From a virus, in the IMG/VR virus record IMGVR_UViG_3300038585_000120, positions 1-39,572 of that record: DNA of 39,572 bases; one strand, given 5' to 3'. Under the pieces are notes generated by a model. It did not search any database. It was given only the letters and a program-made list of their open reading frames with translations, and had not been told where the DNA came from. Positions within the stretch are counted from its first letter, which is position 1. Each line of letters begins with the position of its first letter. Both the position numbers and the translations under genes were made by a program. Of the stretch, positions 1 to 39,572 are shown piece after piece.

Positions 1-38
1 AAGAGTACAGCAGTCCCTATTGTTTCCCAGTCACGATC
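1..38. other. Amplification-primer chimera at the left end
   Basis: Bases 22-38 read GTTTCCCAGTCACGATC, the fixed part of the 'primer B' used in random-primed single-primer virome amplification (established laboratory knowledge). Bases 1-24 repeat bases 109-132 exactly, in the same orientation and 108 bases away. A copy of nearby sequence has therefore been joined in front of a primer tag. The reading frame of the primase-helicase happens to stay open through the join, so the last encoded residues (VDRDWET followed by a second IGTAVL) are not biological. Genuine phage sequence begins near base 39. Confidence 0.9.
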
Positions 39-1787
39 AACAAATCCTTTAGCGTATATCTTTAAGTCTCCTCTCTTCTCGTAGTATCTGTTCTTTGTCC
101 AGTCGTAGAAGAGTACAGCAGTCCCTATTGTTCCCGTTCCTTTTGGCTTTACCTTAGAAATTATAATGTTAGTCTCATTGTGTTCGTGGTTTGGTAGTGG
201 GTTGCCATCTAAGTCTTGTGGGCGGTAGACTCCTATCATCATCATTCCTTTCCTCCAATACTGTTGACCATTGAATATATCTCTTGGTCTTGGTGGGGGT
301 AGGTACTCTGATATTACATTCCCATCGCTGTCCTTTCTCTTCCTTGTCTCTATGTCTCGTATGTGGGTGATTAGCGTGTTGTGTCTGTGATTCTTCCTAG
401 CATCCGCATTAAATACGTCCATGTCTTTACCCACCGCTAAGTCTGACCTTAGATTAGGATTAGTAGGGTCTAGGTAATTTGCGGGGTCTACTGTGACTCC
501 GTGTATCTTTATGTCAAACTCCCTCTCAATAGCCTCTACCTGCACAAACAGATCACGCATATTAAAGTCGTCTCCAAATGTGTCAATGACAAAGAAGTGT
601 CGCTTGATAAACTCAGCCGCAGCATTAAACTCTTCCTCTGATATGTCCTCTATCGGCTTACCAATGTAGATGCTTATAAGCTCTGAATAAACGTGCTCAA
701 TATCTCCTGTCTCTGGTGAGAGTACAGCCTCGTTATGCCCGTAGTTAACAGCCTCGTTGACAAGGTTCTCGAAGTGGAACTGACTCTTACCTGAATAGGG
801 AGAGCCGTAGATAATGGTGGTGCTACCTAGTAGCCTAGAGTAGTACTCGTCTAACTCCTTCCATCCTGTATCTGACCCCCGCACATAGCCTGTCCTTCTA
901 AACTTCTCTATCTTCTCCCATACATCGTCCATGTGGTAGTACTTCTTACCTACCCCTATCTTCATATTAAGAACAGCGTTCTCATCTGATAGAGATAAGG
1001 GAGCAGCCATACCAGCATGAACAGCCTGAGTAAGGTTCTTTACTGCTTCTTCATAGTTGTCTGTGTTCTTAGCCGCAGCTTGGGAGAGTAGATCAATAGC
1101 CCCCTCGAATGTGAGGGCATCGCTCCCCACCCATCCTCCAAAGAGGTAGCCTATCTTCTGTCTTACTATGTGCTTCTCTCCTTCTATTGCATCTTCTATC
1201 TTTCTCAGTACCTTGTTTACCTTATCCCACTCCTTTACGTTGTAGAGTTTCTTTCTGTCTATGTTAAATGGTGTGGCTCTTGGGTTGTAGTATAGTGTGG
1301 GGTCATAGGAAAAGAAGGAAGCTCTTGCTATATCCTTCCCTGAGTCGTCAATGTCGGGGAACTCCTGCTTCATCGCCTTGAAGTACGTCTTGTACTCTTC
1401 GTCACTATCAACATTTGGTATCCTGATTAGTGCCTTGTACCCCGCCCCACTAGGAGAAATAAAACAAGCTAGGGTATAAGGTCGGGCTACGATGTTAGCC
1501 TTAAGCGTAGCCATATCTTCCACCCCATCAAAATCTAGGATCATCACCCCACTAGATTGTACTAAGTGGTGCTTATCCCTCTCGGTAAAGATTCCATTGA
1601 AGCAGATGATAGGCAGTTCCTTCTTCTTCTCCTTGTACTCTTTCTTGTCCATCCCCCGCAAAGATTCTAAGAATACCTTCTGGTCTCCCCCTGTCCTAAT
1701 CTTTTCTATGACTCTATCAACAGAGGTAACATGAGGCTTCTTAGTCTCTGAGAAATGTTTGAATACAGTTACGTTTAGTTTAGTCAT
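1..1787 (-). CDS. Primase-helicase (AEP-like/BT4734-type N-terminus plus DnaB-like helicase), partial
   Basis: Replication protein predicted to prime and unwind phage DNA. It is open from the ATG at 1787 to the window edge (595 codons, C-terminus missing). The N-terminal domain has MILDFDG (about residue 80) and CFISPSGAGYK (about 108), followed by DIARASFFSYDP, the pattern of VirE_N/BT4734-like archaeo-eukaryotic primases with a DxD metal site. A PriCT-like helical linker (about 200-285) follows. The RecA-type helicase core has Walker A GSPYSGKS (about 325-332), a VTVDPANYL Walker B-like strand and a downstream NTLITHIRD motif. It is the last gene in view of the leftward operon; its start overlaps the upstream gene by 8 bases. 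Residues encoded before about base 39 are artefactual. Function is confident; the domain boundaries are estimates by eye. Confidence 0.88.
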   Translation of the reverse strand, partial: MTKLNVTVFKHFSETKKPHVTSVDRVIEKIRTGGDQKVFLESLRGMDKKEYKEKKKELPIICFNGIFTERDKHHLVQSSGVMILDFDGVEDMATLKANIVARPYTLACFISPSGAGYKALIRIPNVDSDEEYKTYFKAMKQEFPDIDDSGKDIARASFFSYDPTLYYNPRATPFNIDRKKLYNVKEWDKVNKVLRKIEDAIEGEKHIVRQKIGYLFGGWVGSDALTFEGAIDLLSQAAAKNTDNYEEAVKNLTQAVHAGMAAPLSLSDENAVLNMKIGVGKKYYHMDDVWEKIEKFRRTGYVRGSDTGWKELDEYYSRLLGSTTIIYGSPYSGKSQFHFENLVNEAVNYGHNEAVLSPETGDIEHVYSELISIYIGKPIEDISEEEFNAAAEFIKRHFFVIDTFGDDFNMRDLFVQVEAIEREFDIKIHGVTVDPANYLDPTNPNLRSDLAVGKDMDVFNADARKNHRHNTLITHIRDIETRKRKDSDGNVISEYLPPPRPRDIFNGQQYWRKGMMMIGVYRPQDLDGNPLPNHEHNETNIIISKVKPKGTGTIGTAVLFYDWTKNRYYEKRGDLKIYAKGFVDRDWETIGTAVL

Positions 1788-2001
1788 TCTCTAAATTTTC
1801 AAACAGTTCGTCCACCCCGCACCATGAGTCAACACGTTCAAAGGTATATTTCCCAAATTCTTCTGTGTTGTTCCACAGCCACCCGCTAAATGTGCCTGTG
1901 TACCCGTCTGTTAATACATCGTATTCAAAAGCTTCCTTCATCTGACTGAATACCTCTTTCATTTGATATTCAAAGTCGTGTTCTATTGTTCGTATTTCCA
2001 T
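1780..2001 (-). CDS. Hypothetical protein, 73 aa
   Basis: Acidic, aromatic-rich small protein (MEIRTIEHDFEYQMKEVF...) of unknown function. The ATG at 2001 is preferred over one at 2028 because it falls directly after the stop of the 39-aa gene upstream (2004); the longer form would overlap that gene by 25 bases. Its stop overlaps the start of the primase-helicase, which points to translational coupling with replication. No motif recognised. Confidence 0.65.
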   Translation of the reverse strand: MEIRTIEHDFEYQMKEVFSQMKEAFEYDVLTDGYTGTFSGWLWNNTEEFGKYTFERVDSWCGVDELFENLEND

Positions 2002-2003
2002 AA

Positions 2004-2123
2004 TTACTTTAAGTTTTCTTTTATCCAATCTCTATGATAGGCAATTGAAGTGTATCCTATGTGGTTCATAGCAGAGTAAGTTAAGTCTTCAACCCCTTTG
2101 TACATTTCTTTTTTAAGCTCCAT
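2004..2123 (-). CDS. Small hypothetical protein, 39 aa
   Basis: Short ORF (MELKKEMYKG...RDWIKENLK) lying head to tail between its neighbours with 2- and 12-base gaps. It has one of the few Shine-Dalgarno-like sequences here (AAGGAG two bases before the ATG). No similarity recognised. Support is positional and from the ribosome-binding site. Confidence 0.5.
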   Translation of the reverse strand: MELKKEMYKGVEDLTYSAMNHIGYTSIAYHRDWIKENLK

Positions 2124-2135
2124 TACTCCTTATAT

Positions 2136-2396
2136 TTAAAGTGTTGATGTTATTATACTAATTGCTCTTTCTCTCTGTGCTGTTCGCTTTACTATTTTAG
2201 TGGGGTCAACCCCCACTAAATCAGGGAACCTCTCCTTTATATAGTCAACAGCAAGTAACTTCTCAGAAGTAGATAACTGTTTAGCCATCTCCCTTGCCTG
2301 AATCTTCCTTTTCATTCTAACAGTAGAATAGAAGAAGATGTGACGAATATAAAGTTTTAGTTTTACTTTACCGTAGTCTTGTTCAGTTAATTTCAT
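2136..2396 (-). CDS. Hypothetical basic protein, 86 aa
   Basis: Lysine/arginine-rich protein (MKLTEQDYGKVKLKLY..., ending ...RERAISIITSTL). Its ATG overlaps the preceding gene's stop in an ATGA junction (2393-2396), so it belongs to a translationally coupled chain. Mostly helical by composition; nucleic-acid binding is possible from charge alone. No family recognised. Confidence 0.65.
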   Translation of the reverse strand: MKLTEQDYGKVKLKLYIRHIFFYSTVRMKRKIQAREMAKQLSTSEKLLAVDYIKERFPDLVGVDPTKIVKRTAQRERAISIITSTL

Positions 2397-2569
2397 ATGT
2401 TCGTTGTTAATTCGCTCAAAGGATAGTACACGCTATTGGTTGATTGTACAAGGATGTAGTTACCTAGTATCCTCACCCTCCTTACCTTCACTTGGGTTGC
2501 ATAGTTTGTACTGCCCATGTAGAAGAGGGTTTGTCCTCTGTATATGTCCTTAGCTTGGTCTTGTCTCAT
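2393..2569 (-). CDS. Small hypothetical protein, 58 aa
   Basis: Starts with MRQDQAKDIY and has alternating hydrophobic/charged segments (TQVKVRRVRILGNYILVQS) that suggest a small beta-barrel. Both ends form ATGA overlaps with the neighbours (2566-2569 and 2393-2396), strong evidence for a real translated gene. Function unknown. Confidence 0.7.
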   Translation of the reverse strand: MRQDQAKDIYRGQTLFYMGSTNYATQVKVRRVRILGNYILVQSTNSVYYPLSELTTNI

Positions 2570-2796
2570 GCCTCTTCAATTTCTCGTAGTGCATCGGAGA
2601 AGTCCTCCCCAAACTTAGCTACTGCTACTGCTCGATCAAGTTCATACTTCATCAGATTGTTAGCTTGCTTTGCTAGGTGAGCCTGAGCCTTTGCTTCGTC
2701 TACTGTGATTGCCTTTACACTTAGCTTGTGCATCTGGTCGCATAGGTGACGGAAGATACTCTTACCGTTAGCCTGTTCTTTACTTACTATTGCCAT
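2566..2796 (-). CDS. Conserved-type small phage protein, 76 aa
   Basis: Helical protein containing VDEAKAQAHLAKQANNL, a pattern I associate with small uncharacterised proteins in replication regions of Bacteroidota phages and mobile elements (recalled, not searched). Two bases separate it from the stop of the 151-aa gene upstream, and it couples to the 58-aa gene by an ATGA overlap. No enzymatic motif. Confidence 0.75.
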   Translation of the reverse strand: MAIVSKEQANGKSIFRHLCDQMHKLSVKAITVDEAKAQAHLAKQANNLMKYELDRAVAVAKFGEDFSDALREIEEA

Positions 2797-2798
2797 GT

Positions 2799-3254
2799 TT
2801 ACTTGATTTTAGTTATTAGATTTGGATTCTGGTCTAGTACCTGTCTTACTAGCTCAATATTAATAGTATCTTTCATTTCCTTTATTAGATTGCGGTGGGC
2901 TAAGGTTTCCTTATTCCTCCACGATTGTCTTTCTCTCTTGTTGGTGTAGACTTTCTCTTGTATAGTCTCTTCCTTGAAGTCGGTGTTAGCTACTGCTATA
3001 TTGATTGCTTCGTTCTTATCAAAGCCTTCCTTTAGTTGGGCTTTTAAAGTACGCTTCACCCCCGCAATAACAGCCCCTCTCTCCGTGTTAGTGTAGTAAG
3101 GTACTTGATAGTTACCCCACTTTTCTATCTCTCTTTCATACCTACTTAGTATGACATTGATAATCTCTTTATCTCCTTCACTAAACAAAGCGGTAGCTGC
3201 CTTTACTTTATCAATACAGTTAGTAGCTGCTAGTATGTCGTAAGGGATGTTCAT
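2799..3254 (-). CDS. Hypothetical protein, 151 aa
   Basis: Charged, mostly helical protein (MNIPYDILAATNCID..., C-terminus VLDQNPNLITKIK). The ATG overlaps the last frame of the frameshifted upstream gene in an ATGA junction (3251-3254). The middle (RYEREIEKWGNYQVPYY) and the basic stretch TNKRERQSWRNKE stand out, but no known family was recognised. Confidence 0.75.
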   Translation of the reverse strand: MNIPYDILAATNCIDKVKAATALFSEGDKEIINVILSRYEREIEKWGNYQVPYYTNTERGAVIAGVKRTLKAQLKEGFDKNEAINIAVANTDFKEETIQEKVYTNKRERQSWRNKETLAHRNLIKEMKDTINIELVRQVLDQNPNLITKIK

Positions 3255-3452
3255 AACTCTATCTTTTGTTCTAGTATCTCAGTTAGCTCTCTTATCCGTT
3301 TGTTAAGTACGTTATAGTAAGGGCGTAGTCTCTATCCATTCCACCTGCTACCACCGCACTAATATAGTTGTCCTGTGTTTATCTGAGTACCAATTAGCTA
3401 ACTCTCCCCCTACTTCATGTAGACTATCATGTTCTGTTGTTACTGATTTCAT
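3251..3452 (-). pseudogene. Frameshifted small gene (about 67 codons)
   Basis: Coding signal jumps between frames. From the ATG at 3452, frame one reads MKSVTTEHDSLHEVGGEL and on to a stop after about 34 codons. A second frame then reads YISAVVAGGMDRDYA, and a third reads YYNVLNKRIRELTEILEQ and ends exactly in the ATGA overlap with the 3254 start. The total span (202 bases) is not a multiple of three. The start has the same GAAACTATG context as other genes here. Either the gene is decayed or the amplified sequence carries indel errors. Confidence 0.45.
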
Positions 3453-3548
3453 AGTTTCTAGTTTTAAAAAGCGGGGGTTGACTGCTATTCTCAGCTACTT
3501 AGTTCCAAACGTCATTGAGTAGCCCCACTCCCCCGCATAAATTGTTTA
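3451..3548 (-). repeat. Duplicated intergenic hairpin element, copy 1
   Basis: About 98 bases almost identical to 4281-4380 (differences: two single-base length changes in A/T runs, one C lost, one A/G change). Read leftward it begins at the stop of the gene at 3546 and ends at the ATG at 3452. It folds as an outer 7-bp stem (3471-3477 with 3530-3536) around an inner 6-bp stem (3494-3499 with 3518-3523), followed by a T run. That looks like a terminator or attenuator in the leader of the next gene. Confidence 0.8.
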
Positions 3549-3785
3549 TTCGTTGTATCTTTTATAGTACCGCCATATCAAAGCCGCCATTTCTTCAATA
3601 GATTCTAGCTTGTACGTTACTTTATCCACCACTCCAACTCCTTCTATACTATTGTACCACTCTTCTATCTCTTCCCATTGTTCTTGTGTCCATTCTTCTG
3701 CAATAGCTTCGAATAAAGAATCATCTTGGTTGAACGGTGCGTTAGGGTCGTATGTCCCCATAATAAAATCATCTAGCCCTTTCAT
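3546..3785 (-). CDS. Acidic hypothetical protein, 79 aa
   Basis: Very acidic and tryptophan-rich (EAIAEEWTQEQWEEIEEWYN). It is coupled by an ATGA overlap (3782-3785) to the 166-aa gene upstream and followed directly by copy 1 of the hairpin element. The charge would suit a nucleic-acid mimic or inhibitor, but that is speculation; no family recognised. Confidence 0.7.
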   Translation of the reverse strand: MKGLDDFIMGTYDPNAPFNQDDSLFEAIAEEWTQEQWEEIEEWYNSIEGVGVVDKVTYKLESIEEMAALIWRYYKRYNE

Positions 3786-4282
3786 ACTAGCTCTCCCTCT
3801 TCTGTAAATTCGTAGTCGTTAGCTTCAATAGTTTCAATGATAGCTTCCTCACTTGTCTGGTAGTCGTATTCTTTTTGAAGAAGTATTGAATAATCTTCAA
3901 TCAAACTTTCTTCAAATTCAGACTCCATTCTAATGAGTTCTTGCTCTAGCTCATAGCCCTCAGTCTCCATGTACTTGTTGAATGCTGGTTGCCACTCTTC
4001 CATGAAATCGGTTGCGGTCTTGTAAGTTTCGCAAGTCTCCCCATGATCTCGGAAGATGTTTGCAGCTACCTCGCAAGCGGCTAATGTAAAGTTACCTGCT
4101 GCATATCTGTTTCTATCAAGATCAAAGCCAGTTAGCTTTAACCCTATGTTAGCTGCATCTTCGTATAAATGCTTCCACCAATCGTGAGAAACATTAATAT
4201 CATACAGTTTTTCAACTGCCTTTTGTTTTCCTTCGTCGCTTAGTTCCTCGAACTTGTAGACTTTTGTTTCAATTACTCTCAT
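3782..4282 (-). CDS. Hypothetical protein of antirestriction-like acidic type, 166 aa
   Basis: Begins MRVIETKVYKFEELSDEGKQ, then KAVEKLYDINVSHDWWKHLYEDA. I recall this 'YKFEELS...AKQKA...W' opening from uncharacterised plasmid/phage proteins sometimes placed with antirestriction genes. The remaining sequence is strongly acidic with a long helical C-terminal half. Its ATG has the shared GAAACTATG context right after copy 2 of the duplicated hairpin element, so its expression is likely governed by that leader. Confidence 0.7.
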   Translation of the reverse strand: MRVIETKVYKFEELSDEGKQKAVEKLYDINVSHDWWKHLYEDAANIGLKLTGFDLDRNRYAAGNFTLAACEVAANIFRDHGETCETYKTATDFMEEWQPAFNKYMETEGYELEQELIRMESEFEESLIEDYSILLQKEYDYQTSEEAIIETIEANDYEFTEEGELV

Positions 4283-4380
4283 AGTTTCTAGTTTTTAAAA
4301 AAGCGGGGGTTGACTGCTATTCTCAGCTACTTAGTTCCAAACGTCATTGAGTAGCCCCACTCCCCGCGTAAATTGTTTAT
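4281..4380 (-). repeat. Duplicated intergenic hairpin element, copy 2
   Basis: Second copy of the element at 3451-3548, between the stop of the gene at 4377 and the ATG at 4282. The outer stem is GCGGGG (4303-4308) with CCCCGC (4362-4367) around the same inner GCTACT/AGTAGC stem; leftward a T run follows. The start and stop codons of the flanking genes are part of the repeated unit. Confidence 0.8.
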
Positions 4381-4673
4381 TTGTAATGTTCTTCTAAGAA
4401 GTTCTTAAACTCTTCGCTTATATAGTGGGTGTCTTGATACCACTTGCCTGAATAGTACACTACCTGTATTTCATAAGGCTTGTTTGATCTGTGTCTTGAT
4501 ACCACTGCTTTGTCTCTCTTTACTATGTCAGTAGGAAAGTAGTATTTCCCATCGTAGTACAGACTAGGTACGTCAAACTTGTAAGATTTTCTTGGTTTGT
4601 TCACCGTCGTGGTTGAAGGTTCAAATAGATTGTCGCTTCTTTCTATTGTCCTTCCGTTGTATGTGCTTTTCAT
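4377..4673 (-). CDS. Hypothetical protein, 98 aa
   Basis: Basic, tyrosine-rich protein with two similar beta-hairpin-like stretches (LYYDGKYYFPTDIV and VYYSGKWYQDTHYI), suggesting a small internally repeated beta domain. The start context is GGAAACTATG. The stop lies at the edge of hairpin element copy 2. Function unknown. Confidence 0.7.
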   Translation of the reverse strand: MKSTYNGRTIERSDNLFEPSTTTVNKPRKSYKFDVPSLYYDGKYYFPTDIVKRDKAVVSRHRSNKPYEIQVVYYSGKWYQDTHYISEEFKNFLEEHYK

Positions 4674-4696
4674 AGTTTCCTTTTCTTTAGTGTTAG

Positions 4697-5119
4697 TTAT
4701 ACTTCTTCCTCTTCTTCGTAAATCTCTAATTGCTCAGGGCTTAAGCTATCCCAATCAATAGACATACAATTGGTAAAAAACTCTTCTATCCATTGCGCCC
4801 ATTCTTCGTGCGTTACGTTAAACCCTACGCCCACAAACCAATCAAGATACACATATTCAAGTGTTCCGTCCTGATAGATTCTTAGTTCATCACTTGGGCC
4901 TCCCCAACTAAATTGGAATCGGTAGTACCCCCGTTCTTGATCGTTAAAGGTTCCCGCATCTACAAAATCAAAGCTCAGACCGTAGTCATAAAATGAGCCT
5001 GTTTCGTCATTTCCTTCGGTGTCCTGCATGAAGATTTCAAAATCTTCCTTTACTGATTGCAAGCTATCAAGCCCTTTTTGCTTGTGTTCGCTGTCTCCGT
5101 TTAAAAATGTTGTATTCAT
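4697..5119 (-). CDS. Conserved-type acidic protein, 140 aa
   Basis: Contains SFDFVDAGTFNDQERGYYRF followed by QFSWGGPSDELRIYQDGTLEYVYLDWF, a pattern I recall from small uncharacterised proteins on Bacteroidota plasmids and phages; the role is unknown. The C-terminus is a run of glutamates. The start lies in the GAAACTATG context. Confidence 0.75.
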   Translation of the reverse strand: MNTTFLNGDSEHKQKGLDSLQSVKEDFEIFMQDTEGNDETGSFYDYGLSFDFVDAGTFNDQERGYYRFQFSWGGPSDELRIYQDGTLEYVYLDWFVGVGFNVTHEEWAQWIEEFFTNCMSIDWDSLSPEQLEIYEEEEEV

Positions 5120-5168
5120 AGTTTCTCAAGTTTTGGTTTTTAGTTTGCTTCTTGCTTTTAGCTTTTGG

Positions 5169-5498
5169 CTATTCGCTTAATCTGTATTTAATATGATCTT
5201 TTGTTTCTTCGTCTAAGGTAGACCAGTTTATTTTTTTGCCTATGTTTCCCTCAGTTTTAAACTCTTTTATGATGCGGGGTAATTCGTGCTTCATTATTTT
5301 ATCAACGTCGCAATGTCTACGCCATGCAGCCCCGTAAGAATGAAACATATAATTATCTACACAGTTTCCACACCATTGAGAAAACCCGCGCCCCGCTGTA
5401 TTTAGCCCTAACATATCACCATCATTCAAAATAACAGTGTAACGGTCTAGGGTTTCTCCTTCGTTGTCAAATATTGCCTTTATTCCTAATGCTTTCAT
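5169..5498 (-). CDS. Hypothetical protein, 109 aa
   Basis: Two-layer-looking small protein (KAIFDNEGETLDRYTVILND) with a conserved-looking core GLNTAGRGFSQWCGNCVDNY and AAWRRHCDVDKIM. Four cysteine/histidine positions could bind a metal but do not form a standard finger. Coupled by an ATGA overlap (5495-5498) to the 44-aa gene upstream. Confidence 0.7.
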   Translation of the reverse strand: MKALGIKAIFDNEGETLDRYTVILNDGDMLGLNTAGRGFSQWCGNCVDNYMFHSYGAAWRRHCDVDKIMKHELPRIIKEFKTEGNIGKKINWSTLDEETKDHIKYRLSE

Positions 5499-5629
5499 GC
5501 TTTCAATGCTTTATTTAGTTTCCTAGTTCTTTCGTTGTCGTTTACAGGCTCAAATCTAAGACAAATATTCTTTTTCTCCAAATTTAAACCTAAGTCTGTG
5601 ATTAACTGGTTTTTAAGTTCTGCTTTCAT
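5495..5629 (-). CDS. Small hypothetical protein, 44 aa
   Basis: Starts MKAELKNQLITDLGLNLEKK. ATGA overlaps at both ends (5626-5629 and 5495-5498) place it firmly in the coupled chain, although it is very short. Charged helical peptide, function unknown. Confidence 0.65.
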   Translation of the reverse strand: MKAELKNQLITDLGLNLEKKNICLRFEPVNDNERTRKLNKALKA

Positions 5630-5892
5630 AGCTGTGTTGATTCTTCGTGGAATAACCATAAGGTGTAAACTCTGTTGTATTCTACATTTAGTCTTTTAGC
5701 TAGTTCTGCAAAGCAATATTCTCTTATTATGCTATCAAACGCTCCAAGAACTTCGTATATTTCTTGGCCGTTGTTCAGTGCTTCGCGCAAGTCCTCAAAA
5801 GTTAGATTTTCTTTCAAGTCTTTGCCTAGTTCGTCAGATGGATGTTCTTTCAAATACCAATCTTTTACTTTCGTTTTAAGTTGCTTAGTCAT
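5626..5892 (-). CDS. Hypothetical helical protein, 88 aa
   Basis: Begins MTKQLKTKVKDWYLKEHPSD; continues with LTFEDLREALNNGQEIYEVL and ends with an aromatic helix. All-alpha composition; this looks like a recurring small early protein in Bacteroidota phages (recalled). Start context CTAGAACAAATG. Followed by the coupled 44-aa gene. Confidence 0.75.
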   Translation of the reverse strand: MTKQLKTKVKDWYLKEHPSDELGKDLKENLTFEDLREALNNGQEIYEVLGAFDSIIREYCFAELAKRLNVEYNRVYTLWLFHEESTQL

Positions 5893-5904
5893 TTGTTCTA
5901 GTTT

Positions 5905-6222
5905 TTAGTCATTAATACTTGAGTAGAAAAATATTGATTGCAGTGCGGTATCATCTGACAACATAACTGCTTTGTGCGGTATTGTATCAAGTTCTAAAGC
6001 CTCAGACAGTCCCACTATATCAATAGTATAGACTAAATTTCCGTCTATTTCGGTGCTGTTTTGGTATATATGGTCTGCAATACAGTATTTTCCGCGTATA
6101 TGGTCTAACCATCTGCGTTCCGCTTCTGTTAACTGGTATCTTTCACCGTCTGTTAACTGGTAGTGGAAGTTTTCAAACTTTCCGTCTTGAGCTTTTAAAG
6201 ATTCGCTTGTGTGTATGTTCAT
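5905..6222 (-). CDS. Hypothetical protein, 105 aa
   Basis: The ATG at 6222 is chosen; an in-frame TTG at 6252 would overlap the membrane-peptide gene upstream. It reads MNIHTSESLKAQDGKF, a repeated RYQL-type segment (HYQLTDGERYQLTEAERRWL), then a beta-rich C-terminus (LVYTIDIVGLSEALEL). No family recognised. Confidence 0.65.
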   Translation of the reverse strand: MNIHTSESLKAQDGKFENFHYQLTDGERYQLTEAERRWLDHIRGKYCIADHIYQNSTEIDGNLVYTIDIVGLSEALELDTIPHKAVMLSDDTALQSIFFYSSIND

Positions 6223-6226
6223 CTTT

Positions 6227-6319
6227 TCAGTTTTTACTAATTCGCCCCGCAATAAGTAAAGCTATCAAAAAGACAGCATAAAGGGAGCCAATAACAGTTA
6301 AGGCAATTAAAATATTCAT
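6227..6319 (-). CDS. Single-span membrane peptide, 30 aa
   Basis: MNILIALTVIGSLYAVFLIA followed by LLIAGRISKN: one transmembrane helix with a short basic tail, predicted N-out/C-in by the positive-inside rule. It starts one base after the stop of the gene at 6321 and ends five bases before the next ATG. Size and packing resemble phage membrane micro-proteins; role unknown. Confidence 0.6.
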   Translation of the reverse strand: MNILIALTVIGSLYAVFLIALLIAGRISKN

Positions 6320-6320
6320 T

Positions 6321-6551
6321 TTAGTAAATCAATGCTTTAATACAAAGGTTCAAAACGCTTTTACCTATCTGCCCTGAATTAGGGTTGACGTAGTTAATTA
6401 AAAACTTACTTTGGTCGTCTTTCGCCATCTGTAAAAATAGCTCCTTACATTGCTGCGGTTGCCCGTTTATGTAAGACTCAATAATATAGTCGAAGTACTC
6501 GGATTCGGTTTCAAAATCGTAGTCTTTTGCTAAGTCTTCTGCATATCTCAT
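6321..6551 (-). CDS. Hypothetical protein, 76 aa
   Basis: Acidic helical protein (MRYAEDLAKDYDFETESEYF). The ATG at 6551 is preferred to an in-frame TTG nine bases upstream. The leader contains a 6-bp hairpin (6567-6586, CCAGTA/TACTGG) and the three-way-junction-like element at 6597-6644. C-terminus NSGQIGKSVLNLCIKALIY. Function unknown. Confidence 0.65.
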   Translation of the reverse strand: MRYAEDLAKDYDFETESEYFDYIIESYINGQPQQCKELFLQMAKDDQSKFLINYVNPNSGQIGKSVLNLCIKALIY

Positions 6552-6596
6552 AATTTCCAATTTTTACCAGTATTTCGTTTTACTGGCGTTTTTTAG

Positions 6597-6644
6597 AACG
6601 TGGCGAAGTCTCGAACTTTCAGTTGATCTTATCAATACCACGTT
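6597..6644 (-). promoter_or_regulatory. Three-way-junction-like leader element 1
   Basis: A 7-bp closing stem (AACGTGG 6597-6603 with CCACGTT 6638-6644) encloses two small hairpins, 6606-6609/6615-6618 and TTGAT/ATCAA 6623-6627/6631-6635. It shares its closing stem and outer flanks (TTTTAGAACGTG ... CACGTTTGT..TTTTTAG) with element 2 at 6877-6949, suggesting a repeated RNA regulatory module in the leader of the gene at 6551. Confidence 0.55.
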
Positions 6645-6649
6645 TGTTT

Positions 6650-6862
6650 TTAGATGCTGTCAAGCATTAATTTAATTTGAAATTTGCGTATTGTCTGGAA
6701 TTTGTTATTCCAATAATGATTTGCTCTTTTTACGGGCTGCTCTTTACATAGCAATTCCCCACTTGAGGAAACACTAAAAGAACGTAAATTGCATAGACAA
6801 ATATCACCTTCAAAGTTTTCGACTTGAAAGATTCTTTCGTCTGTTTTGATTGTGTTGCTCAT
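6650..6862 (-). CDS. Hypothetical protein, 70 aa
   Basis: The ATG at 6862 (MSNTIKTDERIFQVENFEGD) is preferred; the longer reading from 6946 would translate straight through the strong hairpins of leader element 2. Beta-rich start followed by a basic tail (NKFQTIRKFQIKLML). It is the first gene of the leftward operon from the promoter near 7410, lying after a leader of about 540 bases. Confidence 0.6.
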   Translation of the reverse strand: MSNTIKTDERIFQVENFEGDICLCNLRSFSVSSSGELLCKEQPVKRANHYWNNKFQTIRKFQIKLMLDSI

Positions 6863-6876
6863 AACTTTAATTTTAG

Positions 6877-6949
6877 AACGTGCATTGAATCGAATCAAGC
6901 AACCGACACAAAGAATTAACTTTTTCAACTTTGTGTGTTGCTGCACGTT
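6877..6949 (-). promoter_or_regulatory. Three-way-junction-like leader element 2
   Basis: The closing stem AACGTGC (6877-6883) pairs with GCACGTT (6943-6949). Inside are a TTGA/TCAA hairpin (6885-6888/6895-6898) and a long arm GCAAC/GTTGC (6899-6903/6937-6941) continuing into CACAAAG/CTTTGTG (6907-6913/6929-6935). It lies 15 bases before the ATG at 6862. A reduced palindromic relative (AACGT/ACGTT) sits at 7034-7054. Confidence 0.6.
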
Positions 6950-7404
6950 TGTATGTTTTTAGTTTCAGGTTTTAATTAGCGCAAACCTTGTAATTGCGCT
7001 GCCGTGTTCACTCTTTTTCATCTCAATTAACCCAACGTTGCACGATTGCACGTTTTGTATTTCTGCTAATGTCTTGACTGGTGTAAACAATCCAACGTTA
7101 ACACCCCGCAATGTAGAAAAGATTCTACTTTATTACGTCCTTGCTTTTCTGTTATGGATGCAAGGAAAGCTACTAACTAACGACTATTAACCCAACTTGA
7201 CAGTATTAGGGACGCGATACGCCCGAACTTTTAAAGTTGCACCCTCTCGATTTTTAGAAGGGTTGCCAGTCTATGTATTGAAGTTTGAAGGTTTTCGCAC
7301 CCTTAGCGCATCATGCAAAGCTGAACTATCGCTTTTGGTTATGTGTTACTGACTCTTTTGTCAAACTATCTAGGGTTTCCAGTGTTTAGCTTTTCGCCTT
7401 TCGA
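6950..7404 (-). other. Non-coding leader region with serial hairpins
   Basis: No supportable gene on either strand. Read leftward from the promoter at 7410-7417 it holds perfect hairpins at 7138-7144/7160-7166 (7 bp), 7113-7118/7123-7128 (6 bp) and 6979-6984/6994-6999 (GCGCAA/TTGCGC), plus repeated CCAACGTT words near 7031 and 7092. It is probably the 5' leader of the operon starting at 6862, or a small-RNA/origin region. Confidence 0.5.
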
Positions 7405-7409
7405 TGAAA

Positions 7410-7442
7410 CAAATTTACGGCAATAGATTTGAAACTTCCAAA
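7410..7442 (-). promoter_or_regulatory. Leftward Bacteroidota-type promoter
   Basis: The -7 box TAAATTTG (minus strand, 7417-7410) is preceded by a -33 TTTG (7442-7439) at 21 bases. It would start leftward transcription near 7404 into the long structured leader and the small-gene operon. Confidence 0.65.
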
Positions 7443-7497
7443 TATTTCTTTGTTTTAATAGCTAAGTATCTGAATATCAATGCAATTAATTTTATCC

Positions 7498-7528
7498 TTG
7501 CCAGTCTCATATATTAATAGTACATTTG
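7498..7528 (+). promoter_or_regulatory. Rightward Bacteroidota-type promoter
   Basis: TTG at 7498-7500, 20 bases, then TACATTTG at 7521-7528; the gene at 7546 follows 17 bases later. It diverges from the leftward promoter at 7410. Confidence 0.7.
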
Positions 7529-7545
7529 ATTAAAATTAAGAAACT

Positions 7546-7767
7546 ATGCAAACATTTGCCCGATACATTACACCACTAAAGGACGAAACGAAAACGGATG
7601 TATATATTACAAAACTAGGTGTTATTGCCGTCAAACATTTTGAAGGGTTTATTATTACATTCAATCACGCCACAGGTAGCGCGGATAAATACACAAATGA
7701 TAATATTACTAAATGTGTTGATCTACTTGAAGCTAACAAGCTAGACAAGCAAACATTTATATATTGA
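7546..7767 (+). CDS. Hypothetical protein, 73 aa
   Basis: Lone rightward gene in the control region (MQTFARYITPLKDETKTDVY). Beta-strand-rich first half, helical end. It has its own promoter (7498-7528), the shared GAAACTATG start context and its own terminator (7807-7832), so it is a complete monocistronic unit. Position beside the divergent control region would suit a regulator, but no DNA-binding motif is visible. Confidence 0.75.
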   Translation: MQTFARYITPLKDETKTDVYITKLGVIAVKHFEGFIITFNHATGSADKYTNDNITKCVDLLEANKLDKQTFIY

Positions 7768-7806
7768 TTCGTCGCATATATTGCAAACATTTACGACAAA
7801 ACAACG

Positions 7807-7832
7807 AAGGGAGCTAAAAGACTCCCTTTTTT
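7807..7832 (+). terminator. Rho-independent terminator
   Basis: AAGGGAG (7807-7813) pairs with CTCCCTT (7822-7828), with a T run to 7832. It closes the transcript of the gene at 7546-7767. Confidence 0.85.
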
Positions 7833-7867
7833 AATGCTCAATACTTTAGGATCGTAAACACCCCGCA

Positions 7868-7899
7868 TAGGCTAAACAGAATAAAATACATTCTAAGCC
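7868..7899. repeat. Two-part inverted repeat
   Basis: AGGCT...AGAAT pairs with ATTCT...AGCCT around a seven-base loop. The right arm is partly repeated again just downstream (a second TTCTAAGC..ACTTAAAT). It lies between the convergent terminators at 7807 and 7959; role unknown. Confidence 0.4.
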
Positions 7900-7958
7900 T
7901 ATTTAAAGACGTTCTAAGCTACTTAAATAGTAAAGGTGATACGTAGACCCCACTAAAT

Positions 7959-7982
7959 GAAAAAAGCCCCTAAAAAGGGGCT
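7959..7982 (-). terminator. Rho-independent terminator (leftward)
   Basis: On the minus strand AGCCCC (7982-7977) pairs with GGGGCT (7970-7965), followed by a T run. It ends the leftward transcript of the gene at 8017-8337. Confidence 0.8.
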
Positions 7983-8016
7983 GCAATAGATTGAGTATGT
8001 AAGTGGGGCTATTAAG

Positions 8017-8337
8017 TTAGTATGGCTTAACGCTAATAGCTTTGCCCCCCTTTAATTTATACTTCCTATTAAATTTTGGAGTTTCGCGGCCTTTAGTGCA
8101 TACCCGCTCCCATATAGGATAAAAGCACCCGCTATAATAAGCAACGGTATATAAATACCCTTTGTCGCATTCAATTAGAACTTTAGACGTACCTATTAAG
8201 GTTTGACTATCGAATAGGTGCGTAGTGTTGGCAAAGCCTACGCCAATACCACCATCTAACCATCCTTGTTTGTGCAACCTTTTATAGTCGGCTGCTCCCA
8301 TTTCAGATAAATAACAATTGTGAGTTTCGCTATACAT
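8017..8337 (-). CDS. Hypothetical protein, 106 aa
   Basis: Begins MYSETHNCYLSEMGAADYKR; glycine/aromatic-rich middle (GGIGVGFANTTHLF) and a strongly basic C-terminus (KFNRKYKLKGGKAISVKPY). The leader holds a GAGAAT/ATTCTC hairpin (8378-8391) and a symmetric hairpin near 8422-8445. It is followed by a clear terminator. Function unknown. Confidence 0.7.
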   Translation of the reverse strand: MYSETHNCYLSEMGAADYKRLHKQGWLDGGIGVGFANTTHLFDSQTLIGTSKVLIECDKGYLYTVAYYSGCFYPIWERVCTKGRETPKFNRKYKLKGGKAISVKPY

Positions 8338-8472
8338 AATTTCAAAGTTTAAATTGTTTTCACCTAGAAACCCTACGAGAATAAATTCTCTAGCTTCAAG
8401 GTCTGTTACCTTAAAGCCCCGCTAAGACTAAAGACAGTCAAAGCAGGGTAACAACTAAGGGAAGGTAATAAG

Positions 8473-8646
8473 CTACCTTTTAAGGTGTACAAACATAGCC
8501 GTATCAATAACGGTTTGTAGTCTTTCAGCGTCCTTATCGCTCATGCTAGGGCTGAACTGTTTATGTGCTTCTGTTATAAAGTCCCCTAATTCGCTAGTGT
8601 TCATATTCTCGAATTGATCTAGCAACCTTGCATCATGTATCCTCAT
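8473..8646 (-). CDS. Small helical hypothetical protein, 57 aa
   Basis: MRIHDARLLDQFENMNTSEL followed by a charged helix and a second helix ending FVHLKR. It lies 12 bases after the 41-aa gene and shares its promoter at 8803. Start context AGAAGCTATG is close to the recurring GAAACTATG. No family recognised. Confidence 0.55.
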   Translation of the reverse strand: MRIHDARLLDQFENMNTSELGDFITEAHKQFSPSMSDKDAERLQTVIDTAMFVHLKR

Positions 8647-8658
8647 AGCTTCTAAGTA

Positions 8659-8784
8659 TTAAAGTACGTAGACAATAGTAAATTGATCGAATAGGCGATA
8701 AGAGTAACAAACTTTTGCACCTTGCTTAAGTAGGTCGGCAATTGCTTCCTTCGCGTCATTAATGTGAACTGTTAAATCTTTCAT
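8659..8784 (-). CDS. Small hypothetical protein, 41 aa
   Basis: MKDLTVHINDAKEAIADLLK followed by a short beta-rich tail. First gene after the promoter at 8803-8832; start context AAGAAACTATG matches other genes. Function unknown. Confidence 0.55.
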   Translation of the reverse strand: MKDLTVHINDAKEAIADLLKQGAKVCYSYRLFDQFTIVYVL

Positions 8785-8802
8785 AGTTTCTTAAAGTTTG
8801 AA

Positions 8803-8832
8803 CGAAGATAGCAAACTATGTAATACATACAA
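8803..8832 (-). promoter_or_regulatory. Leftward Bacteroidota-type promoter
   Basis: Minus-strand TATCTTCG (8810-8803) with a TTG (8832-8830) 19 bases upstream. It drives the two small genes at 8659-8784 and 8473-8646, probably also 8017-8337. Confidence 0.6.
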
Positions 8833-9383
8833 CATAAGACTAGTAAAATAGTTGGTTCGTGGCTAGTACTCAGGCAGTTACATTTAATGTACTGCATAGC
8901 TCAATAGGTCGGTGTTAAACATTCTTTACATTGAGTAAGGTATTCTTTACATGGTTATTATGCAGAGTACTTTGAACTACAAAGCACCTACAACCTAGTG
9001 ATACCAACACATTAAGTGTTTACAAACGGTTAGTATTCAATTCGTTTACTGCATTGGCTTAGGTATTGACTGCTTTCTTTATCAACTAACAGTGAGGACA
9101 GACGCAATAAAAATAGAATCATTGAGTATCAAGTAGTTAGTCTCACTTGCTCACGGGGTGAAGACAAAGCTAACGTTAGTTGATAGGATCATTGACTAAT
9201 TTATGAGGTGCGAAAAGACGGGGGGCGGTAATGAGAAATTGAATTCCTTTGAAGCATAGGGGGGGCTGTGGATAGGCTATAATACGCTCCTAATACTTAC
9301 ACGAAACTTTTTTATTTGGAAATAACCATTGGTTTAGCTACAGCGTAAGCTGAGGCTAGGTTGTAGCGATTGAGAATGTACAA
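8833..9383. other. Gene-free region with hairpins and short repeats
   Basis: No supportable ORF. Contains a 10-bp hairpin (8874-8895, GCAGT-ACATT/AATGT-ACTGC), an 11-base direct repeat ATTCTTTACAT at 8921-8931 and 8942-8952 (21 bases apart, two helical turns), a palindrome near 9005-9021 and the larger structure at 9080-9185. It could be an origin, operator cluster or small-RNA locus. Confidence 0.5.
9080..9185. repeat. Large inverted repeat with inner stems
   Basis: TATCAACTAAC (9080-9090) is the perfect 11-base inverse of 9175-9185. Directly adjoining, AGTGAG (9091-9096) pairs with CTCACT (9142-9147), and a TCAC/GTGA hairpin (9151-9154/9158-9161) sits in the side loop. The stems nest as a branched fold. 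Strand of transcription, if any, is unclear. Confidence 0.5.
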
Positions 9384-9836
9384 CTATAGGAGGGGCGAGA
9401 AAGGATGTAGCTGCTGGATTTCTACGTGATGTCCTTCTCTTATGTGTGTAGCATCAGGAATATCTGTGCTATTGTCTATCATTTCTTGTTTGCTTAGGTA
9501 TCCTAGTAGGTAAGCTAGTGATAGGTCTTCTGTTATTCTTAGGAAGAAGTAGTAGTCTGTTTCTTGTTTTAGGTGGGTGACAGAGCATCTATAGTGTTTT
9601 TGCGGGGGGACAGTAGTTCTCTTTGTCTTTACGTCTACTCGGTAGTTCTTTATGATTAGATCGTAGTCATAGCTCTCTTCTTTTCTTGCGGTGGGGAAGT
9701 AGTCTAAACAGAGTATTTCCCCTAGTGCGCCGTAAATATTGGATTTACCTTTTGTTATGCTCCCCTTTAGTGCATCGAAGTCGTAAAGGTTCTTTGCCCT
9801 TTCTATCTGTTGCGGGGTGGGGTGTAAGGTTATCAT
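9384..9836 (-). CDS. PD-(D/E)XK-type nuclease-like protein, 150 aa
   Basis: Predicted DNA nuclease. YGALGEILCLDYF (about residue 35) gives the helix carrying the first acidic residue, then YDYDLIIKNYRVDVKTKRT (about 56-74) provides D...DxK, the signature of the PD-(D/E)XK fold. A basic stretch follows (PPQKHYRCSVTHLKQ). Such small proteins in phages include restriction-like and recombination nucleases; the precise role is unknown. Leftward promoter candidate TATGTTCG lies just upstream (9848-9841). Confidence 0.65.
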   Translation of the reverse strand: MITLHPTPQQIERAKNLYDFDALKGSITKGKSNIYGALGEILCLDYFPTARKEESYDYDLIIKNYRVDVKTKRTTVPPQKHYRCSVTHLKQETDYYFFLRITEDLSLAYLLGYLSKQEMIDNSTDIPDATHIREGHHVEIQQLHPFSPLL

Positions 9837-9840
9837 AGTA

Positions 9841-9848
9841 CGAACATA
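9841..9848 (-). promoter_or_regulatory. Leftward promoter -7 box candidate
   Basis: Minus-strand TATGTTCG, a TAnnTTCG variant of the Bacteroidota -7 box, five bases before the nuclease ATG. No clear -33 element, so this is tentative. Confidence 0.35.
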
Positions 9849-9857
9849 CAGATTTTA

Positions 9858-9889
9858 TTTGGATATTGGATAGGTAATGCTTATATTTG
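9858..9889 (+). promoter_or_regulatory. Rightward Bacteroidota-type promoter
   Basis: TTTG at 9858-9861, 20 bases, TATATTTG at 9882-9889: a full match to the Bacteroidota consensus. It drives the mini-ORF at 9896 and the membrane protein at 9925. Confidence 0.75.
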
Positions 9890-9895
9890 TTTATT

Positions 9896-9928
9896 ATGAA
9901 TAATAACTGTAAGTTTGAAGAATTATGA
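9896..9928 (+). CDS. Ten-residue leader ORF
   Basis: MNNNCKFEEL, ending in an ATGA overlap with the start of the membrane-protein gene at 9925. It is the first ATG after the promoter, only seven bases beyond its -7 box. It may serve to bring ribosomes to the downstream start rather than encode a functional peptide. Confidence 0.4.
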   Translation: MNNNCKFEEL

Positions 9929-10134
9929 TTAGAAGATTAGCTTATGTAGTCCTTGGGGCTGCTGTTATTGTATTCCTTCCTTATTTAGTGGGGAGGTTGA
10001 TTGAAATTGTCATGTCTCTGCCTAGTTTAACTTCATTCTTCACTTGGGGTGCGGGTATTGTAGGTATAGGGGTAATTATATACGGGTGTGCTATACCGTG
10101 GGCTGTCTACCGCTATATTGTAAATGGAGATTGA
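9925..10134 (+). CDS. Two-span small membrane protein, 69 aa
   Basis: Two hydrophobic segments (about residues 5-29, LAYVVLGAAVIVFLPYLVG, and about 39-62) separated by a short SLPSLTS turn, with basic ends. Inner-membrane location predicted. Holin-like topology is possible but there is no lysis gene beside it. It overlaps the next gene by 11 bases. Confidence 0.65.
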   Translation: MIRRLAYVVLGAAVIVFLPYLVGRLIEIVMSLPSLTSFFTWGAGIVGIGVIIYGCAIPWAVYRYIVNGD

Positions 10135-10303
10135 GATGGAGAATAAAGAATTTCCTTCTAGGTTCTTAGGTAAGAGCTTTGAATATGAAAGTAAGGAGAG
10201 GTTTTTAGAGTCTTTGCGGAGGTTACGTACCAAAAAGGGAAGTATAGTACCGATTAGTACCTATTCTGCACCAAAAATACCCTTTTTACGCCTGTTTCGG
10301 TAA
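10124..10303 (+). CDS. Small basic hypothetical protein, 59 aa
   Basis: MEIEMENKEFPSRFLGKSFE, then an arginine-rich helix (RFLESLRRLRTKKG) and a hydrophobic/basic tail ending FLRLFR. It overlaps the end of the membrane-protein gene by 11 bases; a second ATG at 10136 is possible. Function unknown. Confidence 0.5.
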   Translation: MEIEMENKEFPSRFLGKSFEYESKERFLESLRRLRTKKGSIVPISTYSAPKIPFLRLFR

Positions 10304-10377
10304 TATAGTTCCGTTTACAACTACTCTTTAGTAGAGCTAGATTTGGTTACTTGGTAGTTATTTCTTATGTTTGTGGA

Positions 10378-10644
10378 ATGAGATTATTTGAAAGGTTTAC
10401 CCTTATAGAATTAGAATGGAATGATGTAAATGGTTTTCTGTTTACACTCTGCGGGGTTGAGTACTCTATTAAAGATGGCTCCCCCGCACTACTAGCCTTC
10501 CGCTTTGGAGGCTTTAACAGCTATGTTCACCTTAGTATCCCCTTCTTTTATTTCCATTTTACTCTTCTATTATCTCTCCGTTTAGTTTTATGGTTAGTGG
10601 GGAGGCTACTCCTTTTGTGGGGTGTCCCGCATGAATGCCCCTGA
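10378..10644 (+). CDS. Doubtful hypothetical protein, 88 aa
   Basis: The first two thirds look protein-like (MRLFERFTLIELEWNDVNGF; CGVEYSIKDGSPALLAFRFG), but the last 29 codons overlap the leftward gene 10559-10831 and read as a leucine-rich shadow of it. Either the gene really ends in a convergent overlap, or an indel hides its true stop near 10555. Confidence 0.35.
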   Translation: MRLFERFTLIELEWNDVNGFLFTLCGVEYSIKDGSPALLAFRFGGFNSYVHLSIPFFYFHFTLLLSLRLVLWLVGRLLLLWGVPHECP

Positions 10645-10831
10645 TGTAGTGTTCCTTCTTTATCGCCTCAGTTATTCTCTGCTCCCACTGCTTATCGTCC
10701 TGCCCCTCTAATCGGGTGAGTCTGATATAGCGGGGGTGGATTAAACCTTGCCCATAATAATGCAGTTCTTGGTCTTTATGGAGCCATGATAACTCTAATA
10801 CATCTCCTGATTCGTGCCTCTTCATTTCCAT
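10559..10831 (-). CDS. Hypothetical protein, 90 aa
   Basis: MEMKRHESGDVLELSWLHKD, then ELHYYGQGLIHPRYIRLTRL and KQWEQRITEAIKKEHYIRGI. Its start overlaps the lipoprotein gene upstream by 10 bases. Basic/aromatic mixture, no family recognised. Confidence 0.6.
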   Translation of the reverse strand: MEMKRHESGDVLELSWLHKDQELHYYGQGLIHPRYIRLTRLEGQDDKQWEQRITEAIKKEHYIRGIHAGHPTKGVASPLTIKLNGEIIEE

Positions 10832-11055
10832 TTTACTATTTGTCCCTCAAGCCAATCTTCATCCCCCCACACGCTTAAAGTATCGAACCCTTGTTTTGTT
10901 ATGACTTGGATGTAGAACCTCTTTCCTTGCGGGGTTATGTCGTATAATGGTCTATGCGGGTGTGGTCGAACTACTCTACCTCTGTTGTAGTAAGTAGTAG
11001 TCTCTATGCTAACGCATGACGTTACTATTAGTCCGACTACAATCCATTTTTTCAA
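10822..11055 (-). CDS. Small lipoprotein, 77 aa
   Basis: Start taken as TTG at 11055, which overlaps the upstream stop (TTGA): the product then opens KKWIVVGLIVTSCVS, a short signal peptide with a lipobox ending in cysteine. The longer ATG form from 11094 would bury the signal behind 13 charged residues. The mature part has a PHPHRPLYD segment and ends DWLEGQIVKWK. Probably exported and lipid-anchored; a superinfection or surface role is speculative. Confidence 0.6.
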   Translation of the reverse strand: MKKWIVVGLIVTSCVSIETTTYYNRGRVVRPHPHRPLYDITPQGKRFYIQVITKQGFDTLSVWGDEDWLEGQIVKWK

Positions 11056-11327
11056 TTCTTTCTTACCTTCTCTATTGTTTCTACCCCTTCCCATAGAGTG
11101 TCGCTGTCATAAGCGTTGAGCGGAATGTTCCCATCAATACACTCCTTTGCAATCTCCATTATGTGCATTGTCGTATAACGAATCATTTCATTAGCTGCTT
11201 GATTCTCCCCCTCTGAAAGAGGGGAGGTTTCCGCTCTAAATTTCTCTAAGGCTTCGTCTAAGAATAAGCTAATGCTCCATTTTACTTTATTCTCTAGTGG
11301 CATACTATCCACTAAGTCTTGTATCAT
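11052..11327 (-). CDS. Hypothetical protein, 91 aa
   Basis: The ATG at 11327 (MIQDLVDSMPLENKVKW) is preferred because AAGGA lies seven bases upstream and the longer form overlaps the 56-aa gene. Helical; ends with GVETIEKVRKN, a C-terminus shared at DNA level with the lipoprotein at 11772 (27-base repeat). Confidence 0.6.
   Translation of the reverse strand: MIQDLVDSMPLENKVKWSISLFLDEALEKFRAETSPLSEGENQAANEMIRYTTMHIMEIAKECIDGNIPLNAYDSDTLWEGVETIEKVRKN
11057..11083. repeat. 27-base direct repeat, copy 1
   Basis: Identical to 11777-11803. Read leftward it encodes ETIEKVRK at the 3' end of the gene 11052-11327. The two genes are otherwise unrelated. Confidence 0.85.
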
Positions 11328-11356
11328 GTTATTTCCTTCTTTCATTTTTTCTGATT

Positions 11357-11527
11357 TTATCTTGTTCTTGTGTCTATACACTTATCGGGGTCGTGAGACC
11401 AACCATCATACCCGTCCTCCGCGAAGTAGTGGGTGACTCCTGCGCTGTCTTCTAGGATTAAGCTATAGTTTTCGCTAGAATAGCTTTTTAGCACGGGGTG
11501 TTGTATGTAGTGGGATTTAATCTTCAT
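11357..11527 (-). CDS. Small hypothetical protein, 56 aa
   Basis: MKIKSHYIQHPVLKSYSSEN, then a beta-rich stretch and an acidic HYFAEDGYDGWSHDPDKC. ATGA overlap (11524-11527) with the gene upstream makes translation likely. Unknown function. Confidence 0.6.
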   Translation of the reverse strand: MKIKSHYIQHPVLKSYSSENYSLILEDSAGVTHYFAEDGYDGWSHDPDKCIDTRTR

Positions 11528-11775
11528 AATCCTAAAAATTTTTCAAATTCTTGTGGCGGCATATTAACATTAAACGCACTCCCGCTAGTTAAAACAAATA
11601 CAGTTCCCCCCTCTACCTCAATAGACTTCTCAAAGTAACATATTTGAGATGGGCTGAACCATACATCTACTTCTTCAAGGTCTTCCTGTGCTACATTTGG
11701 TGGGGTTATGCCCATCCTCTCGTAGTCTACAGTATCTTCTCTCTGAACTAAAGCTTTGATCTTAATTAGTTTCAT
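11524..11775 (-). CDS. Hypothetical protein, 83 aa
   Basis: MKLIKIKALVQREDTVDYER with beta strands (EVDVWFSPSQICYFEKSIEV; TVFVLTSGSAFNVNM). It resembles a small beta domain. Its opening (KALVQREDTV) parallels the 65-aa protein at 12588 (KALVTKEETV), so the two may be distant paralogues. ATGA coupling at both ends. Confidence 0.65.
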   Translation of the reverse strand: MKLIKIKALVQREDTVDYERMGITPPNVAQEDLEEVDVWFSPSQICYFEKSIEVEGGTVFVLTSGSAFNVNMPPQEFEKFLGL

Positions 11776-11999
11776 CTCTTTCTTACCTTCTCTATTGTTT
11801 CTATCTTAAGGTAGTCCCCGATGTAGAGCGAGTCGTCTATCGTCTTCTCCCATAATCTACAGTTATATCCGTACTCATCACAGACTAAATAAAAGTTTCC
11901 ATGCCTTTCAAATACCCATCCGTCGATTTCTGTTGTTTTTATTGTGGCGGTGCAAGAAGCAAAGATAATGACTAAGAGTATGTATATTCTACTTTTCAT
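11772..11999 (-). CDS. Small lipoprotein, 75 aa
   Basis: Start at ATG 11999 gives MKSRIYILLVIIFASC, a signal peptide with a lipobox cysteine, then TATIKTTEIDGWVFERHGNF and two further cysteines (VCDEYGYNC). Predicted export and lipid anchoring. Ends KIETIEKVRKR, encoded by the 27-base repeat shared with the gene at 11052. It overlaps the upstream gene by 11 bases. Confidence 0.7.
   Translation of the reverse strand: MKSRIYILLVIIFASCTATIKTTEIDGWVFERHGNFYLVCDEYGYNCRLWEKTIDDSLYIGDYLKIETIEKVRKR
11777..11803. repeat. 27-base direct repeat, copy 2
   Basis: Identical to 11057-11083; encodes ETIEKVRK at the 3' end of the lipoprotein 11772-11999. Confidence 0.85.
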
Positions 12000-12591
12000 C
12001 TTTCCATTCATTTAGCATTGCTTCAGCTTTCAACATAAACTCTGATTCTACACAGAACTTAGCAAAGCTTATCATATCCTCTTCAGTGTAAGCGTCTATG
12101 TTAGCTAGAAGAGAGTTTTCTTCTGTCTCTGTTAGTGGGGTGTATCTTGTGCTATACATATTAGTAGGTTCTGGCTCCTTTGCGTTTTCTAATAGTTTGT
12201 TTATTAGTGGGTTGCTAGTTTCATCTAACATGTACTCCGAATGAGCATTCCACCCCCGCCAGAACTCAGAATCCTCAACAGTACCAAAGTTAGCTATTGT
12301 ACTGTCTAGTCTTTCTTCGTCTTTTTCAGATTGCGGGGGGATTACACCTTCAAACCCTGTAGGTGTATTTGTAACCTCCCATATTTTGTCGTCTACTTGC
12401 ATACTCTCATACAGTGTTTCTAACACCTCTTTCTCATCTAAGTACTCAAATATAGGTGGAATACGTCCGTTCTGAGCGTGAATAAGACGATCTGATGGAC
12501 GATCACCCCCGCTATGGTATTGGAAGATACCTACCTTATCTTTCGTCTCTCTAAAGACCTGTAATGTGCGTGTGTTTCTAATCCACTTCAT
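11989..12591 (-). CDS. Hypothetical acidic protein, 200 aa
   Basis: The ATG at 12591 forms an ATGA overlap with the upstream stop and is preferred to the start at 12642. It begins MKWIRNTRTLQVFRETKDKV; the middle contains ANFGTVEDSEFWRGWNAHSE; the C-terminus is helical (EDMISFAKFCVESEFMLKAE). Cytosolic, unknown role. Confidence 0.7.
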   Translation of the reverse strand: MKWIRNTRTLQVFRETKDKVGIFQYHSGGDRPSDRLIHAQNGRIPPIFEYLDEKEVLETLYESMQVDDKIWEVTNTPTGFEGVIPPQSEKDEERLDSTIANFGTVEDSEFWRGWNAHSEYMLDETSNPLINKLLENAKEPEPTNMYSTRYTPLTETEENSLLANIDAYTEEDMISFAKFCVESEFMLKAEAMLNEWKDEK

Positions 12592-12785
12592 TGTTGTGAG
12601 CTTTTTAATTCCTCTTCGGTTACTCTGCCTATAGAACTCCACATAGAATACCCCCGCTCTTCGATAAAGTCTATAAGGTCATCAATGAACCTGTTTTCCT
12701 CTTCTTCAGAGAAAGTACCTACAGTCTCCTCCTTGGTTACAAGGGCTTTTACTTCTATAAACTTACAAATTCTTTCTTCAGACAT
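12588..12785 (-). CDS. Small acidic hypothetical protein, 65 aa
   Basis: MSEERICKFIEVKALVTKEE, then acidic helices (SEEEENRFIDDLIDFIEERG). Coupled to both neighbours by short overlaps. Its KALV.KE.TV segment resembles the start of the protein at 11524. Confidence 0.65.
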   Translation of the reverse strand: MSEERICKFIEVKALVTKEETVGTFSEEEENRFIDDLIDFIEERGYSMWSSIGRVTEEELKSSQQ

Positions 12786-12993
12786 CTTTCTGTAATCTCT
12801 TTATGTACTTGAACAGATTTTCTAGTTTCTTTTTCTTTGTGGGGAGAGATAGGAATTCGTCCTTAAGGTATAAGTCAGCATAATTCTCCTCTTCCTCATC
12901 AACTAGAACTATATCAAAGTCCTCACCCCGTAAAACAGAATAGCTTCCGTCTTCAGGATGCTCTGGGTCATATAACTCTTCTTCCCACTTCAT
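12778..12993 (-). CDS. Acidic hypothetical protein, 71 aa
   Basis: The ATG at 12993 overlaps the upstream stop (ATGA, 12990-12993). MKWEEELYDPEHPEDGSYSV then DFDIVLVDEEEENYADLYL and a basic C-terminal helix (TKKKKLENLFKYIKRLQ). Unknown. Confidence 0.65.
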   Translation of the reverse strand: MKWEEELYDPEHPEDGSYSVLRGEDFDIVLVDEEEENYADLYLKDEFLSLPTKKKKLENLFKYIKRLQKDV

Positions 12994-13334
12994 AGGTTCA
13001 AATATTTCCAGAATTTCCAAGAATCAGATTTCTTAGGCGGGGTGTTCATCTTAAAGTGCTTATCAAAGCCTAAGTCTTGAATCTCTATAGCGAATGCGGT
13101 TAACTCTTCTACAAGATTTTCACATTGAGGAATAATAGAAATAATTACCTCCATCTCCTCGTCAGGGATTCTTAACCCCGACTCATAAACATCCATAGCT
13201 AAATCAAAGCCTTTACCCGTTAAAGCAAACCCTCCACCTTCAATCAGTCCTAGTTCCTCCATCTGAGCTAAATAAAGGAATACAAGCGTTAGTTTGTTTA
13301 CTTGTTCCTCTTCTATTTGTTTTTCTGTCATCAT
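12990..13334 (-). CDS. Hypothetical helical protein, 114 aa
   Basis: MMTEKQIEEEQVNKLTLVFL followed by AQMEELGLIEGGGFALTGKG, which resembles the tail of a winged-helix fold, then acidic helices. Translationally coupled to a 13-residue leader ORF at 13331. First full gene after the promoter at 13427. Confidence 0.65.
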   Translation of the reverse strand: MMTEKQIEEEQVNKLTLVFLYLAQMEELGLIEGGGFALTGKGFDLAMDVYESGLRIPDEEMEVIISIIPQCENLVEELTAFAIEIQDLGFDKHFKMNTPPKKSDSWKFWKYLNL

Positions 13335-13372
13335 TCTACAGTTTCTTTTATCTCAAGTTCTCTTACGTCCAT
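13331..13372 (-). CDS. Thirteen-residue leader ORF
   Basis: MDVRELEIKETVE with an ATGA overlap into the gene at 13334, about 45 bases after the predicted transcript start. Same architecture as the mini-ORF at 9896. A coupling or attenuation device rather than a functional peptide is likely. Confidence 0.4.
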   Translation of the reverse strand: MDVRELEIKETVE

Positions 13373-13426
13373 TAGTACTCTCCTCTTCTGTTACTTGTTA
13401 TTTGTTAATTGATACTTGTCTTTAGG

Positions 13427-13457
13427 CAAATGTAAGTGATTCATTTTGAATGTGCAA
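13427..13457 (-). promoter_or_regulatory. Leftward Bacteroidota-type promoter
   Basis: Minus-strand TACATTTG (13434-13427) with TTG (13457-13455) 20 bases upstream. It heads the long operon 13372 to about 10559. Confidence 0.65.
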
Positions 13458-13599
13458 GAAGTTTTTGAAATTCTTTTCTAGCTTTCTTCAATGCGGGGTT
13501 AACTTGAATGTTAGTGTAGTGGTGAGTTACATACTCCGAATCGTTTACGTTCTTATCAGCCTCGTTGAGGTACGCTATCGCTTGTGTTAGTCTAGACAT
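13441..13599 (-). CDS. Small hypothetical protein, 52 aa
   Basis: MSRLTQAIAYLNEADKNVND and a basic helix (NPALKKARKEFQKLLAHSK). It overlaps the end of the GIY-YIG gene by 13 bases. Unknown function. Confidence 0.55.
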   Translation of the reverse strand: MSRLTQAIAYLNEADKNVNDSEYVTHHYTNIQVNPALKKARKEFQKLLAHSK

Positions 13600-13964
13600 A
13601 CTTTCTCTGTTTTTAAGTTGTGTACCACGTTGTATTTAGGAGAGTGCTTCCTTATTTCAGCCTTCTCTATGTTTAATAATTCTTTCCTTGATATTGCGGG
13701 GTAAGGCTTGAAGGAGTAAGCATCAAACTGCTTTACGGCTTCTTTGAGGTGTTGCGACATTCTAGTTACTAAACTATTAGTGGCCCCCACGTAAACTATC
13801 TCCCCTTCAAAAGTTAGATAGTATATCCCGTTAGTGCATAGGGTAGTCTCCGCGTCGAACGTTACAACAGAGTTTTGAAGTCTTTCAGATTCCCTTTGGT
13901 GTTCACGTTGCCTCACCAACTTCTTCATTGTCGCCTTTCTAGAGGCTTTTGTTTTTCTTGACAT
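13587..13964 (-). CDS. GIY-YIG nuclease domain protein, 125 aa
   Basis: Single-strand-nicking type endonuclease fold. After a basic N-terminus (about 1-30), the domain shows GIYYLTFEGEIVYVGAT (GIY...YVG, about residues 46-62), then the conserved-arginine helix RMSQHLKEA and ELLNIEKAEIRKHSPKYNV, which supplies the catalytic glutamate and the terminal PKYN motif typical of the family. Free-standing GIY-YIG genes in phages are often homing or DNA-processing enzymes; no intron is visible beside it. Confidence 0.85.
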   Translation of the reverse strand: MSRKTKASRKATMKKLVRQREHQRESERLQNSVVTFDAETTLCTNGIYYLTFEGEIVYVGATNSLVTRMSQHLKEAVKQFDAYSFKPYPAISRKELLNIEKAEIRKHSPKYNVVHNLKTEKVCLD

Positions 13965-14042
13965 AATTATGTGTATCTACATTTAATGTACCTACATCGA
14001 CCCCCATACCTTTAGTGGTAGCAGGGCTTTCTGTTAGTTGGC

Positions 14043-14627
14043 TTAGAACGGCAAGTTCCGCTCAAGTTCTGTAGTGGACTGTGACAGTTCGTAGTTGAAG
14101 TGCTGTTGCAGTTGCTCTATCATACTCTGGTTTAATTCTGTTAGTGGGATGTTGCGCCCTTGGGTTAACTCCTCAACAAAAAACAAAAAATTCCCTTTAC
14201 TATAATCAGTATTTTCTTTTTTCTGTATTTCCGTATTTGCTATAGAGTCAGTACTTACTATGCCGCCGAACCGCCGACTTTCGGCATCTGGCTTTTCGGC
14301 GGGGTATAACAGAGAGAAATTGTTCGAATGCTTGCTGATTTCGTAGACTACGTAAGACTTTCCGCCTTGAAGCTTCCCGCCATCCCCCCGCTTAAATTCT
14401 TCCTCTACAATATAACCATACTCGATCAATTCCTTGAATGCAGTCCATACAGCAGTCCTACCCTCCTTAAAGCACTTATACAGATGCTCTCTACGGATAA
14501 TCCAGTGGTCAGGCTTACTTAACAGCCATATCATAACCCCCTTAGCGCGGGCTGATAAGCGGGTGTCATTAATAAATTCGTTGTGAACTGTAGTGAAGTT
14601 CTTCTTGTGCTGTGCACGTCTAATCAT
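14043..14627 (-). CDS. Replication-initiator-like HTH protein, 194 aa
   Basis: The N-terminal winged-helix-like domain (FTTVHNEFINDTRLSARAKG, then VMIWLLSKPDHWIIRREHLY and a recognition-helix region FKEGRTAVWTAFKELIEYG) matches the HTH_36-like modules of phage replisome organisers and plasmid Rep proteins. A Ser/Thr-rich linker and a glutamine-rich C-terminal helix follow. It may bind the origin and recruit the primase-helicase encoded at the left. The leader upstream can form a pseudoknot (14636-14707). Confidence 0.7.
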   Translation of the reverse strand: MIRRAQHKKNFTTVHNEFINDTRLSARAKGVMIWLLSKPDHWIIRREHLYKCFKEGRTAVWTAFKELIEYGYIVEEEFKRGDGGKLQGGKSYVVYEISKHSNNFSLLYPAEKPDAESRRFGGIVSTDSIANTEIQKKENTDYSKGNFLFFVEELTQGRNIPLTELNQSMIEQLQQHFNYELSQSTTELERNLPF

Positions 14628-14635
14628 AAATAAAG

Positions 14636-14707
14636 AACCCCAACAGTACTCGCGGTAGAGGTCGCTTTCCTATCGGGGTTTTGTTGAAATATCAATATCG
14701 CCTCTAC
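14636..14707 (-). promoter_or_regulatory. Pseudoknot-capable leader
   Basis: Two stems cross: GTAGAGG (minus, 14707-14701) with CCTCTAC (14661-14655), and AACCCC (14680-14675) with GGGGTT (14641-14636). The order on the transcript is 1-2-1'-2', so both together form an H-type pseudoknot; separately they would be alternatives. The last strand lies eight bases before the ATG at 14627 and could hide the start site. Confidence 0.55.
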
Positions 14708-14720
14708 TCGATTGTAGCAG

Positions 14721-14728
14721 CAAATATA
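14721..14728 (-). promoter_or_regulatory. Leftward promoter -7 box
   Basis: Minus-strand TATATTTG (14728-14721), a perfect -7 box without a clear -33 element. Transcription from near 14714 would include the pseudoknot leader. Confidence 0.55.
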
Positions 14729-14770
14729 AAACAAAAAATCTAATGCGGTTGTATTTTACTCAAAAATATT

Positions 14771-14968
14771 TTAACTGCCGTGCTCACCATAAATAAAGTC
14801 ACTAACACTTTTTCTTGGTTGGGTTCTCATTACTATTAACTCACTACCGTCAGCGTTGTGTTGATGTAATAGTATTTCTACTTCTAAATCAACAACTCCT
14901 AATACATCACTATCTGAGTAGTCAATGGTTACTTTTCTGTCTAATTTCTTTTCTGCTATTAATGGCAT
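14771..14968 (-). CDS. Small hypothetical protein, 65 aa
   Basis: MPLIAEKKLDRKVTIDYSDS, beta-rich (VLGVVDLEVEILLHQHN; LIVMRTQPRKSVSDF), probably a small beta-sandwich or barrel. It has its own promoter (14988-15017) with a very short leader. Unknown role. Confidence 0.65.
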   Translation of the reverse strand: MPLIAEKKLDRKVTIDYSDSDVLGVVDLEVEILLHQHNADGSELIVMRTQPRKSVSDFIYGEHGS

Positions 14969-14987
14969 AATTTCTACTTATTTACCT

Positions 14988-15017
14988 CAAATATAAGCAT
15001 TCTAACCTTAACAGACA
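14988..15017 (-). promoter_or_regulatory. Leftward Bacteroidota-type promoter
   Basis: Minus-strand TATATTTG (14995-14988), with TTG (15017-15015) 19 bases upstream. The ATG at 14968 follows about 20 bases later. It sits just beyond the terminator of the structured RNA. Confidence 0.65.
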
Positions 15018-15031
15018 AGAAAAAGGGGAAT

Positions 15032-15065
15032 AAAAAACCCCACTAACTAGTTAAAATTAGTGGGG
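15032..15065 (-). terminator. Terminator of the structured RNA
   Basis: On the minus strand CCCCACTAA (15065-15057) pairs with TTAGTGGGG (15046-15038), followed by six T. Its upstream arm shares bases 15060-15065 with the RNA's end-to-end closing stem, so the two helices exclude each other. Confidence 0.9.
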
Positions 15066-15509
15066 AGTCAAATAGAGCAGTAGCCTTACTGCTGTTTCAT
15101 TACACAGACCCAGAGGAGACAGAAGGTAAGTCCTGCATCTATCTCCCCCTTGGACTGATCTGTGATGGCTACGGTTAGGTAGCCTTTTATTATCAGGGTA
15201 GACTTCCCGACTCGACTTGGTTCTCGCCAAGTCATCCATAGTTTTAATATACGGTCTCATCTACCCTAATATCTTTAGCGGGGGTATTTTATATCTGTTC
15301 CTTACACGTACGCTATAAGTCTCTATACCTACATCACTCCTAAGAGCTAGTCCTCCCGCTAAATATCTTAAAAACTACCCTGCATCCACTGCCAGTATGA
15401 AACTCAAAATAATCAGCCTTCGCCTTATTTTTCTGACGTAGAGCAAGGTAGTTTTATTTTTAATGTTTTAGTGGGGCAACTTACCCGCTCCCCACCATTT
15501 TGAAAGAAC
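15032..15509 (-). ncRNA. Structured RNA of about 480 nt, no known class recognised
   Basis: Bounded by a consensus promoter (15516-15546) and a terminator (15032-15065). Perfect helices, given as plus-strand positions, are all mutually nested: closing stem 15060-15067/15488-15495 (8 bp); 15076-15082/15087-15093; 15103-15108/15159-15164 containing 15115-15119/15142-15146; 15167-15172/15179-15184; 15195-15202/15260-15267 containing 15214-15220/15227-15233; 15274-15282/15355-15363 (9 bp); 15371-15379/15447-15455 (9 bp) containing 15406-15412/15425-15431. The only ORF inside (67 codons, 15057-15260) is arginine-rich and runs through several stems, so it is judged spurious. No tmRNA tag or tRNA-like end, no RNase P core and no interrupted host gene (against a group I intron) are visible. 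Confidence 0.75.
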
Positions 15510-15515
15510 GATAAG

Positions 15516-15546
15516 CAAATATAAGAATAATTTCCATACTACCAAA
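15516..15546 (-). promoter_or_regulatory. Promoter of the structured RNA
   Basis: Minus-strand TTTG (15546-15543), 19 bases, TATATTTG (15523-15516): an exact Bacteroidota consensus promoter with no protein gene downstream, only the structured RNA. Confidence 0.8.
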
Positions 15547-15607
15547 TGATTAAACTACAATAGGGCAATTATATACAACTCTACACTTGCTGTATTACAA
15601 CACCTAA

Positions 15608-16069
15608 ATGATAAATCCGTCGGAATACTATATTGGCAGTATGGCAAATCAAGTAATAGTTAGAGAAGATATTGACAGAGAGATTCAACTACCTCATGGC
15701 AACGTTGAACTAGATAAAAAATATGAATACTCAGCACGTCTCGCTAGTTCCGATAAACTCATTGATAACATTAGCCATGAGTTTATCAGCGGTGTATACT
15801 ACAATGACACAAAAGAGATATTCTATTTAAGAACCTACAATGTGTTCCTATTAGACATTAATTGGGATTACGAGACAGCAAGAGTGAAAATCAAAGCTCA
15901 GATTGAAAACTCTGAATTAAATCACTCAATTCATCGACAAGACATGCTAAATGGAACTTCTTACCAATCTATGAATCAAATTCTTTTCGTTCATGATCCG
16001 ATTGATTTCGAGTCTTTGGTTGATCGGGCTTTCGAGGAGTTGTCTCAACATGGTATAGAATTCGAGTAG
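15608..16069 (+). CDS. Hypothetical protein, 153 aa
   Basis: MINPSEYYIGSMANQVIVRE; beta strands in the middle (YNVFLLDINWDYETARVKIK), helical acidic C-terminus (DFESLVDRAFEELSQHGIEF). It is the first rightward gene after the structured RNA, transcribed divergently from it. A short in-frame piece at 16800-16870 (EFESVIDRVQDL) resembles its C-terminus. No family recognised. Confidence 0.7.
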   Translation: MINPSEYYIGSMANQVIVREDIDREIQLPHGNVELDKKYEYSARLASSDKLIDNISHEFISGVYYNDTKEIFYLRTYNVFLLDINWDYETARVKIKAQIENSELNHSIHRQDMLNGTSYQSMNQILFVHDPIDFESLVDRAFEELSQHGIEFE

Positions 16070-16196
16070 ACATTGAGTATACCCTAGCTTTTTTAGGGAG
16101 TAGTTTGAGCTTAGATGGAATCCATCGTCCGTTCTCTTCGCGATAGCCTATAATAGCCACAACCTCCATTTCTAACCCTGCAATATCCCTTTTCAT
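15969..16196 (-). CDS. Doubtful hypothetical protein, 75 aa
   Basis: The non-overlapping part looks coding (MKRDIAGLEMEVVAIIGYRE then NGRWIPSKLKLLPKKARVYS). The last 33 codons run antisense to the 3' end of the gene 15608-16069 and are low-complexity. A convergent gene with a shorter true end is possible. Confidence 0.35.
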   Translation of the reverse strand: MKRDIAGLEMEVVAIIGYREENGRWIPSKLKLLPKKARVYSMSTRILYHVETTPRKPDQPKTRNQSDHERKEFDS

Positions 16197-16264
16197 CAAA
16201 CAAATATTAGTAGTTAATTACACTATTATTTGTATTTTAGGTAATCTTCTACTATACTTGTTCT

Positions 16265-16777
16265 GTGATTAGAGCAGACTTTAATAGTATTCAAGAGTTA
16301 CAGAAGGCTTTCCCTACTGAACAGAGTTGTGTAGATCACTTAGAATTATTGCGGTGGGGCGGCAATGTTGTTAGTCCATTCGACCCTTTGTCTAAGGTCT
16401 ATAACTGCAAGGGGAATCGCTACAAATGCAAGAACACTGGCAAGTACTTCAACGTCAAGACTAACACCCTCTTCGAGAACACAAAGATTTCATTGCAAAC
16501 TTGGTTCTTGGCTATTTGGCTCGTTACTAATCACACTAAGGGTATTAGCTCAATGCAACTAGCGAAGGACTTAGGACTAACTCAAAAGACTGCTTGGTTC
16601 CTACTCCATCGTATTAGACGCTGTTATGGTATTGAGAATGATGGTGAGTTAGAAGGTGAAGTAGAGATAGATGAATCTTTCGCGGGGGGTAAGGCAGCGA
16701 ACAAGCACAGATCACGCAAGAAGACTAAGGAGCGTTATCAGTCTAAAGAATACCCGCACAAAAAGACCATCTTTTAA
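16265..16777 (+). pseudogene. Truncated IS1595 (ISXO2-like) transposase
   Basis: The N-terminal half of an IS1595-family transposase. A degenerate zinc-ribbon (YNCKGNRYKCKNTGKYFNV) lacks the first CxxC pair. It continues with the family block TNTLFENTKISLQTWFLAIW, an HTH (LAKDLGLTQKTAWFLLHRIR) and EVEIDES carrying the first DDE aspartate. Translation stops at residue 170 right after KKTIF, whereas the family is about 300 residues, so the second D and the E are missing. Start GTG. No inverted repeats or target duplication could be recognised. Catalytically dead remnant, or a domesticated DNA-binding fragment. Confidence 0.75.
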
Positions 16778-16828
16778 ATGAAAATCTTCAAATATCTTTC
16801 GAACCCTTTCAGCCCGAGTTTGAATCTG

Positions 16829-16999
16829 TTATTGATCGGGTTCAAGATTTAATTTTAAGTATTCTTCGAACTGCTGGCTTTCCTCAGTTGTGATTTCCTC
16901 CCCCGCTAATATTTTACCTAGTAATTCGGGCTTAACATCCCTTAGATACTTTATCCATTGGATGTGCCTCAGTGTTAATTGGATGGGGGGTTTCTGCAT
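16829..16999 (-). CDS. Small hypothetical protein, 56 aa
   Basis: MQKPPIQLTLRHIQWIKYLR then PELLGKILAGEEITTEESQQ and an acidic end. Compact, helical and plausible. It lies between the transposase remnant and the winged-helix gene, in the same orientation as the latter. Unknown function. Confidence 0.5.
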   Translation of the reverse strand: MQKPPIQLTLRHIQWIKYLRDVKPELLGKILAGEEITTEESQQFEEYLKLNLEPDQ

Positions 17000-17039
17000 A
17001 GGGCAAAGTAAAAAACAGATTTTAAGGGGAATTTGTATT

Positions 17040-17411
17040 CTACCACTCAGGTAAACCCCAAACTGTAGAAGCTCTACTATTCCCTTCTTGAAAGCTCTTT
17101 ACCTTCTCAGCCTTCTTTAACTTGAATAGCCTTTTAGATACATCCTGAGTAAATCCTGTTACATCTTCTCGTTCATCTCGACGGGCAATTTCATCTGATA
17201 TCTCCACCGCTTTCATATACACCCCACTCTCCCCTAGAATACACAGTATTTTGTCAGGTAGGTTCATAGAGACTCGATAAGACTTTGTTTCAATGTTTAG
17301 TTTCATCTGTAACTCTTCAATGACGCTTCTAATCTCCTTTGCTCGGTCAAGGTGTTTCTTCTCTAAAGTGGTCAAAGAGGCAATTGTAATGGACTTATAT
17401 CTCGAATTCAT
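17040..17411 (-). CDS. Winged-helix protein, 123 aa
   Basis: An N-terminal coiled-coil-like helix (LEKKHLDRAKEIRSVIEELQ) is followed by a winged-helix domain: ILGESGVYMKAVEISDEIA, VSKRLFKLKKAEKVKSFQEG and the typical terminal strand TVWGLPEW. This C-terminal pattern recurs in small Bacteroidota DNA-binding proteins often found near mobile elements. Predicted DNA binding; target unknown. Confidence 0.7.
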   Translation of the reverse strand: MNSRYKSITIASLTTLEKKHLDRAKEIRSVIEELQMKLNIETKSYRVSMNLPDKILCILGESGVYMKAVEISDEIARRDEREDVTGFTQDVSKRLFKLKKAEKVKSFQEGNSRASTVWGLPEW

Positions 17412-17442
17412 ATCACCCCAAAACTACCGCTATATCTAGGCT

Positions 17443-18276
17443 GTGGGCGGTGTAAAGAAGTATATAATCTCCATTAAGAAGGGTAAACTTGTTATTCCCA
17501 AGTTCATAGAAGGGATTGAGATAAAATTATCCCGACCAATTACAGGTAAAATAAGACAAGCAACAATAAGCAAAACATCAACAGGTAAGTATTTTGTATC
17601 TATTTTGTGTGAGACTAGGGAGACTTACAAGAATAAATCCCAAATCAAAGAAGAGACCGCTGTTGGTGTTGATTTAGGGGTAAAATATTTTATGGTAACT
17701 TCCGATAGTGAGGTAATAAATAACCCTAAACACTTAAGTAAAGTAGAATCAAGGCTGAAGTACCTTCAGCGAAGGTATTCTAAATATAAAGGAAAAAGAA
17801 CAAAAGATAAATTAGTAAAGCTACATGAGAAAGTAACAAACCGACGTAAAGATTTTTTACATAAACTATCCACTAAGTTGATTCGCGAGAACCAAACGAT
17901 ATGCTTAGAGGATTTAGATGTGGAGGGTATGATGCAAAATAGGCATCTCGCTCAATCAATATCAGACGCGAGTTGGTCAGAGTTCAATCGTATGATTGAA
18001 TATAAGGCCGAGTGGTATGGAGTGAACGTACTTCGTATCGGCAGATTTGAACCATCATCAAAGACTTGCTCTAACTGCGGGGATGTAAACAAAGGGCTGC
18101 AACTAAAAGACCGAGAATGGACTTGTAAATCTTGTGAGGAAACTCACGATAGAGATATTAACGCTGCGGTGAATATTAAAAATTTTGCTTTAAGAAACTA
18201 TGTATCTGGGACGGATACTCAAAATCAGAACGAACTGCCTTCATTAGAGGGAGTGCTGACTTCTGAAAACCCCTGA
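17443..18276 (+). CDS. tnpB: TnpB-type RNA-guided nuclease, N-terminally truncated, 277 aa
   Basis: IS200/IS605-type TnpB. Conserved C-terminal two thirds: WED-like strands (LSRPITGKIRQATISKTSTG), RuvC-I GVDLGVKYF (Asp77), RuvC-II CLEDLDVEGM (Glu156), a four-cysteine zinc ribbon (Cys209, 212, 228, 231) and RuvC-III THDRDINAAVNI (Asp238). Full-length TnpBs are about 370-410 residues; here about 100 N-terminal residues (first WED part and REC domain) are absent and a TAG lies two codons before the GTG used. The catalytic residues remain, but guide-RNA binding is probably lost. No tnpA is nearby. Confidence 0.85.
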   Translation: MGGVKKYIISIKKGKLVIPKFIEGIEIKLSRPITGKIRQATISKTSTGKYFVSILCETRETYKNKSQIKEETAVGVDLGVKYFMVTSDSEVINNPKHLSKVESRLKYLQRRYSKYKGKRTKDKLVKLHEKVTNRRKDFLHKLSTKLIRENQTICLEDLDVEGMMQNRHLAQSISDASWSEFNRMIEYKAEWYGVNVLRIGRFEPSSKTCSNCGDVNKGLQLKDREWTCKSCEETHDRDINAAVNIKNFALRNYVSGTDTQNQNELPSLEGVLTSENP

Positions 18277-18290
18277 CTTAGGAGTTAGTC
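18262..18290 (+). other. Candidate right end / omega-RNA 3' hairpin of the TnpB element
   Basis: Just across the TnpB stop, CTGACT-TAGG-AGTTAG can form a 6-bp hairpin (one G-T pair) after AAAACCCC, as at right ends of IS605-like elements, where the guide RNA scaffold normally ends. The exact boundary cannot be set by eye. Confidence 0.35.
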
Positions 18291-18321
18291 CAAACTACAA
18301 ATACTTAAGAAGTATCAAATC

Positions 18322-18329
18322 TAATTTTG
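18322..18329 (+). promoter_or_regulatory. Late promoter -7 box before the portal gene
   Basis: TAATTTTG, 23 bases before the portal ATG, matches TAnnTTTG; no clear -33 box. It follows the TnpB element directly. Confidence 0.5.
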
Positions 18330-18352
18330 CAGTCAAACCTTGAACTATAGGA

Positions 18353-20743
18353 ATGGAAGAAAATCAGAATCTCTTTCCCTCAACATTTGAGAAGGAGAAA
18401 AACAAAGCTTCAAAAGACTATCTCCTTAAGTACGGACAGACTATGTGGCAAGCAGCCGAGTCTCAATCCACTTCCGTACTCTACGACCAACGCAGAGATA
18501 GGTTCGTAAGAAACAGAAAGTATTCTGAAGGACTCCAATCCGTAGAAAAGTTTAAGAGCCAATTATCTGTTACAGGAGACAATACCTACCTGAACATTGA
18601 TTGGGGAGTATCCACCCCGCTACCTAAAATGGTAGAAGTCATCAGAGGGCAGATGATTAACCAACCCTACAAGATAGACTTCAAACCAACAGACTCTTTA
18701 TCCAAAACAGAGTACGACAGAGAAAAGCAAGTCTTAAGGGCTAAGATGAAGATGCAAGAAGAACTTGCACCATTAGTCGAACAAGGCGTCATCCCCAAGG
18801 AGAAAAACCTCCCTGAAGATGACGATGAACTAGAAATCTATATGACTACTAACTTCAAGTTAGCACAGTCTATAGCATTAGAGAATATTACAGACGCGAT
18901 ATTAGAGGATAATGATATTGAGTACATAAACGAGCAGATCGCTAAAGACTTGGTTGATCTCAAAATATGTGCCGTTAGAGTTTGCTTAGACGAAAACAAG
19001 AATATTTGTCTGGAATACGTAGACCCCGTAAACTTAGTAACCTCTTATGTCAAGAAGCCTGACTTCTCAGACGCCAAACACATCGGAGTGCTAAAGCGCA
19101 TGACCATTGAGGATTTAAGGGTTCAAGCTGCGGGAGAGTTGAGCGAAGAAGACTTGATGGACATTGCTAAGAATGTGGCAGGGAAGTATGACAATCCTTC
19201 ATGGGACTCTTCTTTCGGCAATGACTATTACTACAATTCAGAGAACCACGATGCCTACAACAAGTTCCAAATACTTGTACTAGACTTTGAGATGTTCTCC
19301 ACCGACAAAGTAAAGATTACCCAAGTCAAGAGCAAGAACGGAGGGTACAAGACATTAGTAAACGAAGAGCCTCGAAACAAGAAGGCAGAGACAAAGCAAA
19401 CAGAGAAGAAGATAAAGAATATCTACTGCGGGAAGTATGTAGTAGGAACAGACTATCTCTATGACTACGGATTAAAGGAGCACATCATCCGCCGCAAAGT
19501 CAATAGAAATCCATCAGCAAATACATCACTAGGATTCATCGTGTATGCCCCCGACATTCACGACATGGAGAATAAGAGTAAGACAGAAGAGATGATTCCC
19601 CACGCGGATAAACTCATCCTCTACCAACTCAAACTCCAACAGATAATCTCTAAGGCAGCACCAAGCGGATACGCAATCAACATGGACGCTGTATCAGAAG
19701 CCCTTCAAGGAATGGGTATGGGGGGAATGCAACCCGTAGATGCTAGAGCGATGAGAGACCAAATTGGAGACATCTACTTCAAGAGCGTTAGAGAAGACGG
19801 AACCCCACTAACACAGAACACCCCACCAATCATTAACCTACCTAATGGACTAGACGCTTCTATCCAAATTATCTCAGAAGCCTACAACCAAGAGTTGATG
19901 AGAATGAAAGAGGTAGTAGGGCTAAATGATGCAGTAGATTCCTCTCAACCCGACAAGAAAGCACTCATCGGAGTACAGAAGCTTGCCGTAGCAGCCCACA
20001 AGAACGCCCTTAGAACGCTTTACGGAGGTTTCCTCAAGGTAAATGAGGAAATGGCTCGACAAGTATCTATGTTAGCACAACAACTTATTAGAGCAGGTAT
20101 CAACGTGGATAAGTTCGAGAACATGGTTGGAGAGGAGACTGTTAAGCAGTTGGACATCACTAAAGTCCCCGCAAGCGAGTTCTCTATTCAAATCAAGATG
20201 CTCCCAGACGAGGAAGATAAGGCGTACATCGAATCTAAAGTAGAACTAGCACTTCAATCACAACCCCCGCTAATTAACCTTCAAGATGCCTTTGCAGTAC
20301 GAAGAGTAATGGATGAGGACGTAGACAAAGCAGAACAACTTCTAGCTGTAAGAGAGAAGCGTAGAGCAAAAGAACGTCAGAAGTCTCAAGAGGAGATGAT
20401 GGTCAAAGACAGGGAGATGGAACTCCAAGTCGCCCAACAAAAAGAAGCAGCAGCCCAACAGACTATCCAAATCAAAACTCAAATGGAGTTAGCCCTAGAG
20501 AAGGAGAAGGGAGAGAATGAGTTAGCACAGATAGTAGCTAAAGGAGAAGAAGACCGTAAGACAGAGATGGTCGTACTCCAAGGGAAGATGAAGCTGATAG
20601 AAAAAGCAGCCGAAGAAGAGAAGAAGAAAGAAGGTGAGATAGAAGATAGAGAGTCCAGCGGCTCTAGCTACGATAAGATAGACATGCCAGAAGCAAGTGG
20701 CTCACGCATGCCCGCGATGGGGGTTTCAAATAAGGTCGTCTAA
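18353..20743 (+). CDS. Portal protein, 796 aa
   Basis: Forms the dodecameric portal ring through which DNA is packaged. Length and layout fit large podovirus/crAss-like portals: an N-terminal helical region with STPLPKMVEVIRGQMINQPY, then the clip/stem-type core (ILEDNDIEYINEQIAKDLVD; VDPVNLVTSYVKKPDFSDAK), a glycine-methionine loop (GMGMGGMQPVDARA), a crown-type helix with VGLNDAVDSSQPDKKALIGV, and a long C-terminal coiled coil rich in E/K/Q (about 650-760). It is first in the late operon, followed by scaffold-like and capsid genes. The last 18 bases overlap the antisense XRE gene. Confidence 0.85.
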   Translation: MEENQNLFPSTFEKEKNKASKDYLLKYGQTMWQAAESQSTSVLYDQRRDRFVRNRKYSEGLQSVEKFKSQLSVTGDNTYLNIDWGVSTPLPKMVEVIRGQMINQPYKIDFKPTDSLSKTEYDREKQVLRAKMKMQEELAPLVEQGVIPKEKNLPEDDDELEIYMTTNFKLAQSIALENITDAILEDNDIEYINEQIAKDLVDLKICAVRVCLDENKNICLEYVDPVNLVTSYVKKPDFSDAKHIGVLKRMTIEDLRVQAAGELSEEDLMDIAKNVAGKYDNPSWDSSFGNDYYYNSENHDAYNKFQILVLDFEMFSTDKVKITQVKSKNGGYKTLVNEEPRNKKAETKQTEKKIKNIYCGKYVVGTDYLYDYGLKEHIIRRKVNRNPSANTSLGFIVYAPDIHDMENKSKTEEMIPHADKLILYQLKLQQIISKAAPSGYAINMDAVSEALQGMGMGGMQPVDARAMRDQIGDIYFKSVREDGTPLTQNTPPIINLPNGLDASIQIISEAYNQELMRMKEVVGLNDAVDSSQPDKKALIGVQKLAVAAHKNALRTLYGGFLKVNEEMARQVSMLAQQLIRAGINVDKFENMVGEETVKQLDITKVPASEFSIQIKMLPDEEDKAYIESKVELALQSQPPLINLQDAFAVRRVMDEDVDKAEQLLAVREKRRAKERQKSQEEMMVKDREMELQVAQQKEAAAQQTIQIKTQMELALEKEKGENELAQIVAKGEEDRKTEMVVLQGKMKLIEKAAEEEKKKEGEIEDRESSGSSYDKIDMPEASGSRMPAMGVSNKVV

Positions 20744-20968
20744 CTGATCGTAAAATTCCTTGATTGTCAAATCGTAGAACGAGAGTATAAAGGTAATGGT
20801 ATCCAACTTAGGAGAAGCCTTACCGTTCTCTAACCTAGACAGATAACCGATGTCTTTATTCAAGTATTCGCTCAAGTCTTCTAGTGTGTGTCCGTGTATC
20901 AACCTAAGCCCCCGCAAACCATCAGAGAGGTGCTTACCATTTAATTTCTTAAACCCTTCGTAATTCAT
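20726..20968 (-). CDS. XRE/Cro-CI-type HTH regulator, 80 aa
   Basis: A compact XRE domain: LRGLRLIHGHTLEDLSEYLN and KDIGYLSRLENGKASPKLDT give the helix-turn-helix (T..DLS..L....GYLSRLENGK.SP.L.T), followed by a dimer-type tail (FYDLTIKEFYDQLDDLI). It lies antisense between portal and scaffold genes, overlapping the portal 3' end by 18 bases, with its own leftward promoter (20989-20982). It may restrain late or host genes; antisense transcription into the portal mRNA is also possible. Confidence 0.85.
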   Translation of the reverse strand: MNYEGFKKLNGKHLSDGLRGLRLIHGHTLEDLSEYLNKDIGYLSRLENGKASPKLDTITFILSFYDLTIKEFYDQLDDLI

Positions 20969-20981
20969 AAAGCCAAAAATA

Positions 20982-20989
20982 CAAATTTA
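20982..20989 (-). promoter_or_regulatory. Leftward promoter -7 box of the XRE gene
   Basis: Minus-strand TAAATTTG, 14 bases before the ATG at 20968. No clear -33 box. It faces away from the AT-rich leader of the scaffold gene. Confidence 0.55.
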
Positions 20990-21045
20990 ATCGTTTCACC
21001 CTCAGTAATTTTATGCCCACGAAATTAATCTTAAATTAAATCAAT

Positions 21046-22203
21046 ATGAGCGATTTCCAAGAAGCCGTCGAAAAAGCTATTCAAGCCGAGTTCGCAGGCG
21101 AATCACAGGAAGAAGAAACAAGTTCTTTGAAACAAGACGAGGAGGTAGCAGAAGAAGTTACCCCACAACCAGAGTCAACCGAAACTCAGTCAGATGCAGA
21201 AGCGGCAGCCGAAGAAGCTGCTGAGACTGTAGAAGACGTAACGAAAGAAGAGCCAGCAGTCAATCCAGACGTAGCAGAGCAGGAGCAGTTTGCGGAAGAG
21301 TCTCTAAAGACCCGACTAAAAGAAGAGATTGGGAGAGACTACGAGAAACAGATAGCAGACTATGAGAAACAGATTGAGAATCTTCAGAACCAGAACCCCT
21401 TCGCCAACGAAGAGATTCAAAAGCTGAACGATTTAGCAAAAGCAGGAATTGACGTAAACAGCCCCGACTTCTGGAAGTGGCAATACCTCGACTTAGATAA
21501 TATTGACCCTAGTAATAAGGATAACGCTATGGAGGCTGTCAGACTCGAACTAGAGAAAGACAACCCAGACTTAAACGAAAAAGAAATTTCTCGATTAATC
21601 AAGCGTAAGTATCCAGACTTATTTAGTGGTAATTACGAGTCCGATGATACCGAGTATCAAGAGGCTCTAGCGGATTTGTCTATTGACGCAAAAAGAGCTT
21701 TGACTGCATTAAGGAAGCACAAAGCGGAAATTGAACTGCCTAAAGTAGACCCACGCGAAAAGGAGCAAGCGGAACTGGAAGCGAGAGCAGCACAGCAAGA
21801 GTTTGTACGTAGTACACGCCAAGCAGTGCAGCAATACGAGAAGGAGCCGATTGCTTTAGAGGGAGATTTTGAGATTAATCACATTATCTCTCCCGAAACG
21901 AAGCAGTATATCGAGTCATCTATTGTAAACAACCAAACTTGGTTCATGGACAACTACGTGAGCGAGGGAGGTGTGGACTTTCCACGTTTACAACGGGATA
22001 TGGCAAGAATTTACGACTTCGATAACATCGTGAAAGCGGTGTACGAACAAGGAAAATCTAACGGCTTAAGCGAAGCCTACGACAAACTTGAGAATGTTAC
22101 TGACAACAGTACTTCCGAGAAGAAAGTAGAAACGGATAAGCCACTAGAGGATCAAATTTTTGAACAATTTGCCCAGCAACAAAAACAAAGGCGTTGGGGA
22201 TAA
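21046..22203 (+). CDS. Scaffolding-like protein, 385 aa
   Basis: Very acidic, helical protein located between portal and major capsid genes, the normal place for a scaffold. The N-terminal 90 residues are low-complexity E/A/Q; a coiled coil follows (DYEKQIADYEKQIENLQNQ), then a globular-looking middle and a basic/glutamine-rich tail (QQKQRRWG) suited to binding the capsid protein. No protease motif seen. Assignment rests on position and composition. AT-rich leader TTAAATTAAATCAAT before the ATG resembles that of the gene at 23710. Confidence 0.7.
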   Translation: MSDFQEAVEKAIQAEFAGESQEEETSSLKQDEEVAEEVTPQPESTETQSDAEAAAEEAAETVEDVTKEEPAVNPDVAEQEQFAEESLKTRLKEEIGRDYEKQIADYEKQIENLQNQNPFANEEIQKLNDLAKAGIDVNSPDFWKWQYLDLDNIDPSNKDNAMEAVRLELEKDNPDLNEKEISRLIKRKYPDLFSGNYESDDTEYQEALADLSIDAKRALTALRKHKAEIELPKVDPREKEQAELEARAAQQEFVRSTRQAVQQYEKEPIALEGDFEINHIISPETKQYIESSIVNNQTWFMDNYVSEGGVDFPRLQRDMARIYDFDNIVKAVYEQGKSNGLSEAYDKLENVTDNSTSEKKVETDKPLEDQIFEQFAQQQKQRRWG

Positions 22204-22217
22204 ATACATAAACAAAA

Positions 22218-23633
22218 ATGGCAGTATCAGAATTAACTCCTTCAACCACGAAAGTGGCAACGGAGTATAACTATTTGAACTCCCTTTCTCTAGCTGAAGG
22301 CTTGCATAAGCCTGTAGTAGACTCAACTTACGTTAAGCGATACGGTCGCCAAGACGTAACAGGTTTACTCGATAAGCTTGGAGCAAAGATGGAGACGCCC
22401 CACATTAAGTTCTCTCACTATGAGCAGGAACGTATTCATGGGGTTGTAAGACTATCTGCTTCCGCTACAACTGCATCTGGTTCAGGTGTGACTCTAGCAG
22501 GAACAGCAGCAGCAGCTTACACATATTCATATTCAGGTCAAGCACCTTATTCAACAGCAGACTCATTCTCCACTAACACTCTTCGTCAGTACGACAAGAT
22601 TCAGATTAATGGATTTGAGATGTTGGTTACAGCGGTGAACGGAAATGCTTTCTCAGCGATTTCTTATGACTCTAGTGCAACGAGACCATCAGCATCTACT
22701 TCGGACGACATCATCGTTCTTGGTAACGCAATGCCTGAAGGTAGTTCCGCACCAGCTTCAAGAAATAGCCGAGTTATTTCTTACACCAACTACCTACAGA
22801 TCATCAGAGGATCACACAAGGTAACTGGAACTGAAGAAGGAGTACAGACTTGGATTGAAGTAGACCACAACGGACAGAAAGGATACTTATGGTATCTACA
22901 AGGTTTGGAAGACGAGTACCACCGAGTACTAAACGAGCGAGAGGCGCAGCTTCTTACTGGTGAAGATTTCCAAGATAACCTTGCAGGTCTTGGTGGAGTA
23001 GGTTCTAGTTCTTTCGGGGACGCAGACTCTATCACCGCCACAAGAGGTATGATCCCTCAAATTTCTGCCGATGGCAACGTAGAAGCTTACACAAGCGGCT
23101 CACTTGCTATCACAGATATTGAGAACATGGTTAAGAACCTTCAGAAGTATCGTGGTTCTAAGGACAACATGCTTTACTGTGGACACAACTTTAAGCTAGA
23201 CCTCGACGCACTTGTGCTTGAGAACACTAACTTGAAGAACGGTGGAATCCAGTGGGCTAGATATACTGGTGACTCTAGCATGGCTCAGAACATTAGCTTC
23301 TCAGTCGATGGCGTAGAGTACGGTGGATTCACATTCCAACCTGAAGTACTAGACATCTTCTCTGACCCTAACTTCTTAGGTAATGCAGGAGCTATCTACA
23401 ACGAGCTAGGAATGGTTTGTCCAGTAGACGACACGGTTGTATACAACTCAATGAACACATCAAGCGCGGAGAGGGTTCCTTCAATGCGACTTCGATACGC
23501 ACCTAAGCGAGAGCTTAAGGAGTGGGTTCAGAAGAGTGAGTACAGCGGAGACGACTTCTGGTCAGTACACTGGTTAAGTCACGTAGGTATTGAAATGTGT
23601 GCTTTAAACCGTTGGGGACTTTTTGTAGGGTAA
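22218..23633 (+). CDS. Major capsid protein (HK97-fold type), 471 aa
   Basis: Expected shell protein. Begins MAVSELTPSTTKVATEYNYL; residues about 85-165 are a Ser/Thr/Ala/Gly-rich insertion compatible with a surface domain. The second half has the helix-strand pattern of HK97 spine and axial domains (YLWYLQGLEDEYHRVLNERE; DIENMVKNLQKYRGSKDNML) and ends with WSVHWLSHVGIEMCALNRWG. Length, place after the scaffold and a strong terminator immediately downstream (separate high-level unit) support the call; no search was possible. Confidence 0.78.
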   Translation: MAVSELTPSTTKVATEYNYLNSLSLAEGLHKPVVDSTYVKRYGRQDVTGLLDKLGAKMETPHIKFSHYEQERIHGVVRLSASATTASGSGVTLAGTAAAAYTYSYSGQAPYSTADSFSTNTLRQYDKIQINGFEMLVTAVNGNAFSAISYDSSATRPSASTSDDIIVLGNAMPEGSSAPASRNSRVISYTNYLQIIRGSHKVTGTEEGVQTWIEVDHNGQKGYLWYLQGLEDEYHRVLNEREAQLLTGEDFQDNLAGLGGVGSSSFGDADSITATRGMIPQISADGNVEAYTSGSLAITDIENMVKNLQKYRGSKDNMLYCGHNFKLDLDALVLENTNLKNGGIQWARYTGDSSMAQNISFSVDGVEYGGFTFQPEVLDIFSDPNFLGNAGAIYNELGMVCPVDDTVVYNSMNTSSAERVPSMRLRYAPKRELKEWVQKSEYSGDDFWSVHWLSHVGIEMCALNRWGLFVG

Positions 23634-23657
23634 TCCCTTATAAGTAATTCAACATAA

Positions 23658-23687
23658 AGTGGGGGTTTAATCGCCCCCACTATTTTT
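23658..23687 (+). terminator. Terminator after the capsid gene
   Basis: AGTGGGGG (23658-23665) pairs perfectly with CCCCCACT (23674-23681), followed by TATTTTT. It ends or attenuates the portal-scaffold-capsid transcript. Confidence 0.9.
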
Positions 23688-23709
23688 AACTAAATTAAAT
23701 CAAATTAAA

Positions 23710-24750
23710 ATGAACGGAGACGTAATATTTGAACTTATCGGCGACACAAAAGGGATGTACGCCGACGGACACAACGAAAGGAGATTCAGACAAGAAAGAC
23801 CTTTTGCCATCCCAGCAGTAGCAACAATCATTGACGAGAAAGCAGAAGTAGGAGACGAAGGCTCAGTAGCCCAAATCCGATACATTGCTAATCAACGATC
23901 ACCCTACATCGACAAACAGAATATTCCAGATGGAGCGAGTCTTACAAGAGCAGTCAGTAAGCCTCAGTTCACAATGGGACATATTGTAGTAAGGAAGAGC
24001 CAAAGAAACCTTCTTGAGTTTATGCGGCTACACCCGATGAACGAGGATAATCAACATTGGGGGCTACCACGACAAAAAGCAATTTTTAGAGAGCGTAAGC
24101 CAGAAGAGCAAGCACGTAAAGTAAATGAGTCTGTCAAGAATCAGATTAACGCTGTACGACTTGTATTTGAATCTGACTTCACAACGAAGACACTCCCTAT
24201 TGCTAAGTATCTTAAGATTAACACTCAGCGACCATCAGACCTCGTATTACACGACTTGAAGTTATATGCAGAGTCTAATCCTGAGAGCTTTACACAGCTA
24301 TTAGAAAGTGCGGTGGTTACACGTTATGACGAAGTAATGAAAGCCCACGAATTAGGAGTAATCAAAGTTGAACCTCATCGCATTACGTGGGGAGACGGAA
24401 GACAGATTACACAGGTTCCAGCGAATTACGATGCAGCAGAGTATTTCTCAGAGATTACGTTTGATGAAGCACATCGAACTACTTGGAGAGAAGTACAACG
24501 TCTTATGGGGCAATTAGGCTCTAGCGAAGACGATGCAGAAACAATCGCTTCAGCGACCCCAACAGGAGATTTCCTTGAGTTAGACATCGACACATTTGTT
24601 GAAGAGCTAAAACACAAGAAGATTGCTGTGTGGGACACTTACGACAGAGAATGGAAGATTAATGAGCGAAAGGTGGCTAAGAACACTGATGAGCTTAAAG
24701 CCTATGCCGAGGAAAATAAAAATGAGTTGGCAGCTAGGTTATTTGAATAA
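23710..24750 (+). CDS. Hypothetical capsid-region protein, 346 aa
   Basis: Two-part protein: a beta-rich N-terminal half (MNGDVIFELIGDTKGMYADG; AQIRYIANQRSPYIDKQNIP; HIVVRKSQRNLLEFMRLHPM) and a helical acidic C-terminal half. I recall similar '..N.R.P.I..Q.. ..L.V.K....L..F...HP' proteins next to capsid genes of large phages; their role is unknown. It follows the capsid terminator with its own AT-rich leader, so it may be expressed at a lower level. Confidence 0.7.
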   Translation: MNGDVIFELIGDTKGMYADGHNERRFRQERPFAIPAVATIIDEKAEVGDEGSVAQIRYIANQRSPYIDKQNIPDGASLTRAVSKPQFTMGHIVVRKSQRNLLEFMRLHPMNEDNQHWGLPRQKAIFRERKPEEQARKVNESVKNQINAVRLVFESDFTTKTLPIAKYLKINTQRPSDLVLHDLKLYAESNPESFTQLLESAVVTRYDEVMKAHELGVIKVEPHRITWGDGRQITQVPANYDAAEYFSEITFDEAHRTTWREVQRLMGQLGSSEDDAETIASATPTGDFLELDIDTFVEELKHKKIAVWDTYDREWKINERKVAKNTDELKAYAEENKNELAARLFE

Positions 24751-24756
24751 TTCTTC

Positions 24757-24764
24757 TATATTTG
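24757..24764 (+). promoter_or_regulatory. Rightward -7 box
   Basis: TATATTTG seven bases after the preceding stop; the -33 element is poor. A transcript from here would meet the terminator at 24800 after only about 60 bases. Confidence 0.4.
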
Positions 24765-24799
24765 CATAGTAATTGTTTTTCATAGTTGTTGAATTTTAG

Positions 24800-24831
24800 T
24801 CCCTCACTATTTGTTTAGTGGGGGATTTTTT
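24800..24831 (+). terminator. Terminator overlapping a promoter
   Basis: TCCCTCACTA (24800-24809) pairs with TAGTGGGGGA (24816-24825; one G-T pair), then six T. The loop and right arm also contain the -33 element of the next promoter. Confidence 0.85.
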
Positions 24832-24840
24832 ATATATTCG
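24810..24840 (+). promoter_or_regulatory. Promoter embedded in the terminator hairpin
   Basis: TTTG (24810-24813), 19 bases, TATATTCG (24833-24840). The ATG at 24845 comes four bases after the -7 box, which predicts a leaderless or nearly leaderless mRNA. Confidence 0.55.
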
Positions 24841-24844
24841 TATT

Positions 24845-25015
24845 ATGATTAAATGTAGTAAGTGTGAGGAGCATATGTCTTATAAGCGCGCAATGGATAC
24901 ATGGGCTACTATTAAAGGCGAACTCTATTGCGGGGAATGTCAAAAGAAACATAAAGTCGGCTGGTTCCAAGAACGTAACAAAGATGATAAAGAAGTTATA
25001 CAAGAGAATAAGTAG
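24845..25015 (+). CDS. Zinc-ribbon small protein, 56 aa
   Basis: MIKCSKCEEHMSYKRAMDTW ... GELYCGECQKKHKVGWF: two CxxC pairs 29 residues apart form a likely zinc ribbon, with a charged tail. The ATG at 24845 is preferred to an upstream GTG lying inside the terminator. Predicted nucleic-acid or protein-binding accessory factor. Confidence 0.65.
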   Translation: MIKCSKCEEHMSYKRAMDTWATIKGELYCGECQKKHKVGWFQERNKDDKEVIQENK

Positions 25016-25124
25016 ACTGTGGTCAGTAACCCACGCCGCGACAAACGACAGAGGGCAGAAGGACTTAAATGACGCCCACAGGGTATATAAGTACCTAATG
25101 GACGAAGTAGATGAAGACGACTAG
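24984..25124 (+). CDS. Small hypothetical protein, 46 aa
   Basis: MIKKLYKRISRLWSVTHAAT, then DLNDAHRVYKYLMDEVDEDD: basic start, acidic end. It overlaps the zinc-ribbon gene by 32 bases and the next gene by 14, so it sits in a tightly packed operon. Longer upstream reading is a shadow of the zinc-ribbon gene. Confidence 0.5.
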   Translation: MIKKLYKRISRLWSVTHAATNDRGQKDLNDAHRVYKYLMDEVDEDD

Positions 25125-25404
25125 GAAACCCCACTCAGTAATAGAGAAGTGGCTATTCTTCGATAGGGACTACAACAGAATGAAGATTGCAGACCTATTA
25201 AAGATAGACCACAGAGCCTTTAGACACTGTATGGAGAGACCTTGGAACCACATCACGATCATGCAGATGGAGAAAATAGCAATTCTCCTAGAGAAGGATG
25301 TAGTCGAAGTATTCTGGGCTTGTTACAAACGCCCGCTAAAAGAAATGGCAGAAAAGAAACAACTAGAGCTTTACTTAGCCCTAGAAAGACAAGGAATAAG
25401 ATGA
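25111..25404 (+). CDS. HTH-type small protein, 97 aa
   Basis: MKIADLLKIDHRAFRHCMER followed by WNHITIMQMEKIAILLEKDV fits an XRE-like helix-turn-helix without a clear dimer domain (..I..LL.I....F...M......I.....IA.LL..D...). C-terminal basic/leucine helix. Possibly a late-phase regulator. ATGA overlap with the next gene. Confidence 0.6.
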   Translation: MKTTRKPHSVIEKWLFFDRDYNRMKIADLLKIDHRAFRHCMERPWNHITIMQMEKIAILLEKDVVEVFWACYKRPLKEMAEKKQLELYLALERQGIR

Positions 25405-25556
25405 AAGCTAAGATAACCCACACAGTAGAAAGAGGTATCACAAAAGAGATACACTACGAAATAAAAGACTTAGACGGAGTAGGCTTCGTTGTTGTACCTG
25501 AGCTACACGCTTGGTCTATACTGAAAGCGGGAGATGAGCTAAACCTTACGCTGTAA
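25401..25556 (+). CDS. Small hypothetical protein, 51 aa
   Basis: MKAKITHTVERGITKEIHYE ... VGFVVVPELHAWSILKAGDE, a beta-rich mini-domain. Starts in an ATGA overlap at 25401-25404. Its stop overlaps the convergent leftward gene by 11 bases. Confidence 0.6.
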   Translation: MKAKITHTVERGITKEIHYEIKDLDGVGFVVVPELHAWSILKAGDELNLTL

Positions 25557-26307
25557 GGTGTCCAAATATCTCTTCGTTCTTGATATACTTATCAAGTTCT
25601 ATTCTCTTCACGTTAGGTAGGATACGCTTATCCTTAAACTTCCCCCGCTGAACATCATAGAATCTATCATCATTAGGGATACGGATGCCATTACGCTCAA
25701 TCCACTCTTCTCTATCCCCTAACTCATTATAATCGTTTATAAGCTCTCCATTCTTCTCAAAGATGTAATGCACCCACTGAATGTAATAATACTTCTTACG
25801 ATTGACTATATACTCCCAATCAAGGTTCTTAGAGTAGGTAATCTCATCATCCTTCTCAAAGGTCGGTAAACCTTCTTGCTCGAACCACTCATTATCCGAA
25901 GACAGAATTTTACCTGAAGTGGTAATCTGATCCTCAAATAAGTAATCAGGGAGCAGGAGTACATCAGACTCTATCTTCTCGTATTCAGGCTGTAGTGTAA
26001 CGCACTTATAGGCTTGCATATCCTCGCCCCACGCTACAATCAAATCATCCTTGATAATATACATATCCTCACCCTCTACCTTGTGAAGTTCCTCTTGAGC
26101 CTTGTAGTTCATATATACAGTCTCTCCAATAGGGATACGACTGTTCTTAGGGGCGAACATAAGTTCTCCGTGAAAAGGTTTAGATTGGTACTGATCTCCT
26201 TCTTCAGGAGTAATCATAAGTTCCATACCATTCTCTGTAACGAAGGTATCAGCGTCTTTCTGGTTTACTTTAATAAAGTAGTGTCGTTGTGGCGTATAAG
26301 TCTTCAT
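25546..26307 (-). CDS. Tandem GroES-like (Cpn10-fold) protein, 253 aa
   Basis: Probable phage co-chaperonin-like protein. Domain 1 (about residues 8-92): HYFIKVNQKD, GMELMITPEEGD, HGELMFAPKNSRIPIGETVY, then YIIKDDLIVAW, which follows the GroES order of strands, mobile loop and 'G..V.Y' turn. Domain 2 (about 108-190) repeats it: SDVLLLPDY, GKILSSDNE, KDDEITYSKNLDWEYIVNRK. A charged C-terminal region follows. Phages such as T4 (gp31) encode GroES substitutes to fold their capsid protein; two domains in one chain is unusual. Last gene of the leftward cassette. Fold call by pattern only. Confidence 0.6.
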   Translation of the reverse strand: MKTYTPQRHYFIKVNQKDADTFVTENGMELMITPEEGDQYQSKPFHGELMFAPKNSRIPIGETVYMNYKAQEELHKVEGEDMYIIKDDLIVAWGEDMQAYKCVTLQPEYEKIESDVLLLPDYLFEDQITTSGKILSSDNEWFEQEGLPTFEKDDEITYSKNLDWEYIVNRKKYYYIQWVHYIFEKNGELINDYNELGDREEWIERNGIRIPNDDRFYDVQRGKFKDKRILPNVKRIELDKYIKNEEIFGHLTA

Positions 26308-26308
26308 A

Positions 26309-26599
26309 TTAAAAAGTTTGGCTGTGTCTTATAGTTTGACCATTTTTATTAGTAACCTTTATTTCAACCTCTCCTTCTCCATCAACGAAAGGCTCCTTAT
26401 CTTCCATGTTGTAGTACGCCTTAGCTAACGAAATAAGCAAAGGTTCTAAGACCCACCGTTGTCCCATTTCAATCATACTATTATACACACTCTGCATCTT
26501 AGCCTCTTCAGACAATTCAACAATCTTACCGTTTTCAGAAACTATAGGAAATCCGAATACGGATGTAGTCCCGTTTTTTAATTTTACTTTAATAGCCAT
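26309..26599 (-). CDS. Hypothetical protein, 96 aa
   Basis: MAIKVKLKNGTTSVFGFPIV ... KIVELSEEAKMQSVYNSMIE, ending with a beta stretch (VEIKVTNKNGQTIRHSQTF). It lies one base from the GroES-like gene, so probably co-expressed. No family recognised. Confidence 0.6.
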   Translation of the reverse strand: MAIKVKLKNGTTSVFGFPIVSENGKIVELSEEAKMQSVYNSMIEMGQRWVLEPLLISLAKAYYNMEDKEPFVDGEGEVEIKVTNKNGQTIRHSQTF

Positions 26600-26602
26600 A
26601 TC

Positions 26603-27226
26603 TTAATTTTTAGCAAATAGAATTTTAGGTATACGTACATTACTTATCTCAGGGAACTTCTTAAAGACTTCTTCTACGAAGATACCATCCCCCATAAACT
26701 GTTCCCACCCGTCAATAATATCAAACTTCTGTGGGTCTTCTGCATTCCTATTCTTAAGCTCAGAAATATTAACCTCTTTAGCTTTATCGCTCAGAATAGC
26801 AAAGTTACCCCAATCAATCTTCTTCATCCTCGGCTGAGAGATAGCAAAGGTAGTCTTATAATCAAAGTGGTGGTGAGTAAAATCCCAATAGATAAAGTCC
26901 TCCCCCCGCGAATTGATATACTCCACAGTTCTAGGAACATAGTAGTCCTCAACAGAAGTCATTACTACCATAGTATCTAAATCAACAGATTGATAGAAGT
27001 CTCTACGATTCTTAGCCCCCCAAAAGCCTGTATTCTCTTCTAAGATAGTGTAGTGTATACGAGGGTCTGTATGATACCTCTCCTGTACGTTCATTAGAGT
27101 ATTATCAGCATTGGAGCATATAGTAAGTTTCCAATTATCTGCTGTCTGTCTCATAAGAGAGTTAATCAGCGTAGGAGCCTCTTGTTCTTGCTCGTAGTAG
27201 GTTGCAAAAAAATGAACTGTTCTCAT
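26603..27226 (-). CDS. Family 2-like (GT-A) glycosyltransferase, 207 aa
   Basis: N-terminal GT-A features: FFATYYEQEQEAPTLINSLM, then KLTICSNADN, HYTILEENTGFWGAKNRRD and VVMTSVEDYYVPRTVEYI, where the DxD-type acidic pair appears as VED. The C-terminal half contains GWEQFMGDGIFVEEVFK. Shorter than most GT2 enzymes. It could decorate a virion protein, host surface sugar or DNA base. It overlaps the 90-aa gene by four bases. Confidence 0.7.
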   Translation of the reverse strand: MRTVHFFATYYEQEQEAPTLINSLMRQTADNWKLTICSNADNTLMNVQERYHTDPRIHYTILEENTGFWGAKNRRDFYQSVDLDTMVVMTSVEDYYVPRTVEYINSRGEDFIYWDFTHHHFDYKTTFAISQPRMKKIDWGNFAILSDKAKEVNISELKNRNAEDPQKFDIIDGWEQFMGDGIFVEEVFKKFPEISNVRIPKILFAKN

Positions 27227-27495
27227 ACTAAAGTTTCGTTTGTTATTGTAAATTCTTTCTCTTTAATATCTAGTTTAACTTCTTCGGCGTTATCCCTATA
27301 AGGAATAGCTAAGAAATTCTCATCCCATCTCTTAGCCACCAAGTAGTGCATATTGTTACTTGTGACAAATGTGGTGAACTGCTTCAGTTCATCATCGCAT
27401 TTTCCGATTATATTATGACAAGCCGTTTTAGTTGTCCTGTCTTTTTTACTTCTAAGAGCATAAACTTTTACCTGCCTATAGTTGTCATCTCTCAT
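27223..27495 (-). CDS. Hypothetical protein, 90 aa
   Basis: MRDDNYRQVKVYALRSKKDR, then HNIIGKCDDELKQFTTFVTS and a beta-rich end. Four-base overlaps on both sides tie it to the two glycosyltransferases, so it may take part in the same modification. No motif recognised. Confidence 0.6.
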   Translation of the reverse strand: MRDDNYRQVKVYALRSKKDRTTKTACHNIIGKCDDELKQFTTFVTSNNMHYLVAKRWDENFLAIPYRDNAEEVKLDIKEKEFTITNETLV

Positions 27496-28562
27496 CTCTT
27501 TTTCTTCTTTGGTTTTGTATAATTACTCTTTCTCTTCGACTTACCAGCAGCCCGTCTCTCAGCCCTAGAAGGCTTACGAGGTTCTATATGGTACACTGGT
27601 TTAGCGTCTTTTAAAATATCTTCAAATACCTGTCTCCGCTTCTGATTAAGCGTCTTAACCTCGAAAGGTTGTACTAGGTCGTATAGTGCCTCTCCACGTT
27701 GTCTAGCCTCTTCAACAGTGTAGGACTCAATACGTTCTTGCCAAGAGTCCCCCACTTTAATAAGGTCTATAGTATCCCTGAAATGCTCAAATCCCTCTCT
27801 ATTGTAAGGCTCTGTATCAGAACAGATAATAGCCTTCTTCTTGAACCCCGCCTCGATAACCTTCAAGAATGATTTTGACTGATTAAAAGGATTAGGGACT
27901 AGTGGGGCTAATGCTACATCAATAGCGTTGTACTCCCACGCATACTCAGTCCAATGTTTAAGTGTAGTATAGTGGTTAACGTCTAGTACCTCTGCATACT
28001 CCTCACACACTACAAGAAGCTCTCTAGTAGAGAAGTCGTAGTCCATGATTTCAAGGTCTTTTTCGTGGCGGGTAGAACCTAAGTAACCAAACACAGGCTC
28101 GTCGTTAGCTACAGGGTAAGGCTGAAACTGTACGGTAGCTAAGTCCACCGCATTCTCAATAATGTAAGCCTTCTGTCTACTCCCTTTTAGTTGGTACTCC
28201 CGCTGAAGAAAGGGAGACACAGTAGTAATAGCATCAGCGTCTTTAATAGCCTTAGTAACGTCTTTACGCCCACGATATAAGTCATCTATATCAAGCACTA
28301 TCTTACTTCCTCTACGCTTCATCCACTCAATAAACATAGGCATATCTTCAGGAAGAGAGGCGTGAATACCAACAGAGAAGAAGATAATATCAAAGTGGTG
28401 AGCCTCAGCCCACGCTCTAATCTTATCTTTATTCTTAGCGTCGATAATAACGACCTTATCATCTTTGAAGTCTGAACCACTCTGAGTCCAACGATAAGCC
28501 CATACAAATTGTCTGTGATAAAAGATTCCAGAGGCAGTAGTTTGAATTACTAGTATATTCAT
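27492..28562 (-). CDS. GT-B glycosyltransferase (GT4-like), 356 aa
   Basis: Rossmann-type start MNILVIQTTASGIFYHRQFV and IIFFSVGIHASLPED; second domain FGYLGSTRHEKDLEIM, then VALAPLVPNPFNQSKSFLKV and IEAGFKKKAIICSDTEPY, the donor-binding E..G..K block of GT4 enzymes. The C-terminus is very basic (KSKRKSNYTKPKKKKR). First gene of the leftward cassette, with a TATCTTCG box 5 bases upstream of the ATG. Confidence 0.78.
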   Translation of the reverse strand: MNILVIQTTASGIFYHRQFVWAYRWTQSGSDFKDDKVVIIDAKNKDKIRAWAEAHHFDIIFFSVGIHASLPEDMPMFIEWMKRRGSKIVLDIDDLYRGRKDVTKAIKDADAITTVSPFLQREYQLKGSRQKAYIIENAVDLATVQFQPYPVANDEPVFGYLGSTRHEKDLEIMDYDFSTRELLVVCEEYAEVLDVNHYTTLKHWTEYAWEYNAIDVALAPLVPNPFNQSKSFLKVIEAGFKKKAIICSDTEPYNREGFEHFRDTIDLIKVGDSWQERIESYTVEEARQRGEALYDLVQPFEVKTLNQKRRQVFEDILKDAKPVYHIEPRKPSRAERRAAGKSKRKSNYTKPKKKKR

Positions 28563-28567
28563 TAGTA

Positions 28568-28575
28568 CGAAGATA
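28568..28575 (-). promoter_or_regulatory. Leftward -7 box of the glycosyltransferase cassette
   Basis: Minus-strand TATCTTCG directly before the ATG at 28562, suggesting a nearly leaderless transcript. It diverges from the rightward box at 28618. Confidence 0.45.
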
Positions 28576-28617
28576 CTAAAAATTTTAGCAAGCGAGTCTT
28601 CTTAGCGAAAAAAAGTG

Positions 28618-28625
28618 TATATTTG
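28618..28625 (+). promoter_or_regulatory. Rightward -7 box
   Basis: TATATTTG 25 bases before the ATG at 28651; weak -33. It restarts the rightward late operon after the inverted cassette. Confidence 0.5.
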
Positions 28626-28650
28626 CTTAAACGTTTTCAAACGACTACAA

Positions 28651-28953
28651 ATGGATAGTAAGAATTATATCACGTTATCGGATGCTGAATTTTTCGGCAG
28701 CCCACATTTTATAGACAATAAAGAGATTTACGAAATAAGCTTCGGCACTGACCCAAAGAACGACATGCGCTACACGGTAGGTAGGAAGTATGTAAACAGA
28801 AGCGTTGAAGTAGACTTCATTGAGTACGACCACAACTCTTTTCTTTCTCTTGGACAACGAAGAATATCTATTTGGGCAACCAACGACCAAAACGAGCAAA
28901 AGCTGTGGAAGATTAGCGAGAACCAGCCGTGCATGATTACTTGTAAGATATGA
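28651..28953 (+). CDS. Hypothetical protein, 100 aa
   Basis: The ATG at 28651 is preferred; an upstream GTG lies inside the promoter. MDSKNYITLSDAEFFGSPHF, then beta strands (MRYTVGRKYVNRSVEVDFIE). ATGA overlap with the next gene. Unknown. Confidence 0.6.
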   Translation: MDSKNYITLSDAEFFGSPHFIDNKEIYEISFGTDPKNDMRYTVGRKYVNRSVEVDFIEYDHNSFLSLGQRRISIWATNDQNEQKLWKISENQPCMITCKI

Positions 28954-29330
28954 AAGAATACCCAGCCAAACCCTTTGAAGAACAGATAGAAGACCTTTCT
29001 GGTAGCCCCAGCAAGAAGGTAGAAAAGCTAGTGTCTATACACTACATCTACTCCCAACCTGTAACAGAGCACAACGTAAAGAAGTACATCCGAACAAAAG
29101 GTGATCCATACTACGATGTACATGACGAACTAGACGCAGACGGTAACAGGATACCATTCGGGGTAGCGTTCTACATGCCTACACCTGAAGGAGTTAGCCG
29201 ACCAGAGACTATGACACACCCCCGCACTATAGGGCAGTTTATCTCTGTAGCAACCGCACTAGGAAGAGAATTATTCTGGGAAGAGAGCATTTGGAAGGAC
29301 TACATTTTCGTACCAAAAAGGTATCTGTAA
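28950..29330 (+). CDS. Hypothetical protein, 126 aa
   Basis: MKEYPAKPFEEQIEDLSGSP, proline- and tyrosine-rich middle (GDPYYDVHDELDADGNRIPF), helical end (RTIGQFISVATALGRELFWE). Coupled to the preceding gene. No family recognised. Confidence 0.65.
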   Translation: MKEYPAKPFEEQIEDLSGSPSKKVEKLVSIHYIYSQPVTEHNVKKYIRTKGDPYYDVHDELDADGNRIPFGVAFYMPTPEGVSRPETMTHPRTIGQFISVATALGRELFWEESIWKDYIFVPKRYL

Positions 29331-29376
29331 GAGTCTCAGCGAATTAAAAAATCAACTCACAAGAAAGAATAATTTC

Positions 29377-29384
29377 TATCTTCG
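29377..29384 (+). promoter_or_regulatory. Rightward -7 box with near-leaderless start
   Basis: TATCTTCG ends four bases before the ATG at 29389, the same spacing as at 24833/24845 and 28568/28562. No -33 box recognised. Confidence 0.35.
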
Positions 29385-29388
29385 TGTA

Positions 29389-29520
29389 ATGAATTTATTC
29401 CAAGACTCCAAAGGTCTTGCAGCACTCCTTGAGAAGGCAGAACAGCAAGACGAAACAACAGACATCACTCCTCAAACTTGTAACCTTGAAGATGACGAAT
29501 GCTTAACTTGTGGCTCATAG
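29389..29520 (+). CDS. Small hypothetical protein, 43 aa
   Basis: MNLFQDSKGLAALLEKAEQQ, then an acidic tail with three cysteines (CNLEDDECLTC). It directly abuts the next ATG. Unknown function. Confidence 0.5.
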   Translation: MNLFQDSKGLAALLEKAEQQDETTDITPQTCNLEDDECLTCGS

Positions 29521-29685
29521 ATGAGAACAATAACTCTATATAACGAGAACCTAAAAGCGGAAGTGGATTACCAAGTCCCCGATGCGGTTTTCGTTTATAT
29601 AGAGGGACTAGAAGAGTCAGAAGCAGACTTAGCACTACTATTAGAGGAGACTCTAAAAGCTAAGTTACAAATACACATGAACTAA
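29521..29685 (+). CDS. Small acidic hypothetical protein, 54 aa
   Basis: MRTITLYNENLKAEVDYQVP, VFVYIEGLEESEADLALLLE, then a short basic end. It starts immediately after the previous stop and shares TAATG with the next gene, so it is in a coupled series. Confidence 0.6.
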   Translation: MRTITLYNENLKAEVDYQVPDAVFVYIEGLEESEADLALLLEETLKAKLQIHMN

Positions 29686-29939
29686 TGGCAAATAAAGGAG
29701 GAGCTAAGAAAGCAGCAACGGATAAGAAGATAAATGCCCGCCCCGCGCAAAGGAAAAAGCGTGCGGAGCTTGTAAAAGAGCGACGTAAGCGCGGTATTTA
29801 CGGCAAAGGAGGAAAGGACTTAGCCCACACAAAAAAAGGCATTGTAAAGAAGTCCGTAAAAGCAAACAGAGGAAGTAAATCTGACACCGCTGGAGATAAA
29901 AGGGCAAGAGGAGTTGGAAGTAAAAGAAAAAAGCGTTAG
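29685..29939 (+). CDS. Highly basic HNH-remnant-like protein, 84 aa
   Basis: About 40% Lys/Arg. The segment GKDLAHTKKGIVKKSVKANR followed by GSKSDTAGDKRARG aligns by eye with the DH..P...GG...NL....N..K core of small phage HNH proteins, but the metal-binding histidines are mostly lost. Small basic proteins of this kind sit beside terminase genes in many phages; HNH partners assist terminase cleavage. DNA binding is likely; catalysis is doubtful. Confidence 0.6.
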   Translation: MANKGGAKKAATDKKINARPAQRKKRAELVKERRKRGIYGKGGKDLAHTKKGIVKKSVKANRGSKSDTAGDKRARGVGSKRKKR

Positions 29940-29948
29940 GTTTGTGAA

Positions 29949-30140
29949 ATGAGAAAGCCTATATCAGCAAAAGATTACGCACTAGGGGACATTAGCGAGT
30001 GGCTGAGAGATAGAGTCCACCACGAAGGAACAGCTAAAGACTACGCAAGTTGGACAGTAACAAGCAACGCATTAGACACTACAGAGCAAAGAAGATTAAA
30101 TAGGGAACTAGGACTACATAAAGTCAATAAGGGAGCCTAA
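29949..30140 (+). CDS. Hypothetical protein, 63 aa
   Basis: MRKPISAKDYALGDISEWLR, DRVHHEGTAKDYASWTVTSN and a basic end with LNRELGLHKVNKGA. Lies between the basic protein and the TerS-position gene. Unknown. Confidence 0.55.
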   Translation: MRKPISAKDYALGDISEWLRDRVHHEGTAKDYASWTVTSNALDTTEQRRLNRELGLHKVNKGA

Positions 30141-30168
30141 CATACAAAATCCCCCACTAAGTACTACG

Positions 30169-30176
30169 TAATTTTG
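30169..30176 (+). promoter_or_regulatory. Rightward -7 box before the terminase genes
   Basis: TAATTTTG 17 bases upstream of the ATG at 30194; no clear -33 box. Confidence 0.45.
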
Positions 30177-30193
30177 AGTTTTAATTAATTCAA

Positions 30194-30523
30194 ATGAAGC
30201 GTAAAGACCTTTCTTCTAAATCGAAGGAGGAGTTAATTGACATTATAGAGCAATTCTACAACTCCCCTTACGTAGACATCTACTTCTCAATCAAAAAACA
30301 AGTTAAGAAGCTATCTTCTGAGATAGAGAAGACCACGATTGACTTCAAAGAAGACTCAGCACCTTTCAAGAATTTTATGCAGTGGGGGAAGGAAAGCCTT
30401 AACCTTGCTAACAACCTACAAGAGATTCTGTCTAAGATAGACAGCGACATCCTAGTAGAGGAACAGAAGAAGAGAGCATCCGCAGGAGAAGGAACCGTTG
30501 AAGACTATATAGGACGTAAGTAA
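30194..30523 (+). CDS. Coiled-coil protein in small-terminase position, 109 aa
   Basis: Helical protein (MKRKDLSSKSKEELIDIIEQ; KKQVKKLSSEIEKTTIDFKE) directly upstream of TerL with TAATG coupling. It could be the small terminase subunit, which is usually short, helical and just before terL, but no DNA-binding HTH is visible. The role is inferred from position only. Confidence 0.5.
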   Translation: MKRKDLSSKSKEELIDIIEQFYNSPYVDIYFSIKKQVKKLSSEIEKTTIDFKEDSAPFKNFMQWGKESLNLANNLQEILSKIDSDILVEEQKKRASAGEGTVEDYIGRK

Positions 30524-33500
30524 TGTCAGCGAAGCAAGAGTGTAAAATAGCATACGACAGTTTCGACAGGAACAGAAACTTCTCTAAGACGGTCAAGAAC
30601 TGCGTATGGGATATTGACATCGAACTACCAGAACCCCCCGCTGATTACAGAAAGATAATCAACTACGGCAACGAGAAAGCCAAGAGGAAATTCCCATACT
30701 ACACAAGAGACTTCGTTAAAGAGATAGACCTCCTCCCCAACACAGACCCCAAGAAAAAGAAGTTCCTAGACGAAGAGTGGAGGAGAAGACGAGAGGGACT
30801 GTGGTTCTACAACGGAGATAACTTAGAGTGGGTGACGGGGCATCACTACATGACCCTTCAATATTGGCTTATACCGATAGAAGATTTAGACGGGGCATTA
30901 GGAAACCCCAAGTTCTTCGACATGGGGCGAGACAGGTTCTACGCAATATGGTGGGCAAAGAATCACCCCGACCATACAGGGCTATGCTACATCGGAGGAA
31001 GACGTTCAGGAAAAGCCCTTGACATCAATACCCCCATCCCCACACCATCAGGATTTAAACTGATGAAAGACATAGACATAGGAGACAAAGTATATGGCGC
31101 AAACGGGAAACCACTAAAAGTAACAACAGCAACAGAAGTAAAGCTAAACAGAATAGTGAATCGAGTATGGTTTGATGATGACACTTATTTAGATGCTGAC
31201 GACGAACACCAATGGGAGGTAACAACAAAAAAAGACAGAAAGAAGCACGGCACTGAGAAAGCCCCTGTTCGAGTTATGAACACTAAGGAACTTAAGGAGC
31301 AAGGTATTTTTTGGGGGAAAACAAAAGAGAGAAACTTTCATATCAAAATAAACGATCCTGTAGAGTACAAGGAGCAAGACCTACCAATAGACCCTTATTT
31401 ATTAGGGTATTGGCTAGGAGACGGAAAATCTTACAACACAACCCTACATACAGGCAAAGAAGACTTGCCGCACATTAAAGACTTCCTAGATAAACTAAAC
31501 ATAAACCATAAAACTAAAAAAGATAAACTCGCCTACACTGTGTCTGTGCTAGGAGGGGGTAAAAAGAAGAATAGTCAAGGGCAATTTATAGCCGATGAAG
31601 ACTCTCTACACTACAACTTGAATACCCTCAACCTACTAAAAACAAAAAAAGAAGACGGAATAACTAAACACATTCCTGACATATACAAAATGTCATCTAT
31701 ACATCAAAGGCAAGAATTAGTTAGAGGACTAATGGACTCTGACGGGCATATAGCGGCGTCTAAGCTAAGGATACACTTAGAGAATACTCAGAAGAGTAAA
31801 AGACTAGCTGAAGACCTAGCCGAAGTGTTAAGGTCTCTAGGCACTAAAGTAAGAGTCTCCCCCAAAAAAGCTACGATGAGACGAGAGAACGGAAGCGTCT
31901 ATGAGGCAGAAGTATATAGAGTTAACTTTCTATCTTCATTCAATCCGTTTAAACTAGAAAGAAAAGCCGCGTTATGGAGACCGTTTAAAAACGCAAGAAG
32001 GAAGATAAAGAGCATAGAAAAGATAGAGCAAATAGAGAGCATTCCTGTCAAGTGTATATCCGTAGAAGGAGATCGTAGGGTGTACTTAGCAGGAAGGCAC
32101 TACACCGTCACACACAACACCGCTGATGGACTCTCCGCAGGGTATTGGGACACCACCGAAAGAGAGAACGCCCTCTTCGGAGTGCAATCTAAAACAGACA
32201 CAGACTCGAAGCAGTGCCTCCTAAAACTAGTGAAGAGTTGGCAGCAACTCCCAGAGTTCTTAAAGCCTGTAGATACAGGGTACACATCTGTATCGAGAGA
32301 ACTTATGTTTGCGGAACCGCAACGAAGAAGCACAAAAGGAGGGAGAAAGGAGTACAAGAAAGTACTTAACTCTAGGATATACGCCTACCCGTCTACAGAG
32401 ACAGCAATGGACGGTACTCGTACAACCTTTCAGTTCCAAGATGAGTTCGGTAAGCGAGTAGACTCTAAGGCAGACCGCACACAAAAAATCTCCAAGATAT
32501 GTTGTATGATTGGTAGGAGAATCGTAGGATTCGCTTTCTGGGCAACAACAGTAGAAGAGATGGAGAAGGCGGGAGGAGAAGCCGCTAAAGTAATATGGGA
32601 CGAGTCCGACCCTAACGCACTCAATGAGAATGGGCGTACTAAGTCTACAATGGTTAGACTATTCTTCCCCGCAGAGTATGGACTGTTTGAAGGAGGGTTT
32701 GTCGATGAATGGGGGTACTCAGATATAGAAGCCGCAGCACAATGGCTAGACTCAGAAGAAAGAGGACTAGACGGAGATGCACTCTTAGATTGGAAGCGTA
32801 AATTTCCACGCGACATTGGAGACGCTTTCGCTACACCAATGAACGCCAACTCCTATAACCAAAGAAAACTATACGAACAGACAAAATACAACGCATCACT
32901 AGAGCCTGTAGCACAACCCACAAGAGGGAACTTCTATTGGTCAGGAGGGATGGCAGGTTCAGCAGTGGAGTTCGCTCCCGACCCCGACGGTAGGTGGCTA
33001 GTATCATGGATGCCTCCCGAAGACGATAGGAACCGTAAAGAATATCACGGAGGGAATTGGAGACCCACAAGAGACTTCTGTAAGACGGGGGCTGACCCCT
33101 TCGCCCACCGCGCAACAACAGAAACAGGGTCGTTAGGAGCAGCCTACACTATACTAGAAAGCCACTACAGCTTCCCTAAGATGAAGATGGCGTGGGTATG
33201 TGAGTACCGATACAGGAGAAAACACCCCCACCAACAGGCAGAAGATATTATGATGCAGTGTATATTCTACTCCTCTCCGCTATTAGCAGAGAAGAACGTA
33301 TACGGACTCTTAGACACAATAAACAAGATGGGGTATGACGGATACTGTATGTTCAACCCACTAGACCCCGACTCAGACGAGAAGAGAAGAAAAGGGCATA
33401 GAGGAATGCCAATGACAGGAGCAGACGCAGGAGAAGCCCTCTGTAACATCACACAAGCCCACATAGAAGATCATATAGGGTGGAACAAAGAAGAAGGTAG

Positions 33501-33714
33501 AGCAGGGCATTGTCCTTTCCCAGACTTAATAAAGGACTGGCAGAAGTTTGAACCCGACAACAGAACGAAGTATGACTCCGCAATGGCAGCGGGTATGGCA
33601 CTAATCGCCACAAAGAAAGCAAGAAAAGCCGTAGAGAAATCCTTCACTAGCCCTAGTGCGTGGGTTCCTAATTGGAACAATAGCGGCAACGTATCCTCAA
33701 AGATGATAGGATAA
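30523..33714 (+). CDS. terL: Terminase large subunit with intein, 1063 aa precursor
   Basis: Packaging motor ATPase/nuclease. The Walker A motif is split: YIGGRRSGK (ends residue 164), intein 165-532, then TADGLSAGYW; joined they give GGRRSGKT. Walker B-type FQFQDEFG (about 636-643). The RuvC-like nuclease starts with TGADPFAHR (about 855) and has an acidic C-terminal region. The spliced product would be 695 residues, normal for a phage TerL. It is coupled to the upstream gene by TAATG and followed by a consensus promoter. The activity depends on splicing because the intein interrupts the P-loop. Confidence 0.92.
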   Translation: MSAKQECKIAYDSFDRNRNFSKTVKNCVWDIDIELPEPPADYRKIINYGNEKAKRKFPYYTRDFVKEIDLLPNTDPKKKKFLDEEWRRRREGLWFYNGDNLEWVTGHHYMTLQYWLIPIEDLDGALGNPKFFDMGRDRFYAIWWAKNHPDHTGLCYIGGRRSGKALDINTPIPTPSGFKLMKDIDIGDKVYGANGKPLKVTTATEVKLNRIVNRVWFDDDTYLDADDEHQWEVTTKKDRKKHGTEKAPVRVMNTKELKEQGIFWGKTKERNFHIKINDPVEYKEQDLPIDPYLLGYWLGDGKSYNTTLHTGKEDLPHIKDFLDKLNINHKTKKDKLAYTVSVLGGGKKKNSQGQFIADEDSLHYNLNTLNLLKTKKEDGITKHIPDIYKMSSIHQRQELVRGLMDSDGHIAASKLRIHLENTQKSKRLAEDLAEVLRSLGTKVRVSPKKATMRRENGSVYEAEVYRVNFLSSFNPFKLERKAALWRPFKNARRKIKSIEKIEQIESIPVKCISVEGDRRVYLAGRHYTVTHNTADGLSAGYWDTTERENALFGVQSKTDTDSKQCLLKLVKSWQQLPEFLKPVDTGYTSVSRELMFAEPQRRSTKGGRKEYKKVLNSRIYAYPSTETAMDGTRTTFQFQDEFGKRVDSKADRTQKISKICCMIGRRIVGFAFWATTVEEMEKAGGEAAKVIWDESDPNALNENGRTKSTMVRLFFPAEYGLFEGGFVDEWGYSDIEAAAQWLDSEERGLDGDALLDWKRKFPRDIGDAFATPMNANSYNQRKLYEQTKYNASLEPVAQPTRGNFYWSGGMAGSAVEFAPDPDGRWLVSWMPPEDDRNRKEYHGGNWRPTRDFCKTGADPFAHRATTETGSLGAAYTILESHYSFPKMKMAWVCEYRYRRKHPHQQAEDIMMQCIFYSSPLLAEKNVYGLLDTINKMGYDGYCMFNPLDPDSDEKRRKGHRGMPMTGADAGEALCNITQAHIEDHIGWNKEEGRAGHCPFPDLIKDWQKFEPDNRTKYDSAMAAGMALIATKKARKAVEKSFTSPSAWVPNWNNSGNVSSKMIG
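31015..32118 (+). other. LAGLIDADG intein in terL (368 residues)
   Basis: Begins ALDINTPIPTPSGFKLMKDI (block A, with Ala instead of the usual Cys/Ser at position 1) and ends RVYLAGRHYTVTHN (His-Asn end), with Thr as the first residue after it. Two LAGLIDADG motifs, LLGYWLGDGK (precursor residue about 292) and LVRGLMDSDG (about 398), mark a homing endonuclease domain. The insertion lies between the Lys and Thr of the P-loop, a site commonly used by inteins in ATPases. Confidence 0.92.
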
Positions 33715-33716
33715 AT

Positions 33717-33747
33717 TTTGTAACGTAAGGTTTTATCGTTATATTTG
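33717..33747 (+). promoter_or_regulatory. Consensus Bacteroidota promoter
   Basis: TTTG (33717-33720), 19 bases, TATATTTG (33740-33747), 17 bases before the ATG at 33765. It starts within three bases of the terL stop. Confidence 0.8.
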
Positions 33748-33764
33748 CAGTGTAATAGAAGGTA

Positions 33765-34208
33765 ATGACTTACGAAGAGATTAAAAAATACGCTAAAAAT
33801 TTGCTCTGGGCAAACAGATCAGCCATGAGCAGAATTACCGTAGAGGACGTAGTTCAAGAGGCGTACTTAACCCCTGATGGGCGCGGAATCAAGCAGCACT
33901 TACAAAGGTACGTAATAACAGAAAAACACAAAGCTAACGCAGAGAAGCAGAGAAATGCCATCCCACAGCCGTATCAAAAGGTGTGTAAGGCTTGCGGCGA
34001 AGTAAAAGATAGCTCAGAGTTCTATAGAAAATTTGATGTTAGATACGGGTTAGAAGGGTTGGAATCCAAATGCAAACATTGCTTTAATAGAGACCCTAAA
34101 AGACTAGAGAGAAACAAAAAATACAGAAACACACCTAAAGGGAAAGCGCAAGCTAAATTAAGATACGAGAGGTGGAAAAACAAACATAGGCGCGACGTGT
34201 CCCTCTAG
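33765..34208 (+). CDS. Zinc-ribbon protein with sigma-like N-terminus, 147 aa
   Basis: Residues 1-40 contain ITVEDVVQEAYLTP, which resembles sigma-70 region 2 helices (AEDVVQEAYL). The middle has KVCKACGEVKDSSEFYRKFD and ESKCKHCFNRDPKR, a two-pair CxxC zinc domain frequent in phage HNH-associated and late regulator-like proteins; the tail is very basic. Monocistronic: own consensus promoter and own terminator. It could be a transcription factor or a DNA-binding accessory; the sigma resemblance covers only one helix. Confidence 0.6.
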   Translation: MTYEEIKKYAKNLLWANRSAMSRITVEDVVQEAYLTPDGRGIKQHLQRYVITEKHKANAEKQRNAIPQPYQKVCKACGEVKDSSEFYRKFDVRYGLEGLESKCKHCFNRDPKRLERNKKYRNTPKGKAQAKLRYERWKNKHRRDVSL

Positions 34209-34233
34209 CAAGCGACTTTCGCCCTTCAGAAAT

Positions 34234-34258
34234 CCCCACATTAATTTGTGGGGTTTTT
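34234..34258 (+). terminator. Rho-independent terminator
   Basis: CCCCACA (34234-34240) pairs with TGTGGGG (34247-34253), followed by five T. Isolates the gene 33765-34208 from the fibre-type gene. Confidence 0.9.
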
Positions 34259-34317
34259 GCCTATATTATATTTCTAGTATAACTTCTTAACTACAAATCC
34301 ACCCCGCTATATAGGAG

Positions 34318-34325
34318 TAATTTTG
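34318..34325 (+). promoter_or_regulatory. Rightward -7 box
   Basis: TAATTTTG 22 bases before the ATG at 34348, same spacing as at the portal gene; no obvious -33 box. Heads the neck/tail operon. Confidence 0.5.
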
Positions 34326-34347
34326 CCATTAGAAAAGACAAACTACA

Positions 34348-36174
34348 ATGGCAATCTCGGTCAAACTTTTAAGAACAGGCTCGGCAGCATCTTCCAACAC
34401 CTTCGTAGTAACAGCAGGGAGCGGGGACACAGGAAAGCTTCAGATACAGTTCAATAGCTCGGACATCTACAACAACCTATCGGGCAGTACAGCAGACATT
34501 TCAAGTGGAGCATCGAACTCTACTATTACAATCCCACTAAACTCTAGTAATGAAATTCCTTCAGGAGTTTACTATTTTAACTTTGTGGCGGATGTAGGGA
34601 GTTCAGATACCTCTACCATCAACTTCCAAGTTCCTAGCAGAACACCCGACGTAGATTCAACATCAGACGTATACGCCCCAAGTTTTAGAGTAGATGACGA
34701 GACAGGGTACACCGTAAGCAATGGGACAGTAAGCGCAGCTACACGCTCCCTTACTTTAGAATACCCCGCAGGAAGTAACCAAGCGAATCTAAGCGCAAGC
34801 GCATCAGACACCACCACAGCATTATACGTATCAACAGCGAATGTATGGACAGGTTCTATGCAGACTACACTAGCCTATGATGTAACATACACGATAGCAG
34901 CTACTACAGGGTACGACACATTCACCTATCAGGAATCAGGGAACGGGTACAACACCTTAGATATAAACCCAGAGAACGACCTATGTGACGTTTACGATGG
35001 GATGGAGAACCTTAGACTCCAAGTTAACAACGCAGACAGTAAGAAGAGAAACGACTACGCGGAACTCATCCGAAGGTACTCTTACTCTATGTCTTTAGCG
35101 GGGCAATTCCGAGAAGCTGTTAACTGCGGCAAGACATCGCAACTCAACTCAATCTTAGAAGACCTTAAATCGAGCAACGCACTCAACACAGAGGGAACGT
35201 CCTCTACAGCGAGTTCACTAGAGTCTCGCAAAGTATACGGAATAGGAGGAACAGAAGAGACTACTCAAGACATTGTAGGAGAGATGTTCGAGGATGCTAC
35301 CAACTTTGGCATCAACGCAACATACGATGACAGTGGCACAGGAACAGTAATCCTAGAAGGGAGAGCGAACTTCATGCGAGTGTATAACGATACAGGCTCA
35401 ACCCTAAGTAAAGGGAAGGCTGTTTATATTACGGGGTATGACAGTGCTACAGGACTCAACGAAGTAAGCCTAGCGTCCAACGCATCAGCAGCTTCAGCAG
35501 AGGCGATAGGGCTTATCTACGCTGACATTGCATCAGCAGCTTCAGGACGTTGCCTTATCAACGGGTGGTTCGAGAGCGTAGACACATCTTCTTTCTCAGT
35601 AGGAGATATGCTATTCTTAAGTACGTCAGGAGACTTAACCGCTACAGAACCAGCAGCAACATCTTACAGTCAGTATGTAGCTACTGTAGGAGAAGCTAGT
35701 ACTACAGGGCAAATGTTTGTCTCCCCGCAGAAATCAATCAACTTCAACGAAGCGATTAGTGCAGCTACGGTAATTACAGACATTGAGAACGACAACGTAA
35801 AGGTCAACACAGCGGTAGCGGATTTAACGGGGTTAAACACCACGCCTGTTCAGATAATTGCAGGGGCGTCAGGCAGAATGATTCAGATACATAGCGCAGC
35901 GATTGTATTCACATCTACGCCAAGCCCCACACCATCAGGAACTATAGACTTTAAGTTGTTATACGAGACATCTGCTACATATACAGCAGGTAAGATATAT
36001 ATGACAGCCACGTTCCCCACATCAGCAGTAAGCGGAGACGCTATGAACTTCGTAGCACAAGGGGATATAGAGTATCAAACAGGAGATAGTCTATACCTAG
36101 CTACCGATGCAGACGAAGGGACTTGGGATAACGCCGCTAAGGTGATTATCTTCTATTCATTATTTACACCGTAA
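34348..36174 (+). CDS. Fibre or decoration-type structural protein, 608 aa
   Basis: Ser/Thr/Ala/Asp-rich beta protein without cysteine-rich or enzymatic motifs. The N-terminal part (about 1-110) has the strand pattern of baseplate-upper/BppU-like domains (KLQIQFNSSDIYNNLSGSTA; PSGVYYFNFVADVGSSDTST). The centre (about 345-455) reads FMRVYNDTGSTLSKGKAVYI ... GLIYADIASAASGRC ... SFSVGDMLFLSTSGDL, a beta domain seen in phage fibres and capsid decoration proteins ('N.tG..l.kG..VY...G'). The C-terminal sandwich ends AAKVIIFYSLFTP. Probably a virion surface protein. Confidence 0.65.
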   Translation: MAISVKLLRTGSAASSNTFVVTAGSGDTGKLQIQFNSSDIYNNLSGSTADISSGASNSTITIPLNSSNEIPSGVYYFNFVADVGSSDTSTINFQVPSRTPDVDSTSDVYAPSFRVDDETGYTVSNGTVSAATRSLTLEYPAGSNQANLSASASDTTTALYVSTANVWTGSMQTTLAYDVTYTIAATTGYDTFTYQESGNGYNTLDINPENDLCDVYDGMENLRLQVNNADSKKRNDYAELIRRYSYSMSLAGQFREAVNCGKTSQLNSILEDLKSSNALNTEGTSSTASSLESRKVYGIGGTEETTQDIVGEMFEDATNFGINATYDDSGTGTVILEGRANFMRVYNDTGSTLSKGKAVYITGYDSATGLNEVSLASNASAASAEAIGLIYADIASAASGRCLINGWFESVDTSSFSVGDMLFLSTSGDLTATEPAATSYSQYVATVGEASTTGQMFVSPQKSINFNEAISAATVITDIENDNVKVNTAVADLTGLNTTPVQIIAGASGRMIQIHSAAIVFTSTPSPTPSGTIDFKLLYETSATYTAGKIYMTATFPTSAVSGDAMNFVAQGDIEYQTGDSLYLATDADEGTWDNAAKVIIFYSLFTP

Positions 36175-36175
36175 T

Positions 36176-36874
36176 ATGTTAATAGATAAAGTGTATAGCG
36201 CAGTTAGCCTTTTGGTTAACAAAGATCAAGTAAGCGGGTACTTACCACCCGATGAGTTCAACAAGTACGCTGAACTAGCTCAGAGAGAGCACATCGAGGA
36301 TAACTACAACCCACCTAATAAACTAGGGTATGAAGCCACTTTTGAGAACTCAGATGACCTGTCAGACCTCAAGACAGCAACTTCTGTCCTAGTATCATCA
36401 GGAAGGGCTACTATCCCATCAGACTATTTACACTACAGCTCTTGTTACGCTAACACAGTATTTAACGGGAAAGGGTACACCACGCCAATAGAACTTGTAA
36501 GGGACGATGAATGGCCTGAGAGACTAGCTTCTCAGATAAACACCCCTGACCAATTCTTCCCCATAATGAAACAGATGAGTACATATTTTGAAGTGTACCC
36601 AAGCGATTCTACATCTAATATAAACCTCACCTACTTGAAACTACCACTAGAGCCTTGGTGGAATTATACTCTTAGCGGGTCAACACCAGTATTTGCCGAG
36701 ACAGGAGGTTCGACAACGAATCCTAATGCTGGCGTAACCGCAGGAGACTCTACCGACTTCACAGTAGGAGACGGGGCGTTTAATTCGTTAGTATGGAGGA
36801 TTTGTTCGTACTTCGGAGTAGAGACACAACAATTAGAAACCTATCAAATATCAAAAGGAGAAATAGATGGCTAA
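36176..36874 (+). CDS. Neck/tail structural protein candidate, 232 aa
   Basis: MLIDKVYSAVSLLVNKDQVS; EFNKYAELAQREHIEDNYNP; beta-rich middle (INLTYLKLPLEPWWNYTLSG); last helix with RICSYFGVETQQLETYQISK. Similar small proteins follow capsid genes in Bacteroidota podoviruses (recalled). It begins one base after the previous stop and overlaps the next gene by eight bases. Exact role unknown. Confidence 0.55.
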   Translation: MLIDKVYSAVSLLVNKDQVSGYLPPDEFNKYAELAQREHIEDNYNPPNKLGYEATFENSDDLSDLKTATSVLVSSGRATIPSDYLHYSSCYANTVFNGKGYTTPIELVRDDEWPERLASQINTPDQFFPIMKQMSTYFEVYPSDSTSNINLTYLKLPLEPWWNYTLSGSTPVFAETGGSTTNPNAGVTAGDSTDFTVGDGAFNSLVWRICSYFGVETQQLETYQISKGEIDG

Positions 36875-37487
36875 TTTGATGTTCAGGTTAGGAGAGCAAG
36901 TGCAACGCGCAGTCGGGCAAAAGGCTGTGAATAGCAAGATTTCTAGGCAAGAGGCTATGCTACTTGCGGGACAAGCTTGTAACAAAGTTCTACGCGATCT
37001 CATTTGGAGAAATAAGACCGAAGGCATAGAGACCGTTCCTTACGCTTGCTTCAAGGAGTATACGTTAGGGGTGGAGTACGACTCTCTGAAAGACTCTTGG
37101 TACGCAGCACTTCCAATCAGAACACTAGAATCTCTTTATAACAACAGAGGAATTTACCATGTAGCCCCCGCAGATAATCCTAATGAGATGATGATACCCC
37201 TAGACAGAGGGTTTCTATTCATGTTTAAGGACTTAGATTCATTCGGACTAGAGGATAACTTAGGCTACATCCCAGAGAGAGATAGAATTTATTTACACGG
37301 AGCGACATTTGACGCAGAGTACGAGGTATTTATACGAGTTGTACCTGATGCAACAAGCCTTGCACCCGATGACGCAATTCCCGCCCCACCAGAATTAGAA
37401 TACGACATTATACAAACAGCAGTACAGATTGCACTCCCGTCAGTTCAGATGCCGCAAGACGTACAGAACAATAACCTTGGCAACTAA
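36867..37487 (+). CDS. Neck/connector protein candidate, 206 aa
   Basis: An N-terminal helix bundle (LGEQVQRAVGQKAVNSKISR; QEAMLLAGQACNKVLRDLIW) is followed by beta segments (YAALPIRTLESLYNNRGIYH; RIYLHGATFDAEYEVFIRVV). The helix-plus-beta layout suits a head-tail adaptor or ring protein. Coupled on both sides (ATG shared at 37487). Confidence 0.55.
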   Translation: MANLMFRLGEQVQRAVGQKAVNSKISRQEAMLLAGQACNKVLRDLIWRNKTEGIETVPYACFKEYTLGVEYDSLKDSWYAALPIRTLESLYNNRGIYHVAPADNPNEMMIPLDRGFLFMFKDLDSFGLEDNLGYIPERDRIYLHGATFDAEYEVFIRVVPDATSLAPDDAIPAPPELEYDIIQTAVQIALPSVQMPQDVQNNNLGN

Positions 37488-38242
37488 TGGTTTCATATAC
37501 GTTAGATAGCATAGTAAAAGAGTACCTAGTAATGAGAGGCATGGACTCTCCACATGAGTACCCCCGAGCATTACAAGCGGCTGTTAGTACGCACAAAGAT
37601 ATGCAGTATGACGTTTCGGGGGTTCCTAGAGTATACACAGGAACCGTAGAGGCGGGGAATAAGATGACCCTACCTTCAGATTTAATCAGAGTGTCAAGGC
37701 TAGGATTCATGGATAGCGAAGGAAAGTTCATAGAGATATATGTAGACAATAACTTAGTAATCAACCCCAACGCTACGTATGACGCTGTAAACGACACAGA
37801 AGCAGTACAAGTAAACGACATCAAAGTACCAATAGGGTACTCTCAATCAGACGCTACCTCAATGTTCCGTAACGGACAGATTATAGGGAGACAGTATGGT
37901 AATCAAGGTGGGGGTATTTACAAGTACAGAATGGATTGGGATAGAGGTATCGCAGAGTTCAGTTCTAACGTAACAGGACAAGTCATTATAGAGTACTTAG
38001 GCGACCCACAAAAAATAGACGGTAAGTTCTCCGTACACCCTTTCTTAAAAGACCCTATCCTAAAAGGCATCCACTACCGTATGATGCTATTCAAGAGGTC
38101 TTACTCTACAACAGAGAAGAAGATGGCAGAGAGCGATTACCTTAATGCGAAGCATCACGCGAGGATACGTTTTGTTTCCCAAAGCGTCGGAAATCTGTAT
38201 AACGCTGAGAGAAAGACTTTCTCACAAGCCCCAAAATACTAG
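37487..38242 (+). CDS. Ring/tail-tube-type structural protein, 251 aa
   Basis: MVSYTLDSIVKEYLVMRGMD; beta-strand middle with KMTLPSDLIRVSRLGFMDSE; C-terminal helix HPFLKDPILKGIHYRMMLFK and MAESDYLNAKHHARIRF. This combination recalls the ring/connector proteins of crAss-like phages that precede the tail hub gene. Function inferred from position and pattern. Confidence 0.6.
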   Translation: MVSYTLDSIVKEYLVMRGMDSPHEYPRALQAAVSTHKDMQYDVSGVPRVYTGTVEAGNKMTLPSDLIRVSRLGFMDSEGKFIEIYVDNNLVINPNATYDAVNDTEAVQVNDIKVPIGYSQSDATSMFRNGQIIGRQYGNQGGGIYKYRMDWDRGIAEFSSNVTGQVIIEYLGDPQKIDGKFSVHPFLKDPILKGIHYRMMLFKRSYSTTEKKMAESDYLNAKHHARIRFVSQSVGNLYNAERKTFSQAPKY

Positions 38243-38246
38243 ATAA

Positions 38247-39572
38247 GTGATAGAGAAAAGGAATTTTACAGGCGGAATGAACACTGACCTAGATGAGAGC
38301 ATGTTAGCTCCCAATCAGTATCGCTATGCCTTAAATATTCGAAATGGTAACAGCGAACAAGGAGCAGAGGGAACCATCACCAACGCCGAAGGAAATCAAG
38401 AAGTCTCCATAACACTCCCATCAGGAGGCAACAGAGTCATCATGGCTAAGGATGATGAGGCGAATGACCGAGTACTCTACATGGTCTACAACTCTGAAGG
38501 TAACAACCGATTCCTAGCCTACGACTACAAGAACAGCGTAATCAATACAATCGTATCTGACTCAGGAAACACTCTAGGGCTAGACCCTAACTTCCTCATT
38601 ACAAGCTGTGACGTTATACGAGACGACGTTACTACTTACGCTACGTTCTGTGACAACTTCTCAGAGCCTAAGAACATTGATATTGAAGCGGGGATTAGAA
38701 CGTGGGACACTAACCAAGATGGCTCCGACTATATCTATCGCAAATTTCTAGGGGACTTCGATACTGTATCTCCTACAAGCGCGAATAAAGACGAGGTATA
38801 CTCCCGCGACATAAATATAACAGATACGGCAGGGACTACGCAGACCATGACGATATACTACCGTTGTACGTCAGCTACAGCTAACGACCCCACTAGCGGA
38901 ACATCATCTTACACACCGAATGCTAATTGGGAAATATGCCCAGCGGGGTACATCTATGGAACTCTTACAGCAGCTAGTTTCACTAATATCGTAACCCCAC
39001 ACCTTAGCCAACCTAACGCCGAATACACTACTAGCACGAACAACTACAACTATCTGTACGGTAGCCTATATCAGTTCAAGGTAAGATATGTAAAGGCAGA
39101 TGGAAGACGAAGCGCATGGTCTCCTATCACCAAGTTCATTGACCCACAATACCCCGCAGACAGCTACTTGGAGAGAAGCACGTATATCAATACGAACAAC
39201 TTCAATAACCAAATCTCCATCTACGCAGATGTTCCAGACACTTCTACGTACAAGCAAGTAGAGTTTGCTATAAGGAGAGCGATGAATGACAAGTCTCCCG
39301 AAGATTGGCAGTTAGCGGGGCGCATCAACATCCCAGAAGAACTAGAGAAAAGAGTCTACACAGACACCCTTCAAGTTAGATTTGACTATGATGGGTCTAC
39401 TGTACCTATGCCCCTCGACCAAAATGACGCCCAACAATTAATGTCTTGGGTTCCAAAGGCAGCAAGAGCACAAGCTATTACTAGTAAGAACAGAGTAGTG
39501 TACGCCAACTTCGTAGAGGGCAATCCTATCACCTTAGATGGGCAGTATGATATTAACCAAAACCCGCCACAA
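38247..39572 (+). CDS. Tail-hub/stabilisation-type protein, partial (442 codons to the window edge)
   Basis: Starts with GTG at 38247, four bases after the previous stop. The opening reads VIEKRNFTGGMNTDLDESML and continues APNQYRYALNIRNGN, a pattern I recall from the large stabilisation or tail-hub proteins of crAss-like and other Bacteroidota podoviruses ('..F.GG.N.D.de.ll.pn.yR.AlN'). Beta-propeller-like repeats follow, e.g. DRVLYMVYNSEGNNRFLAYD and QFKVRYVKADGRRSAWSPIT. It runs off the right edge. No ATG start is compatible with the conserved N-terminus. Confidence 0.75.
   Translation, partial: MIEKRNFTGGMNTDLDESMLAPNQYRYALNIRNGNSEQGAEGTITNAEGNQEVSITLPSGGNRVIMAKDDEANDRVLYMVYNSEGNNRFLAYDYKNSVINTIVSDSGNTLGLDPNFLITSCDVIRDDVTTYATFCDNFSEPKNIDIEAGIRTWDTNQDGSDYIYRKFLGDFDTVSPTSANKDEVYSRDINITDTAGTTQTMTIYYRCTSATANDPTSGTSSYTPNANWEICPAGYIYGTLTAASFTNIVTPHLSQPNAEYTTSTNNYNYLYGSLYQFKVRYVKADGRRSAWSPITKFIDPQYPADSYLERSTYINTNNFNNQISIYADVPDTSTYKQVEFAIRRAMNDKSPEDWQLAGRINIPEELEKRVYTDTLQVRFDYDGSTVPMPLDQNDAQQLMSWVPKAARAQAITSKNRVVYANFVEGNPITLDGQYDINQNPPQ

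Follow-up and report, generated by a model that had tools for sequence, protein, structure and literature searches.

Does the segment at 15032–15546 of a phage genome, which precedes a divergent rightward gene, encode an RNA that stands on its own, or is it a leader, a DNA signal or the remnant of a gene? The window analyzed here is the whole 39,572-base virus record IMGVR_UViG_3300038585_000120. Its portal, major head and terminase proteins gave phage-family matches, and the portal was closest to those of podovirus-like phages of Flavobacterium, Cellulophaga and Maribacter. The window contains 8 occurrences of the promoter pattern TTTG-N17-21-TANNTTTG, where 0.89 would be expected, and 0 shuffles reached 8. 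This excess of a strict promoter pattern makes a member of Bacteroidota the most likely host.

The preliminary description had claimed an exact Bacteroidota promoter reading leftward, a 9-bp terminator at the end and about 450 bases in between without a credible gene, and each of these was recovered (Table 1). Both promoter elements lie on the minus strand and together make a full promoter according to the published consensus for the primary sigma factor of Bacteroides, TTTG near −33 and TAnnTTTG at −7 (PMC7366714). The RNA would start at approximately 15511–15508. The terminator stem contains 11 pairs, the nine named earlier being the perfect ones, and is the longest terminator stem at 12000–18400. 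The longest ORF within the RNA encodes 67 aa (15057–15260, minus strand) and had no relative in PHROG, phage and GTDB searches; no family and no relatives were found for the ORFs inside the RNA in general. A second TATATTTG box was observed at 14995–14988, with CTTG 20 bases upstream, before the next leftward gene (14771–14968). With a promoter-like box of its own in front of this downstream gene, the RNA unit can stand alone, and host RNA polymerase would transcribe it alone as a monocistronic RNA gene of ~475 nt. The first rightward ORF beyond the RNA begins at 15608 and is divergent from the unit.

A significant Rfam match, which the preliminary description had set against a new RNA, did not appear: the search of the RNA against Rfam 15 returned nothing above threshold. 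The Rfam models of RNase P, group I and II introns, 6S RNA and the known riboswitches gave no match, and those of ROOL, GOLLD and OLE gave none up to E 10. The tRNA-like ends and tag frame of tmRNA were not found by ARAGORN and Rfam either, in agreement with the first reading that tmRNA ends, an RNase P core and an intron are absent, and ARAGORN detected no tRNA genes in the window. The best sub-threshold Rfam match, NsiR1 (E 0.024; 23.6 bits, with the cut-off at 39), was rejected, since the terminator hairpin accounts for most of it.

Table 1. Coordinates of the RNA unit in the window; domains, loop contacts and the end-joining helix are computational predictions.
Feature	Position	Strand	Details
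−33 promoter element TTTG	15543..15546	−	Bacteroides primary sigma factor consensus (PMC7366714)
−7 promoter element TATATTTG	15516..15523	−	19 bases past the −33 element
Predicted transcript, structured RNA, ~475 nt	15032..15510	−	fold statistics; no Rfam match at gathering score
Hairpin A, 8 bp, GGUGGGG region, 13-nt loop	15469..15497	−	pair probability 0.97
Long hairpin B, 13+5+5+7 bp	15371..15455	−	pair probability 0.75–0.99
Branched domain C, 9-bp closing helix UUUAGCGGG/CCCGCUAAA	15274..15363	−	closing helix probability 0.96
Hairpin D, 13-bp closing helix and 8-bp inner helix	15191..15271	−	pair probability 0.98 and 0.90
Hairpin E, 6 bp	15167..15184	−	pair probability 1.0
Hairpin F, 7+3+11 bp, 14-nt apical loop	15103..15164	−	pair probability 0.85–0.98
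Hairpin G, 7 bp	15076..15093	−	pair probability 0.96
Intrinsic terminator, 11-bp stem and six U	15032..15065	−	CCCCACTAATTTTAACTAGTTAGTGGGG-TTTTTT
Kissing helix 1, 5′ half, loop of A, GGUAAGU	15479..15485	−	perfect 7-bp complement of 15131–15125; predicted
Kissing helix 1, 3′ half, loop of F, ACUUACC	15125..15131	−	loop-loop duplex −11.4 kcal/mol including wobble ends; predicted
Long-range helix 2, 5′ half, internal bulge of B, GUUUCAU	15397..15403	−	perfect 7-bp complement of 15100–15094; predicted
Long-range helix 2, 3′ half, F-G linker, AUGAAAC	15094..15100	−	complement of the B bulge; predicted
Alternative end-joining helix, 5′ arm	15488..15504	−	competes with hairpin A and terminator; partner 15067–15051
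Alternative end-joining helix, 3′ arm	15051..15067	−	overlaps left terminator arm

Minimum-free-energy (MFE) folding against shuffled controls, a check proposed earlier, gave −173 kcal/mol and a z of −6.9 for the full RNA on the minus strand, with 0 of 100 shuffles as good. The plus strand of the same segment gave an MFE of −129.6 and a z of −3.7. When 228 of the 336 480-nt windows on both strands were sampled, the RNA segment ranked first by z (−8.8). For the core without terminal hairpins, the z was −6.0 on the minus strand vs −2.9 on the plus strand. The MFE structure contains 152 pairs, 17 of which are G-U, with a mean pair probability of 0.86; where at least eleven perfect helices had been claimed, it holds 15 of at least 5 bp. 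The core asymmetry together with the G-U pairs argues that the element works as RNA rather than DNA. Hairpin-rich DNA acting as DNA, at an origin or a packaging site, is hardly probable at all: the plus strand also beats chance, but the strand asymmetry is strong, 17 pairs are G-U, and promoter and terminator both lie on the better-folding strand.

A host-type promoter, a terminator, the lack of a gene inside, an exceptional fold on one strand and the lack of a known family can all be read from the sequence. The two transcription signals, the statistics of the fold and its strand asymmetry support a free-standing structured RNA, which is very probably real. That it exists as an RNA gene has good support; its function we infer.

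The predicted layout consists of seven hairpin domains (A to G) followed by the terminator, and the RNA would fold as a row of these domains. Pairing is weaker in the inner helices of domain C (pair probability 0.36–0.88). Two perfect 7-bp matches join unpaired segments of the 5′ half to the 3′ half, and the first, between the loops of A and F, reaches 9 bp once wobbles are counted. Two or more 7-bp matches of this kind appeared in 0.3% of the shuffles made within segments, in 0.7% of the pooled shuffles, in 1% of the dinucleotide shuffles after refolding and in 0.6% of other windows of the genome, frequencies that refer to matches identified after the fact and from one sequence. Opening up the loops would take 6.4 kcal/mol, and the two duplexes yield about −11.4 and −5.0. 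The two loop-loop helices are considered candidate tertiary contacts, a prediction and not a proof, which would hold the 5′ domains (A and B) to the 3′ domains (F and the F-G linker).

These two predicted contacts are better long-range links than the 8-bp end stem inside which all helices had been said to nest without conflict. The complementarity of the ends stood, at 15496–15488 with 15067–15059 and extending to 17 columns. The conflict-free nesting did not, as the stem shares bases with the 5′ arm of hairpin A and the left arm of the terminator; because of this overlap, the end stem is an alternative state. The end-joining duplex was computed at −18.0 kcal/mol and the terminator stem halves at −16.5, a slight advantage for the former. 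In folding of the full-length RNA, hairpin A and the terminator outcompeted the end-joining helix, and the end-joined form was the MFE structure only while the right terminator arm was missing, in nascent RNAs of 455–464 nt. The end-joined state could serve as an antiterminator or arise as an intermediate of folding.

An antiterminator would make the segment an attenuator: a long leader regulating the leftward genes, with pairing between the 5′ end and the left terminator arm permitting read-through into a 65-aa gene and the replication initiator gene. The energy of the end-joining duplex, the end-joined fold of the nascent RNAs and the replication gene downstream on the same strand are in line with such control. 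Hairpin A, however, forms first and locally, and both hairpins win once the full terminator is present; a separate promoter-like box precedes the downstream gene, a 450-nt leader with seven domains would be unusual, and no known riboswitch matched. We consider the attenuator unlikely.

The replication gene further downstream (14043–14627), on the same strand and 400 bases from the RNA, matches replication initiation families (DnaD/replication-initiator-like). A replication-control or primer RNA for the phage origin, working with this gene, is quite unlikely, for although a 7-bp kissing loop resembles the control RNAs of some plasmids and the cumulative GC skew turns in the RNA region, the skew also follows gene direction. 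Iteron-like repeats were looked for and none was found, the RNA ends in a terminator, and no antisense partner was identified.

Searches for other copies covered the IMG/VR, GTDB, phage and plasmid collections. The sole other copy was found in contig IMGVR_UViG_3300038532_000082, which is 99.95% identical to the window over 19,430 bases, with 9 differences, 0 of them in the RNA. All 9 fall in the 94-base stretch 10945–11038, beside which a 34-base segment at 11050 is repeated at 11770; this stretch appears to be a variable spot or a site of recombination between repeats. Distant blastn in phages and plasmids yielded only the near-identical contig and chance matches. No further copy was obtained when the portal, replication and neighbour proteins were compared with IMG/VR, or when patterns taken from the RNA, peptide-coded or as plain DNA, were searched in IMG/VR and GTDB. 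Covariance models of three RNA domains, run over relatives, pattern matches and named phages, detected no homologue, and no divergent homologue was found in any of the four collections. The L074 pattern match was rejected as a coding gene.

Neither the early region nor the RNA was found in phage relatives with 57–60% identical portals, several of which are represented by fragments. Since these relatives show no copy, the RNA is probably not essential to this phage type. Structured-looking gaps in relatives L016 and L054 were ordinary or coding on closer inspection. The L016 segment 4553–4765 (plus strand), ~210 nt of non-coding sequence with a promoter and a terminator at its borders and no Rfam match, folded no better than chance (z −0.7). 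The single GTDB portal match pointed to a phylum of ~1-Mb genomes, where the blastn matches were short and due to chance. A portal relative (25%), L059, was found in an uncultured-bacterium bin whose phylum has genomes of ~1 Mb; either its contig was mis-binned or it represents a phage of a lineage with small genomes.

No second copy of the RNA is present elsewhere in its own genome. That the segment is a degraded mobile element (intron or MITE) or a small-protein gene is very unlikely: the neighbourhood includes two transposase remnants and a GIY-YIG-like gene, and the 67-aa ORF exists, but Rfam gave no intron match, no other copies were found in the genome or the searched collections, no ORF has a family, and decay should not leave 15 perfect helices.

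Elsewhere in the window, a TnpB/OrfB-like gene at 17443–18276 (plus strand) retains the RuvC and TNB parts, starts ~120 profile positions into the family and stops 76 bases before the portal gene; it is a truncated or repurposed TnpB. The ISXO2/IS1595-like transposase gene at 16265–16777 (plus strand) encodes 170 aa, stops early in the catalytic domain and is probably a remnant. A rightward island inside the leftward early region (9858–10640, plus strand) contains three promoter matches and small ORFs, with a GC skew opposite to its surroundings (+0.24).

The description of the free-standing RNA as a large structured phage RNA outside known classes was supported by promoter, terminator, fold and strand asymmetry, while its GOLLD/ROOL style is an analogy only. 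By this analogy, ROOL and GOLLD, both large phage-borne RNAs with loop-loop contacts that keep them together (PMC12286853), are the nearest in style. ROOL (Rumen-Originating, Ornate, Large) is, like the RNA here, phage- or prophage-borne and free-standing, and has long-range loop contacts, predicted in our case, and a function that is unknown (PMC12286853). The solved ROOL example is 659 nt vs ~475 nt here, and, unlike ROOL, the RNA has no Rfam match up to E 10 and no tRNA genes nearby. GOLLD, also a large structured phage RNA of unknown function (PMC12286853), is often >800 nt, with a conserved 3′ domain and often near tRNAs, whereas the RNA here has ~475 nt, no tRNA nearby and no Rfam match. 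None of the testable features of ROOL or GOLLD membership was found in it. RNA anti-CRISPRs (Racrs), which are solitary phage-encoded non-coding RNAs (PMC10651486), mimic single CRISPR repeats; the ~475-nt RNA here is without a repeat array.

The RNA is a candidate new class of large structured phage RNA. Whether it acts in trans as a free-standing structured RNA we judge at even chances. The compact RNA would then bind a protein of host or phage, a ribosome or an RNA during infection, acting as a stable scaffold or decoy; alternatively, it might assemble into an oligomer via the same loop-loop contacts. The loop-loop complementarity, as computed from the sequence, is compatible with a homo-oligomeric cage of the ROOL/GOLLD type. 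It is rather unlikely that the RNA represents a novel class of large, ornate phage RNAs that is pinned by two loop-loop helices, possibly self-assembles into oligomers like ROOL and GOLLD and evolved independently in Bacteroidota phages. To our knowledge, few large structured RNAs have been reported from phages, and a function is known for almost none of them. If independent, this RNA would come with a precise structural prediction and be short enough for in vitro transcription and probing, and it would help to tell whether large structured RNAs are a general phage strategy.
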